From Coprobacillus sp. (GTDB lineage Bacteria; Bacillota_I; Bacilli_A; RFN20; CAG-826), in contig JAJQAG010000002.1 in the NCBI GenBank assembly GCA_021203905.1, positions 62,001-126,000 on the forward strand: a stretch of 64,000 nt of DNA, in the 5' to 3' direction. Made by a program: the position numbers and the translations under genes. The notes under the pieces were generated by a model. That model searched no databases, was not told the origin of the DNA, and saw only the letters and a program-made list of their open reading frames with translations. Below are positions 1 through 64,000 of the stretch, one piece after another (the stretch's first letter is position 1; each line of letters begins with the position of its first letter).

Positions 1-348
1 GTGTTTGTCTCCGCCCTTAAGGGCAGCAGACTCAATACTTTATTTGATGCTCTTAAGATGGTAAATGAAGCCTATCATACGAGAGTGACCACGGGTCTGT
101 TAAACACTGTTATTCATGAAGCCACTAGGCTTAATGAACCCCCTCACTTCAATGGTGGGAGAATTAAAGTTCTCTACGCCACGCAAGTGAGCACTGCACC
201 CCCAACCATTGTTCTTTCGGTGAACAATCCGGAATGGATGCACTTCTCATACATTCGTTATTTAGAGAATCAACTCCGTCAAGCTTTTAACTTTGACGGC
301 ACCCCTATTCGTTTTGTCTTAAAAAAGAGAGGTAAACAAGATGATTAA
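1..348 (+). CDS. der: GTPase Der (EngA), C-terminal part, cut by window edge
   Basis: This is the last 115 residues of the double-GTPase Der, which binds the 50S ribosomal subunit during its assembly. What remains is the end of the second GTPase domain (FVSALKG, the G5-type SA motif) and the C-terminal KH-like domain (HFNGGRIKVLYATQ, then NNPEWMHFSYIRYLENQLR). The gene enters the window open at base 1, so the GTG there is an internal valine and not a start. It overlaps gpsA by 8 nt, and the der-gpsA order is conserved in Bacilli. Identification is from the recognisable KH-like tail and synteny. Confidence 0.93.
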   Translation: MFVSALKGSRLNTLFDALKMVNEAYHTRVTTGLLNTVIHEATRLNEPPHFNGGRIKVLYATQVSTAPPTIVLSVNNPEWMHFSYIRYLENQLRQAFNFDGTPIRFVLKKRGKQDD

Positions 349-1357
349 GGTTGGTATTATAGGTGCAGGCAGTTGGGGAACCACTCTTGCCCAAGTATTG
401 ACAGATAATAAAATCCCTGAGGTAACTATCTATTCTTTGAGTGAGAAAGATGTGAGTGACATCAACACCCTTCATAGGAACATGACATATTTTCCCGACT
501 ACCTCTTAAGTGAAAATATCAAAGCCACCTCTTCTTTTGAAGAAGTAGTGAAGGATAAGGACCTTCTCGTCCTCTCTGTTCCCACAGTGGCAATGAGAGA
601 TGTTCTATCTAAGGTTGCCCCCTTAATTAATAAGAAAGTTATCTTAGTTAACACCGCGAAGGGATTTGATCCATCCACACGAGAAACGATGATGAATCTC
701 ATTAGAGAAGTGATTCCTAGTGAGAAGTATCGTGGAGTGGTCTCTCTTATTGGACCAAGTCATGCTGAAGAGGTGATAGAAAGAGACTTAACATGTATAT
801 GTTCAGTCTGTCGGGATGAAGAGGTTTCAAGGGAAGTGGCCAAAACCTTCTCTAATAACTATCTTCGTGTTTACACAAATACAGATGAGATGGGAAGCGA
901 GATCTGTGCGGCACTTAAAAATGCCATTGCCATTGCTTCCGGTATCTTAGAAGGATTAGGGTATGGAGATAACGCGAGAGCGGCGCTCTGTTGCCGAGGA
1001 ATATTCGAGATAGCGCGAGTAGTCCTTGTCCATGGAGGGCATCGAGAAACCATCCTTGGTCTCACGGGTCTAGGAGACCTTGTCGTGACCTGTTATTCAT
1101 TTCACTCCCGTAACTTTTGTGCGGGGCTCGAGATTGGTAAAGACGACGACGCCAAACATTTTCTGGAGACGAATACAAAAACCGTCGAAGGTCTTAAAAC
1201 CATTCAAGTAGCCTATGATATGGCCAAAGAAGATGGGCTTGAACTCCCCATCATCGACGCACTATATCGCATCATTTATGAAGGCGCTAAACCCTCGCAG
1301 TTAGTGGATGAGCTCATGACTCGTCCCCTAAAAGCAGAACGAATCAAAGGAGATTGA
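341..1357 (+). CDS. gpsA: NAD(P)H-dependent glycerol-3-phosphate dehydrogenase
   Basis: GpsA reduces dihydroxyacetone phosphate to sn-glycerol 3-phosphate, the backbone for phospholipids, in the cytoplasm. Its 338 residues match the family length. The Rossmann motif GAGSWGTTLA lies at residues 8-17. The lysine of NTAKGF (about 106) and of ALKNAIAIASG (about 190) are the substrate and catalytic lysines of the family, and LTGLGDLVVTC is the family C-terminal signature. A GAGAGG ribosome site sits 8 nt before the ATG, inside the end of der. The lipid theme continues with pgsA and plsC elsewhere in the window. Confidence 0.96.
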   Translation: MIKVGIIGAGSWGTTLAQVLTDNKIPEVTIYSLSEKDVSDINTLHRNMTYFPDYLLSENIKATSSFEEVVKDKDLLVLSVPTVAMRDVLSKVAPLINKKVILVNTAKGFDPSTRETMMNLIREVIPSEKYRGVVSLIGPSHAEEVIERDLTCICSVCRDEEVSREVAKTFSNNYLRVYTNTDEMGSEICAALKNAIAIASGILEGLGYGDNARAALCCRGIFEIARVVLVHGGHRETILGLTGLGDLVVTCYSFHSRNFCAGLEIGKDDDAKHFLETNTKTVEGLKTIQVAYDMAKEDGLELPIIDALYRIIYEGAKPSQLVDELMTRPLKAERIKGD

Positions 1358-1360
1358 TTT

Positions 1361-1642
1361 ATGAAATTAAACAAGACGGATATCGCGGATGTTCTCTTCG
1401 AGAAAGGCGGATTTACGAGAAGAGAAAGTGATGCTGCTGTGGATCTTGTTTTTGAGACGATGAGAAAAGCGATGCTCGCTGGAGAAGAGATTAACATTTC
1501 TAACTTCGGTCGCTTCGTTCCTATTGAGAAACAATCCCGTGTGGGGACAAACCCCAATAGTCACACTCAAATCGAGATACCTTCAAGAAAGACAGTGGTG
1601 TTTCACCCCGCAAAGACACTAAAAGCCTCTTTAAACAAGTAA
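1361..1642 (+). CDS. HU-family DNA-binding protein
   Basis: This is a 93-residue histone-like HU/IHF protein, a nucleoid-associated dimer that bends DNA. It has the two N-terminal helices (KTDIADVLFEKGGFTRRESDAAVDLVFETM), the INISNFGRF hairpin start, and an arm region with the NPNSHTQIEIPSRKTVVFHPAKTLK pattern, read here in parts. It follows gpsA by 3 nt with an AAGGAG ribosome site, so the two are probably co-transcribed; B. subtilis hbs is near gpsA as well. The arm has NPNSHTQ where canonical HU has NPQTGEE, so it is somewhat diverged. I assign the family but not a specific gene name. Confidence 0.92.
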   Translation: MKLNKTDIADVLFEKGGFTRRESDAAVDLVFETMRKAMLAGEEINISNFGRFVPIEKQSRVGTNPNSHTQIEIPSRKTVVFHPAKTLKASLNK

Positions 1643-1655
1643 GTAATTCACAAAC

Positions 1656-2342
1656 ATGAATGGTCTAGATTTCTTTCACCTTTTAGCAGCGGAATTTAAG
1701 AAGAAGAATTTCTCTCTCTACCTTGTCGGTGGGACGGTAAGAGATATTCTTCTCTTTCGCCCTGTCACCAATTACGACTGTGTGACAGATGCTACTCCCC
1801 AAGAGGTGAAAGAGGTCCTCTCTAATTACAAGTTAGATGATTCCTTCAAGCAGTATGGAGTGATGACCCTAAAAAATGAGGGTCTTCACTTCGATATTGT
1901 GACTTTAAGAAAAGAGAAACACTATAAAGATTCTCGTCATCCCACAAAGATTGAATATGTGAAATCCATTAATGAAGATTTCCCGAGAAGGGACTTTACC
2001 ATTAATGGTCTTTATATGGACTCTAATAATGTCATCATCGATCTAGTGGAAGGACAAAAAGATTTAGAGAATCGAGTAATAAGAACGATTGGCAAACCCC
2101 AGGCGAGAATAGTGGAGGACCCCCTTCGTATTGTTCGTGCACTGCGCTTCGCTCTCGACCTTGATTTCACTCTTGATAAGAAGCTCTCTAAAGTCATGAA
2201 GAGAAAATCTAAACTCTTAAAGAAACTTAATCCGGAAAAGATTAAGCAAGAAGTGAGCAAGATTCAAACTACTGATGATAAAAAGAAGAAGAAAATGCTC
2301 GAGAATTTCGCTATCAATTCCATATTAGAGAAAGTAAAATAA
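1656..2342 (+). CDS. CCA-adding/poly(A) polymerase-type nucleotidyltransferase, short, with altered DxD motif
   Basis: Class II tRNA nucleotidyltransferase relatives add or repair the CCA end of tRNA. Visible motifs are LVGGTVRD (residues 23-30), YDCVTDATPQEV, RRDFTINGLYMD, and the nucleotide-selecting EDPLRIVRALRF. Two things are odd. The catalytic DxD aspartate pair reads N-Y-D here (codons AAT TAC GAC near 1769-1777), so the first metal-binding Asp is Asn. The protein also ends at 228 residues, where typical CCA enzymes have about 400: head and neck remain, most of the body and tail is missing. Synteny with dnaD-nth (cca is nearby in B. subtilis) supports descent from cca. It may be inactive or have another substrate; both tRNA genes in this window encode their own CCA. 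Confidence 0.8.
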   Translation: MNGLDFFHLLAAEFKKKNFSLYLVGGTVRDILLFRPVTNYDCVTDATPQEVKEVLSNYKLDDSFKQYGVMTLKNEGLHFDIVTLRKEKHYKDSRHPTKIEYVKSINEDFPRRDFTINGLYMDSNNVIIDLVEGQKDLENRVIRTIGKPQARIVEDPLRIVRALRFALDLDFTLDKKLSKVMKRKSKLLKKLNPEKIKQEVSKIQTTDDKKKKKMLENFAINSILEKVK

Positions 2343-2346
2343 CAAT

Positions 2347-3000
2347 ATGATTACCGACGCTCTTGACTTTCGTTATCTCTTACTTGCCAACTACAAGAAA
2401 CTCAAACTCACTGAGAATGAACTTGTGGTTATTTTAATGATTGATCAACTTATCTCTGAGAATAATCCTCTTATTACCGCGGACCTTCTCTCCCTTAAGA
2501 TGACACTTGATCCAAAAGAAATCGATAGCATTTTGGCATCCCTTTTAAAGAAACACTACATTGAATATGTCTCCACAAGTCGGGGAACCGCGACGACTCT
2601 TGAACCTCTTAAGGAAATCTTATTTAATGAGTTTCAACTCACTATGGCGCAGCAAGACCTCAAAGAAAAAGCCAAGACAAGAACCATCTTTGATGATAAT
2701 ATCTACACAACATTTGAGAAGATTCTCTCCAGAAATCTCTCTCCTGTGGAGGTTGATAAAATCACTTCTTGGCTTGAGTATGGTCATAGTGAAAGTGAGA
2801 TTATCGACGCCTTAAAAGAAGCTGTAGGCAGAAACAAAAAGACCCTTAAGGAAGTGGATCGTATTTTACTCTCTTGGGAAGTCAAACAAGATCGAGAAAG
2901 TGAAGGTGTTTCTCCTATTACCAAAGACTGGGATAAGAATCTTGAACAGACGATAGAAATATCTAAATCAAAAGAAGATAAATCCGGTAATGATAAATAA
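2347..3000 (+). CDS. dnaD: DnaD primosome protein
   Basis: DnaD acts with DnaB and DnaI to load replicative helicase at oriC and at restart sites in Firmicutes. The 217-residue protein has an N-terminal winged-helix part (LTENELVVILMIDQL ... ITADLLSLKM ... ILASLLKKHYI, about residues 20-75) and the C-terminal DnaD/DnaB2 domain (FEKILSRNLSPVEVDKITSWLEYGHSESEI region, about 120-180). Its 3' end overlaps the nth start by 11 nt. The dnaD-nth pair is a classic Bacillus arrangement. The last ~30 residues are charged and low complexity, as usual for the family. Confidence 0.93.
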   Translation: MITDALDFRYLLLANYKKLKLTENELVVILMIDQLISENNPLITADLLSLKMTLDPKEIDSILASLLKKHYIEYVSTSRGTATTLEPLKEILFNEFQLTMAQQDLKEKAKTRTIFDDNIYTTFEKILSRNLSPVEVDKITSWLEYGHSESEIIDALKEAVGRNKKTLKEVDRILLSWEVKQDRESEGVSPITKDWDKNLEQTIEISKSKEDKSGNDK

Positions 3001-3625
3001 AGGTAGTGTATCAAAAATTCTTGATTACATTGAGACTCTTTTTCCTGACGCAGGATGTGAATTAGAGTATCACCAAGACTATGAACTCGCGATTGCGGTC
3101 ATGCTTTCCGCTCAGACAACTGATAAGAAAGTCAATGCGGTAACCAGAGTTCTTTTTCATAAGTATCAAACCCTAGAAAGTCTCGCTATCGCGGATGTCA
3201 AAGATATTGAAAATATCATAAAAACAATTGGGTTATACCGAAATAAAGCAAAAAATGTCGTTCTTTTTAGTCAGAAATTACTTACAGATTTTAATGGAAT
3301 TTTACCAAGTGATAAAGAGCATTTAACCACTCTTCCAGGAATAGGAAATAAATCCGCTGGTGTGATTCGAGCCGAGGTTTTCAAGATCCCTGATTTAGCG
3401 GTGGACACCCATATCTTAAGAGTGAGTCAACGCTTAGGAATTATGCCGAAAGGTTCTACTCCTGATGCGACGGAGAAAAGGTTAAAAGAACTTATTAAAA
3501 AAGAAAGATGGATCAAAGCCCATCATCTCTTTATTCACTTCGGTCGCTACTTTTGTACCGCTCGCTCACCAAAGTGTTCTAACTGTGTTCTAAAGGGCAA
3601 GTATTGTCATTATTCTGAGAAGTAA
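2990..3625 (+). CDS. nth: Endonuclease III (DNA glycosylase/AP lyase)
   Basis: Nth removes oxidised pyrimidines and nicks abasic sites in base-excision repair. The helix-hairpin-helix LPGIGNKSAG carries the catalytic lysine, and VDTHILRVSQRLG carries the catalytic aspartate. A C-terminal cysteine cluster (CTARSPKC SNC ... C) should hold a 4Fe-4S centre, but the last spacing is C-X6-C-X2-C-X6-C where the family norm ends with X5. Length (211) is normal. The start overlaps the end of dnaD, indicating translational coupling. The last 16 nt overlap the tail of the convergent recU gene. Confidence 0.95.
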   Translation: MINKGSVSKILDYIETLFPDAGCELEYHQDYELAIAVMLSAQTTDKKVNAVTRVLFHKYQTLESLAIADVKDIENIIKTIGLYRNKAKNVVLFSQKLLTDFNGILPSDKEHLTTLPGIGNKSAGVIRAEVFKIPDLAVDTHILRVSQRLGIMPKGSTPDATEKRLKELIKKERWIKAHHLFIHFGRYFCTARSPKCSNCVLKGKYCHYSEK

Positions 3626-4194
3626 ATCTTCTCAACAGCATCCATATATTTGAGGCGAGGATTATAAGACCTCTCCACTAAAATTCCCTTTTCTTTAATC
3701 TCTTCATAACTAAGAGATTTTTTTGGCCCGTTGCGGTAACGCTCAATTATGTATTTAGCGTCAATAAGATAAACTTCATCTTTAAGCTCAAACTCAATAA
3801 TAAAGAAGGCAATGCCCCCATGTCTTAATACTCTTTCAAGATGCTCTATTTGATGGAGTTCAATATTAGCAAATGGGAAGGATGTTCGACTCTTGGTGTT
3901 CTTCGCTTCAAAGTCGATATAGCGGCCTTTATAGACCCCATTATAGTCAGTAGTGGACTGCTTTTCGAAATAAGCATCCGTAATTCTCGCTCCCTTTGAA
4001 TAGTCCACTTTCACAATATTTATCGGTGTGGGTCTTTTAGTGATCACACAGACATCTTGGTCACGATACCACTCATTAGAGGCATTGATATCATCTTCGA
4101 GGTTCATTCCTCGATTGGCTTCACTGCCTTTTTTGTTATATGTCTTTTTGGTTTGAGAGTTCTTATATTCTCTCCCATCAGGGTAGCGGATCAT
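3610..4194 (-). CDS. recU: Holliday junction resolvase RecU
   Basis: RecU cuts Holliday junctions during recombination and segregation in Firmicutes. The 194-residue protein starts MIRYPDGREY and has the diagnostic blocks NRGMNLEDDIN, STTDYNGVYKGRYIDFEAKNTKSRTSFP (contains the D-x(n)-E-x-K nuclease core) and HQIEHLERV. Its ATG overlaps the stop of the upstream exonuclease as ATGA, so the two are one operon. In B. subtilis recU lies close to nth and ponA; here ponA is absent and the exonuclease takes its place. Confidence 0.96.
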   Translation of the reverse strand: MIRYPDGREYKNSQTKKTYNKKGSEANRGMNLEDDINASNEWYRDQDVCVITKRPTPINIVKVDYSKGARITDAYFEKQSTTDYNGVYKGRYIDFEAKNTKSRTSFPFANIELHQIEHLERVLRHGGIAFFIIEFELKDEVYLIDAKYIIERYRNGPKKSLSYEEIKEKGILVERSYNPRLKYMDAVEKIYFSE

Positions 4195-4925
4195 AGGTTC
4201 TTTATATCCTCCCTAATCAGAGCATCGTATTCTTCTGTGGTCACTGTCCCTCCATCACTGAGTTTACGAACGGCCTTTTGTATAGGTGCGGGTAGCTTAC
4301 TCTGCTTTTTAAGTAATTCTTTGTAGTGAACAAAGACGATGTCTTTTTTCTCTATGAAGGCATTCCAAAGCTTCATGAGCATCACTGCGTCATATTCTGG
4401 ATCGTGAGCAACCCCCTCTTCTGGCTCCACTTCAAAAATCTCGCACGCATGGACGAGAGAGAGCATCTGGTTATCTTCATCTCTCACATATTCTGAAAAG
4501 AGAGATAAGAAATCAAGATAGTTCTTTTGAATGTTTTTACACTTCTCCATCGGAGCGTTTAGGTTATATGAAATCGTGGATCCTAATATAGTCATATCGT
4601 GGGTTCCATAGGTGACAAAGAGAGTATTCTTTGCACTGTTACCTAAATACTTATAGAGCTTATCCATGGCCACCATAAAAGTAACTCCATCTCTCTCTAA
4701 GATTTCATCACTTAGTCCTGTGAGATTCTCTACATATTTACCAATCTTATTCTTGGGTTTAACTAAGACTTTAAAAGACTTTTTATATCTTCTGACAACG
4801 TGGTCTTTATCGACCACGCCAATGACCGCTCCGATAGCGATACACTCATGAGAATACTGGGTTCCTTCAAAATCGAGGAAGCAGATATTTTTATGACTAG
4901 CGAGGATTTTTGATAATTTTTTCAT
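4191..4925 (-). CDS. DEDDh-type 3'-5' exonuclease domain protein
   Basis: This 244-residue protein has a DnaQ-like exonuclease fold. Motif ExoI is FLDFEGT (D-x-E, residues 17-23), ExoII is probably within TYGTHDMTILGSTI, and ExoIII is HDPEYDAVMLMKLW, which gives the H and last D of DEDDh. It should degrade DNA or RNA 3' ends using two metal ions. The C-terminal ~50 residues are a charged extension with no recognised domain. It is co-transcribed with recU through a 4-nt overlap, which suggests a repair role, but an RNA substrate cannot be excluded. An extended -10 box lies 7 nt upstream of the ATG. Confidence 0.8.
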   Translation of the reverse strand: MKKLSKILASHKNICFLDFEGTQYSHECIAIGAVIGVVDKDHVVRRYKKSFKVLVKPKNKIGKYVENLTGLSDEILERDGVTFMVAMDKLYKYLGNSAKNTLFVTYGTHDMTILGSTISYNLNAPMEKCKNIQKNYLDFLSLFSEYVRDEDNQMLSLVHACEIFEVEPEEGVAHDPEYDAVMLMKLWNAFIEKKDIVFVHYKELLKKQSKLPAPIQKAVRKLSDGGTVTTEEYDALIREDIKNL

Positions 4926-4932
4926 CCCTTTT

Positions 4933-4941
4933 ATTCTATCA
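4933..4941 (-). promoter_or_regulatory. Extended -10 promoter of the exonuclease-recU operon
   Basis: Read on the minus strand, TGATAGAAT ends 7 nt before the ATG at 4925. The TG one base before the hexamer is the extended -10 element. Transcription should begin at or just before the start codon, so the mRNA would be leaderless or nearly so; the AAGGG directly touching the ATG is too close to work as a ribosome site. Confidence 0.6.
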
Positions 4942-4971
4942 AAAACCCAGGGCTTTTACACTCTTTCTTTA

Positions 4972-5000
4972 TTGAAGTAAGCCCTAGTGTAATATATAAT
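4972..5000 (+). promoter_or_regulatory. Promoter of gpsB (and probably rnpB)
   Basis: TTGAAG at 4972-4977 and TATAAT at 4995-5000 are separated by 17 bp, a near-consensus vegetative promoter. The start codon of gpsB is only 11 nt further on, leaving a leader of about 5 nt and no room for a Shine-Dalgarno site. The spacer contains CCCTAGTG, related to the CCCTAATG seen upstream of recA and the ABC gene at 13866. Confidence 0.75.
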
Positions 5001-5011
5001 ATTAAACGTCT

Positions 5012-5374
5012 ATGAAGAAGGATTTATCTCTCACTAGTGACGCCATTCTCAACAAAGTGTTTTCCGAGGCTGAGCATGGTTATAATGCTTTGGAAGTTGA
5101 TGAGTTTCTCGACCTTGTTCTCGATGATTATAGACACCTTGAGAAGTGTCAAATCGTTGCCACAGAAGAGTATGAAAAACTCGTTCGTGATGTCGAGGCT
5201 CTTAAGCAACAATGCGCCACTCAAACCCTAGAGATAGAGAGATATAAAAGTAGACTCAAAGGAATCAAAGAATCCGATGCAGTCAGTCGAGAGAATCTCG
5301 ACCTTGTCTCTCGCATCAGAGTCTTAGAAAAAGTTTTATATGATCAAGGGATCGACCCGACATCAATAAAATAA
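5012..5374 (+). CDS. gpsB: DivIVA-domain cell-division protein GpsB
   Basis: GpsB is a small coiled-coil adaptor that links cell-wall synthases to the divisome and lateral wall. The 120-residue protein has the DivIVA N-terminal lipid-binding/coil motif (FSEAEHGYNALEVDEFLDLVLDDYRHLE, about 16-45), then a long coiled coil from about 55 to 110. It lacks the tryptophan-rich or long C-terminal region of full DivIVA. Its position directly before rnpB is the same as in B. subtilis, which favours GpsB over DivIVA. Start chosen at the ATG 11 nt after the -10 box. Confidence 0.85.
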   Translation: MKKDLSLTSDAILNKVFSEAEHGYNALEVDEFLDLVLDDYRHLEKCQIVATEEYEKLVRDVEALKQQCATQTLEIERYKSRLKGIKESDAVSRENLDLVSRIRVLEKVLYDQGIDPTSIK

Positions 5375-5381
5375 AACAACC

Positions 5382-5715
5382 TTCGATCTGGATAATTACT
5401 GGCGATTTAGTCGTTAGAGGAAAGTCCATGCTCGCACGAGCTGCGATGCTCGTAGTGATTATGCTAGCGGAAATAAATAACGCTAGGCATGTAGGAGTAC
5501 ATGACGGCGACGATCTTCCCTCTGGGAGTGGGAGTCACAAAGTGCCACAGAGACGAGCTTATGAGCAATCATAAGATGAAACGTTGGTAAACCCCATAAG
5601 CGAGAAACCTAAAATATGGTAAGGGAAATCACTATTAGAGAAATGAATCGAATGTGGTAGGGAAACCTAGATAAATTATTATCCTCGACAAAACATGGCT
5701 TATAGGATCGAATAC
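5382..5715 (+). ncRNA. rnpB: RNase P RNA (bacterial type B)
   Basis: RNase P RNA is the catalytic RNA that trims tRNA 5' leaders. The conserved 5' core GAGGAAAGTCC is at about 5417-5427 and the 3' core ACAAAACATGGCTTATAG is near 5688-5705. The ends pair to form helix P1: TTCGATC at 5382-5388 with GATCGAA at 5706-5712. The length of about 330 nt and Firmicutes context favour type B. No open reading frame fits here. Exact ends are estimated from P1. It is probably read from the gpsB promoter. Confidence 0.92.
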
Positions 5716-5735
5716 TCATTTTCATTAAAAGACTT

Positions 5736-6413
5736 ATGAACACCCCGACAAAACTCACCTTTAGTCGTATCGTGGTAGTGATTGCTCTTATCATTACCCT
5801 TTTTGTCTTAGCGTTTTGTCGTAATCTCGATGTTCCCATTCTTGGAGACACCGGAATCAATGTTGTCTTTTTAGTGGTGTTTGGAGTCTTTATCCTCGCT
5901 TGTATCACCGATATGATTGATGGCCATATGGCGCGCTCAAGAGATCTTATCACCGACCTTGGGAAGTTCCTTGATCCGGTGGCGGATAAGCTACTCATCG
6001 ACGCTCTTCTCATCTTTCTCATCGCTCCAAGCATCTTTGCGCCTTACGCGAGTGATAGTCAACTCAACATCAATGTCTTCTGTGTCATTATTTTTATCGC
6101 CAGAGACATCACTGTGGATTCTTTAAGATTTATCGCCGCCAATAAGAATGTCGTTATTGCGGCGAACATGTGGGGCAAGGCCAAGACTGTCTTACAGATG
6201 GTCGCTCTCTCCTTTGTCCTTCTTAATGGTTGGCCCTTCTCTTATTTTGATAGTGGGTGGGCAAATGGAATTCATATCACTGACTTTATTGTCTACATCG
6301 CTACCGCGGTGTCCTTAATATCTGGAATTATCTATATTGTGCAAAATAGAAAAGTCTTCTCTTCTAAGAAAGAAGTTAAGGAAGTAGAAGAGAGTAGTGA
6401 AGGAGAAAACTAG
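5736..6413 (+). CDS. pgsA: CDP-diacylglycerol-glycerol-3-phosphate 3-phosphatidyltransferase
   Basis: PgsA makes phosphatidylglycerol phosphate from CDP-diacylglycerol and glycerol 3-phosphate at the membrane. The complete CDP-alcohol phosphotransferase motif D-G-x2-A-R-x8-G-x3-D-x3-D is visible in DMIDGHMARS...DLGKFLDPVAD (about residues 67-92). There are about five hydrophobic segments, starting at residues 10-30 and 45-65. The C-terminus ends in a short acidic tail (KEVKEVEESSEGEN). pncC follows 2 nt later, then recA: the order pgsA-cinA-recA is conserved in Bacilli. No clear Shine-Dalgarno site precedes the ATG, which follows rnpB by about 20 nt. Confidence 0.95.
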   Translation: MNTPTKLTFSRIVVVIALIITLFVLAFCRNLDVPILGDTGINVVFLVVFGVFILACITDMIDGHMARSRDLITDLGKFLDPVADKLLIDALLIFLIAPSIFAPYASDSQLNINVFCVIIFIARDITVDSLRFIAANKNVVIAANMWGKAKTVLQMVALSFVLLNGWPFSYFDSGWANGIHITDFIVYIATAVSLISGIIYIVQNRKVFSSKKEVKEVEESSEGEN

Positions 6414-6415
6414 TT

Positions 6416-6907
6416 ATGAAAGAAACAGTGAAGTTACTTCAAGAGAAATGTCGCGACTTCGAAGTCACAATTGGCAGTGTGGAATCATTTACTGGAGGAG
6501 AGTTTGCTCATACCATTACCTCTGTTCCAGGAGCGAGTCACTTCTTTAAGGGTGCGCTAGTGACCTATGCGACAGAAGAGAAGAATCGTCTCTTAGGAAT
6601 CTCTTACCATGACATTGATGTTAATGGTGTGGTCTCAGGGGAGATTGCCCGCCAGATGGCGGATTCAGGAAGAAGGAAACTCAATGTGGACTACTGTATC
6701 TCCTTTACTGGTAATGCCGGACCAGAGGTCATGGAAAAGAAGGAAGCGGGAGAAGTCTATATCGCTATCTCCACCTATGAGGGAACCGAAGTCTATGACT
6801 ATCACCTCAAAGGAAAGAGGAGAGAGATACAACACAAAGCAATTTTAATTGCTTTGGATTTACTTCTTTCTCAAATTGAAAAAATAAATATCCAAAAACA
6901 GGGATAA
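6416..6907 (+). CDS. pncC: CinA C-terminal domain protein (nicotinamide-nucleotide amidase type)
   Basis: The C-terminal CinA domain deamidates nicotinamide mononucleotide to nicotinic acid mononucleotide in pyridine-nucleotide salvage. The protein is only this domain (163 residues): SVESFTGGEFAHTITSVPGASHFFKG carries the catalytic-region serine, followed by VTYATEEKNRLLGI, VVSGEIARQMA and SFTGNAGP. The usual N-terminal MoaB-like domain of full CinA is missing. It has the position of cinA between pgsA and recA. It is linked to pgsA by a 2-nt gap. Confidence 0.9.
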   Translation: MKETVKLLQEKCRDFEVTIGSVESFTGGEFAHTITSVPGASHFFKGALVTYATEEKNRLLGISYHDIDVNGVVSGEIARQMADSGRRKLNVDYCISFTGNAGPEVMEKKEAGEVYIAISTYEGTEVYDYHLKGKRREIQHKAILIALDLLLSQIEKINIQKQG

Positions 6908-6939
6908 GTGACCCTAATGTATATATAGACATAAGGAGG
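6907..6939 (+). promoter_or_regulatory. recA promoter-proximal motif and distant ribosome site
   Basis: AGTGACCCTAATG (6907-6919) followed by TATATATA forms a 21-nt block that matches 19 of 21 bases of the block at 13831-13851 upstream of an ABC gene. The TATATA at 6922-6927 is a likely -10 region. AAGGAGG at 6933-6939 is a strong ribosome-binding sequence but lies 16 nt from the recA ATG, further than usual. No GAAC-N4-GTTC SOS box was seen here. Confidence 0.5.
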
Positions 6940-6955
6940 TTTAGAAGAAACTGAT

Positions 6956-7942
6956 ATGGCTAATGATGAAAAAAATCTTGATGACACCTTGAAAGAAATT
7001 GAAAAGATGTTTGGTAAAGGCTCAGTGATGAGACTTGGTGATCGACCCAGTGTTGACGTCGATGTTATCCCCACAGGTTCTCTTCTCCTCGACGAGTGTC
7101 TTGGAGTGGGAGGATATCCTAAAGGTCGTATTGTGGAAATCTTTGGACCCGAATCTAGTGGTAAAACCACCCTTGCCCTACACGCGATAGCGGAGTGTCA
7201 AAAGAAAGGTGGAAGAGCCGCTTTTATCGATGCGGAGCACGCCGTCGATCCGGTATACGCCAAAGCCCTAGGAGTAGATATTGATGAGCTCATCCTCTCC
7301 CAACCTGATAGTGGGGAACAAGCTCTTGAGATTGTCCAGATGCTTGCGGCCTCAAATGCCTTTGATTTAATTATTGTCGATAGTGTGGCGGCACTTGTCC
7401 CTCAAGCGGAGCTTGAAGGAGAGATGGTGGATTCCAGTGTGGGTATGCAAGCCCGTCTCATGAGTAAAGCCCTTCGTAAGATTACCGGCACTCTCAACAA
7501 GAGTGAAACCGCGGTCATCTTTATCAATCAACTTCGTGAGAAGGTCGGAGTGCTCTATGGTAATCCTGAGACCACTAGTGGTGGTAGAGCCCTTAAGTTC
7601 TACGCTTCTATCCGTCTTGATATCCGACGTAGTGAAGCCATTAAACAAGGAAACGAAATTATTGGAAACACCGTGAAGGTGAAAGTAGTGAAGAACAAGG
7701 TTTCTCCACCTTTCAAATCTTGTGATCTTGATATTATCTATGGTAAGGGCATCTCTAAGAGTGCAGAGATTCTTGAACTCGCTGTGGAGAAAGGGATTAT
7801 CAATAAATCCGGATCGTGGTTTGAGTATGATGGCGCGAAGATCGGTCAAGGCCGAGAGAACGCTAAAGAGTACATTGAAAACACCCCTGGACTCTACGAT
7901 GAACTCAAAGAAAAGATCGTCGCCTTAAGAAAAAGCGAGTAG
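6956..7942 (+). CDS. recA: Recombinase RecA
   Basis: RecA forms ATP-dependent filaments on single-stranded DNA for homologous recombination and SOS signalling. Walker A is [12 protein letters not shown] (residues 59-70), the catalytic Glu lies in [10 protein letters not shown], Walker B is [12 protein letters not shown], and loop L2 is visible around [26 protein letters not shown]. The protein is 328 residues, slightly shorter than the usual 340-350 because the acidic C-terminal tail is reduced. It ends a run starting at pgsA, followed by a 209-nt gap. Confidence 0.98.
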
Positions 7943-8151
7943 AAATCCTCATTCTTTCTATCTCCTCTAAATAAAGTTTTATTATTTGGTTTTATTAGAA
8001 TATAATAAAAGTGTGCTTATAGAGCACTTTATATAAATTCTCAATACCAGAACTTTTATTAATGCGATAAGCAAATAATATACATTCAACCTTTGAGACT
8101 TTATTTATGGCCACATGACGTGGCACTAGACATAGAAAGGACTATTTTAAG
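7943..8151 (+). promoter_or_regulatory. recA-rny intergenic region with candidate promoter and hairpins
   Basis: There is no gene in this 209-nt gap. TATAAT at 8001-8006 is a plausible -10 without a strong -35, giving a leader of roughly 140 nt for rny. Two hairpins lie in that leader: AAAG...CTTT with an inner TGCT/AGCA stem at 8008-8030, and GCCAC/GTGGC at 8110-8124. The first could instead end recA transcription, but no good T-run follows. A structured leader would fit the known feedback control of ribonuclease genes, though this is inference. Confidence 0.4.
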
Positions 8152-9732
8152 ATGATTTTCGCAGGCATTGAAAACGGAGGTCTTCTTGCTCTAACTATCA
8201 TTTTAACCGCCCTCGCTGGCATCGCCATTGGGATTGCGTGTGCCATCTTTATTCCCTTCTTTAGATATCGTGTAAGAATGGATAAACACAACAAAGCTCT
8301 TCGTGATGCGGAGATAAAGGCGGATCATATTATCAAGAATGCCCAACTTGATGGTAAACAAGCAGCATATGAATTAAAGCAAGAAGCTGACAAAGAAATT
8401 AAAGAAAAGAAGAACGACTTAGCCGCTCAAGAACAAAAGCTCTTTCAAAGAGAGCAATCGATTGATCGAAGAGATGCCTCAATCGCTGCCAAAGAGGCAA
8501 ACGTCGAAGAGAGACTCGAAGAGGTCAATAGAAAAAGTAAAGAATACGATAAGAAGAGTGCTTCTCTCCAAGAGAAGATTGATTCTATTATCTCTGAACT
8601 CGAAAGAGTGAGTAATATGAGTGTCCAAGAAGCCAAGGACGAACTTTTTGCGCAAGTTGAAAGCAAGACTTCAAAAGAGATGGCCGCTTATATTAAATCT
8701 CGAGAGGAAGAAGCCAAAGAACAAGCGGATGAAAACGCCAAAGAGGTTCTTGGTTTAGCGATGACCCGTTGGGCGCAAGAGGTCACCACTGAAAGAACAG
8801 TCTCGGTCGTTTCTCTCCCTAACGATGAGATGAAAGGTCGTATCATCGGTCGTGAAGGTCGTAACATCCGTACCTTAGAGCAACTCTTAGGAGTGGATCT
8901 CATCATTGATGACACTCCTGAGGTCATTACTATCTCTTGTTTTGACCCCATTAGAAGAGAGGTCGCAAGATTAACTCTTGAACAACTCGTCAAAGATGGC
9001 CGTATCCAACCTGGCCGTATTGAAGAGATTGTCGAGAAGTGCAAGAAAGAAGTGGAAGGATCCATTGAGAAAGCGGGAGAAGAAGCCGCTCTCAAACTTG
9101 GATTACCGAGAATTAATAAAGAACTTCTTAACTATGTTGGACGACTTAAATATCGTACGAGCTATGGGCAGAACATGCTCGAACACTCTGTTGAGGTGGC
9201 TTATCTTGCGGGCATCATGGCCGCAGAACTCGGCCTTGATCAAAATCTCGCTAAGAGAGCGGGACTCCTCCACGATATCGGTAAAGCCGCCGACTTTGAA
9301 ATGGAAGGAAGCCATGTCGAGATTGGGACTCATCTCTGTAAGAAGTATGGAGAGCCAGAAGTGGTTATCAATGCGGTGGAGAGTCACCACGACGATGTGG
9401 AGAAGAAGTTTGTCATCTCTTGCTTAGTGCAAGCCGCTGATACACTCAGTGCGGCGCGTCCAGGAGCGAGAAGTGAAATCTTAGAGAACTACATCAAACG
9501 TATTGAAAAGCTTGAAGAGATCTGCAATGAATACGATGGTGTGTATCAATCATACGCTATGCAATCTGGAAGAGAGATTAGAGTCATGGTCATTCCTGAA
9601 AAGGTTGACGATCTCACCGCGGCGAAGATGGCAAGAGAAATTAAGGAGCGCATCGAGAACGAGATGACCTATCCTGGCACCATTAAAGTGTCCGTCATTC
9701 GTGAATATCGAGCGATAGAAACCGCAAAATAG
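8152..9732 (+). CDS. rny: Ribonuclease Y
   Basis: RNase Y is the membrane-anchored endoribonuclease that initiates mRNA decay in Firmicutes. The 526-residue protein has one N-terminal membrane segment (about residues 10-35), a long coiled coil (about 40-210), a KH domain with [15 protein letters not shown] (about 225-240), and an HD phosphohydrolase domain with [10 protein letters not shown] (about 375-384). All catalytic features are intact. It is followed 15 nt later by ymdB, and further downstream by ricA, whose B. subtilis product modulates RNase Y. Confidence 0.97.
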
Positions 9733-9747
9733 AAACTAGGAATAAGA

Positions 9748-10539
9748 ATGCGAATTTTATTCCTTGGTGATATTGTTGGATCTCTCGGAAGAGAGGTCGT
9801 CAAAGAAAAAGTCTCCACTTATGTTAATAAGTATGGAATTGATTTTGTCATTGCTAATGGAGAAAACGCCACCCATGGTAAGGGGTTAATTTACCGCCAC
9901 TATCAAGAGCTTATTGATGCCGGAGTGGATTGTATTACCCTTGGTAATCACTATAACTCCAAAAAGGAAATTCGTAGTTATATCGATAATGTCGACCGCC
10001 TCATTCGTCCAGTTAATTTGGTCGAATCTTTTCCTGGTGTGGGGACCGAGGTCTATGAGGTAGATGGTGTGAATATCCGGGTCACTAATATTTTAGGGAC
10101 CGCGTTTATGAATGATGTCTTAGTCTCTTCTCCTTATAACGCTTTAATGGAGATATTAGAGGATGAAGAGAATGAGAAGGCCCCTATTCATATCGTTGAT
10201 TACCACGCCGAGGCCACTGGTGAGAAGATTGGTTTTGCCTATGCCTTTGATGGGAAAGTGTCCGCGGTACTTGGGACCCACACTCATGTGCAGACAAGAG
10301 ACGCAAAGATCCTCCCCCAAGGAACAGGCTATATCTCTGATGTCGGGATGTGTGGTTTTGCGGATGGTGCTCTCGGACTTGATGTCGATAGTGTGAATCA
10401 GAAACTCTTATTTGGACAAAAGTCAGTCTTTCTTCCACCAGAAGAGGGGAGAAAGATGCTTGATGGAGTGGTCCTTGATATTGATGAAATTAGTGGAAAG
10501 TGTAAAGAGATATTTGCCCTAGAGTACATCGATCAATGA
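9748..10539 (+). CDS. ymdB: YmdB-family metallophosphoesterase
   Basis: YmdB is a dimetal phosphodiesterase that acts on 2',3'-cyclic nucleotides in vitro and affects motility and biofilm development in Bacillus. Metal-binding motifs are LGDIVGSLGRE (residues 6-16), NGENATHGKGL, LGNHYNSKKEI and GTHTHVQTRDA near the C-terminus. Length 263 is normal. Its stop codon overlaps the miaB start as ATGA. The rny-ymdB pairing is conserved and suggests a link to RNA turnover. Confidence 0.94.
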   Translation: MRILFLGDIVGSLGREVVKEKVSTYVNKYGIDFVIANGENATHGKGLIYRHYQELIDAGVDCITLGNHYNSKKEIRSYIDNVDRLIRPVNLVESFPGVGTEVYEVDGVNIRVTNILGTAFMNDVLVSSPYNALMEILEDEENEKAPIHIVDYHAEATGEKIGFAYAFDGKVSAVLGTHTHVQTRDAKILPQGTGYISDVGMCGFADGALGLDVDSVNQKLLFGQKSVFLPPEEGRKMLDGVVLDIDEISGKCKEIFALEYIDQ

Positions 10540-11975
10540 AAAAGAATATTATTAACACTCCAGATTTAACTAAAGCAGGACAGAGAAAGAAAAACGATGT
10601 CACGACCTTTGATTATGTTGATTTAAAGGATCATGACTACTATAAAGACTTCTTTAAAGGTAAGACCTTCTTTATCCGTACTTATGGATGTCAAGCGAAC
10701 ATCCGTGATGAAGAGACGATGAAGGGTCTTTTAGTGGAAGCGGGCGCTATTGAAGGAAACGATGAAACCTCAGATATTGTTATCATCAATACTTGTGCGG
10801 TCAGAGAGAACGCTGAAGAGAAGGCTGATGGAGAATTAGGTAATCTTAAGAATATTTATTACACGAAGAAAAAGATCATCACAGTTTTATGTGGTTGTAT
10901 GGTGGAAGAGCCTCTTGTCCTTGATCATATCTTAGAGAAGTTCCCTTTCCTCAGTGTCGTCTTTGGCACTCACGAGATTAAGAATTGTCTTGAGCTTATC
11001 TATATGGCGGCTACCTCGAACGAAACTATCGTCGCGGTCAACTCCAAACCAGGAGAGGTAATAGAAGGACTCCCAGTTCATAGAAACAATCGTTTCAAAG
11101 CCTATGTCAATATTATGTTTGGCTGTGATAAGTTCTGTACATATTGTATTGTCCCCTATACAAGAGGAAAAGAGAGAAGTCGCAAGATGGAAGACATCCT
11201 TAAGGAGTGTGAAGAGCTTGTTAGCAGCGGTTATCAAGAGATTGAACTCCTTGGACAAAATGTCAACGCTTATGGACAAGACCTCAAACTTGGTTATGAC
11301 TTTAGTGACCTCTTAGAAGCAGTCGCGAAAACGGGAATCCCTAGACTTCGTTTTACGACCTCTCATCCCTGGAACTTCAATGAGAGGATGATAGATATCA
11401 TTGCCCACTACGATAACATCATGAATTGGATTCATCTTCCTGTCCAAAGTGGAAGTGATGCAATCCTAGAGAGAATGGGAAGAAGATACACCAAACAAGA
11501 GTATTTAGATCTTGTAAAAAAGATGAGAGAGAAGATTCCTGGTTTGGCCCTCTCCACAGATATCATCGTCGGTTTTCCTAATGAAAGCGACGAAGACTTT
11601 AAGGAGACTCTTGACCTTGTGGATCAAGTTCAATATGACTCCGCTTTCACATTTATCTACTCTCCCAGAAAGGGAACTCCCGCAGCAAAGATGCCAGACT
11701 CTATTAGTGCGGAAGAAAAGTCCACTCGCTTCAAAGAGTTAGTGGCCCATCTTGAGAAATCTATCTCTGCTTCGAGTGAGAGAATGATTGGACATACCTA
11801 TAAGGTTTTAGTGGATGGCGTTAGTAAGAACAACAAAGAATATCTCTCCGGTTATACGGAGTCAAATAAACTTGTCCACTTTAAAGGTGGGCTAGACTTA
11901 ATTGGGAAAATCATTGAGGTGAAGATTCTTGAATCTCACACCTATTCTTTGATAGGAGAAGTAGTGGATGGGTGA
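10536..11975 (+). CDS. miaB: tRNA-2-methylthio-N6-dimethylallyladenosine synthase
   Basis: MiaB is a radical-SAM methylthiotransferase that converts i6A37 to ms2i6A37 in tRNA. It has the N-terminal UPF0004 domain with three cysteines (YGCQANIRDEE, NTCAVRENAEEK, CGCMVEE), the radical-SAM CDKFCTYCIVPYTRGKERSR cluster (C-x3-C-x2-C), and a C-terminal TRAM domain (about residues 410-475). Length is 479. It shares the operon with miaA, which supplies its substrate modification. Confidence 0.97.
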   Translation: MKKNIINTPDLTKAGQRKKNDVTTFDYVDLKDHDYYKDFFKGKTFFIRTYGCQANIRDEETMKGLLVEAGAIEGNDETSDIVIINTCAVRENAEEKADGELGNLKNIYYTKKKIITVLCGCMVEEPLVLDHILEKFPFLSVVFGTHEIKNCLELIYMAATSNETIVAVNSKPGEVIEGLPVHRNNRFKAYVNIMFGCDKFCTYCIVPYTRGKERSRKMEDILKECEELVSSGYQEIELLGQNVNAYGQDLKLGYDFSDLLEAVAKTGIPRLRFTTSHPWNFNERMIDIIAHYDNIMNWIHLPVQSGSDAILERMGRRYTKQEYLDLVKKMREKIPGLALSTDIIVGFPNESDEDFKETLDLVDQVQYDSAFTFIYSPRKGTPAAKMPDSISAEEKSTRFKELVAHLEKSISASSERMIGHTYKVLVDGVSKNNKEYLSGYTESNKLVHFKGGLDLIGKIIEVKILESHTYSLIGEVVDG

Positions 11976-12252
11976 TTTTAAAAAAGATGTCACCGCTCTT
12001 AAAGAGTATCTTTATCACACCTCACTCTTTGAGGACTACTTTTCTTTAAAAGCGGAGTATGAGACCTCTAAGGAGCTTGCTCTTCTCCGACATGAGATTG
12101 CTAGGGCCACCGCCCTCGACCCTAATAATCCCAATGCTTTCATCTTAAGAGAGAAATACGAGATGCACCCTATTATGCAAGACTATAACCAAGTGAAAGA
12201 AGAAGTAGATAATCTCCTTGAAGAGATAAAATCTATCCTAGAGGGCGAGTAG
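11968..12252 (+). CDS. ricA: YlbF/YmcA (RicA) family protein
   Basis: This 94-residue helical protein belongs to the Com_YlbF family (SLFEDYFSLKAEYETSKELALLRHEI ... NAFILREKYEMHPIMQDYNQVKEEVDNLL). In B. subtilis RicA (YmcA), RicF (YlbF) and RicT form the Y-complex that directs RNase Y to particular transcripts and carries Fe-S clusters. The gene sits directly after miaB as ymcA does in Bacillus, which is why I prefer RicA to RicF. Its start lies 8 nt inside miaB. The usual cysteine that binds the Fe-S cluster is not visible: there is no cysteine in the protein. Confidence 0.8.
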   Translation: MGDFKKDVTALKEYLYHTSLFEDYFSLKAEYETSKELALLRHEIARATALDPNNPNAFILREKYEMHPIMQDYNQVKEEVDNLLEEIKSILEGE

Positions 12253-12253
12253 T

Positions 12254-13123
12254 ATGATCTATGTGATTGTGGGACCCACTGGTAGTGGGAAAAGTGAGAT
12301 TGCTCACACTCTCTCGGAGAGAAAAAATGCTCCAATTATTAACGCGGATGCTTTTCAAATCTATAAAGATATGGATATAGGAACCGCAAAGATAAGTAAG
12401 GATAATCCATATTATTCCCGCTACTACTTGCTCGATATCATCACTCCAAGTGAGACATTTAGTGTGAGAGACTATCAACTAGCTTTTCGGTCAGTCTTAG
12501 AAGAGCTCCTTAAGACCCATAAAGATATTATTGTTGTGGGCGGCACCGGTCTTTACATTAAAGCGGCCCTTTACGATTTCACTTTTCCAAAAGAGGGAGA
12601 GCCCGAGAGTTATGACCAACTCTCCAATCAAGAAATTTACGATATCTTAAAAGAGAAAGACCCAGAGAGTTTAAAAACAATACATGTTAATAATCGCAAG
12701 AGACTCGTAAGGGCTCTTAATATCCTTAATCATGGTGAAGTCACCAAGAGTGAGAACATCAAATCACAGTCTCATAGTTTCTATCGAAGCGATATAGAAG
12801 TGAAGTTTCTCTTTATTAATCCTGAAAGAAAAGTTCTCTATGAACACATCGATGAGAGAGTAGAGCAGATGTTTGATAATGGGTTAGTGAGAGAAGTGGA
12901 GGGACTTCTTAAGACTTACACCTTATCTTCGACTAGCAGTCAGGCTATTGGTTATAAAGAGGTTATCTCATACCTCAATAAGACGCTAAATCTTGAGGAA
13001 ACTAAAGAATTAATAAAGCAGAGAACAAGAAACTACGCAAAGAGGCAGGTGACCTATTTCCGTCATCAGTTACCTTGTCAAGAATATCAAAATGCATCAT
13101 CATTATTAGAGGATGTCAAATAA
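12254..13123 (+). CDS. miaA: tRNA dimethylallyltransferase
   Basis: MiaA transfers a dimethylallyl group to A37 of tRNAs reading U-starting codons, and the product is then used by MiaB. The P-loop GPTGSGKSE is at residues 7-15, followed by INADAFQIYKDMDIGTAK (family DSxQxYxxxxIGTAK, with Ala in place of Ser) and VVGGTGLYIKAAL. The C-terminal part keeps the SSQAIGYKE and QRTRNYAKRQVTYFR motifs. Length 289. It begins 1 nt after the ricA stop and its stop overlaps the next ATG (TAATG). Confidence 0.96.
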   Translation: MIYVIVGPTGSGKSEIAHTLSERKNAPIINADAFQIYKDMDIGTAKISKDNPYYSRYYLLDIITPSETFSVRDYQLAFRSVLEELLKTHKDIIVVGGTGLYIKAALYDFTFPKEGEPESYDQLSNQEIYDILKEKDPESLKTIHVNNRKRLVRALNILNHGEVTKSENIKSQSHSFYRSDIEVKFLFINPERKVLYEHIDERVEQMFDNGLVREVEGLLKTYTLSSTSSQAIGYKEVISYLNKTLNLEETKELIKQRTRNYAKRQVTYFRHQLPCQEYQNASSLLEDVK

Positions 13124-13806
13124 TGGAAGATATCTACACTCGTGTTCGTGGTTTAGTGGGTGAAGAAAAGTTTTCTCACCTTAAGGGAAAACGAGTTTTA
13201 ATTGTCGGTCTCGGGGGCGTGGGTGGAACTGTCCTTGAGTCTCTCATAAGAAGTGGTGTCACCCATTTTCACCTTATCGATTTTGATAAAGTGGAAGTCT
13301 CTAATCTCAATCGACAAATTCTTTATGATGCTTCTAACATTGGAGAAGTCAAGGTTGATGTTGCCAAGAGAAGAGCATTATCAATTAATCCAGATGCGGA
13401 GATTAAGACCAGTGCGATGAGGATCGATAAAGACAACATCGATTCACTTCTTGATGGGCACTATGACTTTATATGTGATGCCTGTGATTCCACTGACGCA
13501 AAGAGTGAATTAGCGAGATACGCTCTTAATAAACACATTCCCTTCATTATGTCGGGAGGAGCCGCTAATCAATGTCACATAGAGAAGGTAAAAATTACAT
13601 CTCTTGATAAGTCAGAGGGAGATCCTCTACTTAAGAAAATGCGTACTATCCTTCGTTCAACCCCCATTGACTTAAAGGCGGTAAATTGTGCATTTTTCAC
13701 GCAAAAAAACGAAAAACCAAGCAAATTAGGATTAAATTCTTCAATTTTTGCTACGAGTTCTATGGGACTTGCCATTGGAGAATACATCTTTAATTCACTT
13801 TTATAA
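13123..13806 (+). CDS. tcdA: TcdA-like ThiF/E1 family adenylyltransferase
   Basis: TcdA dehydrates tRNA t6A37 to the cyclic form using ATP. The 227-residue protein has the E1-type glycine motif GLGGVGGTVLESLIRSG, the DFDKVEVSNLNRQI block, a CDACDSTDAKSELA block, and the TcdA-like DPLLKKMRTILR segment. I chose the ATG at 13123, which overlaps the miaA stop (TAATG). An upstream start at 13075 would put 16 residues inside the miaA gene. It is shorter than the roughly 255-residue TcdA, and thiamine or molybdopterin E1 roles are less likely because no ThiS/MoaD gene is near. The run miaB-ricA-miaA-tcdA is thus largely about position 37 of tRNA. Confidence 0.78.
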   Translation: MEDIYTRVRGLVGEEKFSHLKGKRVLIVGLGGVGGTVLESLIRSGVTHFHLIDFDKVEVSNLNRQILYDASNIGEVKVDVAKRRALSINPDAEIKTSAMRIDKDNIDSLLDGHYDFICDACDSTDAKSELARYALNKHIPFIMSGGAANQCHIEKVKITSLDKSEGDPLLKKMRTILRSTPIDLKAVNCAFFTQKNEKPSKLGLNSSIFATSSMGLAIGEYIFNSLL

Positions 13807-13830
13807 TTTTTTTGTCCAAAACTAGATATT

Positions 13831-13860
13831 AGTAACCCTAATGAATATATATAATAGAGG
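13831..13860 (+). promoter_or_regulatory. Candidate promoter of the fused ABC transporter operon
   Basis: AGTAACCCTAATG (13831-13843) is followed by an AT run ending in TATAAT (13850-13855) and GAGG (13857-13860). The block 13831-13851 matches the recA upstream block at 6907-6927 in 19 of 21 positions. The next in-frame codons of the ABC gene begin at 13866. An ATG at 13841 opens only an 11-codon frame and is not the gene's start. Confidence 0.5.
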
Positions 13861-13865
13861 TTTCT

Positions 13866-15965
13866 ATTATTCTTAAGGTTAGTAATTTAACAAAGACTTA
13901 CGATATTAAAGATCGAGATAGTGTTGTAGCGCTTTCTGGATTCACCTACACCTTTCCTGATACAGGAATGGTTTTTATTAAAGGCCGAAGTGGAAGCGGG
14001 AAGTCCACTTTACTGAATCTAATTTCTCTTATTGACACCCCCTCCTCTGGAACTGTCCTATACAATGGTCGTAATCTCCATGAACTTAATCAAGGAGAGA
14101 AAGACGAGTTCTTACAAAATAACATTGGTATCATTTTTCAAAACTATCATCTCTTAGAAAATGAGACTGTTCTTTTTAATGTTATGCTCCCTCTTCTTGT
14201 GAGAGATAAATACGCACCAGACTCTCTCGGAGAGGATGCTCTTAAGAAAGTTAATATTCCCGAAGATTTATTTACCCACAAAGTCATGGATCTCTCTGGA
14301 GGGGAGAAGCAGAGAGTGGCCATTGCTCGAGCCCTTGTTAAGGATCCATCCTTTTTAGTATGTGATGAACCCACGGGAGCGGTCGATCAAACCAATGGCC
14401 TCTCTATCATGGATATCTTAAAAGAAGAGAGCAAATACAAATTAGTTATTGTGGTTTCTCACAATCCTGAACTTATCGACCAATATGCGGATATTATTAT
14501 CACTCTAGAGAATGGAAAGATGGTGGATGACATCTCTCTTAACGACATCACTAAGGAAAAGAGAAAGAAAACTTTTTACGAAGACGGAAAGAGACAAAAC
14601 TTTATCACCCATCTCTCCATGTCAAACTTTAAGAGGAGGAGAAAGCAAACCATCTTCAATATGGTGGTGATGTCAATCTGTCTTCTCTTCTCCACTCTGA
14701 TATTTGGTTTCCTCGCCAATATCGACACTCTGATTTATGATCAATCCGCTTTAGCACTTGATTATGGTGCACTAACTCTCGCTACAACCGAAACTGAATA
14801 TATTGAAGGGACTTCTCTCTCCTTAGTTCGTTCTTCTCGTCCGTCAGGAGAGATTCTCACTACTTTTACGAGAGCATATCCCCACTATGTCGTTGACTAT
14901 AATCTTGATTACTTTATCAGTGGTGGAACCTACTCTCTTAACGATGACTCTCTTTATGAAATTAGTCTTCAACCCATCTACTCTTTTGAAGGAGACTATA
15001 TCGATCATAGTCTCGCTCTTAGTGGTTTCATCCCTGTGGAAGATAAGTTAAATGAAGTCGTAGTGAATGAAAAGGCTTATGAACTTCTCTGTGATGCTTT
15101 TGGGATGGATCTCTTTGAAAATCAATTTCGTTATTCGCTATCAAAAACTATTTCTTATTATGATGAGACTAGGGATGAGCTCGCCACTGATCAATACGAT
15201 ATCTCAATTAATTTTCGTGTCGCAGCTGTGGTCAGTGACTTTAACTTCTTGACCACTCCTAAAATCTATTATTCGTATTTAGCCTTGAGTGATTATCTCT
15301 TTGATTATCCTATGGATAATCTGTCACAGTATCTCAATACTGAAATCTCTTTTTATGACTATCAAACCCTTGTAGGGGATAGCGATGTCTCTACCTCTTA
15401 TTCATGTCGACTGTTTCTTAGAGATTATCACGATATCTCTCTTGTCTCTAGTGATATTGAATCTCTCCCCGATAATCTCTCCGTTACCTCTCTTACCCAG
15501 ACTAGAGTGGACGCTTTTGTCGCTCTTCTTGATGCCGTGGAGCTAGGACTGATCTTCTTTCTTGTAATTGTGGTGATAGTCACTTTGATTCTTCTTGGTA
15601 TTATTTGTCTCTCTTCCTATTTAGCGGATAGTAAGCAATTAGCGATTCTCTTCTCTTTAGGAGTCAGTCGGAGAAAGAGTATCAAGATGTATATCAATGA
15701 GAACTTACTGACCACTTTAATATCTGTAGTGGTGACCTTTCTCTTAGCGCTGTTCTTTCAGATGATTCTCAATCGTCTCCTCCTCTCTTGGACAGGGATC
15801 TCTGGTTTTATCAATATTCCCTTTGTTTCATTCTTAGGAGTTCCTCTCCTCTTTCCCGTTCTTATCATTTTAGTGAGTGCTTTTTTAGTGGTTCTGGCTT
15901 GTATTATCCCTATCTACTTTTCAGGTCGTATCTCTATTAAGGAGGAGTTACAGAATAGTGATTAG
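13866..15965 (+). CDS. ABC transporter: ATPase fused to FtsX-type permease (first subunit), probable ATT start
   Basis: The reading frame is open from 13863 and encodes I-I-L-K-V-S-N-L-T-K-T-Y, the standard beginning of an ABC ATPase, so the true start must be near 13866-13869 although no ATG, GTG or TTG is there. An ATT start preceded by GAGG (5-8 nt) fits. The first ATG in frame (13968) would delete the first 34 residues, including strand 1. The ATPase has Walker A GRSGSGKST, signature LSGGEKQRVAIARAL, and CDEPTGAVD. The second half is an FtsX/MacB permease: one membrane helix, a roughly 270-residue outer domain, and three C-terminal helices. Substrate unknown; MacB-like or peptide-resistance exporters are the nearest type. 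Confidence 0.82.
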   Translation: MILKVSNLTKTYDIKDRDSVVALSGFTYTFPDTGMVFIKGRSGSGKSTLLNLISLIDTPSSGTVLYNGRNLHELNQGEKDEFLQNNIGIIFQNYHLLENETVLFNVMLPLLVRDKYAPDSLGEDALKKVNIPEDLFTHKVMDLSGGEKQRVAIARALVKDPSFLVCDEPTGAVDQTNGLSIMDILKEESKYKLVIVVSHNPELIDQYADIIITLENGKMVDDISLNDITKEKRKKTFYEDGKRQNFITHLSMSNFKRRRKQTIFNMVVMSICLLFSTLIFGFLANIDTLIYDQSALALDYGALTLATTETEYIEGTSLSLVRSSRPSGEILTTFTRAYPHYVVDYNLDYFISGGTYSLNDDSLYEISLQPIYSFEGDYIDHSLALSGFIPVEDKLNEVVVNEKAYELLCDAFGMDLFENQFRYSLSKTISYYDETRDELATDQYDISINFRVAAVVSDFNFLTTPKIYYSYLALSDYLFDYPMDNLSQYLNTEISFYDYQTLVGDSDVSTSYSCRLFLRDYHDISLVSSDIESLPDNLSVTSLTQTRVDAFVALLDAVELGLIFFLVIVVIVTLILLGIICLSSYLADSKQLAILFSLGVSRRKSIKMYINENLLTTLISVVVTFLLALFFQMILNRLLLSWTGISGFINIPFVSFLGVPLLFPVLIILVSAFLVVLACIIPIYFSGRISIKEELQNSD

Positions 15966-18765
15966 GATAAACAATCTTCGTAAGGTCTTTGGTCTCACTA
16001 CTGTCTTAAAAGGGATTGATCTTGAGTTAGGGGACAGAGGTCTAGTTATGATTGTGGGTCCAAGTGGATGTGGAAAGTCCACTCTCTTACATTGCCTCTC
16101 TCTTCTTTTAGATTGTGAGGGGGATATCTACTATGAGAGAGAAAACTATAACTATAAGACAAATGATGAGAAAGAAGACTTTCGTCTCCGTCACATCGGT
16201 CTTATCTTTCAAGATTTCAAACTCTTTGAAAATGAGACCGTGTATCAAAATGTCTTATTGCCCCGTTCTAGCATTGAAAAGAAGGAGAAAGAGAGAAACC
16301 AACAAGATGTCTTAGACACTCTTGGTCAATGTGGAATTAGAAATCTCTCAGATCAAGTGGTGAACACTCTCTCTGGTGGAGAGAAACAAAGAGTGGCTAT
16401 CGCTCGCGCACTCATCAATCACCCTAAGTATGTCTTTGCGGATGAACCTACAGGTTCCCTAGACCACGAGAGTGGGAATAAGGTTATGTCCCTTCTTCGT
16501 AGTGTCTCTAAAGACACTCTCGTGGTCGTGGTCACCCACGATGTCAGCTTAGTGAGTAAGTACGCCGATAGAGTGCTCTATCTTGAAGATGGTGTCATCT
16601 CTCAAGATGAGGAAATCACTCAAGAGGAAGAGGTTAAAGAACTCAATCTTCCAAAGAATATCGTCTTTGATGAAACTTCATCTCTCTCTTCTTCATTTAT
16701 CTTCCGTCATATCCATAAAATTAATAAGTCAAAGAGGTGGCGATCTAGTATCTCAAAAGTAGTGATCTCTCTCGGTCTTATTGGAGCGGGCCTCTCTTTT
16801 ATTCTCAGTGACGCTTTAACAGAAATTGTCATGGGTAATTACTCTCAACTCATCAGTGATGATCAAGTCATCATCGATACGGGCCAATACTACACTGATG
16901 TGAAAAGAAAGGATGCTCTCCCCTATGAAGAAGTGGAGAGAATTGCCCTAGATTATGATGATTATATCTATGATGTTGGGGTCACCTATTTAAATGACTT
17001 AACAGAATTCTTTTTTGATGAGAATCGCTTTGCGATTGGGACGGGTGGGGGTCAATACACTATCTCTGGTCTTGATGCCTCTGATATTAATGATTTTATT
17101 TGGTTAGACCTATATCCTCCAGATGTCGTCTATCCCCAACTCCCTGTGGGACTTGATGACGATGAAGTAGTGCTGGGTCTCACTAAATATAACATTGATA
17201 ATATCTGCACAACCTTAAACATAGAGCAAGATGTTGGGGCGTTATCTAACTATGTCGAGAGTCACAACCTGAAACTGTATTTCTACGCGGCAACAGAAGA
17301 CTGGACTTATAGTGACGAGCAAGTCTTTACCATTCGTGGTTTTGCTCTCACCAAAGATAAAAAGAATTGTATTTACCACTACAACCATAGGTGGAATGAA
17401 AAGATTCTTGAAGAAGATATGTTTATGCCTAATAGTGATGAGCTCTATGAGGATCATGATTTCCCTTGGGTTTTAGATAAGCTTTATTACTTAGAGTGTG
17501 GGGATTATCTTGATGAATTTCTTGAAGCCTCATATAGGGACAAGAGCTTACAAAATGCCGTTTTTGATTGTGCAAACGAGGAGTATTTCTCTCACTATAA
17601 CGAGAAGCCAGAAGCCTACCACACTCGTCTCATGGTGTATAACAATCTCTATGATTCCTATATCTCTCCTTATAAGGTTTCTCTCCTAAAAGAAAGAGAT
17701 AGCAACATCAAGTCATTTATCTATGGGAGTAATCTCGGTTACGCCATCTATGGGGGAAGTTATATGTCTGGCTTTGCTACGGAAACATATATCTCTTTCT
17801 CCACAAAAAAACTAGATGAAGTCATTGATATTTTCTCTTACTACAAATACGAAGGAGATATTGACTATGAATTAGATGAAGTCTTAAAAGGTCACTACAC
17901 AGTCTCCTCCACTAAAGGAGTGGTCTTTTATCCTTTAGATGGAGAGGACTTACTGTTAGGAGAGTATCCCATAAGTAATGATGAGGTTGTGGTCTCAACA
18001 GGACTGTTGTCCGCTCTAGGATATTCAAGAGAAAAAATCCCCACTGATAAACTCTATATTGCTAATGCAAAAAAGGCGCAATATTTATCAAATAACTATG
18101 TTTTGCAGGATTTTTCACAAGGAGAATTAACGATATGTGGGATTATTGATTGTGATGAAATAATCATCTATCAAGAAGATACCTGGATCCCTATTTACTT
18201 TATGACTCGCTTTGGGACAAGTGCTTTTGATCTTCTCTCCTATGGAGTGGCAGTTAATACCTATGACTCCGATAAATTAGATGACACCCTCTCCACTCTT
18301 AAAGCCTATATGCCGAACTACAATGTCTACTCTCCTCTGAAAGAAGTTAACGATAGTGTGAAAGATATTGTGAACTATATTCAGATTGGTATCATTGTCT
18401 TTTCGATAGTGGCTATTGTGGCTTCTCTCTTACTTATCTTCTCAATGGTGAATCTCTTAGTAGTGGAGAATAAAAAAGAGTTTGGTCTTTTAACATGTCT
18501 AGGAATAAGAAAGAAGCAAGCCTTTAAGATGATCCTTGGTTATGGAGTCTATCTCTGCTTTATCTCTTTTCTGATATCTGTCTTGGAACTGTTCTTTGTC
18601 TTCTTAATTCTCTCTCTAGCGTACTCCACAGTGACAATTACCTCTTCTTTTATCACCGCGATTGTTGTCATGCTGGCCCTAGCCCTCTTCTTAGGTGTTT
18701 TTAGTTGTCTTTTGAAGTATCGAAGTATCACTAAACTTGAACCCCTAGAGGCGATTAAGAAATAA
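15958..18765 (+). CDS. ABC transporter: ATPase fused to FtsX-type permease (second subunit)
   Basis: The 935-residue protein repeats the design of its neighbour: an N-terminal ATPase with GPSGCGKSTLLH, LSGGEKQRVAIARAL and ADEPTGSLD, then an FtsX-type permease. The first membrane helix is at about residues 265-285, followed by an outer domain of roughly 500 residues rich in Asp and Tyr, and three helices near the C-terminus (the first at about 795-830). It starts with GTG, 8 nt inside the preceding gene, with AAGGAGGAG upstream. The overlap implies fixed stoichiometry, so the two probably form a heterodimeric MacB-like complex. What it moves, or whether it is mechanotransmitting and not a transporter, cannot be read from sequence. 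Confidence 0.88.
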   Translation: MIRINNLRKVFGLTTVLKGIDLELGDRGLVMIVGPSGCGKSTLLHCLSLLLDCEGDIYYERENYNYKTNDEKEDFRLRHIGLIFQDFKLFENETVYQNVLLPRSSIEKKEKERNQQDVLDTLGQCGIRNLSDQVVNTLSGGEKQRVAIARALINHPKYVFADEPTGSLDHESGNKVMSLLRSVSKDTLVVVVTHDVSLVSKYADRVLYLEDGVISQDEEITQEEEVKELNLPKNIVFDETSSLSSSFIFRHIHKINKSKRWRSSISKVVISLGLIGAGLSFILSDALTEIVMGNYSQLISDDQVIIDTGQYYTDVKRKDALPYEEVERIALDYDDYIYDVGVTYLNDLTEFFFDENRFAIGTGGGQYTISGLDASDINDFIWLDLYPPDVVYPQLPVGLDDDEVVLGLTKYNIDNICTTLNIEQDVGALSNYVESHNLKLYFYAATEDWTYSDEQVFTIRGFALTKDKKNCIYHYNHRWNEKILEEDMFMPNSDELYEDHDFPWVLDKLYYLECGDYLDEFLEASYRDKSLQNAVFDCANEEYFSHYNEKPEAYHTRLMVYNNLYDSYISPYKVSLLKERDSNIKSFIYGSNLGYAIYGGSYMSGFATETYISFSTKKLDEVIDIFSYYKYEGDIDYELDEVLKGHYTVSSTKGVVFYPLDGEDLLLGEYPISNDEVVVSTGLLSALGYSREKIPTDKLYIANAKKAQYLSNNYVLQDFSQGELTICGIIDCDEIIIYQEDTWIPIYFMTRFGTSAFDLLSYGVAVNTYDSDKLDDTLSTLKAYMPNYNVYSPLKEVNDSVKDIVNYIQIGIIVFSIVAIVASLLLIFSMVNLLVVENKKEFGLLTCLGIRKKQAFKMILGYGVYLCFISFLISVLELFFVFLILSLAYSTVTITSSFITAIVVMLALALFLGVFSCLLKYRSITKLEPLEAIKK

Positions 18766-18774
18766 ATCACAGGT

Positions 18775-18807
18775 TGAATTACGAGAATAATTCTATATAA
18801 TTATTCT
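18775..18807 (+). promoter_or_regulatory. ychF upstream hairpin overlapping a candidate promoter
   Basis: AGAATAATT (18784-18792) and AATTATTCT (18799-18807) form a perfect 9-bp inverted repeat with a 6-nt loop. The loop and right arm contain TATAAT at 18796-18801; TTGAAT at 18775-18780 could be the -35 but the spacing is only 15. No T-run follows, so this is weak as a terminator. An operator overlapping the promoter is an alternative. Confidence 0.4.
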
Positions 18808-18819
18808 TTGGGTTACCTT

Positions 18820-19935
18820 ATGTCATTAAAAGCAGGAATAATTGGTTTACCAAATGTGGGAAAATCCACTCTTTTTAACGCTATTACTAACTCCCATGTC
18901 GAAGCGAGTAATTATCCTTTTGCCACAATCTCACCTAATACCGGTGTGGTTAATGTTCCCGATGAGAGATTAGACTTTTTAGTCTCTATCTTTAATCCAA
19001 AAAGAAGAATCCCCGCGACAGTGGAGTTTACTGATATTGCGGGTCTTGTTAAAGGAGCAAGTAAAGGTGAAGGACTTGGAAACCAATTCCTCGCTCAAAT
19101 TAGAAATTGTGAATGCATTGTGGAAGTAGTCCGTTGCTTTGAGGATTCTGATATCATCCATGTTGATGGAAGTGTGGATCCGATTAGAGATATCGATGTC
19201 ATCAATCTTGAACTCGTCATGGCGGACTTAGAAGTGGTCCAAAAGAGAATTGAAAAGGTGGCCACTAAAGCAAGAGTTAATAAGGATAAAGATTCCATCT
19301 TTGAGATGAGTGTTCTTGAACCTCTTAAAGAAAACCTTGAGCAAGGAATTCCTGCTAGAAATGTCTCTTGGAGTGAGGAGCAGTTTGATTTTATTAAAAA
19401 CACCCTTTTCTTGCTCACTATTAAACCAATTCTATATATCTGTAATGTTGGAGAGAATGATTTAGGTGACCTTGATCAGTGTCTTCACTATCAAAATGTC
19501 TTAAAGTACGCCACTAAAGAAGGAAACGAAGCCATTCCTGTTAGTTGTCAGATAGAGAGTGATTTAAGTGAGCTACCCCTTGAAGAGAGAAGCGAATACT
19601 ACGCCGCTCTTAATATTGACAAATCTGGTCTTGAACAAGTTATCACCGCCACCTATAAATTACTCAATCTTTCAACCTTTTTCACTGTGGGAGAAGATGA
19701 GTGTCGAGCCTGGACTTTTAAGAATGGAAGTCTTGCTCCTGAGTGTGCGGGTATTATTCACACTGATTTTCAAAAGGGTTTCATTTGCGCGGAGGTTTAT
19801 CCTTATGAAGCCATCTATGAATATAAAAGTGAACAGAATGTGAGAGAAAAAGGAAAGATAAGAACGGAGGGTAAGACCTATGTTGTCAAAGATGGGGATA
19901 TCTTATTCTTCCGTTTCAATGTGAATAAAAAATGA
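18820..19935 (+). CDS. ychF: Ribosome-associated ATPase/GTPase YchF (OLA1 type)
   Basis: YchF is an Obg-family P-loop protein that prefers ATP and binds the ribosome, with roles in translation and oxidative stress. The G1 motif is GLPNVGKSTLFN, switch region FATISPNTG, G3 DIAGLVKGASKGEGLGNQFL, and the NVGE in place of NKxD explains its ATP preference. The C-terminal TGS domain ends with VKDGDILFFRFNV. I chose the ATG at 18820 (MSLKAGI), 371 residues; a TTG at 18808 would add four. The stop overlaps ispF as ATGA. Confidence 0.96.
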   Translation: MSLKAGIIGLPNVGKSTLFNAITNSHVEASNYPFATISPNTGVVNVPDERLDFLVSIFNPKRRIPATVEFTDIAGLVKGASKGEGLGNQFLAQIRNCECIVEVVRCFEDSDIIHVDGSVDPIRDIDVINLELVMADLEVVQKRIEKVATKARVNKDKDSIFEMSVLEPLKENLEQGIPARNVSWSEEQFDFIKNTLFLLTIKPILYICNVGENDLGDLDQCLHYQNVLKYATKEGNEAIPVSCQIESDLSELPLEERSEYYAALNIDKSGLEQVITATYKLLNLSTFFTVGEDECRAWTFKNGSLAPECAGIIHTDFQKGFICAEVYPYEAIYEYKSEQNVREKGKIRTEGKTYVVKDGDILFFRFNVNKK

Positions 19936-20417
19936 CAAAGGTTGGTCATGGTTTTGATATTCATAAACTCGTGAGAGGTCGTCCTCTCCTTTTAGGGGGA
20001 GTAGTGATTCCCTATAAGAAAGGAGAGTTAGCCCATAGTGATGGAGATGTCGTTCTTCACGCTTTAGTGGACGCGATTTTAGGAGCCCTTCATAAAGGGA
20101 CAATAGGGGACTTCTTCCCTGAAAGTGATGATCAATATAAAAATGCTAGCTCATCTCTATTCGTAGAGAAGGCTGTCTCTCTTCTAAAAGAAGAGAAGGC
20201 CACAATTAATAATGTGGATATCACTATCCAATTAGAAGAACCCACTCTTAAACCATATGTTGAGGCGATTGAATCGTCTCTTCATAAATTACTCTCCTCT
20301 GTCCTTGTAAGTAGTGGCACTATCAGTGTGAAAGCGGGAACTTGTGAAGGAATGGGGGATATTGGAAAGCACAAAGCTGTCTCTGCTAGTGCGTCCCTTC
20401 TTTTAAACATAGATTAA
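19932..20417 (+). CDS. ispF: 2-C-methyl-D-erythritol 2,4-cyclodiphosphate synthase
   Basis: IspF cyclises CDP-ME 2-phosphate in the non-mevalonate isoprenoid pathway. The zinc ligands are in GHGFDIHKL (D and H of D-I-H) and in SDGDVVLHALVDAILGA, with the GDFFPESD loop; the C-terminal TCEGMGDIGKHKAVSASASLLL is the CDP-binding end. Length 161 is normal. It stands without ispD, its common partner. Isoprenoid supply also matters for miaA, which needs dimethylallyl diphosphate. Confidence 0.95.
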   Translation: MTKVGHGFDIHKLVRGRPLLLGGVVIPYKKGELAHSDGDVVLHALVDAILGALHKGTIGDFFPESDDQYKNASSSLFVEKAVSLLKEEKATINNVDITIQLEEPTLKPYVEAIESSLHKLLSSVLVSSGTISVKAGTCEGMGDIGKHKAVSASASLLLNID

Positions 20418-20424
20418 AAGAAAG

Positions 20425-20433
20425 TGCTATAAT
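20425..20433 (+). promoter_or_regulatory. Extended -10 promoter of argS, start codon at +1
   Basis: TGCTATAAT is a perfect extended -10 element. The next 6 nt lead straight into the argS ATG at 20440, where transcription would be expected to begin. There is no Shine-Dalgarno sequence, so the argS message should be leaderless, and no T-box leader can exist here. Confidence 0.75.
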
Positions 20434-20439
20434 ACAACT

Positions 20440-22065
20440 ATGGAAATTACTGAACATCTTAAAAATGTCATCTTGAATGCCACCACTCAATGTGGTCTTT
20501 CGCTTGCCCTTGATGATATCAATATCGAAAGATGTCGAGATAAGTCCTTTGGTGACTACTCCACAAATGTGGCGATGAAGTACGCCAAAGAGTTAGGATT
20601 ATCTCCTCGTGATTTTGCCCAACAACTCAAAGAGCATCTCGTAGATGAGAAGATTGCTCGTGTTGAAGTAGCGGGTCCTGGTTTTATCAATTTCTTTATT
20701 CAATCTTGGTCTTTAGCGGACGAACTTCACACCATCATCGAACAAGGGAGTGATTATGGAAGAGGGGAGAGGAAGGACACTAAGATCAATGTGGAATTTG
20801 TCTCCGCTAATCCAACAGGAGAGATTCATGTCGGTCATGCTCGTGGAGCGGCCATCGGAGACTCTTTATGTCGTATCCTTGAGTTTAGTGGTTACAGCAT
20901 CACAAGAGAATACTATATCAATGATGCGGGGAACCAGATTGATAATCTCGCGCTCTCCGTCATTGAAAGATATAAACAACTTCTCGGAATGAAGTTTGAG
21001 ATTCCCGAAGATGGTTATCATGGCGCGGAGATTGCTAATCTCGCAAGAGAGATTAGAGAGAGTTATGGAGACAATCTTCTTGAAAGAGAAGACTATTACA
21101 ATCTCTTTAAGAATGAAGCCATGGGAAGAGAAATGTATAAAATAAGTGGAGTGTTAAGGGATTTCCGTTGTAAATTTGATGTTTTTACTTCCGAAATTGA
21201 TGTGAGAAGTAATGACGCAATCCCAAAAGAAATTGAATATTTAAAAGGCCATACCTATGAATGTGACGGAGCGTTATTTCTCCGCACAACAGATTATCTT
21301 GATGATAAAGATCGAGTCATTGTGAAGAGTGATGGCAGCTATACCTACTTCATGCCTGACATCGTTTATCACCTTGATAAACTCGAAAGAGGACACGACT
21401 TACTCATCGATGTTTTAGGAGCGGATCACCATGGTTATATCAATCGTTTGAAGTCCGCTTTAATGATGCATGGATATAGTGAGAATGTCCTTGAGTTTAA
21501 CCTGATTCAAATGGTGAGATTCCTTAAAGATGGAAAAGAGGTCAAGGTCAGCAAGAGAACAGGAGACGCTATCTCTCTTAGAGAACTCATCGATGATGTC
21601 GGGGTGGATGCGGCGAGATACTTCTTTGTGATGAGAAGTAGTAATATGCATCTCGACTTTGATCTTGATTTAGCGGTTAAACAATCTAACTCCAATCCTG
21701 TGTATTATGCTCAATACGCTCACGCAAGACTCTCTTCTGTTCTTACCCTTGCGGATTCTTATGGCATCACTCCGGATGATGCGGGGTGGCATCTTCATAA
21801 TGAATACGAGCTTAATCTTGTTAAAACTTTATTAGAGTTTCCTAGTGAAGTGGAAGCCGCTTGTAATGAGAGAGCGCCCTACCGCATCACTAACTATATT
21901 CAGACTCTCGCAGAAGGAGTTCATCGCTTCTATACCGAGTGTAAAATTGTGGATCATGACCATGTCGATGTCACGAAAAGCAGACTCACTCTTTGTAAGT
22001 GTGCAAAGATTGTTTTAAGTAATGCTCTTAACCTTGTCGGGGTCACCCCAGTGGAAAAGATGTAA
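20440..22065 (+). CDS. argS: Arginyl-tRNA synthetase
   Basis: ArgS charges tRNA-Arg in the cytoplasm. The class I HIGH motif is in ANPTGEIHVGHARGA (about residue 125) and the KMSKS-like motif is KVSKRTGD (about residue 366). The N-terminal Add1 domain (residues 1-100) and C-terminal anticodon-binding DALR domain (about 425-541, ending VTPVEKM) are present. Length 541 is typical. It has its own promoter with no leader. Confidence 0.97.
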   Translation: MEITEHLKNVILNATTQCGLSLALDDINIERCRDKSFGDYSTNVAMKYAKELGLSPRDFAQQLKEHLVDEKIARVEVAGPGFINFFIQSWSLADELHTIIEQGSDYGRGERKDTKINVEFVSANPTGEIHVGHARGAAIGDSLCRILEFSGYSITREYYINDAGNQIDNLALSVIERYKQLLGMKFEIPEDGYHGAEIANLAREIRESYGDNLLEREDYYNLFKNEAMGREMYKISGVLRDFRCKFDVFTSEIDVRSNDAIPKEIEYLKGHTYECDGALFLRTTDYLDDKDRVIVKSDGSYTYFMPDIVYHLDKLERGHDLLIDVLGADHHGYINRLKSALMMHGYSENVLEFNLIQMVRFLKDGKEVKVSKRTGDAISLRELIDDVGVDAARYFFVMRSSNMHLDFDLDLAVKQSNSNPVYYAQYAHARLSSVLTLADSYGITPDDAGWHLHNEYELNLVKTLLEFPSEVEAACNERAPYRITNYIQTLAEGVHRFYTECKIVDHDHVDVTKSRLTLCKCAKIVLSNALNLVGVTPVEKM

Positions 22066-22070
22066 TCCTA

Positions 22071-22099
22071 TGGAAATTTCTTTATAAAAGAAATAGAAT
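22071..22099 (+). promoter_or_regulatory. argS-rpoE gap: small hairpin and candidate promoter
   Basis: ATTTCTT (22076-22082) and AAGAAAT (22088-22094) form a 7-bp stem. TGGAAA (22071-22076) and TAGAAT (22094-22099) are 17 bp apart and could be the rpoE promoter, with AGAAAGAGG as the ribosome site. The hairpin lies in the promoter spacer. Support is modest. Confidence 0.35.
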
Positions 22100-22121
22100 A
22101 TTTAGAAAGAGGAAAAATAGT

Positions 22122-22550
22122 ATGAGTAAATCGGAACTTGATGTTGCCTATGAGTATCTTAAGAGTGAAGGTGTCAGTATTCCTTTCACAAAAATCTGGG
22201 AACATGTCGTTAAAGAAACCGGAATGAGTGAAGGGGAAGCGGGAAGAAGATTATCGAGATTCTTCACTTCTTTTATGTTAGATGGTCGTTTTGTGAATAT
22301 GGGAGAGAATGTTTGGGATCTTAGAGAGAGACAAACCTTTGACCGTGTTCATATAGACATGAGAGATGTATATAACGATGTTGAAACCTCAGATGATGAC
22401 TATGAAGAGAAAGAGTCAGATGAGTATGGAGACATCTATGAAAGTGAAGAGCATGAGTCCGAAGAAGAAGGAGACTTAGAAGAGGACGAGGATGAAGATA
22501 GTGGCATCGACTTCACCGAAGAAGAAGATGTCGATGTCTACTCTTTATAA
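22122..22550 (+). CDS. rpoE: RNA polymerase delta subunit
   Basis: RpoE (delta) is a Firmicutes-specific RNA polymerase subunit that increases recycling and promoter selectivity. The N-terminal globular HARE-HTH domain covers about residues 3-75 (AYEYLKSEGVSIPFTKIWEHV, GRRLSRFFTSFMLDGRFV, NVWDLRER), and residues 90-142 form the unstructured, strongly acidic tail of Asp and Glu. Length 142. It is followed by fba, a neighbour in the rpoE-pyrG-fba region of Bacillus, with pyrG missing here. Confidence 0.93.
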   Translation: MSKSELDVAYEYLKSEGVSIPFTKIWEHVVKETGMSEGEAGRRLSRFFTSFMLDGRFVNMGENVWDLRERQTFDRVHIDMRDVYNDVETSDDDYEEKESDEYGDIYESEEHESEEEGDLEEDEDEDSGIDFTEEEDVDVYSL

Positions 22551-22589
22551 TTTAGTTCACTATTTACATTACACATGGAGGTATAGATT

Positions 22590-23465
22590 ATGCCATTAGT
22601 GAGTATGAAAGAAATGCTTTTAAAAGCGCAGAAAGGCCACTACGCAGTGGGTCAGTTTAACATCAACAACCTTGAATGGGTCGGTGCTATTCTCGACGAA
22701 GTCGAGGAACTTCAAGCTCCGGTGATTCTCGGTGTGAGTGAAGGAGCATGTAAGTACATGGGTGGACCTTTCACCGTTGTGAATATGGTCAAAGGTTATA
22801 TTCTTGATCATAACATCACTGTTCCTGTCGCTATTCACCTTGATCATGGTGGTAGTGTGGAGTCTTGCAAGAAGGTCATTGATGCGGGTTACACCTCCGT
22901 CATGATTGACGCGAGTCACTATCCCCTTGAAGAGAACATTGCGATCACCAAAGAAGTGGTTGCCTACGCCAGAGCCCACTGTACAAAAGATCACTACATC
23001 TCAGTTGAGGCGGAGTTAGGTCGTGTCGGTGGTCAGGAAGATAATGTAGTCGCTGAGAGCATGTACGCCATTCCTGAGGAATGTGTGGAAATGGTTAAAG
23101 CCACCGATATTGATTGTTTAGCTCCCGCTCTTGGAAGTGTTCATGGACCATATCACGGAGAACCAAAACTTGGTTTTACCCAAATGGAAGAAATTGGAAA
23201 GCTTGTCGGTATTCCTCTCGTTCTTCATGGTGGCAGTGGTATCCCCAGAGAGCAAATTGAAAGAGCGATTGCTTGTGGCACTTGTAAGATTAATGTCAAT
23301 ACCGAGTGCCAGATTGAATTTGCGAAGATTATCAGAGAAGTCGTCGCTAACGACAAAGAAGTCTATGATCCTCGTAAGATTCTCGGTCCCGCTAAAGCCG
23401 GAATCACCAAAGTTGTCAAAGAGCACTGCGAGTGGTTCGGTTGCATTGGCCACGCTAACGACTAA
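22590..23465 (+). CDS. fba: Class II fructose-bisphosphate aldolase
   Basis: The zinc-dependent aldolase splits fructose 1,6-bisphosphate in glycolysis. Metal and substrate residues are seen in HLDHGGS (about residues 80-86), [32 protein letters not shown] and VLHGGSGIP. Length 291 fits the Bacillus-type class II enzyme. A strong GGAGG ribosome site precedes the ATG. The sugar-phosphate context agrees with starch use by the pullulanases in this window. Confidence 0.97.
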
Positions 23466-23482
23466 TATTCATATTTAAAAAT

Positions 23483-24439
23483 ATGTTCTCTAAAATTTTA
23501 TCCGCTATACAAGCGAGTTCTTCGATTGTCATCTTTACGCATATGAATCCCGATGGTGATAGCTATTGCTCCACCATGGCGATGAAAGATTTAATCTTGC
23601 TTAACTATCCAACTAAGCAAGTTTTTGTCACTGGCAGCGGTCATGAGACTTACACCAGAATCTATGGTGACACTGATGTGGTGAGCGATGAGACGATAAA
23701 GGGCTCTCTCGCTCTTATTCTTGATTGTCGAGATATCAATCGAATAGAAGACGATAGAGTCAAGCTCGCCCCAAGAAAGGTTTTAATTGATCATCATGTT
23801 TCTCTTGAGACTTTTGATGGGGATAGTGTGGATGACGTTCATGCTTCCTCCACTTGTGAACTCGTCGTGGATTTTATTAAGGAGAGCGACCTACTCATGA
23901 ATGAGAGAATTGCAAATATTTTATATTTAGGTCTCTGCACCGATAGTGGAATCTTCCAGTTTGCGGATGACTATGCACGTCTTTTTAATACCGCTCAATA
24001 CTTAGTTGAGATGGGAGCAGAACCTAAGTTTGCTTATAGCATCATTAACTGTGAAAACGAGAGAGACCTCACCTTTAAAGATTATATCTATAGCCACTAT
24101 CAAATGAGTGAGCATGGAGTCATATATCTCGTCGTGGATTACGAGACAATCTCTAATTTTGATTATACTACAAATCAGGTTGCCACCATGGTGCATTTAC
24201 TTGGTAATGTCAAAGATTATCCCATCTGGATTTTCTTTGTCGAGAACCAAGATAGTTCCCTAAGATGTGAGATTAGAAGTAGTCAAATAGAAGTTGAACC
24301 CATTGCCGCCTCTTTCGGTGGTGGTGGACATCCCTATGCCGCTGGTTTAAAGCTTCCTCTTTTTGAAGAGAAAGTGATTAATGCTATCGTCGGAGCCTAT
24401 GATGAAGAGATCCAACGCTGGAGCACTGAGAGATTATGA
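23483..24439 (+). CDS. nrnA: NrnA-like DHH phosphoesterase (oligoribonuclease/pAp phosphatase)
   Basis: NrnA-type enzymes degrade 2-5-mers of RNA and dephosphorylate pAp. DHH-superfamily motifs are THMNPDGDSYCS (motif I), LILDCRD (II), IDHHVS (the DHH box) and CTDSGIFQF, with the DHHA1 domain GGGGHPYAAGLKL at the C-terminus. Length 318. It overlaps the next gene, a CysQ/IMPase-like phosphatase, by 4 nt. This pairing makes a pAp or nano-RNA clearance role likely. GdpP/DhhP cyclic-di-AMP hydrolases look similar but lack this exact size only in part, so confidence in the substrate is moderate. Confidence 0.85.
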   Translation: MFSKILSAIQASSSIVIFTHMNPDGDSYCSTMAMKDLILLNYPTKQVFVTGSGHETYTRIYGDTDVVSDETIKGSLALILDCRDINRIEDDRVKLAPRKVLIDHHVSLETFDGDSVDDVHASSTCELVVDFIKESDLLMNERIANILYLGLCTDSGIFQFADDYARLFNTAQYLVEMGAEPKFAYSIINCENERDLTFKDYIYSHYQMSEHGVIYLVVDYETISNFDYTTNQVATMVHLLGNVKDYPIWIFFVENQDSSLRCEIRSSQIEVEPIAASFGGGGHPYAAGLKLPLFEEKVINAIVGAYDEEIQRWSTERL

Positions 24440-25218
24440 AATACGAAAAAGAACTTAATGACGCGATAAAAGCGATTGAACTCGGAGCCGAGGCTATGAT
24501 GGATATTTATCTCCACACTGATTTTACAGTGACCATGAAGAGTGATAATTCTCCAGTGACTGAAGCGGATAAGCTCAGTGAGCGGCTCATCAAGGATTAT
24601 CTTTTTGAAAGATATCCAACCTATGGTTTTCTTGCCGAAGAAGAGGAAGATGATCTCTCTCGCTTAGAGAAAGAATATGTCTGGATTATTGATCCTTTAG
24701 ATGGCACGAAGAACTTCATCGCGAGAGATGATGAATTCACTATTAATGTCGCTCTCTGTTACCATCACGAGATTGTTCTCGCTCTTATCTATATCCCCGC
24801 GAAAAAAGATTTATACTGGGCGATGAAAGATGAAGGAAGTTATCATCGTGTGGGAAACCAAGATATCAGAATCCATGTGTCTGATAGAAAGAGTCATCTC
24901 CGAGTCTTAACTAGTGTCTTTCACTTCAATGATATAGAAGAAGCCCTTATCGAAAAGCACATGGATCAGATTGATAGTGTCGAGAAGTGTGGGTCCTCGA
25001 TTAAAGCTTGCTATGTCGCCAGTGGTCTAGCGGAGCTCTCTTATCGTATGAACCCCAATACCAAGGAGTGGGACACCGCTCCAGCACAACTCCTTATCAA
25101 AGAAGCGGGAGGAGTGTTTCTAACCCCCTCTTTAAAAGAGCTCTCAAACAATCGAGAGGATGTCTATAATCGTGAAGGTTATGTCATCGCGAATTGTCTT
25201 GAGAATGTATTATTATAG
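24436..25218 (+). CDS. Inositol monophosphatase-family phosphatase (CysQ-like)
   Basis: The 260-residue protein belongs to the Li-sensitive phosphatase superfamily. Metal-binding motifs are FLAEEEED (E-E), WIIDPLDGTKNFI (D-P-L-D-G-T) and KEWDTAPAQLLIKEAGG (W-D-x-A). Members hydrolyse inositol phosphates, fructose bisphosphate or 3'-phosphoadenosine 5'-phosphate. The wide spacing and the overlap with an NrnA-like gene favour 3'(2'),5'-bisphosphate nucleotidase (CysQ), but substrate is inference. The stop is about 30 nt before the next promoter start site. Confidence 0.82.
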   Translation: MKYEKELNDAIKAIELGAEAMMDIYLHTDFTVTMKSDNSPVTEADKLSERLIKDYLFERYPTYGFLAEEEEDDLSRLEKEYVWIIDPLDGTKNFIARDDEFTINVALCYHHEIVLALIYIPAKKDLYWAMKDEGSYHRVGNQDIRIHVSDRKSHLRVLTSVFHFNDIEEALIEKHMDQIDSVEKCGSSIKACYVASGLAELSYRMNPNTKEWDTAPAQLLIKEAGGVFLTPSLKELSNNREDVYNREGYVIANCLENVLL

Positions 25219-25234
25219 AAATAATAAATGAAAG

Positions 25235-25243
25235 TGATATGAT
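25235..25243 (+). promoter_or_regulatory. Extended -10 promoter of the NifU-domain gene
   Basis: TGATATGAT (TG, one base, TATGAT) ends 6 nt before the ATG at 25250. The arrangement is the same as at argS, so a leaderless message is expected. No ribosome site is present between promoter and start. Confidence 0.65.
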
Positions 25244-25249
25244 ATAGGT

Positions 25250-25540
25250 ATGACAAAAGAAGAAGAAAAAGAAACAATTGTTCAAATTAATCACACCCTT
25301 GATAAACTTCGCCACTTCCTTCAAAGAGATGGTGGAGATGTTGAGTTCATTTCCTACGAAGATGGAATTGTTTATGTGACGATGACGGGGGCGTGTCAAG
25401 ATTGTTTCTTAGCTATCGATGATGTCAAGGAACTCATTGAAACCATTCTTCAAGAAGAGGTCAGCGGAGTGACAGAAGTTCGTCTTGCTGACTATGATCG
25501 TATTAAAAAAGCCAAAGGTTTCACGGAGGATATTTACTAA
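25250..25540 (+). CDS. NifU C-terminal domain Fe-S scaffold protein
   Basis: The 96-residue protein is a single NifU/NfuA domain that binds a 4Fe-4S cluster between two subunits through the CxxC of GACQDCF (about residues 46-52). The FLQRDGGDVEFISYEDGIVYVTM region is typical of the family. Fe-S users nearby are Nth and MiaB. It probably serves as a cluster carrier like YutI of B. subtilis. It begins very close to its own promoter. Confidence 0.9.
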   Translation: MTKEEEKETIVQINHTLDKLRHFLQRDGGDVEFISYEDGIVYVTMTGACQDCFLAIDDVKELIETILQEEVSGVTEVRLADYDRIKKAKGFTEDIY

Positions 25541-25544
25541 TTAT

Positions 25545-25620
25545 TGGGGTATCGCCAAGCGGTAAGGCAGTGGGCTCTGAACCCATCATTTCCTTGGTTC
25601 GAATCCAAGTACCCCAGCCA
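25545..25620 (+). tRNA. tRNA-Gln (anticodon CUG), CCA encoded
   Basis: The 76-nt cloverleaf has acceptor TGGGGTA/TACCCCA, anticodon stem GTGGG/CCCAT with loop CTCTGAA (anticodon CTG, reads CAG), T stem CTTGG/CCAAG with TTCGAAT loop, discriminator G, and a genome-encoded CCA at 25618-25620. The wobble base C restricts it to CAG, so a UUG tRNA-Gln must exist elsewhere. Confidence 0.96.
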
Positions 25621-25633
25621 ATAGAAACTAATA

Positions 25634-25657
25634 ATCACTCATATGGAGTGGTTTTTT
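25634..25657 (+). terminator. Rho-independent terminator of tRNA-Gln
   Basis: CACTC (25636-25640) pairs with GAGTG (25646-25650), extended by an A-T and a T-G pair, followed by TTTTTT at 25652-25657. Confidence 0.85.
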
Positions 25658-25688
25658 AATCGAAAAACTTTGCAATTCTCCTTTTCTT

Positions 25689-25717
25689 TTGTCTTTTAGA
25701 CCAAAAAAAAGTAAAAT
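25689..25717 (+). promoter_or_regulatory. Promoter of the ABC ATPase/permease pair
   Basis: TTGTCT (25689-25694) and TAAAAT (25712-25717) are separated by 17 bp. The ATG at 25725 follows 7 nt after the -10 box, so the start codon lies at or next to +1. This also argues against the upstream in-frame TTG at 25689, which is in the -35 box itself. Confidence 0.65.
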
Positions 25718-25724
25718 AAAATTG

Positions 25725-26435
25725 ATGGATAAAGAAGTAATTTTACAAGCCACTAATCTTAGCAAGGATTATGTCAGTGGACCGATCAGTGTCAGAGCTA
25801 TTGATAGCATCTCTTTTTCTGTTTTTAGGGGAGAATTGCTGGTAATTTTAGGTCCTAGTGGAGCGGGTAAGACCACTCTCCTCAACCTCATTGGTGGGAT
25901 GGATAGTGTCACTAGTGGGGATTTAATTGTGAATGGGGAGAACATTGCTAAATTCTCTCCAAAACAGTTAACAGATTATCGTCGTAATTCTGTAGGTTTT
26001 GTTTTTCAGTTCTATAATTTAATGCCAAACTTAACCGCTCTTGAAAACGTTGAATTAGCGAGTGAACTTAAGAGTGATTCCTTTACCCCAAAAGATATTC
26101 TTACTTCCCTTGGTCTTGGGGATCGTTTAGATAACTTTCCTAGTCAGTTAAGTGGCGGGGAGCAACAAAGAGTCTCGATTGCGAGAGCGATTTGTAAGAA
26201 TCCCGATATCGTCTTATGTGATGAACCCACCGGCGCTCTTGATTATAGCACCGGTAAGGAAGTCTTAAAGCTCCTTCAAGATCTTTGTCACAAAGAAAAT
26301 AAAACAGTCATTATCGTTACCCATAACTCCGCTTTGGCGGAGATGGGAGATGAAGTTATTCATATTAAGAATGGGCAAATTGGAAGTATTGAAAAGAACG
26401 AGAATCCAAAACCTGTAGAAGAGATATCCTGGTAA
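25725..26435 (+). CDS. ABC transporter ATPase (MacB/LolD type)
   Basis: This is a 236-residue cytoplasmic ATPase subunit. It has Walker A GPSGAGKTT, Q-loop FVFQFYNLMPNLTALENVELA, signature LSGGEQQRVSIARAI, Walker B CDEPTGALD and switch VTHNSALAEMGD, all typical of the MacB/LolD/FtsE group. I start it at the ATG (MDKEVILQ) just after the promoter and not at the TTG 36 nt earlier. It is 1 nt from its permease partner. Substrate unknown. Confidence 0.92.
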   Translation: MDKEVILQATNLSKDYVSGPISVRAIDSISFSVFRGELLVILGPSGAGKTTLLNLIGGMDSVTSGDLIVNGENIAKFSPKQLTDYRRNSVGFVFQFYNLMPNLTALENVELASELKSDSFTPKDILTSLGLGDRLDNFPSQLSGGEQQRVSIARAICKNPDIVLCDEPTGALDYSTGKEVLKLLQDLCHKENKTVIIVTHNSALAEMGDEVIHIKNGQIGSIEKNENPKPVEEISW

Positions 26436-26436
26436 A

Positions 26437-28287
26437 ATGACTGCTTTTAATAAAACTGTTGTTCGTATGTTCCACGCTAATCGTGGAAGATTTTCTTTGA
26501 TTATATGTATTATCACTGTTTCTCTTATTTTGTGTGCGGGTCTTGGGGTCACCACTGATGCCATAGAGAAGAGCTATAATGCCAGTTTACAAGAGCATAA
26601 TGTCTCTGACATTATCCTTAAGAGCACAGAAACCACTGGTTTCAGTGAGGATGATATTTCTCTTCTTACTTCTATTGATAACCCCCTAGCCTATGATAGT
26701 TACTTTACTGGTGATCTTGCTGTTGAAGTCAATGGTGAGAGTAAGAACTATCGTCTTTATAGTCAAGACCTTGCTACCGATAGCGGGGTAAACTCCCTAG
26801 ATTTAGTGGAAGGTTCTCTCCCATCTTCTTCCTCAGAGTGTGTCCTTGAAAAACTCAATGGATATCTTGATCCCTATGAGATTGGAGATACTATCTCCGT
26901 CATGGGAATGGATTATACTGTGAGTGGTTTTGTCTACTCCCCGCTATATAGTTCCACCTATGATGAGCCGATGCTCAGTGAAGATTTAAGTGAGGATGTA
27001 GAAGTCAGTGAATATATTGATGCGATTATCTATATTGACTCCACACTGAATAGTGAATTACTCAATTCCTTACTACCCACAAACGAAATAGCCCTCAGAT
27101 ATAACGATACCCATTCTGTCTTTAAAAGAGATTACACTCACCTTATAGATGAAAAGATTGCTAGTATCAAAGAGGTCTTAGAAGGGAGAAGCGACGTTGC
27201 TCTTCTCACCCTTGATGATAATGCTTCCTTTGCAATTTTTACTCGTGTGGGACACGAAATAAATATCGTTGCCATTATCCTACCTATCTTCTTTATACTA
27301 GTGTGTGCTTTGGTCATTTCAGTGACGACTTCAAGGATGGTTAACGATGATCGTGCGATCATTGGTTGCTACAATTCTTTAGGAATTTCTAGACGCCAAA
27401 TCATCAATAAGTATTTTCTCTTTAATCTGATTACCATCTTAGTCGGTGGCGTGGTTGGGATAGTCGCGGGTATCTTTATTGTCCCTGCGATACTCTATCC
27501 CGCTTATGTCCTTATCTTTGATCTTGGTGGTTTGATGTTTAGTGGTAACATCTGGCTCGGAGTGACCTTCTCTATTGCTCTCCTTCTTATTGTTTTAGCC
27601 ATTTGTTATTCCGTTATCGTCGCTAATCTAAGAGAGAGTCCCGCTGCCCTTCTTCAACCTAAGGCTCCAAAAGCAGGAAAGAAAATCTTCTTAGAGAAGC
27701 TTCCAAAGTTGTGGAATAAAATTCGTTTCTCTATTAAATCTTCTATTCGTAATATCTTCCGTTTCCGAAAAAACTCTATCCTCACCATTATCTCAGTCAT
27801 GTTTACCGGATCTCTGGTTTTTGTGGGTTTCGGATTATTAGATAATTCTTTGGCTTTAGTGGATGACCCCCTTTATAGTGGGGTAGCGGGACCTATGCAA
27901 CTGATCTCGGTCTTTATCGTTATTATTGCCGGAGCGTTATGTGTCTTGGTGCTGTTCAACCTGGTGAATATGAACATTAAAGAGAGAACAAGAGAGCTGT
28001 CCACTTTAAAGGTTCTCGGATATCACGACACGGAGTGTCTTATGTATACTTCTCGTGAAACAGTATCGCTTTCTGTTATTGGTTCTCTTTTAGGTCTTCC
28101 TCTTGGTTATGGCTTTATGGCCCTTATTGCCTCTCTTCTTGATTTTGGTAGTGCCTCTAATGTCACTTGGGAATCCTATATCTACACCTTCTTATTTATG
28201 GTGGTCGTCACCATTGTTGTGTGCGCTATATTATATCCAAGCATAAAAAAACTCGATATGAACGAGTCCTTAAAAGTGTTAGATTAA
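26437..28287 (+). CDS. ABC transporter permease, FtsX type with two FtsX domains
   Basis: The 616-residue membrane protein begins with one helix (about residues 19-40), has an outer domain to about 270, then two FtsX-type helix groups: one with CALVISVTTSRMVNDDRAIIGCYNSLGISRRQI (about 285-400) and one at the C-terminus (NMNIKERTRELSTLKVLGY, about 505-610). This two-domain layout is common in Firmicutes exporters and cell-envelope stress systems. It pairs with the ATPase directly upstream. The convergent lipoprotein gene begins after a short AT palindrome. Confidence 0.88.
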   Translation: MTAFNKTVVRMFHANRGRFSLIICIITVSLILCAGLGVTTDAIEKSYNASLQEHNVSDIILKSTETTGFSEDDISLLTSIDNPLAYDSYFTGDLAVEVNGESKNYRLYSQDLATDSGVNSLDLVEGSLPSSSSECVLEKLNGYLDPYEIGDTISVMGMDYTVSGFVYSPLYSSTYDEPMLSEDLSEDVEVSEYIDAIIYIDSTLNSELLNSLLPTNEIALRYNDTHSVFKRDYTHLIDEKIASIKEVLEGRSDVALLTLDDNASFAIFTRVGHEINIVAIILPIFFILVCALVISVTTSRMVNDDRAIIGCYNSLGISRRQIINKYFLFNLITILVGGVVGIVAGIFIVPAILYPAYVLIFDLGGLMFSGNIWLGVTFSIALLLIVLAICYSVIVANLRESPAALLQPKAPKAGKKIFLEKLPKLWNKIRFSIKSSIRNIFRFRKNSILTIISVMFTGSLVFVGFGLLDNSLALVDDPLYSGVAGPMQLISVFIVIIAGALCVLVLFNLVNMNIKERTRELSTLKVLGYHDTECLMYTSRETVSLSVIGSLLGLPLGYGFMALIASLLDFGSASNVTWESYIYTFLFMVVVTIVVCAILYPSIKKLDMNESLKVLD

Positions 28288-28304
28288 TATATTTTATATA
28301 TTAA
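28284..28304. terminator. AT-only inverted repeat between convergent genes
   Basis: TTAATATAT and ATATATTAA form a perfect 9-bp repeat around TTT, exactly between the ends of the permease and the lipoprotein genes. Its position suggests a bidirectional terminator, but there is no GC in the stem and it would be weak. Confidence 0.4.
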
Positions 28305-30490
28305 CTTATTGTTGTGGGATATCCATGGACATATGGAGTAACTTTTCCTTCAGCGTTAAAGTTTAATCCAAAGGTTCCATCATTATAGTATTCCTTAAAG
28401 GTGTAGTAGTGATCATCTGTATAGGTGACAACTGGATAAGCAGAGTAACCACTAAAACCATCAATCCAACAGACAAGTCGACCCACCCCACGAGAATAAG
28501 AAGTGCTACTCTTGGTGTAGTTAGAGGTCAGAGCAAGATCAAGTTCATAGTATTTTGCACTTCGATAAGGTACCGATGTGGCGTAGCCATTCGTCCTTGT
28601 GTAGTAAGACCAAAACCTCGTTTTATCCCCAAAAACACTATAGGCAGTAGTGTAGTTACTAGTCTCTACATAGTTACAGGGATAAGCCCCAAAAGCGATG
28701 AAATAGGCCGCGACATCAACTGGATCTGTATAGGCATTTGTGGTTCTTTTTGCCGCGTACGCACTGTCATAGGTATCATAGGTGAGAGTCTTATAACTAT
28801 TTACTGTGTATGTACCATTACTATTATAGGTGACATCCACAGGAACCTCTACTGAGGAAGAATTGGCCACTTTAGTGCCCGAGAATATCACTGGTTCAAT
28901 TCTCTTTTGATTTGTACCACAACTAGAAGTTGCCCACGAAGCCTTTGAACCAGAATTATAGTAAACACTTAAACTAGAGATACTGACATCATAGTAAGTC
29001 GTCGAGATACAGAAGAATTGGATATTACTCCCTTCGGTATCAATGGTCACTGTCTTATCACTACTTGAAGTAGAGAGATCATAAGTATAGCCATAGGAAT
29101 TGGTGTTTCCGTAGTATATGTGAGGTACTTCTAGTGTTTTTTGCTTATATGAGTTTGTGGACGTCTTATAGGTCAGTTCAATCTTTGCGATATCATAGAA
29201 TCCTGTGGTATTAAGTAACATTCCTGGAAGTGTACTCGCCGTATTAGCATTTCCTACCTCTGCGAGAATCTTGATGAAGTAGTTAGAGAGCGACACTCCT
29301 CGATACATCTCAAAGGTATAGTTATTATAGGTTTCTGAGGCAAAACCACCAGTAGTGTAACCGGTGATATCACTAGGAAGAGAATTGCTGCTATTTAAGG
29401 TATAGGTCTGTGTATAAGTCTTATCTCCTTCGGTGCTAGGTGTTTCTTGACTCTCTGTGCTAGAGACATATGCGTGAGCGGGGTAATAATTATCTGATCC
29501 AAGATTGCTACTAACGCTATAACACCTTATAGAAGTTAAACCAGATTGATTACCAATAAAGCGACCACCCGAAGCCGCTGTTTTATAAGTATCATAGGTT
29601 GAATCGTAGACCCATGTAAATCTTGTCGTGGACATAGAAAGAGAAGTGCCACTACCACTATAGTAGATGTAATATGTAGAGTTATTCTTAATTGTGGAGA
29701 GAGTGTAGCCTCCACTAACTTCATCAATATAGAAGTCCGCAGCCTCATCCCAACTCGTTGTGGTTTCAACGTCGCTGCCGCTATTATTACCTGTTAGGTA
29801 ATAATATGTGCTTGCAGAGGTGTTATATGCGCCTATCTTATAAGTTGTAACTGTTTCTTCTCCTGGATCTGGTTCTGGCTCAGGCTCTGGCTCTGGCTCA
29901 GGCTCTGGTTCAGGGAGAGGGGTCGCTGTAATGGACGCTGTTGCCTTGACACTTGTATCTTGATCACATGTTGCGGTCACAGTGGCACTTGTGGCCTCAC
30001 TTGCATTGATAGTGTAACCATCCACAGTAAAAGAGGGATTGCTGACACTTAATGTATATGTCGCCACACTTTGATCTGAAGCAGTGCATGTAATCTCACC
30101 ACTTAGATCTAGGGTTTCATCTATTTCAAATTCGTAAGAGGAAGATGCAAAAGAAATAGTGTAGGTCACAATAGGTGTGTCATCATCATCATCTTCGCCT
30201 TCTTCGTCTTCTTCATCATCATTAGGATCTTGTGTGTCTCCACCTTGACCTGGATCCTCAGTATCAGTGGATGATCCTGTGTTCGGGGTCTCATCTTCTT
30301 TTTGATTCTCACTTGATGAAGAGCTTTCCCCATCTGGATTATCTCCTAGTGGTGGTTCGATGGTTTCACCAGTGCTCGTTTCATGACTTCTCCCTGAGTG
30401 ATTGCTATTTGAAATTGTGCAACTAGTTAAACTAATCCCTAGAGCGGCAACTAAACAAAGTAATAAAAATGACCCAAGTTTTCTTTTCAT
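28301..30490 (-). CDS. Large surface lipoprotein with Ig-like domain and Pro-Glu linker
   Basis: I do not recognise a function. The 729-residue product has a lipoprotein signal (KRKLGSFLLLC..., lipobox LTSC, Cys at residue 24). Residues 25-110 are Ser/Thr/Glu/Asp-rich. An Ig-like segment follows (about 112-190: TYTISFASSSYEFEIDETL...). A Pro-Glu repeat linker is at about 192-210, and several Tyr/Ser/Thr-rich beta domains follow. The last ~120 residues (ELDLALTSNYT..., YTDDHYYTFKEYYND, FNAEGKV) look like a compact independent domain of unknown type. It should be anchored outside the membrane, and may bind a polymer or the host. It is transcribed alone from a promoter 10 nt upstream of the ATG. 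Confidence 0.75.
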   Translation of the reverse strand: MKRKLGSFLLLCLVAALGISLTSCTISNSNHSGRSHETSTGETIEPPLGDNPDGESSSSSENQKEDETPNTGSSTDTEDPGQGGDTQDPNDDEEDEEGEDDDDDTPIVTYTISFASSSYEFEIDETLDLSGEITCTASDQSVATYTLSVSNPSFTVDGYTINASEATSATVTATCDQDTSVKATASITATPLPEPEPEPEPEPEPEPDPGEETVTTYKIGAYNTSASTYYYLTGNNSGSDVETTTSWDEAADFYIDEVSGGYTLSTIKNNSTYYIYYSGSGTSLSMSTTRFTWVYDSTYDTYKTAASGGRFIGNQSGLTSIRCYSVSSNLGSDNYYPAHAYVSSTESQETPSTEGDKTYTQTYTLNSSNSLPSDITGYTTGGFASETYNNYTFEMYRGVSLSNYFIKILAEVGNANTASTLPGMLLNTTGFYDIAKIELTYKTSTNSYKQKTLEVPHIYYGNTNSYGYTYDLSTSSSDKTVTIDTEGSNIQFFCISTTYYDVSISSLSVYYNSGSKASWATSSCGTNQKRIEPVIFSGTKVANSSSVEVPVDVTYNSNGTYTVNSYKTLTYDTYDSAYAAKRTTNAYTDPVDVAAYFIAFGAYPCNYVETSNYTTAYSVFGDKTRFWSYYTRTNGYATSVPYRSAKYYELDLALTSNYTKSSTSYSRGVGRLVCWIDGFSGYSAYPVVTYTDDHYYTFKEYYNDGTFGLNFNAEGKVTPYVHGYPTTIS
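29862..29915 (-). repeat. 6-bp tandem repeat encoding Pro-Glu linker
   Basis: About eight copies of a hexanucleotide (GGCTCT/GGCTCA/GGTTCT variants on the plus strand) encode alternating Pro-Glu in the lipoprotein. Such runs can change copy number by slippage without breaking the frame. Confidence 0.85.
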
Positions 30491-30500
30491 CTTTGGGTCT

Positions 30501-30506
30501 ATTATA
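30501..30506 (-). promoter_or_regulatory. -10 box of the large lipoprotein gene
   Basis: Read on the minus strand, TATAAT ends 10 nt before the ATG at 30490, leaving a leader of about 4 nt. No clear -35 was found. Confidence 0.5.
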
Positions 30507-30536
30507 CATTTAATTATGATTAACTAGAAATCATAA

Positions 30537-31388
30537 TTAGAATTTATCGAGTTCTTGTTTACAAGTCATCGCATTATCAAGAAAGAACCTCCCCACTCCT
30601 TCAAAGTCGATTCCTAAAGCATCACTCTCTCTATTTCTCGCTTTAATAGTGGCCACGATATACCACTGCAGAGAAAGATATAAGCGGTATAGATAGAATC
30701 TCTTATATTCTTCTTGTGTGGGACTACCTCCACAATACTCTTTAAGGAGCATTATCCCCTCTTCCATAGAATTATTGGCAAACGCTGCGACATCATATAA
30801 GGGATCTCCATAAGAAGAGAATTCAAAGTCAATGACGTAGTAGTGGTTATCCACTCCCTTGATGATGTTAGATTTTTGAAAGTCGTGGTGGCATAAGCAC
30901 TTGGGGAAAGACTCAAGGTAATCAAGACTACGATAGAGATACTGCTCTAAAAGGTAGTAGTTTCTATCTAGGGTATTTCTCTTGACGTAAGAGAGATACA
31001 TCTCAAGGTTCTTTCTTAAGTCTAATGTCGTCGCTTCTGGACTTAAAGCGTGGAAGTCATGAAGTAATTGACAGACATCTCTAATGTCATAGGATTCCAC
31101 TTTATCAAGACTCTCTCCCTCAATATACTCACTGACTTTGACTCCACTTTTCTTATCAAAGTAGAGACAATAGGAACTGAGTCCATACATGTTAGCCTCC
31201 ATATAGACATTAAACTCGTCGCTGCGGTTGATGGTTTCATTGGCAAAGGTCGCGGGGATATAGTAAACATATTTCTTATCACAAGAGGCGATAATATAAG
31301 AAATATTGGTCATCCCCCCAATCTGTTGATGATCAATCTCATAATCTTTATTAAAGATATCGTCTAATATCTCTCTATCTGGTTCCAC
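30537..31388 (-). CDS. LicA/choline-ethanolamine kinase-like phosphotransferase
   Basis: The 283-residue protein has the aminoglycoside-phosphotransferase/choline-kinase fold. The catalytic Brenner motif is CHHDFQKSNII (H-x-D-x4-N, about residues 165-175) and the metal motif is VIDFEFSSYGDPLYDVA (D-x-E). It probably phosphorylates choline, ethanolamine or a similar alcohol; LicA proteins supply phosphocholine for surface decoration. No other lic genes are adjacent, so this is a family-level call. The start is a GTG at 31388, 8 nt after an extended -10 box. Confidence 0.8.
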   Translation of the reverse strand: MEPDREILDDIFNKDYEIDHQQIGGMTNISYIIASCDKKYVYYIPATFANETINRSDEFNVYMEANMYGLSSYCLYFDKKSGVKVSEYIEGESLDKVESYDIRDVCQLLHDFHALSPEATTLDLRKNLEMYLSYVKRNTLDRNYYLLEQYLYRSLDYLESFPKCLCHHDFQKSNIIKGVDNHYYVIDFEFSSYGDPLYDVAAFANNSMEEGIMLLKEYCGGSPTQEEYKRFYLYRLYLSLQWYIVATIKARNRESDALGIDFEGVGRFFLDNAMTCKQELDKF

Positions 31389-31396
31389 GATTACCT

Positions 31397-31405
31397 ATTG
31401 TAGCA
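31397..31405 (-). promoter_or_regulatory. Extended -10 promoter of the LicA-like gene
   Basis: Read on the minus strand, TGCTACAAT ends 8 nt before the GTG start at 31388. The TG-N-hexamer form and the short distance match argS and the NifU-domain gene. Confidence 0.6.
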
Positions 31406-31454
31406 CATTAAAAGTTTATAAAAGGTTAAACATTATATTTTTCTTTAAGTAATT

Positions 31455-31482
31455 TATAAAAAAATAGTCCGTAGTGGACCAT
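31455..31482 (-). terminator. Terminator of tRNA-Ser
   Basis: On the minus strand ATGGTCC pairs with GGACTAT (7 bp with one G-T) around ACTAC, followed by TTTTTTT. It lies directly after the tRNA-Ser 3' end. Confidence 0.8.
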
Positions 31483-31493
31483 TATTTTTTTCA

Positions 31494-31584
31494 TGGCGGA
31501 GTAAGAGGGACTCGAACCCTCGCGCCAGTTCCCCGACCTACTTCCTTAGCAGGGAAGCCCCTTCACCAACTTGGGTATTACTCC
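31494..31584 (-). tRNA. tRNA-Ser (anticodon GCU), CCA encoded
   Basis: The 91-nt minus-strand tRNA has acceptor GGAGTAA/TTACTCC, anticodon stem CTTCC/GGAAG with loop CTGCTAA (anticodon GCT, reads AGC/AGU), a long variable arm (TAGGTCGGGGAACTGGCGC), T arm GAGGG-TTCGAGT-CCCTC, discriminator G and encoded CCA (31494-31496). The long variable arm confirms serine. Confidence 0.96.
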
Positions 31585-31656
31585 ACGTAAAAATATAACA
31601 AAATGTTAGATATTTTACAATTATTATATATAGATGTAAGTTGGACTTCTTATTAA

Positions 31657-33093
31657 TTAATAGGCTTTCGCCACAAGAACAACCTTAGTGGCACTTTTTC
31701 CACAGCACGCACACTTATCCCCCACTTTTATCTGATTAAAGGGGAGACATCTAATTGTGGCGCTCGTCTCTTCTTTGATTTTATCTTCACACGCTTGATC
31801 ACCACACCACATACATTTAACATATCCAGAGTTAGCGTTTATTGCCTCTTTAAGTTGCTCATATGTTTGGATAGTAGTGGTGTGATCATTCACATACTTT
31901 AAGGCTTTGTTATACATCTCTTCATGAATCTGTTTTAAGGTCGTATTAATCGTATCCACAAGTCCACTTCGACTAGCGCTAATCTTGGTTCCATCATTTC
32001 TCTTTACGAGAGTGACATTTCCTTTTTCAATATCTCTTGGTCCAATCTCTAGTCTAATTGGAACCCCTTTCATCTCGTATTCTGAGAACTTCCATCCTGC
32101 GGTCTTATCACTATCGTCTAGCTCCACTTTAAGACCCGCTTCTTTTAGTTCTTGATAGACTTTCTTGGCTTCATTTAAAACCCCTTCTTTTTGTTGAGCA
32201 ATAGGGATGATGATTACTTGTATTGGAGCGAGATAAGGAGGTAAGACCAAGCCATTATCATCTCCATGCATCATGATGACCGCTCCTAAAAGACGAGTGG
32301 AGGTTCCCCACGATGTCTGATAAGGATGATATAGTTTTCCATCTCTCCCTTGATAGGAGATATTAAAGGCTTCACTAAAGCCTGTTCCAAAGTAGTGACT
32401 AGTTCCACATTGTAAGGCTTTTCCATCAGGATTAAGAGACTCAATCGAGTAGGTCTCTAGAGCGCCCGCAAACTTCTCTTTATCGCTCTTTATTCCTTTA
32501 ACAAAAGGAATTGCGAGTAAGTCTTTTCCAAGTTGATCATAGATATCAAGAATGGATAGGGCTTCATTTCTCGCTTCTATTTCAGTCTCATGAACTGTAT
32601 GTCCCTCTTGCCAGAGAAACTCACTTCCTCTGAGGAAAGGTCTCGTGGTCTTTTCCCAGCGGACGACACTGCACCACTGGTTATAGAGTTTAGGTAAATC
32701 ACGATAGGAGGAGATAATACGAGAGTAGTGCTCACTAAATAAGACCTCACTTGTGGGTCTAATAATAAGCGGATCATCAATCTTATTATTGCCCCCAGTG
32801 GTGGCCACTAAAGTCTCAGGCGCAAAACCCTCAACGTGTTCTTTTTCTTTATTAAAGAGAGATTCAGGGATGACTAAAGGCATGTAGACATTACTATGTC
32901 CCGTTTCTTTAAAGCGTTTATCAAGGTACTCTTTGATATTCTCCCAGATGGCATAACCATAAGGACGATAAATAATGAACCCCTTTACGGGAGCGTAGTC
33001 CATTAATTCCGCTTTCTTGCAGACATCTGTATACCATTGAGCGAAGTCTTCACTCTGCTTGGTAATGCTTTCATTCTTGATTACTTCATCCAT
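31657..33093 (-). CDS. proS: Prolyl-tRNA synthetase, eukaryote/archaeal-like type
   Basis: ProS charges tRNA-Pro. The 478-residue enzyme lacks the large editing insertion of standard bacterial ProRS. It has class II motifs IIRPTSEVLFSEHYS and FLRGSEFLWQEGHT, an anticodon-binding domain (about residues 290-385), and a C-terminal zinc-binding domain with cysteines in CMWCGDQAC and CACCGKS and a terminal Tyr. This architecture is the archaeal/eukaryotic type found in some Mollicutes, Firmicutes and other bacteria. AAAGGAAG precedes the ATG. Without the INS domain, correction of Ala-tRNA-Pro would need a separate protein. Confidence 0.95.
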   Translation of the reverse strand: MDEVIKNESITKQSEDFAQWYTDVCKKAELMDYAPVKGFIIYRPYGYAIWENIKEYLDKRFKETGHSNVYMPLVIPESLFNKEKEHVEGFAPETLVATTGGNNKIDDPLIIRPTSEVLFSEHYSRIISSYRDLPKLYNQWCSVVRWEKTTRPFLRGSEFLWQEGHTVHETEIEARNEALSILDIYDQLGKDLLAIPFVKGIKSDKEKFAGALETYSIESLNPDGKALQCGTSHYFGTGFSEAFNISYQGRDGKLYHPYQTSWGTSTRLLGAVIMMHGDDNGLVLPPYLAPIQVIIIPIAQQKEGVLNEAKKVYQELKEAGLKVELDDSDKTAGWKFSEYEMKGVPIRLEIGPRDIEKGNVTLVKRNDGTKISASRSGLVDTINTTLKQIHEEMYNKALKYVNDHTTTIQTYEQLKEAINANSGYVKCMWCGDQACEDKIKEETSATIRCLPFNQIKVGDKCACCGKSATKVVLVAKAY

Positions 33094-33107
33094 GACTTTT
33101 TCTTCCT

Positions 33108-34871
33108 TTAATAGATCTTATCAATCGTCTTTAAACGAGTGAGTTTCTTCTCTTCTATTGGTAATATCATTTCATTTGAATATGATATAACCTCACTAGA
33201 GATTAAATCAATTCCTGATTTAATGATGAGTTCAATCGTCGCCCACCCCTCTAGGTCCGTAGCGATAATCGGTTTATGGTATTTAAGAAGGGATTCAATA
33301 AGAGAAGCGGTAGAGAGTCTTGTCTTCGTATTTCTCTTTATCTCCCAAGTAAGAGAGGAGCCCACAATATAATAATCAAAAGTGGAGTAGACAGGATTAT
33401 CGAGTAAGAGATTCTTATCTCTCATCAACACGCCAATCTCAAACCCTAGACTCTTAATCTCTTTCATTCTCTCCACAAGAACCGAGGTATACTCACTATT
33501 CTCATAGACATCTTTCTCTAGAAACACTAAGACAAGATGAATATCTTTTACCCCTGGAACCGTAGGTAAGAAATCAATAATATCATCTAAGTTGGTCATC
33601 GAGACTTGATAGAAGAGTTTCTCTTTTTCTCTCTGAGGAACTTCTTGCGCAAACTTGGAGATAATGTTTCTTGACACCTTCATAAAGATATCTCGAGACT
33701 TATTGAGTTCATAGGCGTAGTGGATAACCTCTTCATAAGAAGAGAAACTCGTATTATAGAGTCTCACATAGGAGAAGTATCCCATAACTTCTGGTTTATT
33801 GACATCAATAATATGTCTGAAGACATATTTCATGGAATCATTTCTGAGTAAGAGATCAATCTGATCTTCATATTGAAAGTAGTTATTCTCCACACTGGAG
33901 GCGACCTCATTACGATGGAGATGATAGATCTTATTCTCTTGGTGGGCATAGGTCGCTGCACTCTGGCTCTCTCTGATAATCGCGTCAAAGTTTTGATAGA
34001 AAGCGGAATTCTCCACAATACCCACCGCAAAGGAGACAGATTCTTCAAAGCTATTGAGTTCCATCGCTTTATTGAGTTCATGGGTAATCGCTTCCACTAA
34101 AGAGATAGCTTCCTGGGCACTAGCCATATGAAGATCAAACAAGAAGAGTTCATCTTCCCTTGACTCCATAATCTGTCTCTTCAGTTTAGGAGAAGACGCA
34201 AAAGGATAGATCTCATTTCGTAAGGTCATCGAGACAAACCTCTCCTCTCTATCTGTGGATAAGATTTTTTGTTTAAGGTGGAAGAAACGGATACAGAAAG
34301 TATAACCAGTAGTGGACTTCTTATTATTGATGAGACGAGAGATGTAATCCTTGTCCACAACTCCCGCTCCACCACGACCTTTGTGGTATCTCTTGGCGGT
34401 GTTAACTGGAGTGATATATCTAAGGATTAAACTCTCAAGGTGGATAAGCCCGCTATTGGCGTCAAAGTAAAGAAACTTTAAAAGAGAGAAATATGTCTTC
34501 CTTCCTCGATTGATGACAATATCCGCTTCAAGGTATTCTTCAGTCCTTGTGTAATCCTCAACGATTGATTGAATCCAAGCCTTAACTCTCTCGACATCAC
34601 TAGAGTGGAATCTCGCATAAAAGGCATCTATGCTCATAGTGTGTTTGTGCTTTAAGTCAGTGCGGTTAAAGTAGGTGACCACTCTTCGTTTGACATCCAC
34701 TATATAAACTCTTGGAGTGTTAGATTGCTCCATGATTCGTATTCTGGCTTTCTCATTGTTGGAGTGAAGAACCCCATAGGTGATACAGAACGCTAAAACA
34801 ATGACAATCGCTGACATTAGGATGGAAAAGAAGATAACAAATGCTCGATCAGAGAAATTACCAAAATCCAT
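33108..34871 (-). CDS. Membrane protein with PAS-like and degenerate GGDEF and EAL domains
   Basis: The 587-residue protein (start at 34871) has one membrane helix (about residues 11-35) and a PAS-like region (about 50-150). A GGDEF-like domain follows (about 165-330), in which the signature reads REDEL within ESREDELFLFDL, and SFAVGIVEN and the AATYAHQENKIYHL end match the family. The C-terminal EAL-like domain (about 340-575) has FSYVR where EALLR is expected. It lacks the DDFGTG acidic pair and ends with HKPIIATDLEG..IIKSGIDLISSEVISY, matching the EAL C-terminus. Catalytic residues for making or cleaving cyclic di-GMP are therefore missing. A role as nucleotide receptor or as a scaffold is likely. 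It lies 14 nt upstream of proS and may share its transcript. Confidence 0.75.
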   Translation of the reverse strand: MDFGNFSDRAFVIFFSILMSAIVIVLAFCITYGVLHSNNEKARIRIMEQSNTPRVYIVDVKRRVVTYFNRTDLKHKHTMSIDAFYARFHSSDVERVKAWIQSIVEDYTRTEEYLEADIVINRGRKTYFSLLKFLYFDANSGLIHLESLILRYITPVNTAKRYHKGRGGAGVVDKDYISRLINNKKSTTGYTFCIRFFHLKQKILSTDREERFVSMTLRNEIYPFASSPKLKRQIMESREDELFLFDLHMASAQEAISLVEAITHELNKAMELNSFEESVSFAVGIVENSAFYQNFDAIIRESQSAATYAHQENKIYHLHRNEVASSVENNYFQYEDQIDLLLRNDSMKYVFRHIIDVNKPEVMGYFSYVRLYNTSFSSYEEVIHYAYELNKSRDIFMKVSRNIISKFAQEVPQREKEKLFYQVSMTNLDDIIDFLPTVPGVKDIHLVLVFLEKDVYENSEYTSVLVERMKEIKSLGFEIGVLMRDKNLLLDNPVYSTFDYYIVGSSLTWEIKRNTKTRLSTASLIESLLKYHKPIIATDLEGWATIELIIKSGIDLISSEVISYSNEMILPIEEKKLTRLKTIDKIY

Positions 34872-34893
34872 GTCTTTAACCTTATCGCTGTGT

Positions 34894-34902
34894 ATTATAA
34901 CA
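34894..34902 (-). promoter_or_regulatory. Extended -10 promoter that decides the start of the GGDEF/EAL-like gene
   Basis: On the minus strand TGTTATAAT lies at 34894-34902. It falls between an upstream ATG at 34922 and the ATG at 34871, so a transcript from it can use only the latter. That start also places the membrane helix at residues 11-35. Confidence 0.6.
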
Positions 34903-35054
34903 ACTTTTATGAATATTTGCATTCATAAACCACGGCATAATATTACCTCGATAAATATTTATGTGAGAAATTTCTCTTTTTTAGTGGAGATTTGCGCAAA
35001 ATTTTAAAAAAATATGCCCTTTTTAGTGATAAAATGCATTGTTTTTACAAACGA

Positions 35055-35086
35055 TAAATAAAAGAAAGACCACCTTTTAGATGGTC
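35055..35086 (-). terminator. Terminator of the small lipoprotein gene
   Basis: On the minus strand GACCA and TGGTC (35068-35086) form a stem with a few more inner pairs, followed by TTTCTTTTATTT. It lies about 35 nt after the stop of the gene ending at 35121. Confidence 0.75.
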
Positions 35087-35120
35087 ATTGTTCTCGCTTT
35101 GTAATTTCTATTCTATAAAG

Positions 35121-35546
35121 TTATTCAGCTACATAGACGTGGATGGTGCACCAATCAACGAAGTATCCATCTACGGTGGTCACTGTAAGTTTAGAAGCTC
35201 CCTCCTTAAGGCCGTAGACAACATAGTCACTGACTCCAAGGACATCCTCTCTTGCGCTAGAAAGGGTGTACTCTTTGTTTGTGGCATCGCTAGGAGTAAT
35301 CTCCACACAGCTACTACCAAAGGTAAAGTATGAGTTGACAGGGATATATATCTCTCTTGCATCATCCTTAATCGTGACACCAGTCACAGGGACGTCATAC
35401 TCATCCTCATCCTCTCCATCATCGTCTGTGGAAGAATCTTTATAACCAGGAACGGTATCATCGATGAAACCAAAAGGATTACCCTCACAAGCGGAGAGTC
35501 CAAAGACAGCGACAAGAGCAAATAACATTAAGGGTGCTTTTTTCAT
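35121..35546 (-). CDS. Small Ig-like lipoprotein
   Basis: The 141-residue product has a lipoprotein signal with lipobox LSAC (Cys at about 20), a short acidic linker (STDDDGEDEDEYD), and one bacterial Ig-like (BIG2-type) domain (about 50-141: VPVTGVTIKDDAREIYIPVNSYF ... LSSAREDVLGVSDYVVYGLKEGASKLTVTTVDG). AAAGG lies 8 nt before the ATG. It should be anchored on the outer face of the membrane; nothing shows a catalytic role. It is a single-gene unit with its own terminator. Confidence 0.8.
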   Translation of the reverse strand: MKKAPLMLFALVAVFGLSACEGNPFGFIDDTVPGYKDSSTDDDGEDEDEYDVPVTGVTIKDDAREIYIPVNSYFTFGSSCVEITPSDATNKEYTLSSAREDVLGVSDYVVYGLKEGASKLTVTTVDGYFVDWCTIHVYVAE

Positions 35547-35723
35547 AATTAGCCTTTAACTTTCTTATACAATAGTATAAACATATCTTACTTTTGGATT
35601 AATTGCAAGTTTATCTATGATAAATGCTTATTTTCTCCTCTCAAAAGGGAGAAAAACCTTTTCATTAATTATTGATAATTAGTGAAAGTTATATTATTAT
35701 ACTAACCACATAAGATTAAAGAA

Positions 35724-36836
35724 ATGGAACTTGAATTATTAAGTGACCCTCCTATAGATCCTCTGAGTAGTCCCTCCGTCTATTCCGGAGCCTTATTTGG
35801 CATTCCAAACTGGATAAGCTGGGTGCTTATCGCAGTGATTGTGATCATATGTGCTTTCTTCTCCTGTAGTGAGAATGCTTTTGATAATTGTAATAAATAT
35901 CACTTTAAGGTCTTAGCGGATAAAGGGAATAAGACCGCAGGGATTATCGTCAAACTCACTGAGAAAGTGGATAACACTCTCGTCAGTGTTTTAGTGGCTA
36001 ACAATGCTTTCCAAACTATTATGAGCTTTATAGCCGCTTTACTATTCGCGGATATCTTTTCTAATCTCGATAGCAGTGTGACCGCGATTATTGCCACAGT
36101 GGTGATGGCCTTTGTGGTCTATATTATTGGAGATACAATCCCCAAAATCCTGGCGGATAAAGTTCCTAACACGATGGTAAAGATCCTGGCGTGGCCAGTG
36201 TATATAACCGGTATCATTCTCTATCCTATTCATATCTTATTTAGATTCCTTCTTAAGGGAGTCCAAAAGATGTTTAAGGTTAAGGATGATAACATCTTAA
36301 CCAAAGAAGATTTTCTTGAGAGAGCGGATGAAGCTCTCTCCACTGATAACCCCACTCAAGAAGAAGAGGAGCTCTTTGAAGATGAAGAGATTGCTTTAAT
36401 TAATAAAGCCTTTGTTTTTGATACCATTCCCGCAAGTAGTATTCTCACTCCTCTTGAGGATGTTGTGGCAATTGATATCAAGGATCTTAATGCCAAGTAT
36501 GTCAATAAGTTTATCCTTGAGAGCGAGTACTCTCGTTTCCCCATCTATGATGGAAGTAAAGACAACATTGTGGGTGTCTTAACCATTAATAGTTACTTTA
36601 AAGAATATGCGGATGATCCCCATCTAGATTTAAGAAGTGTCTTATATCCACCAACATTCATCTACGACGACATGAAGGTTGATGAAGTCTTTAAGAAGAT
36701 CAACGATGAGCAAGTCCATATAGCGATAGTGAAGAACCACCAAGAACAAGTCATTGGGATGGTCACATTAGAAGATGTCCTTGATGAACTTGTAGGAGAG
36801 AACTCCTTGTGGAATAGTGAAGGAGAAAACATCTAA
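35724..36836 (+). CDS. CNNM/CorC-family membrane protein (DUF21 + CBS), short form
   Basis: The 370-residue protein has a DUF21/CNNM membrane domain (four hydrophobic segments between about residues 30 and 190) and two CBS motifs (TPLEDVVAIDIKDLNA..., YDDMKVDEVFKKINDEQVHIAIV..., about 240-360). Relatives are linked to magnesium or cobalt efflux and tolerance. The C-terminal CorC/HlyC transporter-associated domain is missing. The stop overlaps the next start as TAATG; since the second gene has that domain, they could form a mixed dimer. The first 25 residues before the first helix are Pro/Ser-rich. Confidence 0.85.
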   Translation: MELELLSDPPIDPLSSPSVYSGALFGIPNWISWVLIAVIVIICAFFSCSENAFDNCNKYHFKVLADKGNKTAGIIVKLTEKVDNTLVSVLVANNAFQTIMSFIAALLFADIFSNLDSSVTAIIATVVMAFVVYIIGDTIPKILADKVPNTMVKILAWPVYITGIILYPIHILFRFLLKGVQKMFKVKDDNILTKEDFLERADEALSTDNPTQEEEELFEDEEIALINKAFVFDTIPASSILTPLEDVVAIDIKDLNAKYVNKFILESEYSRFPIYDGSKDNIVGVLTINSYFKEYADDPHLDLRSVLYPPTFIYDDMKVDEVFKKINDEQVHIAIVKNHQEQVIGMVTLEDVLDELVGENSLWNSEGENI

Positions 36837-38176
36837 TGTCTAGCGGTGCACTAGTGGCTATCTATGTCGTCGTCATCATCATCCTTGTGGCTCTTAGTTA
36901 CTTTTTCTCTACTCTTGATATGGCATATGGAAGTGTGACTCTCGCCCGTCTTGAGAAAAAAGTGGATTCCGGAAAGAAAAAAGATAAGACCGCTTATAAA
37001 TTAAAGAAACACTACGATAAGACGATATCCACAATCTTATTCTTTAATGATATCTGTAATGCTGGTATTGATATCTTTGCCACCTTCCTTGGGGTCTTAC
37101 TTGCGGTGGAATTTTGGAATATGGATGCTTCTATGGCGGACACTATGGGACTTATCTTCTCCCTTATTGCCCTTATCTTTAAGGTGGCCTTTGGCGATAT
37201 CATCGCCAAGAGCATGGGCAAGGTCCATAACTATCAATATGCCTATATCTTTGCCACCTTTACTAATATCTGTTATTACATCTCCTATCCGATAACCACT
37301 GCAGTGGGAGGATTTGGTTCTTTAGTGGCTTATCCTATTACTCATAATGTCAAAGATAATGTCACAGATGAAGAGGATTTAGAAGAGATGGTCGATGAAG
37401 CGGAAGAGAGTGGAGTGGTCGATGAAGATAAAGCGGAGATCCTTAGAGGAGCCATTGATTACGCGACCACAGAGACCTATGAAATCATGACTCCAAGAGC
37501 GAAGATTTATGCGGTCAACAAGAATAAAACCGTCTCTGAAATTCTTAAGGATGAGAAAGCTTTCTCTCATTCTCGTATCCCTGTTTATGAAGAGAATATT
37601 GATAATATTATTGGTTATATAAGAATTAGAGACCTCATTGCGTTGAAGGTTAATAAAATGGGAGAGAGTATCGACTCTATTATTAAAGAGATTCCAGTCT
37701 TTCCTCGAACCGCGGAGATCAATGATATCCTTAAGTATTTTAATGAGAATAAAGTCCATATTGGTGTGGTCTTAGATGAGTATGGGGGCACCGAAGGTCT
37801 TATCACTCGAGAGGATATTATTGAAGAGCTCGTGGGAGAAATCTGGGATGAAACTGATGATGTTGAAGAACCCTATGAAGAGAGAAGTGATGGCTCCTAT
37901 ATCGTTGATGGGGGAATGAACCTTGAAGACTTCTGCGATTTACTTGATATCGATTATGAAGAGATAGAGACAGAGTATGTCACCATCGGTGGCTTTATCA
38001 TCGATTTGCTCGATGATAGGTTCGCTAAAGTGGATGATGAAGTAGAGATTGATGGCGTGACCCTTAAGGTCATCGCTGTGGATAAGAAACGCACAGTGAA
38101 GAAACTCCTTGTGACTCCGAGAGCGGAGGAAGTGGAAGAAGAGGTTAAACCCAAAGAGAAAGGAAAGAAGAAGTAG
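36836..38176 (+). CDS. CNNM/CorC-family membrane protein (DUF21 + CBS + CorC_HlyC)
   Basis: The 446-residue partner has the full architecture: DUF21 membrane domain (about residues 5-185), a CBS pair (TPRAKIYAVNKNKTV..., VFPRTAEINDILKYFNENKVHIGVVLDEYGG) and a CorC/HlyC domain (about 340-425: DGSYIVDGGMNLEDFCDLL ... TIGGFIIDLLDDRFAKVDDEVEIDG). The tail is Lys/Glu-rich. Together with the upstream gene it is probably a cation (Mg-type) exporter or regulator. It is translationally coupled to the first gene. Confidence 0.88.
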   Translation: MSSGALVAIYVVVIIILVALSYFFSTLDMAYGSVTLARLEKKVDSGKKKDKTAYKLKKHYDKTISTILFFNDICNAGIDIFATFLGVLLAVEFWNMDASMADTMGLIFSLIALIFKVAFGDIIAKSMGKVHNYQYAYIFATFTNICYYISYPITTAVGGFGSLVAYPITHNVKDNVTDEEDLEEMVDEAEESGVVDEDKAEILRGAIDYATTETYEIMTPRAKIYAVNKNKTVSEILKDEKAFSHSRIPVYEENIDNIIGYIRIRDLIALKVNKMGESIDSIIKEIPVFPRTAEINDILKYFNENKVHIGVVLDEYGGTEGLITREDIIEELVGEIWDETDDVEEPYEERSDGSYIVDGGMNLEDFCDLLDIDYEEIETEYVTIGGFIIDLLDDRFAKVDDEVEIDGVTLKVIAVDKKRTVKKLLVTPRAEEVEEEVKPKEKGKKK

Positions 38177-38313
38177 CGCCCTCCTCTATAAGTGCTTTTT
38201 ATTTGTATTTTTCTCTTTCTAAGAGTAAAATAAGGGTAATTTATAGGACATAAACTTCGTTCTATTCTCGCATACATAATTTTTTTGTATTTGTGTTTAT
38301 GGAGGTTTTCCAT

Positions 38314-39792
38314 ATGAAAAAAAAGATTTTCTTTTTACTTCCAGTCTTCTGTCTGGCTTTTACCGCTTGTGACACCACAACCATAGATGATACTAAAGGT
38401 GGTGATACGACGACAAGTACGGAGAGTAGTAGTGGAACCACCATCACTAATGATGATATTGATACCGGTTATCATTATTCTATTAGTATTGACACCACTA
38501 ATGTTCCTGAATACTTAGAAGTCGGTGGAAGCGGTTTTGATCTTGCCGTTTCCATGGAGAGCGATGAACCTGGAGCGGATCTCGTCCCTTCAGAGAGCAC
38601 TCTTGTGATTTATTCTAACGATGAAGATGTCTGTGTCATTGATGGTTTAAGTGTCATTCCTGTTGGCAGAGGCACCGCGACAATCAAGGTGGAGTGGAAA
38701 CACCACTCCTCCGTTTATGATCATGTGAATGTCATCGTGAGAAATGAGGGAGAGCAACTCCTTGATTATAATTACTCTTTAAAGATAGATAGAACTGACT
38801 TACCCACAGAGTGGTATGTTGGTGCGGACTCCTACACTTTAAATGTCACTCTTGAAACTGACGATCCAGAATATGTGAATGTCACAGAAGTGTCCACAGA
38901 TATTGTCAGAGTCTCAGTCTCTAACCCTGATGTTATTGAAGTTAATGGCTTAACCCTTACTCCTATAGGAGAGGGAACCGCTACTGTGAGAGTGTCTCTT
39001 CTCACTCACTCCTCAGTTTCTGATTCTGTCATCTTTACAGTGGACGAGAGGGGAGTGAGTAACTACACTCTTAACTTCACAATTATGAATGGATCATCTG
39101 TCACTACTTGCCCAGAATATGGATCCTTATATCTTAACTATGGTAAGTACGATGGTTCTGAATGGAAGGGCTTTAAACAACTTAGTGAAAACGAAGATAC
39201 CTACTCGATAACTTTTGCTAGTATTGGTGTGACGGAGTATGCCTATAAGATAGTGTTTGTCTATGATGGTGATGAGCCTGATTATTCTTATCAGTTAACC
39301 TCTGCCGATCAAATCTTCACCATTCCTGAAACCGCCAGCGATGGGGGTAGTCTTGATATTACTCTCGTTATCGATTATGATCTCGCCACTAAATTCCCAT
39401 CTCACGATGAAGTCTATGAGAACTACACCTTGAGATTCAACGTTGTTAAAGATGGTTATTCTCAAAAGACAAACTATGGAATGAGTCTCTATATCACTGG
39501 AACATTTAATAACTCCTCTCCTGCCTACTACTGGGGAACCTTTGGTAAGTTGGAGTATGAAGATATAACGGTTGATGATAATATGCAATATCGATACTCT
39601 ATTACATTTGATTCCATCTACCCAGGTGATTATGAATACAAACTTGAATTATGTGTTGATGGGCAACCTGGATACACTGACTATGTGACATCCGCTAATC
39701 AGACATTAACGGTTGATAAGAGTAAAGCAGAAGATAATATCCAAGACTTTGAGGTTACCTCTGATAACTACTTTGCATTTATTTGGTCTTAA
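38314..39792 (+). CDS. Lipoprotein with two Ig-like and two starch-binding-like domains
   Basis: The start is the ATG at 38314, preceded by TGGAGG; an in-frame start at 38293 would spoil the signal peptide. The 492-residue product has lipobox FTAC and an acidic Thr/Ser linker. Two related Ig-like repeats follow (about 50-150: SIDTTNVPEYLEVGG...; 155-245: KIDRTDLPTEWYVGA...), each ending GTATI/VRV. Then come two related beta domains (about 255-360: YTLNFTIMNGS...; 370-485: YTLRFNVVKDGYS...) that look like CBM20/CBM-type starch-binding modules (YKI/YKLEL ... TSANQTL). The lipoprotein pullulanase follows directly, so capturing starch or glycogen at the surface is the likely job. Confidence 0.72.
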   Translation: MKKKIFFLLPVFCLAFTACDTTTIDDTKGGDTTTSTESSSGTTITNDDIDTGYHYSISIDTTNVPEYLEVGGSGFDLAVSMESDEPGADLVPSESTLVIYSNDEDVCVIDGLSVIPVGRGTATIKVEWKHHSSVYDHVNVIVRNEGEQLLDYNYSLKIDRTDLPTEWYVGADSYTLNVTLETDDPEYVNVTEVSTDIVRVSVSNPDVIEVNGLTLTPIGEGTATVRVSLLTHSSVSDSVIFTVDERGVSNYTLNFTIMNGSSVTTCPEYGSLYLNYGKYDGSEWKGFKQLSENEDTYSITFASIGVTEYAYKIVFVYDGDEPDYSYQLTSADQIFTIPETASDGGSLDITLVIDYDLATKFPSHDEVYENYTLRFNVVKDGYSQKTNYGMSLYITGTFNNSSPAYYWGTFGKLEYEDITVDDNMQYRYSITFDSIYPGDYEYKLELCVDGQPGYTDYVTSANQTLTVDKSKAEDNIQDFEVTSDNYFAFIWS

Positions 39793-39809
39793 TAAAGGAG
39801 GAAGGAAGT

Positions 39810-42479
39810 ATGAAAAACGGAAAAAGATTAAGTGTTCTATTTCTCACCTGCCTCTTAGCTCTTTCTGGCTGTAATGGTGGTGGAGGTAGTAAAGGGGCTA
39901 CAGGCAACGGAGGTGACGAAATCGTCAATGATTACGGCACTACAAACGAAGATGGCACCGTTAATTACTTCTTTACTTTTCACTACCAAAGAAGCGATAA
40001 GAATTACGATAATTGGGAACTCTATGCTTGGGGTGACCATACTGGCGGGGCCTATTCTTGGAATGGCACTGATTCCTTTGGGGTATACTACTCCGCTCCA
40101 CTAAGTGAGTTCTTCACTAGTGGTTTTGATCCTTCTAGTTCTAAACTCGGTTTCATTGTTCGAAGTGCGGGTTCTTGGGGAGCGAAGGATGCCACAGATA
40201 GTGATAGATTTGTGAAGTTCAATCGTCTTGAACCAAATGAGAATAATGTCTATCACGTCTATGCCTATGGTGGAGATAAGAATCTCTATTCATCCGCTAA
40301 CGGGGATATCATCGCGGAGATTGAGCAATGTCGTTTCTCCCAAAGTCGCACAATGGTCATTCTTGAAACCAGTGTAGACTATGACCAAGTCGCTATCTAT
40401 GAAGATAAGACAGAAGTCTATCGAGAAAGTTGGACTAAAGGTCGAAGTGGGCAGACATATCTCTATGTCTTTGATAGTGCGGATGAGTTTGATATTACCA
40501 AACCATACTATATTGATGTCACTCTGACAAATGGTGACACTCTCCATGACTATGTTGCTTTAAACGATGTCTATAAATCAGATTATTTTAGTGAGAACTT
40601 TGAATATGATGGGGAGTTAGGTGCAATCTATACTTCTCAGCACACCATCTTTAGAACCTGGTCTCCAGCGAGCCAAGAAGTGAAACTTCGTCTCTATGAG
40701 AATGGCACTCCCACGAGTGTGGATCCAGCTAAAGGTAGTGACCGCTACACGGAATACATCATGGATCGCAAAGAGAGTGGTATCTTTGAGATTGATATTT
40801 GGAAAGACTGTGAAGGTCTCTACTATACCTATGTCGTCACTAACTCTACATACACTGAACAAGAGATTGTTGACCCCTACGCTATGAGTGCAGGAGTTAA
40901 TGGACAAAGAGGAATGGTGGTGGACTTTGATAGTGATAAAGCCAAACCTCAAGGATGGGATGATTTTGAAGTCCTCCCTTACGATAAGAAGTCTCTTGTT
41001 GTCTATGAGACTCATGTTGCGGATGTGACCTCTTCTTCCACTTGGGGTGGAAGCAGTGAAAACGCTAAAAAGTTCACTGGAATGTATGAAGAGGGGACAA
41101 CCTATACCAGTGGTGGCACCACAGTGACTACAGGTTTTGATCACATCAAAGAGTTAGGAGTAAATGCTGTTCAACTCCTACCCATCTTTGATCAATCTAA
41201 TGATGAAGTCGATACTGAGTTTAACTGGGGCTATAACCCTGTTAACTATAATGTTCTTGATGGAGCGTACTCCACCGACCCCTATGATGGTTATGCTCGT
41301 ATCAAAGAATTTAGAGAGCTAGTCATGGCGTATAATAAAGCCGGAATTAATATCATTATGGATGTGGTTTTTAACCACATGTATAGCGCGAACGAATGTA
41401 ACTTTGATGTCTTAGCCCCTGGCTATTACTTTAGATACACCAATGATCGTACCTTAGCGGATGGAAGTGGTTGCGGTAATGAAACCCAATCAAATTACTA
41501 TATGTTCCATAAGTTTATGGTGGATTCTACCTCTTTCTGGGCTAAGACCTATAAACTTGGAGGATTTAGATTTGACCTCATGGCCCTTCATGATCTCGAC
41601 ACCATGAACGACCTCACCGCCCAATGTCAATTAATCAATCCTAATATTGCTATTTATGGTGAACCTTGGACTGCGGGTAGCTCCACTGGTTACACTCCTG
41701 CGAACCAAAACAACGCTTCCAAGTTTGAAGGTTTTGGAGCCTTTAATGATCGTATCAGAGAGTCTCTTGTGAAGACAAATACCGCTTCCGCGAGAGGCTG
41801 GGCGACAGTTAGTGGATCCACAACCGTGGAAGACTATGATGTTGAAAGAGTGGTAGCAGGAATTAAAGGAACCACCCCTCTTGATAGTGCGACAATAGGC
41901 GCGGATAAAACTGTGAACTACGTGTCTTGTCATGATAATCAAACAGTCTATGACCGCATCTATTATGGAGCGGGTGAGACCAATGACGACACCGTATCGA
42001 AGATGGCCACTCTTGCTAATGCGGTTGTGTTGACCTCAAAAGGAACATCCTTCATGCTCGGTGGTGAAGAGATGCTCAGGACCAAAGGAGGAGATGATAA
42101 CTCCTATGAAAGTGGTTATGAAGTGAACGCTCTTGATTACTCAAGAAAGATTAAATATCCCCAAGTTTTTGAAAACTATAAGAACCTTGTTGAAGTTAAG
42201 ACCACAACCTCTTATCTTGCTCAAGCGGATTCTAGTAGTGATGATGTCCAGTGGGTGGGACAAGGTTGGACTGGAAGCATGCTCCGATACAGCTTCTCAA
42301 GCGATGGGAAGGAATATATCATCTATCATCGTAATGGTTATGGTAGTGGTTCCTATAGTGTCAGTGACTTAAGTGGTTATACCTGTGTTGTCGACACTCT
42401 TGGATATATGACTAATGGCTCTACCTTCTCTGGTAGCTATGGCATTGGTAACTACGAAACCATTGTGGCGTGTAAGTAA
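39810..42479 (+). CDS. Extracellular lipoprotein pullulanase (GH13 type I)
   Basis: Pullulanase cleaves alpha-1,6 branches of pullulan, amylopectin or glycogen. The ATG at 39810 follows a strong AAAGGAGG site. The 889-residue protein has lipobox LSGC and an N-terminal pullulanase-associated carbohydrate domain (YFFTFHYQRSDKNYDNWELYAWG, about 45-150). An early Ig-like/CBM48 part leads into the GH13 barrel. Catalytic residues are in FRFDLMALHDL (nucleophile D), AIYGEPWTAG (acid E) and VSCHDNQTVYD; NWGYNPVNYN is the type I pullulanase YNWGYxP motif. It works at the cell surface with the lipoprotein upstream. Its products could enter the cell for the second pullulanase at 56742. Confidence 0.9.
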   Translation: MKNGKRLSVLFLTCLLALSGCNGGGGSKGATGNGGDEIVNDYGTTNEDGTVNYFFTFHYQRSDKNYDNWELYAWGDHTGGAYSWNGTDSFGVYYSAPLSEFFTSGFDPSSSKLGFIVRSAGSWGAKDATDSDRFVKFNRLEPNENNVYHVYAYGGDKNLYSSANGDIIAEIEQCRFSQSRTMVILETSVDYDQVAIYEDKTEVYRESWTKGRSGQTYLYVFDSADEFDITKPYYIDVTLTNGDTLHDYVALNDVYKSDYFSENFEYDGELGAIYTSQHTIFRTWSPASQEVKLRLYENGTPTSVDPAKGSDRYTEYIMDRKESGIFEIDIWKDCEGLYYTYVVTNSTYTEQEIVDPYAMSAGVNGQRGMVVDFDSDKAKPQGWDDFEVLPYDKKSLVVYETHVADVTSSSTWGGSSENAKKFTGMYEEGTTYTSGGTTVTTGFDHIKELGVNAVQLLPIFDQSNDEVDTEFNWGYNPVNYNVLDGAYSTDPYDGYARIKEFRELVMAYNKAGINIIMDVVFNHMYSANECNFDVLAPGYYFRYTNDRTLADGSGCGNETQSNYYMFHKFMVDSTSFWAKTYKLGGFRFDLMALHDLDTMNDLTAQCQLINPNIAIYGEPWTAGSSTGYTPANQNNASKFEGFGAFNDRIRESLVKTNTASARGWATVSGSTTVEDYDVERVVAGIKGTTPLDSATIGADKTVNYVSCHDNQTVYDRIYYGAGETNDDTVSKMATLANAVVLTSKGTSFMLGGEEMLRTKGGDDNSYESGYEVNALDYSRKIKYPQVFENYKNLVEVKTTTSYLAQADSSSDDVQWVGQGWTGSMLRYSFSSDGKEYIIYHRNGYGSGSYSVSDLSGYTCVVDTLGYMTNGSTFSGSYGIGNYETIVACK

Positions 42480-42500
42480 CCTCAATATTCAAATTTAAAT

Positions 42501-42535
42501 AAAGCACTGCCGAGTTGCAGTGCTTTTTATTTTTA
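42501..42535 (+). terminator. Terminator of the pullulanase operon
   Basis: AAAGCACTG (42501-42509) and CAGTGCTTT (42518-42526) form a perfect 9-bp stem with an 8-nt loop, followed by TTATTTTT. Confidence 0.92.
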
Positions 42536-42547
42536 ATGTATTGCTCA

Positions 42548-43177
42548 TTATTGAATTTCTTTGTTGCGATATTCTTTCCGAACATCTGCAGTGGATACAA
42601 GGTTTCCGTTTCTTCTAACTGAGAACGCATCAAATCCATTGACTTGGATATTCTTATCTTCCATTTCTCCTGCAATTTCGTGCATGGAGGAAGTATGACC
42701 ATTATAAGTAAGTTTTCCGCTATCATCAGCAAGAATTGCTGTTTTTCCATTTTTATGGATAAACTCTTCACCAATTATAAAGTAGCCAGAGGTTACCATA
42801 TCTTTCATGCTGGCCCTTGGGGGCTTGATATCGAAAGCCGCTTGCTCTACAAGTCCCATAGAAGTTATGGTTTAATCAAGTCTCTGTTGACCGTATTTAA
42901 TATATTTTTTATCAAGCTCTAACATTGTATAGTGACGGCCCATTTTCTTTGCAACAACGCCCGTGGTCATTGCCCCACCAAAGGGATCAAGGATCAAATC
43001 TTCAGGCTTGGTGAAAAGAGCGATTACCCTTTCCATAAGAGCTTCTGGTTTTTGAGTAGAGTGAACTTTATTCCCATTTTCATCTTTTAATCTTTCGTTT
43101 CCGGAACATACGGGGAACTCCCAAATAGACCCCATCTGTTTTCCATCATTGTGCAAAAGAGAAAAGGCATCTCGCAT
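42548..43177 (-). pseudogene. Broken DNA methyltransferase (C-terminal part with RAMA domain)
   Basis: This is a remnant of an N4/N6-type DNA methyltransferase. The upper part (from about 43150 down to 42872) encodes GSIWEFPVC, HSTQKPEALMERVI and the motif DPFGGAMTTG, that is, the SAM-binding end of the enzyme. An in-frame TAA at 42872-42874 follows QQRLD. In the same frame, only 15 nt later, the sequence resumes and encodes a RAMA-like domain (SGYFIIGEEFI, HKNGKTAILADDSGKL, HSSMHEIAGE, VNGFDAFSV) to 42548. So one nonsense change splits the gene. Its 5' two thirds, including the DPPY/NPPY-type motif, is absent. Homology ends at about 43150, beside the terminator of the next operon, which marks a breakpoint. 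No restriction gene is nearby. Confidence 0.8.
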
Positions 43178-43198
43178 TTATGGGATGCCTTTCCTTTT
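43155..43198. terminator. Bidirectional terminator after the membrane hydrolase gene
   Basis: AAAGGCATC (43163-43171) and GATGCCTTT (43184-43192) form a perfect 9-bp stem with T-rich flanks on both strands (TCTCTTTT on minus, CCTTTT on plus). It ends the minus-strand operon at 43227. Confidence 0.85.
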
Positions 43199-43226
43199 AA
43201 GCGGTAACTACATATAGTCACATATA

Positions 43227-45986
43227 TCAAACTGGTATGTAGGAAACAGATGCACAGATGGTCATGGTAACAAAGATGAAGCAATATGCCACCGCCCCAG
43301 ACCAAACATTTCCAGTATGTTTATATGTTAGTCTATTAAATAGTGGTAGTAGCGCCATCATTGTGATCAGAGCAAAGACCATATTGATATATAGCCAGAC
43401 CTCTTCGCCGCTGGCGCCATAACCATAATAGACAGTTCCTGTTGTAAAGAAGCAAGTGTAGTTAATAATGAGAATAAAGATGAGACCAATACAGTTAGCC
43501 ACCATACTGACAGTGATAACTTTCCACTCTTTCCATCCTTCTCTCGCTATAGAGCAGTTTACTCTAATAGAGTTAGAAATATAGAAGATAAAGATAATAG
43601 GAATGTATTCAAGAGCGGTAATGGCCATTCTTCCATTAATTGTTGAAGCACTGACAAGCATGAATCTGAAGTCTTGGTGGAAACTCCACTGGCTGACATA
43701 GACCATTAGGTAGAAGGCTCCTATCATAATGACGGAAATGAGCAGTGCTTTTAAGGTGTTACATAAGACGTTGTGCCAAGATGTTCCCCTAATTCTGATA
43801 TAACCAAATTTTGACCAATCAAGAGGATCATTTCGACCTTTAACCTTATTTCTAATATAGATACAGAGATTTTCTATGGCCGTGCTTCCAAAGAAACATA
43901 TGAGACCAATTGTTCCATTGATAGCCGCCCAAAGGAGAATCGCATTAATCATTCGTGCAGGGAAAACATAGGTATACACACTAGCGGAATTTCCTACTGG
44001 GAATATCTCAATTGATAAGTTGGCTAATGGAATATAGTCTAAGCACGCAATAATGGCACAGACTATTAAGATTGTCCAGAAGGTAATTCTATGCCCAAGA
44101 GAGGCATGTTTCTTTGTTGTGGCTGATGCACTACCTATGGCCATCGCCGCGCCCCTATCACTATTTGCAATGGCTTCACTTCCTCCGCCTATATCTCCAT
44201 CATCCCCATCAGATGAATCGCTGTCATCATCCTTGGTGGTGGGAGTGTCCAGTGGTGGATCTAGTGTCCCCACAGAACTAATCTGGTCAATAGTTTTAAT
44301 TGAGGGATCTCTTGTGAGAGCAATACTTGCATCTTCTGCCTCTTTAATTTCTTTTGCCTTGGTAATGGTCTTAAAGAATCCAGTTTTCATTAAGACCGCA
44401 CACAATGCAACGATGAAAGTAAAGCCTGCCGCAAGAGCTAAACCATTAGAGGCTTCTTGTCCAAACCATGTTTGATGGGTGCCATCAAGACCAGAGTTAA
44501 GGCCTAGACTAACGTCGAAGAAGTCAATAGTGTTAGCAATAGACTTACTATCGTACATCTCGAAGCAGTGATTAGTGTACTCTCTATGTAAGACACGATA
44601 TGTCCCATCTTCCATTGAGCCGTACTCGACATCAATTTCATATGCTCCTCTCTCTTCTGAAGTGGCATCATTTCCCACTTCACTAATGAATCTTTGAGCA
44701 ATTATCTCCCAGGATGAAGTATCGGTTTGATATCGGTAAGACCCTTCATCATAGTAGGCATATGACATTGCAGCATTACATCTTAGGTTATTATATTTAC
44801 TTGCGGCAGAGTTCTTAATGTAGCCAGAAACATATAGTGATTTAATGATGCTTTCTTCGTAAGAGTTACCCGCCATATCGGAAGCTAAACCAACACAGTC
44901 ACCTCCTCCAGCAGAGTGGCCCATAGCCCCGAAGCGATTCTTATCGCAAAATTTAAAATCATCAGTGTTGTTATAGACATATTGGACTAAGTACTCCATG
45001 CCGTTTTCTCCATCTGTTGATGGTTCGGTTGTCCCCCCCTGACCTCCTGGATCAATCGTGAAGACAACAGCACCACGACGGGAGAGCTCAATCGCATATT
45101 GAGACATCGTCATCTTGGTTCTAGTAAAACCCGGTAGGACGAATACTGTTGGAGCGGGATTTTCTTTTGTGGCACTATCTGGGATATAGACGGTACATGA
45201 ATAGGTTGCTCCTTCTGGGACAGCATATGTTGTCCCGTGAATTTGTCCTCGGTTATAAGAAAGAGACATCTCTCTTGTCAGGGTGAAGTCGGTAACACTG
45301 ACACTGAAACCTGATGTCTCAAAACACATTCCTGAGAATCCAAGAATGAAAATGAGGACAAAAGACACACACATCGTAATAAAAGATTTAGAAGTAAAGA
45401 ATTTTACTTTTGCACTCTTTTCTTTCTTTTCCTTCTTTGGTTTTTCTACAACCTCTTGTGCGCCATCACGAGAAGCATCTTTTTTCCAAAATGCTAGTTT
45501 CTTGTAGCACTTTTGGAACCAGCTATCTTGTTTTACTGTTTCTTCTTCAACTGTAGTGTCCAAGGTTTCCTCAACCGGAAGAGTCTCACTTCCTATCTCT
45601 TGAGAGATAGTTGTCTCTTTTAAAAGATCCTCTTCCTCTAGTGGCGTCTCTCCCTCTTCTGTTTTCTCTTCCCACACAGCATTTTTTGTGGATGAGAGGA
45701 ACATCGAGAGAGCTTCAGTAATGAAAGAAGCCAAACCCACAATTGAGAGAATAAAGGAAACAATGTACTTAGCTTTGTGATGTTTCGTGATGTCATTATC
45801 CTCTATGTGTTCTTTTACTGATGCCACTAAGAAGCCATCATAGAGGCTGATTAGTGCGAGTATAAGAAAGAGCCAATAAATGTAGTTTGAGAGACCAAAG
45901 AACATTCCTGCGGCAATAAAATAGAGGCCGCAGAAAACATAGAGAACAATTGAGGTTGCTTTTAGCAATTTAATTTTAAGCGACAT
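43227..45986 (-). CDS. Polytopic membrane protein with extracytoplasmic alpha/beta-hydrolase domain
   Basis: The 919-residue protein has about three helices in its first 95 residues, an acidic cytoplasmic stretch, another helix (about 196-220), then an alpha/beta-hydrolase domain (about 235-530). The nucleophile elbow is GHSAGG within RFGAMGHSAGGGDCVG, after VFVLPGFTRTKMTMSQYAIELSRRG and IDPGGQGG; a candidate catalytic His is in TNHCFEMYD. A Ser/Asp-rich linker and about eight more helices complete the C-terminus. I chose the ATG at 45986 because GGAGG lies 9 nt before it; the ATG at 45992 is only 3 nt from that site. It could hydrolyse an ester on the outer face, and the C-terminal helices may move or sense the product. 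I know no characterised protein of this design. Confidence 0.7.
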   Translation of the reverse strand: MSLKIKLLKATSIVLYVFCGLYFIAAGMFFGLSNYIYWLFLILALISLYDGFLVASVKEHIEDNDITKHHKAKYIVSFILSIVGLASFITEALSMFLSSTKNAVWEEKTEEGETPLEEEDLLKETTISQEIGSETLPVEETLDTTVEEETVKQDSWFQKCYKKLAFWKKDASRDGAQEVVEKPKKEKKEKSAKVKFFTSKSFITMCVSFVLIFILGFSGMCFETSGFSVSVTDFTLTREMSLSYNRGQIHGTTYAVPEGATYSCTVYIPDSATKENPAPTVFVLPGFTRTKMTMSQYAIELSRRGAVVFTIDPGGQGGTTEPSTDGENGMEYLVQYVYNNTDDFKFCDKNRFGAMGHSAGGGDCVGLASDMAGNSYEESIIKSLYVSGYIKNSAASKYNNLRCNAAMSYAYYDEGSYRYQTDTSSWEIIAQRFISEVGNDATSEERGAYEIDVEYGSMEDGTYRVLHREYTNHCFEMYDSKSIANTIDFFDVSLGLNSGLDGTHQTWFGQEASNGLALAAGFTFIVALCAVLMKTGFFKTITKAKEIKEAEDASIALTRDPSIKTIDQISSVGTLDPPLDTPTTKDDDSDSSDGDDGDIGGGSEAIANSDRGAAMAIGSASATTKKHASLGHRITFWTILIVCAIIACLDYIPLANLSIEIFPVGNSASVYTYVFPARMINAILLWAAINGTIGLICFFGSTAIENLCIYIRNKVKGRNDPLDWSKFGYIRIRGTSWHNVLCNTLKALLISVIMIGAFYLMVYVSQWSFHQDFRFMLVSASTINGRMAITALEYIPIIFIFYISNSIRVNCSIAREGWKEWKVITVSMVANCIGLIFILIINYTCFFTTGTVYYGYGASGEEVWLYINMVFALITMMALLPLFNRLTYKHTGNVWSGAVAYCFIFVTMTICASVSYIPV

Positions 45987-47628
45987 AAGCATTTACCTCC
46001 GTTGCATAATTGTTGAAATATATTAACGATGTAGGAGCCGTGGAGTAATTCCCTTTAATCCACTCCCAAACAAAGTTGCACAATGCTGTATCGGTGAGGC
46101 GAGCAATATATCTTGAGGTAGATCCTATATAGTAACCCGAAATGTTCTCAATAAAATCTGTTCCTTGATTCATTCCACCAGTTGAACTGATGTTGTTTGC
46201 CCAACCAAGCATAATATCGACATCTCCGTCTGTCTTGATGGCTCCGCATGATGTTGCGACATCCCCTTCGTATCCTTTGTATTCAATCACTGAACCCACA
46301 TATTCACTTGTTGCTAGATATGAATCTAGATTTGTGCTAAAAGCATCAATATCAGATTGATAGATACCACTGGTTTCTGATTTGGCGTACCAAGCAATCT
46401 TAAGATCATGTTGGCTTGCTTCTCCTTCATCTTTGGTATCACCGTCGTCATCATCACTCACTGGGGGTTGATTGTAATTGTCTTTAATCCAATTCCAGAC
46501 AACATTGCATAACTCTGTATCACTACATCTAGTGATGTAGCGGGAAGTAGAACCAATATAATAACCACTAAGATGTTCATAATAATCAATGTCTAGTGTC
46601 ATGCCACCAGTAGAGGATATATTGCCGCCCCAACCAAGCATAATATCGATATCACCATCAGTTCTAATCGCTTCACATGTTGTGGCGACATCACCATCAT
46701 ATCCACGATAACCGATATATACGTTATAACCCGCACTAGTTAAGTAGTTATCAAGTGCAGCACTAAAGGCATCAATATCTTCTTGATAGATACCACTAGT
46801 ATCTGATTTGGCGTACCAGGCAATCCATAAATCGTAGTTGATTATTTGTGGTTCTTCTTCGGTTCCTGCACTTTGATTCTCAATAGGTATTCCATAATAA
46901 TCAAAAATCCAGTAATAGACCTTATTAGAGAATGGCCTATCTGAGAGTCTCGCACAGCCTCGAGATTTATCACCAATAGCGATACCAGTGTGATTTTCTA
47001 AAATATCCACACCTTCGACCATTCCACCAGTTCCAACAAGGTTACTTGTAGAAGACCAGCCAAACATGATATCAACATCGCCATCTTTTCTTATTGCCGC
47101 ACAGGTTGTTCCAACATCACCTGTATATTCACGGATAACGATATCCATGGAATAGGGGTCGTAACCTTCTTCCTCTAGCCAGTTATACATATCGCCGACA
47201 AAGCTGTCCATATAGTCTTGGTCTAGTCCGGAAGTATTAGTTCTTCCATACCAAGCGAGAACTAGGTCTCGCTGATATATTTCTGTCCATGCTGAATAAA
47301 GAGTTATTTCTCTCGATTTTTTGGCGAGATGATCCTTAACATCGTCATAACGGATAAGTCCAGTGTTTGCGGAGAGTAGATCCTCACTATCCACACCTTC
47401 TGTCCAATTATCGATAACTGACCACCCCACGAATTTTAAGCCATCTGCTGTTGGTTCGGGAACAACGGCATTGTTAAAGGTGTTAACAACATATGTTCCG
47501 ACATATTCCCCTCGATCCATAAGAGTCACTTCAATGTCTTTTTCTAGTCCAGTCATCATCTGACAAGAACCTAAAACCATTGTGCAACCCAATGCAGCAA
47601 CTACCAGACATAAGAATTTCTTTTTCAT
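45976..47628 (-). CDS. Lipoprotein with InlB-like repeat and three copies of a novel ligand-binding-like module
   Basis: The 550-residue lipoprotein (lipobox LGSC, Cys 22) starts at 47628, where AAGGAGG lies 7 nt upstream; the ATG at 47634 is too close to that site. Residues 30-115 resemble an InlB B-type repeat (KFVGWSV ... REITLYSAW). Three copies of one module follow, at residues 121-246, 266-385 and 408-527. Each has AWY.....SG(L/I), Y.GDV.T(T/S)C.AI..DGD(V/I)DIM(L/F)GW, a GGM and a C-terminal helix with W-x-W-I or YWIF. The pattern suggests one lobe of a solute-binding-protein fold, but that is inference. Acidic linkers separate copies. It overlaps the membrane hydrolase start and follows the SGNH lipoprotein by 12 nt. 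Confidence 0.75.
   Translation of the reverse strand: MKKKFLCLVVAALGCTMVLGSCQMMTGLEKDIEVTLMDRGEYVGTYVVNTFNNAVVPEPTADGLKFVGWSVIDNWTEGVDSEDLLSANTGLIRYDDVKDHLAKKSREITLYSAWTEIYQRDLVLAWYGRTNTSGLDQDYMDSFVGDMYNWLEEEGYDPYSMDIVIREYTGDVGTTCAAIRKDGDVDIMFGWSSTSNLVGTGGMVEGVDILENHTGIAIGDKSRGCARLSDRPFSNKVYYWIFDYYGIPIENQSAGTEEEPQIINYDLWIAWYAKSDTSGIYQEDIDAFSAALDNYLTSAGYNVYIGYRGYDGDVATTCEAIRTDGDIDIMLGWGGNISSTGGMTLDIDYYEHLSGYYIGSTSRYITRCSDTELCNVVWNWIKDNYNQPPVSDDDDGDTKDEGEASQHDLKIAWYAKSETSGIYQSDIDAFSTNLDSYLATSEYVGSVIEYKGYEGDVATSCGAIKTDGDVDIMLGWANNISSTGGMNQGTDFIENISGYYIGSTSRYIARLTDTALCNFVWEWIKGNYSTAPTSLIYFNNYATEVNAYVA
46048..47268 (-). repeat. Three tandem copies of a ~120-residue coding module
   Basis: Copies lie at 46891-47268, 46474-46833 and 46048-46407, separated by about 55-65 nt. 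Copies 2 and 3 are closest (shared SGYYIGSTSRYI, WYAKS-TSGIYQ). A fourth copy is in the upstream gene at 47644-47991. Divergence between copies shows old, selected duplication and not assembly error. Confidence 0.88.
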
Positions 47629-47640
47629 TCTCATACCTCC

Positions 47641-49236
47641 TTAACTATTAAAAACAACATCGTACGCCACGTTTTGTAAGTACGAAGCTGTCTTTTGACT
47701 AATGGCGGATACTTCTATTCCGCTATTATTTTCAATGTAGTCAGTTCCTTGACTCATTCCGCCTGTAGAGCCAATATTACTTGCCCAACCAAGCATGATG
47801 TCAACATCTCCATCGTTCATGATGGCTTGACAAGAAGGGCCGACATTTCCGTCGTAGGCTCGCATCTCAATACTGACATCTGTGTATCCTTGAGTGGCAA
47901 GATAAGTGCTGAGTTCGTTTTTAATCTCGTTGACATAGTCAGCATTAAGACCAGAGGTCTCAACTTTGTCGTACCACGCAATGACAAGAGAGTTATCCTT
48001 GCCTCCTTCTCCAGAAATATCCATATGCTCAATTGGAGCATTAAAATATTCATCAAAGAGCCAGTAGTATGCAAGAGCGGTTAATTCTCCATCATTGCAT
48101 CTTGCAGCATAACGAGAGAATGTATCTCCAAGATATGTGGTTTCGCGCACATCACAATTTAATATGGTTGCAGCGTGTACGCACGCAGAGAGATAACTTC
48201 CAAAGTAAGATGGGTGCTTATTATCTGAGTAATATAAGTTGATATCACTGTTCTCATAGACATAGGTAAAAGCTTTTCCCACTTCGCAAACTTTAAGTCC
48301 GAGTTCACTAGCGCATTGTTCTGTAGCATTACGGAGAAGCATCTCATACTCAGGAATTGTGGAAACCGATGGTTCATCATTAGCTGCTTCTTGATAACCC
48401 CATGTCGCATAGAGATATATTTCACAATTTTCTTGAGTCTCATTGATTCTTGTTTGCAGAGTGGCCACAGCATCTTTATAGAGATTGTAGTTTGTTGCTG
48501 GTCTCGTACTATGTTCCTGAAGGACTATAACATCGTACTGGTTTGTGGTGAGAGCTTCCTCAACCTCTGCTCCTCTTTCATCTGTTGGATCCGCAAATTG
48601 AGCAAGGGTATGACTTCCTTCGGTAATGGATTCGGCATAAACCTCTTCTCCCGCCGCATTAGCAATCTCTTGGAAAAGCGCAGGAATATCATTGTAATAA
48701 GTAAAACTATTACCGATGAATAAAGCAGTCACACTTGACCAGAGTTCTGGTTCTCCGTTTTTGAATCTCCAATAAATACCTCCTTCAGTGTGTCTCTCAG
48801 AGGAATAAACATAGACAATAGTGCCGTCATCACTATAGAAGTCTTCACTATACCCGTAGAGTTCCACTTCTTCTTTAAATGCCATTGATCCAATAGATGT
48901 AGCAGTGGAGGGAATTATCGCTTTGGTGATGTTACATCCATAGAATGACCAAGTTCCGATATGAGTAATCCCCTCTCCAATCTCCACTCCAGTCACTCTT
49001 CCCCATCTATAGGACCAGGGAGCTCCTTCATCATCGACATAATCTGGCATTGCTCCCTCACCTTCAACGACTAGAGTGAAGCCATAATATCCATCATCTT
49101 CGAAGCGAGCACTAATCGTGTCTGTAACTTCCCATTCGTATGTATTCGTTTTATCACAGCTGGTAGTGGTGGTCGCTAATCCAAGTGATAAAACGACAGC
49201 ACATAATGCTGTCGTCAGAGTTTTCAGTCTTTTCAT
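47641..49236 (-). CDS. Lipoprotein with LRR_5-like segment, SGNH/DUF4886-type hydrolase domain and the shared module
   Basis: The 531-residue product has a lipoprotein signal (lipobox TTSC, Cys 27). Residues about 85-130 resemble a BspA-type leucine-rich repeat (VTGVEIGEGITHIGTWSFYGC). Residues about 168-385 form an SGNH-type domain of the DUF4886 class: LFIGNSFTYYNDIPALFQEIA (GNS block), VIVLQEHSTRP, and DNKHPSYFGSYLSA with the Asp/His pair. Residues 416-531 are one copy of the module repeated in the next gene. It should be an extracellular esterase or lyase anchored to the membrane. The ATG overlaps the malic enzyme stop (ATGA), with AAGGAGG 7 nt upstream. Confidence 0.75.
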   Translation of the reverse strand: MKRLKTLTTALCAVVLSLGLATTTTSCDKTNTYEWEVTDTISARFEDDGYYGFTLVVEGEGAMPDYVDDEGAPWSYRWGRVTGVEIGEGITHIGTWSFYGCNITKAIIPSTATSIGSMAFKEEVELYGYSEDFYSDDGTIVYVYSSERHTEGGIYWRFKNGEPELWSSVTALFIGNSFTYYNDIPALFQEIANAAGEEVYAESITEGSHTLAQFADPTDERGAEVEEALTTNQYDVIVLQEHSTRPATNYNLYKDAVATLQTRINETQENCEIYLYATWGYQEAANDEPSVSTIPEYEMLLRNATEQCASELGLKVCEVGKAFTYVYENSDINLYYSDNKHPSYFGSYLSACVHAATILNCDVRETTYLGDTFSRYAARCNDGELTALAYYWLFDEYFNAPIEHMDISGEGGKDNSLVIAWYDKVETSGLNADYVNEIKNELSTYLATQGYTDVSIEMRAYDGNVGPSCQAIMNDGDVDIMLGWASNIGSTGGMSQGTDYIENNSGIEVSAISQKTASYLQNVAYDVVFNS

Positions 49237-50441
49237 TCGTAGACCTCCTTAAAATCTTTAAGATTTTTATAAAGTTTCGAGACCCCAGAAGTAATTGCAG
49301 CTTTCGCTACTTCCTTTGCAACACACTTATGACAATTTAGATCATAAGCATGGGGGAGAATATAATCTTTGTTTAGTTCCTGTTCGCTAACACAGTTAGC
49401 AATACCGATAGCAGCGGCAAACATCATTTCTAAATTAATGGTGCTCGCTCTAACATCAAGGGCTCCGCGAAATAATCCCGGAAACACTAAGACGTTATTA
49501 ATTTGATTAGTATATTCACTAGATCCAGTTCCCACAATGTAGGCTCCAGCTTCTAGTGCATCTTCAGGTTCAATTTCTGGCACTGGATTAGCACAGACGA
49601 ACAAGATAGCCTTCTTCGCCATAGAGGCAACCATTTCCTTGGTGACACAGTGAGGGCCACTGACCCCAATAAGGACATCTGCTCCCACCAAAGCGTCTTT
49701 GAGAAGTCCGTGTTGATGTTCTAGATTGGTCACTTTGACAATTTCTTGTTGGGCCGCATTAAGTTTTGGCTCACCTTCGCAAAGGATGCCATCAAGTCCA
49801 CACATCGTGATGTGTTTTACTCCTGAAGCAAGAAAGAACTTTGCCACCGCAATACCAGCGGATCCAGGACCATTGATGACTACTTTAATATCCTTGATAT
49901 CTTTTTTGACAAGTTTAAGAGAATTTAAAAGAGCCGCCAACATGACAATTGCCGTTCCGTGCTGATCATCATGAAAAACGGGAATATCCAGTTCCTCTTT
50001 TAGTCTTTTCTCAATCTCAAAGCACCTTGGAGCGGAAATATCTTCTAGATTAATTCCTCCGAATGATCCCGAGATGATTTTTATCGTATTAATAATTTCG
50101 TTTGTATCTTTTGTCTTAAGACAAATCGGATAGGCATCAACATTACCATAGGCTTTAAATAAAGCGCTTTTCCCCTCCATAACAGGCATTCCCGCTTCTG
50201 GTCCAATATCGCCTAAACCAAGAACCGCCGTGCCATCAGTAATGACTGCAACAGTGTTCCATCTTCTTGTTAAGTCAAAACTCTTGCTGACGTCTTTTTT
50301 AATTTCTAAGCATGGTTGAGCCACACCGGGAGTGTATGCCAAAGCAAGCTCCTCGTTATCAGTTACACTAACACGGGAAATGGTCTCAATCTTTCCCCTC
50401 CACTCGTAGTGTTTTTTAAGAGATTCATCATGACAATCCAT
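49233..50441 (-). CDS. NAD(P)-dependent malic enzyme
   Basis: Malic enzyme decarboxylates malate to pyruvate with NAD(P) reduction. The 402-residue protein is the short bacterial form: YTPGVAQPC and the Tyr/Lys catalytic region, [34 protein letters not shown] (metal ligands), the nucleotide-binding [10 protein letters not shown], and CANPVPEI. I start at the ATG at 50441 (MDCHDESL); a TTG 15 nt earlier is less likely. It is first in an operon with two surface lipoproteins and a membrane hydrolase, and lies opposite a LysR gene. This suggests the system releases or takes up malate, or an acid converted to it. Confidence 0.93.
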
Positions 50442-50496
50442 CGACAATGCCCCCAAAACGATAAAATACGAAAAAATTATTTATGTAATTACACAG

Positions 50497-50541
50497 GTGC
50501 TATTACGAGCACAAATACCTTATGTATGATTTTACATACAT
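50497..50541. promoter_or_regulatory. Two dyads between malic enzyme operon and LysR gene
   Basis: GTGCT-N6-AGCAC (50497-50512) and a 7-bp-arm palindrome ATGTATG-N6-CATACAT (50522-50541) sit 10 bp apart in the divergent intergenic region. Spaced dyads of this kind are the usual binding pattern of LysR regulators (recognition and activation sites). They lie 56-100 nt upstream of the malic enzyme start and 84-129 nt upstream of the LysR start. Confidence 0.6.
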
Positions 50542-50625
50542 TTTAGTGGACATTTATTATAAGATAAAATAATATTTAAGCATAATAGATATAAAGAAAA
50601 TGTATATAAAAATTGGGGTATTGTC

Positions 50626-51519
50626 ATGAACTACGAATACTACAAAATTTTCTATTATGTTGGAAAACATAGAAATATATCAAAAGCTGCAAACGAATTG
50701 CATTACACCCAACCATCAATTTCTAGAACTATTCAAAACCTTGAGAAAGAGTTGGGATGTAAACTATTTACGAGAAAGAAAACAGGAGTGGAGTTCACTA
50801 AAGAAGGAAGCAATCTCTATGAATATGTTTCTCGTGCTTTCATGACTCTTACTGAAGGAGAGGACGAGATTAAACAATCCTTAGGAATTGATGGTGGAAC
50901 TATTTATCTTGGAGCATCTGTTACTTCTTTATATGAGTTCCTGTTTGACTTCATCAATAAGTTCATCTCCGTTTATCCTCATGTAAAAGTAAAGATTAGT
51001 ACTGGTTCAAATAATGGGATTATTGAAAAGCTCAAGCAAGGGTCGATTGACCTTGCCTTTGTCTCAACCCCATGCAATCCTACTTCTAAACTACAAGTCA
51101 CACAAATAAGAGAGTTCTCTGATGTCTTAGTCGCCGGCAATAAATTTAGTGAACTCAAAGATAAAACCTTATCATTTCACGATTTAGAAAAATATCCTAT
51201 TGTTGCCCTAAGAAGTGGGATGCAATTAAGACAATATGTGGATGATATATATTCAAGGAATGGGATGGTTCTTGATCCAGATGTTGAGGCTGATGGTGCC
51301 AATCTTATCGTTCCCATGGTAAAGTACAATTTAGGTCTTGGTTTTGCTCCAGAAAGAATGACGCGAAATTCGATAAAAAGAGGCGAAATATTCGAGATTG
51401 ACCTAGATTATGATATGCCTATCCGACAAATTTTAATGATTAGTGATCCAAGTCATCCTCAGACAAATGTTTCACGAACATTCAGAAGAATGATTCTCGA
51501 CGAACTAAACAAAGAATAA
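50626..51519 (+). CDS. LysR-family transcriptional regulator
   Basis: The 297-residue protein has the N-terminal winged HTH (ISKAANELHYTQPSISRTIQNLEKELGCKLFTR, residues about 16-50) and a C-terminal effector domain (from about 90: GTIYLGASVTSLYEFL..., AFVSTPC). It faces the malic enzyme operon across a 184-bp gap with two dyads, so it most probably controls that operon in response to a small acid. No clear Shine-Dalgarno site other than GGGG at 9 nt is present. Codon use is more AT-rich than in core neighbours. Confidence 0.92.
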   Translation: MNYEYYKIFYYVGKHRNISKAANELHYTQPSISRTIQNLEKELGCKLFTRKKTGVEFTKEGSNLYEYVSRAFMTLTEGEDEIKQSLGIDGGTIYLGASVTSLYEFLFDFINKFISVYPHVKVKISTGSNNGIIEKLKQGSIDLAFVSTPCNPTSKLQVTQIREFSDVLVAGNKFSELKDKTLSFHDLEKYPIVALRSGMQLRQYVDDIYSRNGMVLDPDVEADGANLIVPMVKYNLGLGFAPERMTRNSIKRGEIFEIDLDYDMPIRQILMISDPSHPQTNVSRTFRRMILDELNKE

Positions 51520-51940
51520 TTTTGTTTAACGCTCTACTTTTATTTTTATTCCCAGATTTTTTCTTACTTTTTATGTCTTTATTTTAGTATGAAATCTATC
51601 ATTTCTTGTTTTAAGAATTTATGTGCTTAGTTCTTTAAATTATATTGTTTAGGTTGGCATTGTTAGTGCCAGTTCGTCTCGATTTTTTTAACCTATTATA
51701 TTGCTATTAAATTTTTGGTTATTTATTGTTTTTGCTAGTATATATTAAACATTCAGTATCGGCATACCATCAATGCAAATAAATAATAATTATGTGTAAC
51801 AATAATTGTTATTTTCTTCTTTATTTAAAGGGTGATTGTTGGTATTATACTTAGTAGCGGTATTCTACATAGTTATAATTACCCACTCTCTATTACATAT
51901 CTAAACAAAAACTAAACTTTGCTTATTCTTATTTATTCTT
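51520..51940. other. 421-nt AT-rich non-coding region
   Basis: I see no gene, tRNA or known RNA here. The stretch is much richer in A and T than the rest of the window, with long T runs. It contains a small hairpin TGGCA/TGCCA (51655-51671) and the palindrome TAACAATAATTGTTA (about 51797-51811). There is no convincing promoter for the next gene. It lies at the boundary between the accessory block and the core gene rnjB, which may mark an old insertion junction. Confidence 0.55.
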
Positions 51941-53632
51941 ATGGATACGATTAAACTAGTGGCCTTAGGTGGCCTTGATGAAAATGGAAGAGATTGTTAT
52001 GTCGTTGAAGTGAACGACGATATTTTTGTTTTTGATTGTGGGGTCTCTTTCCCTGATAAAGACACTCCCGGAATTGATTACTTCATCCCTAATGAAGATT
52101 ACCTTGTGGAGAACAAGGATCGAATTAAAGCCTACATTCTCTCTCACGCTCACGATGAGAACATGGGAGGGATCTTATATTTGTATAGACACGCTCCCGC
52201 ACCAGTATACTGTACTCTCTCCACCAGAGCGGTACTTCTCGCTATGGGAGAATTTAATGGAGTGAAGATTCCTCCATTTGATTTTCGTATTGTGGATCCG
52301 ACCTCGACTATGGATATCGCGGGCCACACTTTTCATTTCTTTCAGACCGCTCATAACTCTCCTAAGTCGATGGGAATCTGTTTAGAGACAGATCGAGGAA
52401 ACATCATCTATACCAGTGACTTTATTGTTGATTATACTGTGGACTCTCCTGAATTCTACTTTGACCTTAATGCTCTTAGTCGTATCGCGGAGACTCCCAC
52501 CCTCCTTTTAATGACCGAAAGTAAGCATGCGGATTATGCGGGTTATACCGCTCCAAAACACAGATTGAGACCGAGAGTGGAGAAATACTTCTCTAGTAGT
52601 GAATCTCGTATCTTTATCTGTATGTTCTATCAAAACCTCTATCGTCTCTATGAAGTCTTTGCCCTTTGTCGAACCTATCGAAAGAAGATTTATCCTTATG
52701 ATGACTTTACAAGAAGATATCTTGATATCTTATTAGAGAACGATAGACAAAATGTCTTTAGAAAAGAAGACTTACTTGGAAAAGAGGAACTCTTAAGAGC
52801 AAGACAACAAGATCTCGTCATCCTCATGCTTGGAAAAGAGACAAACTTATATGATAGCATTCACTCTTTAGCCGCGCGCACAAACCCTGATAAGAGAATC
52901 ATCTTAAATAAGGATGATACCTTTATTGTCGCGGCAATCCCTCATGCGATTGATGAAAGTGTGGCTACCCGCTCTATCGATTACTTATATCGCACTGGTT
53001 GTCATGTTGTGTGGCTTAAAAAGAAGCAACTTATCCCCATGCATCCAGGGCAAGATGATATTAAGCTCATGCTTTCTCTTTTAAAACCTAAGTATTACAT
53101 TCCTGTAAGAGGAACTTTTGTCAATCTCATGTTTAATGCTCGATTAGCCTTAACCATGGGTATTGGGCTTAACCACTCTAACGTCTTTGTCCTCGATAAT
53201 GGAAGTCAAGTAGTCTGGAAAGATGAAAGAGTGGATATTATCTCCAAAGATAATGGTTTTATTCACACTCTCCCCTCCATGGTGGATGGACTTGGTTATA
53301 TCAAAGGGGGAGATAATGAACTCGTCCAAGATCGAAGAAAACTCTCTGTGGATGGAGTCTGCGTTTTAGCGGCCACTGTCTCCCGTAGTAAGATGAAGAT
53401 TGTCGCGGGACCAGATTGTCAGATGAGAGGCTTTGTCTTTGTAAAAGATGCTGAACCCATCTTACGCAGTGTCTCTAATATCTTTGTGGAAGAGGTCAAT
53501 AAGCTCCTTGCCAGTGGTGTTGTTGACATTGAAGCGAACTGTGCTCCGATAGAAGAGAGAATCAAACGCACCATTAGAAGAGAAAACGGAAGAGATCCCT
53601 TAATTGTTCTCTCTGTCCCCGTTGTGGACTAG
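51941..53632 (+). CDS. rnjB: RNase J2-like protein with incomplete metal site
   Basis: RNase J enzymes are metallo-beta-lactamase/beta-CASP ribonucleases. The 563-residue protein aligns along the whole family (ALGGLDENGRDCYVVE start, KLMLSLLKPKYYIPV, DRRKLSVDG, RGFVFVKDAEP). The zinc motif HGHEDH reads HAHDEN (about residues 68-73), and the IPVHGE histidine is Arg (IPVRGT). His of QTAHN, Asp of TSDF and His of PMHPGQ remain. So the first metal site is kept but the second has lost its His ligands. B. subtilis RNase J2 is also altered at these positions, which supports the J2 assignment and low intrinsic activity. A J1 partner should exist elsewhere. No Shine-Dalgarno site is seen. Confidence 0.82.
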   Translation: MDTIKLVALGGLDENGRDCYVVEVNDDIFVFDCGVSFPDKDTPGIDYFIPNEDYLVENKDRIKAYILSHAHDENMGGILYLYRHAPAPVYCTLSTRAVLLAMGEFNGVKIPPFDFRIVDPTSTMDIAGHTFHFFQTAHNSPKSMGICLETDRGNIIYTSDFIVDYTVDSPEFYFDLNALSRIAETPTLLLMTESKHADYAGYTAPKHRLRPRVEKYFSSSESRIFICMFYQNLYRLYEVFALCRTYRKKIYPYDDFTRRYLDILLENDRQNVFRKEDLLGKEELLRARQQDLVILMLGKETNLYDSIHSLAARTNPDKRIILNKDDTFIVAAIPHAIDESVATRSIDYLYRTGCHVVWLKKKQLIPMHPGQDDIKLMLSLLKPKYYIPVRGTFVNLMFNARLALTMGIGLNHSNVFVLDNGSQVVWKDERVDIISKDNGFIHTLPSMVDGLGYIKGGDNELVQDRRKLSVDGVCVLAATVSRSKMKIVAGPDCQMRGFVFVKDAEPILRSVSNIFVEEVNKLLASGVVDIEANCAPIEERIKRTIRRENGRDPLIVLSVPVVD

Positions 53633-53693
53633 TCATTGTCCCTTATTATGTTGCTCTTATATTTATTTTGTTTAAAATAAACATACTAGGCCA

Positions 53694-53699
53694 TATAAT
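53694..53699 (+). promoter_or_regulatory. -10 box of ftsK
   Basis: TATAAT ends 8 nt before the ATG at 53708, again leaving almost no leader. An inverted repeat TGTTT-N5-AAACA lies just upstream (about 53669-53683) in place of a clear -35. Confidence 0.55.
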
Positions 53700-53707
53700 A
53701 ATATCTA

Positions 53708-56380
53708 ATGGCAAAAAACGAAGATAAAAAATATATACGCGATAAATATCACCTTCATGTCTATGTCGGGTTACTCTTAATCCTTCTTTCTTTAGTGTGT
53801 TATTTCAATATGTGGTACATCGCTAGAGGAATCACATATTGTTTTTCATATTTCTTTGGGATCATGAGTTATGTCTTATACATTGCTCTTGATGTCATTG
53901 GTTTCATGCTCATCTTCTTTAGGGATAAGATGCATATCAAGTACACCTCAAGAAAGGTTGCTCCATTTATTGTCTTTATTGGAGTGACGATGCTAGTGAC
54001 TGCAGCCTATGTGACTGCGACTGGTTCGGGAGACGATATCCATCTTCGTACCTTTGCCGGCTACTTTAGTGAGAAGACAACCGCTCCAAATTTCAAATAC
54101 TTTGATGATTCATTCGTCAATCTCTTCTCTCTCGATGCTCCTTTTGCGGGTGGTTTCTTTGGTTATTTACTCGTTGCTATCTTTAGAGAAGTCGGTTCCT
54201 ATATTGTTGGAGCAATTATTCTTGTCGCCGGTATTGGTCTCTTCTTCTTTCCTAATATCATGAGATTTATTCGTGGAGAGAGTAGTGCCACCACAAGAGA
54301 AGTGGTTATTGATGAAGAGGAGATACCCGCCCCCATCTTAAAGTCAACTCCCTTGATTGAACAACGAACCATAGTCGAAGCGGAGATTCAAGCCCTCCCT
54401 GAACCTCAGGTAATAGAAGAGACTCCTCCTCAACCAGTGAGAGAGACAAAACCCACTCAAGCAACATATACCCCTGAATCTGCGACTCTTCAAGTCGCTC
54501 ACTTTACTCGTCCAGGTTACACTAAACCTCAACCTCAACCAACCTCTAATTCCAATTCCTATAATGAGAATCCTTCTTTTGAAAGTGAGAGGGTTACTCC
54601 CACCTATGTCACGATGGAGAGTGAGAAAGCAAGGATGAGACCGGAACCCCCAGTCATCGAGGATGAAGTCATTGATAACGAAAACGAAGTTTTCGTTGAC
54701 TATGATGACCTTGATGATGCCATCCTTAATAATAGTGAAGAGACCACTGAGAGAGAGAGTGTCAGTCCCCGTGTTGTGGAAGCGGAGGTTACCCCTCTTG
54801 TTAGGGAGACCCCGATGAGAGATCCTCGCATTATCCCGGAACCTATAGTTGATGAAGAGGAAGATATAACAACACCCCACGCGCCTCATAAACCAAGAGT
54901 GAACTGGATACCCCCAAGTTATGAACTCTTAAAAGACTATCCTAGTGGATATGATAATGATGAGAATAAGACTTGGGCGGAAGAACAAGCTCTCGCTATT
55001 AATGCAACTTATAAAGCTTTTGGAGTGGATGTTTGGGTAAACTCCTATATCATTGGTCCAACCTTTACGAGGTTCCATATTGAATATGGACCTAATGTCG
55101 CTGTCGCTAATGTGTCGAAGCGTCTTGATGATGTCGCTAGACAATTAAAAGTTAATTCTCTTCGTTTTGAAAAGGTTGTTCAAGGGACAAACTTCTCAGG
55201 AATTGAAGTCGCTAACCCAGTGAGAATCACTGTGGGCTATAAGAATATGTATATAAAACTCCCCTCTAGTAAAGAGCATCCCCTTGCGGTTCCTTTTGGA
55301 GTGGATGTCGTGGGTAATCCGATATGGGGTGACTTCTCTAAGTTCCCGCACGCTCTTATCGCGGGAGCGACGAACTCTGGTAAGACTGTCTATGTGCAGT
55401 CGATTGTCACCACTTTGATTATGCGTAACTCCCCTGATGACTTAAAAATCATCCTCGTTGATCCCAAGATGGTGGATATGACCCGCTTTTCGGGTATCCC
55501 CCACCTTCTCTGTCCCATTATCACCCGACCTGAAGAAGTGAGAGTGTGTCTCCAGAAACTCGTTGATGAGATGGAGAAGAGATATGCTCTCTTTGCTAAT
55601 TCCGGGAGTGCAAATATTGAATCCTATAACCGCTACTGTCGTGAACATGGTTATGAGAGTATGCCTTATATTTGTCTCTTCGTTGATGAGTTTGCGGACT
55701 TAGTGGAGAGATGTAAAGATATTCCCGCTCTTGTGACGAGACTTGCTGCGAAAGCGAGAGCTGCGGGTATTAATATGCTTATTGCCACTCAAAGACCGAG
55801 CACTAATGTGGTGACTGGGACTTTAAAAGCCAACTTACCAGTGCACGTCGCTCTTAAGACCTCTACGACCACGGATAGTATCACTATCTTAGGTGAGGGT
55901 GGAGCGGAAGACCTCCTTGGCTATGGAGATATGCTTGTGCAAGATCCTAACCTCAACCTGAACACCATTACGAGACTTCAAGGTTGCTATCTCCAAGATG
56001 CTGAGATAGAGAGAGTCGTGAATTATCTTAAATCTACCTACCCTGTAGATTATGATCCTAACTTCCTTGACCTTGTCGATCATAGTCAAGATGAAGCCGC
56101 AGAGCTAGTGAAGAATGGCAGTTATGGTAATAGCGGAGATGATGATGACCGCTACGAAGATATTAAGGAGTGGGTCATGGAACAAGAATATACATCGATG
56201 TCTCGTATTCAAAGAGAGTGTTCTGTCGGCTTTAATCGTGCGGGACGCATCTTTAAGAGACTCCAAGAAGAGGGGATTGTCTCTCTTACCAGCGATGGAG
56301 CGAAGGGTTCAAGAGTACTCGTTCATAGTAGTTACTATGATGAAAATAATATTCCGACAAGTGATGAGGTATTAGGCTAA
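53708..56380 (+). CDS. ftsK: DNA translocase FtsK/SpoIIIE
   Basis: FtsK pumps DNA through the closing septum and aligns chromosome ends. The 890-residue protein has four N-terminal membrane helices (about 18-190), a Pro/Glu-rich linker (about 195-400), the RecA-like motor with Walker A GATNSGKTVY (about 557) and Walker B-like YICLFVDEFADL, and a C-terminal winged-helix gamma domain (MEQEYTSMSRIQRECSVGFNRAGRIFKRL). Its stop overlaps acpS as TAATG. FtsK and SpoIIIE cannot be told apart by sequence alone here. Confidence 0.95.
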   Translation: MAKNEDKKYIRDKYHLHVYVGLLLILLSLVCYFNMWYIARGITYCFSYFFGIMSYVLYIALDVIGFMLIFFRDKMHIKYTSRKVAPFIVFIGVTMLVTAAYVTATGSGDDIHLRTFAGYFSEKTTAPNFKYFDDSFVNLFSLDAPFAGGFFGYLLVAIFREVGSYIVGAIILVAGIGLFFFPNIMRFIRGESSATTREVVIDEEEIPAPILKSTPLIEQRTIVEAEIQALPEPQVIEETPPQPVRETKPTQATYTPESATLQVAHFTRPGYTKPQPQPTSNSNSYNENPSFESERVTPTYVTMESEKARMRPEPPVIEDEVIDNENEVFVDYDDLDDAILNNSEETTERESVSPRVVEAEVTPLVRETPMRDPRIIPEPIVDEEEDITTPHAPHKPRVNWIPPSYELLKDYPSGYDNDENKTWAEEQALAINATYKAFGVDVWVNSYIIGPTFTRFHIEYGPNVAVANVSKRLDDVARQLKVNSLRFEKVVQGTNFSGIEVANPVRITVGYKNMYIKLPSSKEHPLAVPFGVDVVGNPIWGDFSKFPHALIAGATNSGKTVYVQSIVTTLIMRNSPDDLKIILVDPKMVDMTRFSGIPHLLCPIITRPEEVRVCLQKLVDEMEKRYALFANSGSANIESYNRYCREHGYESMPYICLFVDEFADLVERCKDIPALVTRLAAKARAAGINMLIATQRPSTNVVTGTLKANLPVHVALKTSTTTDSITILGEGGAEDLLGYGDMLVQDPNLNLNTITRLQGCYLQDAEIERVVNYLKSTYPVDYDPNFLDLVDHSQDEAAELVKNGSYGNSGDDDDRYEDIKEWVMEQEYTSMSRIQRECSVGFNRAGRIFKRLQEEGIVSLTSDGAKGSRVLVHSSYYDENNIPTSDEVLG

Positions 56381-56745
56381 TGGCAAAAGTAAGTAATTAT
56401 CATCCATCTATCGGTGTGGATATGACCACCATCTCGAGATTTAATGATCCGAGCGCTAGTTTTGTTAAGACTGTCCTCTCTCCTAGTGAGAGAAAGGAAT
56501 ATCAAGAGAGTAAAAACAAACCCCAGTATTTAGCCACCCGCTGGGCGGTAAAAGAAGCCTTCTTTAAAGTGGTTATGAGTATGGGAATAGAAGCCCCGGG
56601 GATGAATAAACTCTCCCTCTGCCACAGTGCTTTGGGAGCGCCATACATTATTGGAAAGGGGATAAGTGACCCGACAATCTACTCTGTCTCCATCTCTCAT
56701 GAGGGAGATAATGTTATCGCTGTGGTCTATAGAACAATTCCATGA
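56380..56745 (+). CDS. acpS: Holo-[acyl-carrier-protein] synthase
   Basis: AcpS transfers phosphopantetheine from CoA to acyl carrier protein for fatty-acid synthesis. The 121-residue protein has the Mg-binding IGVDMTTISRF (D in residues 11-21), RWAVKEAFFKVV with the second ligand Glu, and the C-terminal SVSISHEGDNVIAVV. It overlaps ftsK by 1 nt and the pullulanase gene by 4 nt, so it is translated in a tight cluster. Confidence 0.93.
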   Translation: MAKVSNYHPSIGVDMTTISRFNDPSASFVKTVLSPSERKEYQESKNKPQYLATRWAVKEAFFKVVMSMGIEAPGMNKLSLCHSALGAPYIIGKGISDPTIYSVSISHEGDNVIAVVYRTIP

Positions 56746-58868
56746 TTAACACCTATGTCACCGCTAAACTAGTGAGCTTAAGAAGAATCAATGTCTGTAT
56801 CTACTCTAGTGCGAGAGATGACACTCATCGTTTCTATCTCAAAAAAGATAATAACTTTCCTCGAGAAGTAAATATTTTAAGAAAAGTATCCTCTAATGGT
56901 TTAAGTCTCTTTGCGCTTGAGCTTGACCAAGACTTTGAGTTTGGTCACAACTATGAACTCAATCTCTCTTCCTTCTCTCCCATCACAATTGATGTCAGTG
57001 ACGCTCCAACATTCCCAGAATTTGATGAGATGTTTACCTATAATGGAGATGACTTAGGAGCCATCTATTCACCCACTAAAACATCTTTTGCCGTGTGGGC
57101 CCCAATGGCCCTCTCTGTCTCTCTTAAAATAGAGAGTGATGAAGATAACTTTGAGATTATCCCCATGGAGAGAAGAGATAAAGGGGTTTATAAACTCACC
57201 CTTAAGGGAGATTATCTCGGTAAGAAGTATCACTATATCGTTAATAACTACAGTGTCACCAAAGAGTGTAATGATCCCTACGGGAAAGGAACATCTCTTA
57301 ATTCTACCTACTCTGTAGTGGTGGACTATAAGTCTATCGCCGCTAAAGAGAGGGTAGTGTGTCCCACACCTTTAAAGGGATATACAGATCATATCATCTA
57401 TGAAACTCATATCCGTGACTTTACTGAAAGTAAAGATACTGACATAGAACACAAAGGAACCTATACCGGTTTCTTTGAAGAGGGGAGAAAGACTACAAAC
57501 GGGAAACCCGCAGGCCTTGATTATATCAAGTATTTAGGAGTGACCACAGTCCAGGTTCAACCTATCTTAGACTACGATAATGTCAGTGATCTTCACCACG
57601 AGAACAACTATAACTGGGGTTATGACCCCATCAGTATGTTTGCCCTTGAGGGGTCTTTAAGTGTGGATCCAACGGATCCCCACAAAAGACTAGAAGAGTT
57701 TAGAGACCTTGTTGATACCTATCATAAGAATGATCTTCGTATAGTTGTGGATGTCGTCTATAACCATGTGTGGGATCATCTCTATAATGATTTTGAAAAA
57801 ATCGTTCCTAACTACTTCTTTAGAAGAAGAAATAATCAATATATCACTGAGCACTCCGGTTGTGGGAATGACTTTGCCAGTGAACGCCCCATGGCGAGAA
57901 AAGCCATCGTGGACTCCATGAAGTATCTCACTGAGACCTTTGATGTCGATGGTTTTAGACTTGATATCATGGGACTTATCGATGAGAAGACGATGAATGA
58001 AGCTTATGAAGAGTGCGCTAAGATGAAACCAGACATCATAATCTATGGTGAAGGGTGGGATATGAATACGGAGTGTAAAGACCAAATGGCGTCGATGTAT
58101 CACGCCAGCGAACTCCTACACTTAGGATTCTTTAATGATACTTATAGAGATATCGTTAAAGGCCCCATCTTTGATAATGACCTCACCAAAGGTGGATATA
58201 TCTCTGGGGATCAGAGTTATCGAGAGGGAATGGTCTACGCTTTATTTGGAACTTGTATCTTAGAAGGGGGAGAGAAATTTGCTTCTTCCACTCAATCTAT
58301 TAACTATATAGAGTGTCATGATAATCACACCCTTTACGATAAACTCTCCTTCGTTAACGAAGGAGAAGATGAAGACACTCTTTTAAAGAGAGTTAGTCTT
58401 GGTAACACTATTGTCTCTCTCTCCTTTGGTGTTCCCTTCTTCCATATGGGCCAAGAGATTGGTCTATCTAAACATGGTTTAGGAAATACCTATAACACTC
58501 CGAAGATAAATAATATGAATTACCAAGTAGTGGAAGAGAGATGGAAGATGGTGGAGTCTTTTAGAGAGGCTAACCTTATTAGAAGAAGAACCCCGCTTTA
58601 TAGTGAAAAGAGCAAAGAGAAGATTAGAGATGGACTAGAGTATGACCTCGATCACTATCCCCTTGTTATCCTCTCTACTAAGAATAAAGATGTCTTAGGA
58701 AATAATAAGGATGCAATCTTTGTCCTTAATAGCACAAACGAGGTCCAAAACCTCGATCTTGATGACTACTATTCGATTTATTATTTCGATGGGAGAGTGA
58801 TCAATAGTCAAGAATCTATCAAACATATGATGGTGAACCCTCTGTCCGCCACAATAATAGTGAAGTAG
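56742..58868 (+). CDS. Cytosolic type I pullulanase (GH13)
   Basis: The 708-residue enzyme has no signal peptide and should debranch glycogen or imported oligosaccharides inside the cell. A short N-terminal beta domain and CBM48 (about 90-190: GDDLGAIYSPTKTSFAVWAP...) precede the GH13 barrel. The YNWGYDP motif marks it as a type I pullulanase. Catalytic residues are in GFRLDIMGLID (D), IIYGEGWDM (E) and ECHDNHTLYDKL (D). It is related to the surface lipoprotein pullulanase at 39810 but shorter. The start overlaps acpS (ATGA). Confidence 0.93.
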   Translation: MINTYVTAKLVSLRRINVCIYSSARDDTHRFYLKKDNNFPREVNILRKVSSNGLSLFALELDQDFEFGHNYELNLSSFSPITIDVSDAPTFPEFDEMFTYNGDDLGAIYSPTKTSFAVWAPMALSVSLKIESDEDNFEIIPMERRDKGVYKLTLKGDYLGKKYHYIVNNYSVTKECNDPYGKGTSLNSTYSVVVDYKSIAAKERVVCPTPLKGYTDHIIYETHIRDFTESKDTDIEHKGTYTGFFEEGRKTTNGKPAGLDYIKYLGVTTVQVQPILDYDNVSDLHHENNYNWGYDPISMFALEGSLSVDPTDPHKRLEEFRDLVDTYHKNDLRIVVDVVYNHVWDHLYNDFEKIVPNYFFRRRNNQYITEHSGCGNDFASERPMARKAIVDSMKYLTETFDVDGFRLDIMGLIDEKTMNEAYEECAKMKPDIIIYGEGWDMNTECKDQMASMYHASELLHLGFFNDTYRDIVKGPIFDNDLTKGGYISGDQSYREGMVYALFGTCILEGGEKFASSTQSINYIECHDNHTLYDKLSFVNEGEDEDTLLKRVSLGNTIVSLSFGVPFFHMGQEIGLSKHGLGNTYNTPKINNMNYQVVEERWKMVESFREANLIRRRTPLYSEKSKEKIRDGLEYDLDHYPLVILSTKNKDVLGNNKDAIFVLNSTNEVQNLDLDDYYSIYYFDGRVINSQESIKHMMVNPLSATIIVK

Positions 58869-58876
58869 GTTATATT

Positions 58877-59662
58877 ATGTTACATTATGCTCGTGCTGTT
58901 TGTCGAATTGCGGGACCAGTTATCCGCGCGGAAACTGGTTGGTTATCGCGTGGAGTAAAAGACACCACCAGCGGTAGTGAAGCGGAGAGATATAAAAAGG
59001 TCTATAAATTGATCAATCGTGTTTCTCGCGCTCTTCATGTACAGTTTCATGTGGAGGGGTGGGAGAATCACATCGATGACACTGTGGCCTTATACACTCC
59101 TAATCATGCTTCCTTCTTTGATCCTTTAGCGATGTTATCTATTGATACCACTCCCATGACCTTTGTCGCGAAGAAAGAGATCGCAGATTTTCTCATCGTG
59201 GGAAAATGTGTGAAGTATCTTAATGGTCTGTTTATGGATCGAGAAGATATTAAAGGTTCTCTTAAGGTGATGAATGAAGTCGAGCAGAGGCTTATTGATC
59301 ATGACCAGTCTTGGTATATATATCCAGAAGGAGAGAGATGTAAAGACACTCTCCTCTTACTTAAAGAATTCCATCATGGAACCTTTAGAAACGCGATGAG
59401 AGCGCACGCTCCCATTGTCCCTGTAGCGACCTATGGAACTTTCCGTGTGCTTAAGCTCCATCCCCAATATAAAAAGTATCCTGTCTTTATTAAGTATCTC
59501 AAGCCTTTATACTATGAAGATTATAAAGATATGACTAGTCAAGAAGTAGCGAAGTATTGTCAAGATGAAGTTCAAAGATGTATCTCTTTTGAACTGAGGA
59601 AAAAAGACAATGAAATCATGTCAAAATTAGATAAAAAATACAGGTTTAACCAGATTATTTGA
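58877..59662 (+). CDS. plsC: 1-acyl-sn-glycerol-3-phosphate acyltransferase
   Basis: PlsC acylates lysophosphatidic acid to phosphatidic acid at the membrane. The 261-residue protein has the NHASFFD block (H-x4-D, about residues 75-81), the FMDRED block and YPEGERCKD (the EGTRS-type substrate motif, with Glu-Arg-Cys instead of Thr-Arg-Ser), then VPVATYGTFRV. It lies 9 nt after the pullulanase. Its 3' end overlaps the convergent methyltransferase gene by 8 nt. Confidence 0.9.
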   Translation: MLHYARAVCRIAGPVIRAETGWLSRGVKDTTSGSEAERYKKVYKLINRVSRALHVQFHVEGWENHIDDTVALYTPNHASFFDPLAMLSIDTTPMTFVAKKEIADFLIVGKCVKYLNGLFMDREDIKGSLKVMNEVEQRLIDHDQSWYIYPEGERCKDTLLLLKEFHHGTFRNAMRAHAPIVPVATYGTFRVLKLHPQYKKYPVFIKYLKPLYYEDYKDMTSQEVAKYCQDEVQRCISFELRKKDNEIMSKLDKKYRFNQII

Positions 59663-60947
59663 TTTTTGGATACCAGTTTTTAAGGATTCTCCCATCCCCT
59701 TTAGTAAAGGAAAGAGGGAGATGATCATAACTAAGAAGGGCGATACCTTCTTTTTTATTATCGAGGGGATGACCAGTGATATATTGGTGGAGTTCTTCTT
59801 CGTTTATTTCTACTTGGTTAGGATACTCTTTTAAGATCCTTGCGTAGTGGTAGTCATACTTATTAACTTTCGTGTTATCAAGCTCTCCAATCTTAGTTCC
59901 TGGATAGATGATATTTAAGTCTAAGAGTTTCTTATCTAAGGGGCGAGGTAAGGTGAATAAAGAACCTTTAAAAGAGAGATAGTGACTTAGGGGATTCTCT
60001 TTAAAGATGTTTTGATACATGACACTTTCTTTTGTGGGAGTGTCATGAATCTTACTCTCCTTTTTGTGTCCACTTTTTCTTAACAGGCACACATATTGTC
60101 CCTCTCCGGGAAAAAGAGAGGGAAAGAAGTGAATCCCCAAGGGTTTCTTCTTATTGACGCAAAAGAGTGGAGAGGTATTGATATCCACAACCTCAAAATC
60201 CCCTCTTGTGGAGAGGAGCCACTCTATAATGTCTTCATCTTCTTCTTGGCTAAAAGAACAAGTGGAATATAAGAGGTACCCCCCTTCTTTGACCATATCC
60301 GCGCTTAACTCAATTAAATCTTTTTGAACTTCACTATATTTCATGACCTTGTTATAGTGCCAATCATCTCGCATTTTACTTTCTTTTCTCATCATCCCGC
60401 TCCCGGAACATGGAGCGTCCACAATGACACTATCAAAGTAGGTTATATAATGGCACCAGAGATTATTCTTTCTAAAGTCATTGTGGGTGATAATGATATT
60501 ATCTAATCCCATCTTAGAGATGTTATCTTCTACCGCTAGTAAACGAGTATATGCATTATCGTTAGAGATAATAAGATTGGTGTCATTACTTCTTAGTGCC
60601 ACCCCAATACTCTTTCCTCCCGGAGCAGAGCATAGATCTAATATGACATCATCATCTTCTATAGGAAGAAAAGATGCCACACTCATGGCGCTTGGTTCTT
60701 GAAGGTAGTAGCACCCCAGTTCGTAGTAGACACTTTTAGAGAGAGCGTCTTCATCTTTATGATAGATAAACCCATTCTCTAATAAAGGATGGGGTTCTAG
60801 TGATGGAAAAAGAGAAAGGAGTTTCTCCTTACTCATCTTTTTAGTGTTTAGTAAAGCTCCTCCTAAAGGTCTTTCCTTTAGGGAAGAATCTAACTTCTCT
60901 ATCTCACTATCACTTAGATAAGTCTTTAAGTGTTCTAAAAAGTCCAT
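59655..60947 (-). CDS. NOL1/NOP2/Sun-family rRNA 5-methylcytosine methyltransferase
   Basis: The 430-residue protein is a SAM-dependent rRNA m5C methyltransferase of the RsmF type. Motifs are DLCSAPGGKSIG (SAM-binding), VDAPCSGSGMMRK (motif IV, with one catalytic Cys) and LYSTCSFSQEEDEDII (motif VI, second Cys). The C-terminal ~130 residues look like an RsmF/PUA-type RNA-binding part. The target is probably 16S rRNA. The -10 is weak (TAAACT, 6 nt before the ATG). It converges on plsC and diverges from pdp. Confidence 0.9.
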   Translation of the reverse strand: MDFLEHLKTYLSDSEIEKLDSSLKERPLGGALLNTKKMSKEKLLSLFPSLEPHPLLENGFIYHKDEDALSKSVYYELGCYYLQEPSAMSVASFLPIEDDDVILDLCSAPGGKSIGVALRSNDTNLIISNDNAYTRLLAVEDNISKMGLDNIIITHNDFRKNNLWCHYITYFDSVIVDAPCSGSGMMRKESKMRDDWHYNKVMKYSEVQKDLIELSADMVKEGGYLLYSTCSFSQEEDEDIIEWLLSTRGDFEVVDINTSPLFCVNKKKPLGIHFFPSLFPGEGQYVCLLRKSGHKKESKIHDTPTKESVMYQNIFKENPLSHYLSFKGSLFTLPRPLDKKLLDLNIIYPGTKIGELDNTKVNKYDYHYARILKEYPNQVEINEEELHQYITGHPLDNKKEGIALLSYDHLPLSFTKGDGRILKNWYPKIK

Positions 60948-61014
60948 AGTTAAAGTTTACTCTCTGGTCTCTTTTATTAAAAATAAAATATTTGTCTCTC
61001 TCTTTTCGCTTTCA

Positions 61015-61044
61015 TTGTCAATAATGAAGCGAAAGTTATATAAT
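61015..61044 (+). promoter_or_regulatory. Promoter of pyrimidine-nucleoside phosphorylase
   Basis: TTGTCA (61015-61020) and TATAAT (61039-61044) are separated by 18 bp. Here a leader of about 20 nt with GAGG (61058-61061) precedes the ATG, in contrast to the leaderless genes. Confidence 0.7.
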
Positions 61045-61070
61045 GAAAACAGTGTTTGAGGTCTATACCT

Positions 61071-62378
61071 ATGAGAATGGTGGATATTATCGCTAAAAAG
61101 AGAGATGGAAATACTTTATCTCGTGAAGAGATACATTTTTTCATCGAGGGATATGTCAAAGGAGAGATCCCTGACTATCAAGCTTCCGCTTTAGCGATGG
61201 CCATACTCTTTCGGGGAATGACCAATGAAGAGATTGCTATTCTTACAGATGAGATGCAACATAGTGGAGAAGTCATGGATCTCTCCACCATTAAAGGTGT
61301 CAAAGTTGATAAACACTCCACTGGCGGAGTGGGTGATAAAACCTCACTAGTCTTATGCCCCATGGTAGCCGCCTGTGGCGCCAAGGTTGCCAAGATGAGT
61401 GGTCGTGGTCTTGGTCATACAGGTGGGACTCTTGATAAACTTGAATCTATCCCTGGTTTAAGTGTCCAAGAAAGCGATGAAGAATTTATTAGACAAGTTA
61501 ATAAAGTGGGTTTAGCGATTATTGGACAAACCCAAGATTTAGTGCCCGCAGATAAGAAGTTATACGCTTTAAGAGATGTGACCGCCACTGTGGACTCTAT
61601 CCCTCTTATTGCCTCTTCTGTTATGAGTAAGAAACTCGCCAGTGGGAGTGACACTATTCTTCTTGATGTCACCTTTGGTGAAGGAGCCTTCATGAAAGAT
61701 ATTGATAGTGCCAGAGACCTTGCTCGTATTATGGTGGATATCGGTAACTCCTTAGGAAGAAACACTCAAGCGGTTCTCTCTGATATGAATGAACCTTTAG
61801 GTTGTGCGGTGGGTAATGCCCTAGAAGTAGAAGAAGCGATATCCGCACTTCATGGGAATGGTCCAAAAGACTTAATGGAATTATGCTATACCTGTGGGAG
61901 CATTATGCTTACTCAAGCGGGACTCGCAAAAACCGAGCAAGACGCAAGAGGGCAGCTTGAAAGAGCGGTCAAATCTGGTCAAGCCTTTAAGTGCTTTATC
62001 AATATGGTGGAGCAGGAAGGAGGAGATATCTCTTATCTCTTAAATCCCAGTGAATTTAAAAAGGCTGATCATATTGTGGATGTCATCTCCTCTAAAGAAG
62101 GATTTATCTCTCGTATTAACGCTCTTGAGATTGGTGAAGCCTCCATGAGACTTGGTGCGGGAAGAGAGACCTTAGATGATGTTATTGATCCCAGTGCGGG
62201 TATTATCTTACATAAGAAAGTCGGAGACTACATTCACTTTGGAGATGTCTTATGTGAGATCCACACTTGTAAAGATGAGAGTGAATATAAACCAGTCATA
62301 GAGCAGATTAGACATGCTTATGAGTATGTTGATGTTCCCGTTAATGTCCACCCTGTCGTGTGGGAAGTAGTAAAGTAA
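61071..62378 (+). CDS. pdp: Pyrimidine-nucleoside phosphorylase
   Basis: Pdp cleaves thymidine, uridine and deoxyuridine with phosphate. The 435-residue protein starts MRMVDIIAKKRDG, as in Bacillus Pdp. I chose the ATG at 61071 (an ATG at 61077 also fits). The family signature SGRGLGHTGGTLDKLESIPG lies at about residues 108-127 and KVDKHSTGGVGDKTS is the phosphate-binding region. It has its own promoter and a strong terminator. Confidence 0.94.
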   Translation: MRMVDIIAKKRDGNTLSREEIHFFIEGYVKGEIPDYQASALAMAILFRGMTNEEIAILTDEMQHSGEVMDLSTIKGVKVDKHSTGGVGDKTSLVLCPMVAACGAKVAKMSGRGLGHTGGTLDKLESIPGLSVQESDEEFIRQVNKVGLAIIGQTQDLVPADKKLYALRDVTATVDSIPLIASSVMSKKLASGSDTILLDVTFGEGAFMKDIDSARDLARIMVDIGNSLGRNTQAVLSDMNEPLGCAVGNALEVEEAISALHGNGPKDLMELCYTCGSIMLTQAGLAKTEQDARGQLERAVKSGQAFKCFINMVEQEGGDISYLLNPSEFKKADHIVDVISSKEGFISRINALEIGEASMRLGAGRETLDDVIDPSAGIILHKKVGDYIHFGDVLCEIHTCKDESEYKPVIEQIRHAYEYVDVPVNVHPVVWEVVK

Positions 62379-62395
62379 ATCTAAGAAAGAACATA

Positions 62396-62427
62396 AAAAG
62401 AAAAGGGACTACGTCCCTTTTTATTTA
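62396..62427. terminator. Bidirectional terminator between pdp and rarA
   Basis: AAAAGGGAC (62401-62409) and GTCCCTTTT (62413-62421) form a perfect 9-bp stem with loop TAC and T-rich flanks on both sides. It overlaps the rarA stop codon. Confidence 0.92.
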
Positions 62428-63698
62428 TCTTCAGGTTTCGTTTTCTTTAGAGATCTCAGATCCGCGCTACGATTAATACTCTTGAGCTTCTCATAGTTCT
62501 CATTTAAGACTTTCTCATAACTAGAGGGATTATCATTAGGTTCGTAGAACTTCATATCTTTAATGAGTGTGGGTAAGTATTGAATCTTGGCCCATAGATC
62601 TGGTCTATCGTAAGGATACTTATCTTTTTCACTGACATTTACTGGAGTGAGTTTCAAATAATCCATTACTGGGAGTGGGTGATCTTTCGCCCAGTCCATG
62701 GCGTTACCAATCGAGTGGTAGCTCGCTTTACTCTTAGGGGAGAGCGCGAGTTCACAGACAATAAAACCTAAGGGAATCACCGCTTCTGGGAAACCTACAT
62801 CCTCTGCTGCCGCGAGAGCGTGATATGCTCGATCCACAACCGCGGGATTCGCCAGTCCAATATCTTCATAGGCAATGACGAGGAGTCTTCTCTTTAAGGA
62901 TTTAAGATCTTCTGCGACACATAGTCTGGCTAAATAGTATAAAGCAGCGTCCACGTCGCTTCCTCTAATGCTCTTTTGTAAAGCGCTTAAAGAATCATAG
63001 TATTCATCATCATCCTTATCCATCCCATAGTTAGGAACCTTAAGGATTTGTTTAATCTCTTCGAGGGTGACAACCTCTCCATGAGGATAGAGTGATATGG
63101 CTTCAAGATAGTTTAAAGCGTACCTGAGATCCCCTCCAGTCATATTAGCGATATACTCTAGTCCCTCATCAGAAACTGAGAAGGCATTATTTAATCCTTG
63201 TTTTGCGCTTAGTGCCCTCTTTAAGCCAATAACTACCTCTTGTTGGGTTAGTGGTTTCACCTCTAAGAGGTGACATCTACTTCTTATCGCTTTATTTATC
63301 GCCATATAGGGGTTTTCTGTGGTACACCCTAAAAGGTAGATCTTCCCCTCTTCTATATAAGGAAGAAGGATCTCTTGTTTATCTTTATTGAGTCGATGGA
63401 CTTCATCCACAATTAAGAAGGCCCTCTCATATAAGGAACATTCATTTAATGCGGACTCTAGTTCCTTCTTATTAGAAGTCACCGCATTAATCTTAATGTA
63501 TTTGACATTCATCTCTCTAGCGTAGCACTCCGCAATCGTGGACTTACCTGTGCCAGGCGCACCATAAAAGATGAGAGAGAAGAGCATGTCATTCTTAATA
63601 GAATTAGTTAAGAAACCATCTTCTCCCACAAGCTTATCTTGTCCAATGACCTCACTTAATTTTGTGGGTCTCATCCGAAAGGCTAAGGGTTGGGGCAT
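62421..63698 (-). CDS. rarA: Replication-associated recombination protein A (RarA/MgsA)
   Basis: RarA is an AAA+ ATPase that acts at stalled replication forks. The 425-residue protein has Walker A GAPGTGKST (about residues 47-55), Walker B LIVDEVHRLNKDKQ, sensor 1 GCTTENP, and the C-terminal MgsA domain (GSDVDAALYYLARL, IAYEDIGLANP, LALSPKSKASYHSIGNAM). It is divergent from dtd. The start codon follows a -10 box by 7 nt. Confidence 0.95.
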   Translation of the reverse strand: MPQPLAFRMRPTKLSEVIGQDKLVGEDGFLTNSIKNDMLFSLIFYGAPGTGKSTIAECYAREMNVKYIKINAVTSNKKELESALNECSLYERAFLIVDEVHRLNKDKQEILLPYIEEGKIYLLGCTTENPYMAINKAIRSRCHLLEVKPLTQQEVVIGLKRALSAKQGLNNAFSVSDEGLEYIANMTGGDLRYALNYLEAISLYPHGEVVTLEEIKQILKVPNYGMDKDDDEYYDSLSALQKSIRGSDVDAALYYLARLCVAEDLKSLKRRLLVIAYEDIGLANPAVVDRAYHALAAAEDVGFPEAVIPLGFIVCELALSPKSKASYHSIGNAMDWAKDHPLPVMDYLKLTPVNVSEKDKYPYDRPDLWAKIQYLPTLIKDMKFYEPNDNPSSYEKVLNENYEKLKSINRSADLRSLKKTKPEDK

Positions 63699-63705
63699 AC
63701 CCCCT

Positions 63706-63783
63706 ATTATAAGAGATAATTCCCTTTAATAAAATGTTAAGATGCCTCCCTTCTTCTCTTCTTTACTCTCTCTCATATATAAT
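63706..63783. promoter_or_regulatory. Divergent leaderless-type promoters of rarA and dtd
   Basis: For rarA (minus), TATAAT lies at 63706-63711, 7 nt before its ATG at 63698. For dtd (plus), TATAAT lies at 63778-63783, 7 nt before the ATG at 63791. The AGGGGG next to the rarA ATG is too close to act as a normal ribosome site. Neither has a strong -35. Confidence 0.6.
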
Positions 63784-63790
63784 GTTATAT

Positions 63791-64000
63791 ATGCGAGTTA
63801 TATTAACCACTGTAACTAATGCTAGTGTCTCTATAGAGAATAAAGAACTCTCTCATATGGATCATGGCTACCTCTTACTCGTAGGTTTCACTAACGGTGA
63901 TAATCAAGAGATCGTTATCAAGATGATAGAGAAGATTCTCTCTTTAAGAGTGTTTCCGGATAGTCGTGGTCTCACTAATCTCTCTTTAGATGAAGTCGAG
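63791..64000 (+). CDS. dtd: D-aminoacyl-tRNA deacylase, N-terminal part (cut by window edge)
   Basis: Dtd removes D-amino acids (and glycine from tRNA-Ala) from mischarged tRNA. The first 70 residues show MRVILTTVTNASVSIENKEL, HGYLLLVGFTNGD and KILSLRVFPDSRGLTNLSL, matching the DTD family. The frame is still open at base 64000. The family start (MR-V-L-RV-ASV) fits the ATG at 63791, which follows TATAAT by 7 nt. The active-site SQF and GPSF-type motifs are mostly beyond the edge. Confidence 0.9.
   Translation, partial: MRVILTTVTNASVSIENKELSHMDHGYLLLVGFTNGDNQEIVIKMIEKILSLRVFPDSRGLTNLSLDEVE

Follow-up and report, generated by a model that had tools for sequence, protein, structure and literature searches.

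The gene at positions 33108 to 34871 of the window, the 64,000-nucleotide stretch of DNA analysed here, encodes a membrane protein with PAS-like, GGDEF-like and EAL-like domains in which both catalytic centres have been destroyed. By profile searches it is a member of a single-copy core family spread over a whole order of bacteria with small genomes (class Bacilli), and in most of that order it lies directly ahead of proS. Neither the breadth of the family nor the pairing had been noticed in the initial annotation. Our preferred reading, which we hold to be probable, is that the protein is a membrane-anchored pseudo-enzyme scaffold that acts independently of c-di-GMP and is co-expressed with prolyl-tRNA synthetase (ProRS). 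The two genes are as follows.

33108–34871, minus strand: coding sequence of the degenerate PAS-GGDEF-EAL membrane protein, 587 aa.
31657–33093, minus strand: proS, family I (archaeal/eukaryotic-type) prolyl-tRNA synthetase (TIGR00408, 584.8 bits), 14 bp downstream.

The reading frame was unbroken from 33108 to 34871, so the gene is intact and of full length, as originally described. The longest frame at this position extends to 34922. We preferred the start at 34871 because the majority of homologues align from the residue encoded there, an AAGG lies 8 nt 5′ of it, and a TATAAT box falls within the additional stretch of the longer frame. An AlphaFold (AF2) model of the 587-aa protein (pLDDT 83.9, pTM 0.61) gave one N-terminal transmembrane helix followed by PAS-like, GGDEF-like and EAL-like domains.

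34776–34847, minus strand: N-terminal transmembrane helix, approximately residues 9–32 (hydrophobic sequence; helix 9–49 in the AF2 model).
34407–34721, minus strand: PAS-like domain, approximately residues 51–155, the most conserved domain.
33906–34364, minus strand: degenerate GGDEF-like domain, approximately residues 170–322 (family profile and AF2/Foldseek).
33111–33869, minus strand: degenerate EAL-like domain, approximately residues 335–587, an EAL-like barrel with none of eight catalytic residues.

The helix runs on to residue 49, and the basic residues that follow the membrane segment would, by the positive-inside rule, place the C-terminal part of the protein in the cytosol. Conservation was highest in the PAS-like domain (D59, F84, W99 and IHLES at 143–147), followed by the EAL-like and then the GGDEF-like domain.

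The initial annotation had claimed that the protein follows the GGDEF and EAL folds, and structure prediction returned both. Pfam EAL (PF00563) matched residues 339–557 above its curated cut-off (35.0 vs 31.3 bits) and was matched by 13 of 26 aligned family members at E 0.01. Pfam GGDEF (PF00990) had no match over the cut-off either in the protein or in its genome, and the GGDEF-like fold was detected only through the structure and the family profile. A phmmer search of the PDB with the single protein gave no match; the family profile was required, and when built from 26 relatives it matched the solved GGDEF-EAL proteins PA0575, FimX, DosP and MorA. The top Foldseek hit of the model was the PAS-GGDEF-EAL protein PA0861 (E 5e-20), then DosP, LapD and MorA, with FimX also matched, and the EAL part alone aligned to BifA with a TM score of 0.79. 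Whole-chain TM scores were low (~0.45), so the modelled arrangement of the domains relative to one another is tentative.

To locate the catalytic positions of the EAL domain, hhalign was run with ordinary EAL proteins from this order as reference. The canonical set E, N, E, D, D, K, E and Q is replaced by F366, S424, V449, L482, M483, I502, T538 and S558, respectively. Four of the eight are the metal ligands described for RocR, E175, N233, E265 and D295 (PMC9993111). The other four are general background on EAL enzymes. Two signature sites read as follows.

33762–33782, minus strand: GYFSYVR (residues 364–370) at the position of GxExLxR, which provides c-di-GMP binding and a metal-ligating Glu.
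34143–34157, minus strand: EDELF (residues 239–243) at the position of GGDEF.

The EAL triplet is thus F366-S367-Y368, the FSY reported initially; the REDEL read at the GGDEF site was off by one register, since the profile alignment and the β-turn of the model both place E239-D240-E241-L242-F243 there. The accompanying claim that the acidic metal ligands of EAL are gone and neither active site can work by the known mechanism was borne out, with no EAL catalytic residue left and GG absent. Among 76 aligned members, 68 kept none of the eight EAL catalytic residues and eight kept one. GG, the I-site RxxD and ExLxR were each found in 0/76. A sequencing error or a lone odd strain was considered as the source of the unusual motifs and ruled out, the loss being common to all 76 members compared.

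A search with the window protein alone found it in 60 of 76 relatives; with the family profile, 141 of the 147 genomes examined in the order gave a match. Strong full-length matches (E ≤ ~1e-22) were obtained in 137/147, nearly all as a single copy; four of the 141 were weak, perhaps representing GGDEF/EAL proteins of the ordinary kind. Sampling beyond the order covered 296 genomes at the level of the class and 392 at that of the phylum. Genomes outside the order gave nothing but partial matches of the ordinary GGDEF/EAL kind, restricted to the GGDEF-EAL part and no higher than 81 bits, suggesting that the family, N-terminal part included, is confined to the order as far as sampled. The genomes are mostly draft assemblies, and calls of absence depend on HMM thresholds. 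The gene was missing from both genomes of one genus (94 and 96% complete) and can therefore be dispensed with in that genus at least. In the open-access literature searched, no description of the family and no paper joining c-di-GMP with RF39 (possibly this order or a neighbour of it) were found, and the Tenericutes/Bacilli genome surveys examined do not mention EAL or GGDEF.

Given the loss of every catalytic signature, the protein might be a decaying, functionless relic of c-di-GMP signalling. It also evolves faster than proS: its nearest relative shares 52% identity, whereas proS retains 57–70% over far wider distances. Nevertheless, the gene is intact in nearly all genomes, one of 0.79 Mb included, and the residues of the PAS-like domain are conserved. 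For one sister pair of genomes, dN was 0.142 and dS 1.59; the resulting dN/dS of ~0.09 indicates that the gene is under purifying selection. We regard a relic as extremely improbable.

We then consider c-di-GMP itself. The initial annotation noted no other GGDEF or EAL gene in the window, and this was true of the whole 790-kb genome (97% complete), in which no GGDEF domain was detected and the degenerate protein was the sole EAL match. Within the order, a GGDEF domain was recognisable in 54 of 147 genomes and PilZ in none; in 14 control genomes the same searches recovered GGDEF in eight and PilZ in five. Strong EAL matches tracked the GGDEF-bearing genomes with one exception (G098). The degenerate protein was equally common in genomes without GGDEF (88/93) and with it (49/54; Fisher p = 0.50), a distribution that argues strongly for a function independent of c-di-GMP.

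A receptor of the LapD/FimX kind, in which the inactive EAL domain or the GGDEF I-site binds c-di-GMP and passes the signal on, would agree with the domain order, with the membrane attachment as in LapD, with the Foldseek matches to LapD and FimX, and with the GGDEF proteins of those 54 relatives. ExLxR, however, is described as the motif that determines whether degenerate EAL receptors bind c-di-GMP (PMC10333796), and neither it nor RxxD survives in any of the 76 members. Because 88 of 93 GGDEF-less genomes, the window's own among the GGDEF-less, keep the protein and PilZ is absent, we judge such a receptor very unlikely. The receptor or protein-interaction role first proposed is therefore narrowed: its c-di-GMP receptor half fell away, and protein interaction stands as the best class of function.

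A receptor for another nucleotide is somewhat less improbable, though we still doubt it. c-di-AMP would be the likeliest ligand, as its synthase occurs throughout the clade: a DAC domain was present in 37 of 39 genomes, that of the window included, so that c-di-AMP is probably made, and a reshaped EAL barrel could accommodate a different ligand. On the other side, no known c-di-AMP site was recognisable in the protein, there was no consistent gene linkage to DAC, and the usual degrading enzyme seems present. DHH proteins occurred in 39/39 genomes, most of which have one of GdpP length (~660–710 aa); judging from that length and five sequences, this protein probably degrades c-di-AMP. In two genomes of one genus, a DAC gene lies ~3.5 kb from the locus on the opposite strand, an arrangement that is not general.

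The pairing with proS was examined across the order. Directly downstream and on the same strand, proS was found at 40 of 49 loci with enough flanking sequence, the next commonest neighbour reaching 14 of 49; after loci were added the count was 51 of 68, with related genomes counted as separate observations. Adjacency held at 40/40 loci of the window's family taken together with two named assemblies, 9/10 in family f5 and 2/3 in f2, and at none of 15 in f3, f4, f6 and f8, so the pairing is not essential to the function. The gap to proS had a median of 12 bp, and the flanking genes otherwise varied among loci. No family member adjoined proS at 78 other loci taken from public genomes, among them those of the closest non-members (assemblies labelled Acholeplasmataceae). 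Public genome contigs searched with the degenerate protein yielded no relatives, and a ProRS-based search of such contigs found the pair in only the two named assemblies. In the window, proS is closely followed by a tRNA-Ser gene (31494–31584). In many relatives, a tRNA gene (tRNA-Ser by eye) is divergent just upstream of the degenerate gene, at loci L048, L070–L074, L076, L078, L079, L086 and L087.

The upstream region contained three elements.

34894–34899, minus strand: TATAAT, a −10-like box before the start codon.
34907–34928: perfect palindrome TTATGAAT-N6-ATTCATAA, just upstream of the −10 box.
35068–35086, minus strand: terminator-like hairpin after the upstream gene (four such sites found vs 1.6 expected).

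As the hairpin ends the upstream gene, the degenerate gene is probably the first in its transcript and probably leads a two-gene unit with proS. A sigma-70 scan listed no full promoter at the TATAAT, and an Rfam scan of the window listed no T-box or other leader RNA ahead of the pair. The palindrome occurs once in the 790-kb genome and is kept, with a different spacer, in two further genomes from this genus; it is operator-like for these reasons and might bind a specific repressor or activator. An operator general to the family is not claimed: upstream palindromes were seen in 13 of 49 relatives (p up to 0.05), and their sequences were unlike. In several relatives (loci L070, L071, L073 and L074) only 6–8 nt separate the −10 box from the earliest start codon that could be used, suggesting a leaderless or nearly leaderless mRNA.

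Several other genes around the locus were recorded. Two tandem genes for CNNM/GldE-like CBS-domain transporters (35724–38176) lie next to it, as they do in two further members of the genus. The product of 28301–30490 (729 aa) matched nothing in NCBIfam, and its only Pfam match was weak and of the low-complexity type. A four-gene minus-strand run (43227–50456) encodes a PETase/hydrolase-like protein of 921 aa, a protein of 552 aa that belongs to no Pfam family, a DUF4886 protein bearing BspA-type repeats, and malic enzyme.

What the pairing means can be read in two ways. The link may be purely transcriptional, the two genes sharing expression for reasons that have nothing to do with ProRS function. 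Families f3, f4, f6 and f8 keep the protein without the pairing, and the short gaps also fit plain operon packing; against this, the pair stays together across f1, f5 and f2 in shuffled, reduced genomes whose flanks change. We give a transcriptional-only link an even chance. It is compatible with the scaffold proposed above and competes only with the idea that ProRS is the partner. As a physical partner ProRS is a hypothesis, the leading candidate yet in itself rather unlikely, and a link through expression alone fits the data at least as well. Slightly more doubtful still is a dead c-di-GMP enzyme rewired to ProRS, tethering the synthetase to the membrane or regulating it on a PAS-sensed cue; if true, this would link membrane state to translation. 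The near-invariant pairing in most of the order points to a partner that is specific and can be tested.

Here, we propose a model for the c-di-GMP-independent scaffold. In an ancestral membrane-anchored PAS-GGDEF-EAL protein, both catalytic centres would have been lost either ahead of the order's radiation or in its early stages, and the gene would have been retained afterwards as a core, single-copy gene with another function. The transmembrane helix is predicted to anchor it at the membrane, where the PAS-like domain, as the most constrained part, may sense a cytosolic or membrane-proximal cue or mediate dimerisation. The GGDEF-like and EAL-like folds could then relay to a partner as protein-binding surfaces, in the manner of E. 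coli CsrD and Salmonella YdiV. Across most of the order the gene would be the first of a tight two-gene unit and its product would be made together with ProRS, the candidate partner being ProRS itself or a factor linked to its supply.

Degenerate GGDEF-EAL proteins are usually seen within working c-di-GMP networks, where a role of the messenger is hard to exclude. The present family is conserved throughout an order, dozens of whose genomes keep it although they have neither a recognisable cyclase nor a PilZ receptor, and it demonstrates in nature that a GGDEF-EAL framework can be retained for another purpose.

Among known systems, GdpP is a c-di-AMP phosphodiesterase of the form TM-PAS-degenerate GGDEF-DHH. 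The window protein resembles it in the membrane helix, the PAS domain, the degenerate GGDEF domain and the low-GC Gram-positive clade, whereas GdpP ends in DHH-DHHA1 and the window protein, which had no DHH match in Pfam, ends in a degenerate EAL. A replacement of GdpP was ruled out, as the genome separately encodes a GdpP-length DHH protein and hhalign of the family against GdpP gave only a weak match in the GGDEF region (probability 10). LapD and FimX share the degenerate GGDEF-EAL tandem and are, with PA0861, among the best structural neighbours, but they retain ExLxR and bind c-di-GMP, while this family has lost ExLxR in all members and is found in GGDEF-less genomes. YdiV (STM1344) and BluF are likewise inactive EAL folds serving as protein-binding modules; YdiV, which interacts with FlhD4C2 and does not bind c-di-GMP (PMC10333796), differs in being soluble and EAL-only with an FlhD-type partner. 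In E. coli, degenerate GGDEF/EAL domains form specific contacts in the interactome (PMC5635695), and CsrD promotes CsrB/C decay without binding c-di-GMP (PMC10333796). CsrD (GAPES4-HAMP-dGGDEF-dEAL) is, like the window protein, a membrane protein in which GGDEF and EAL are both inactive. It has another sensor part, in place of which our model has one transmembrane helix and a PAS-like fold, and it retains ExMxR and acts on CsrB/CsrC RNA with RNase E; no CsrB/C RNA was found within the window. CsrD lives among active c-di-GMP enzymes, whereas the window protein has lost all catalytic residues and combines a PAS-like sensor with proS as its neighbour.
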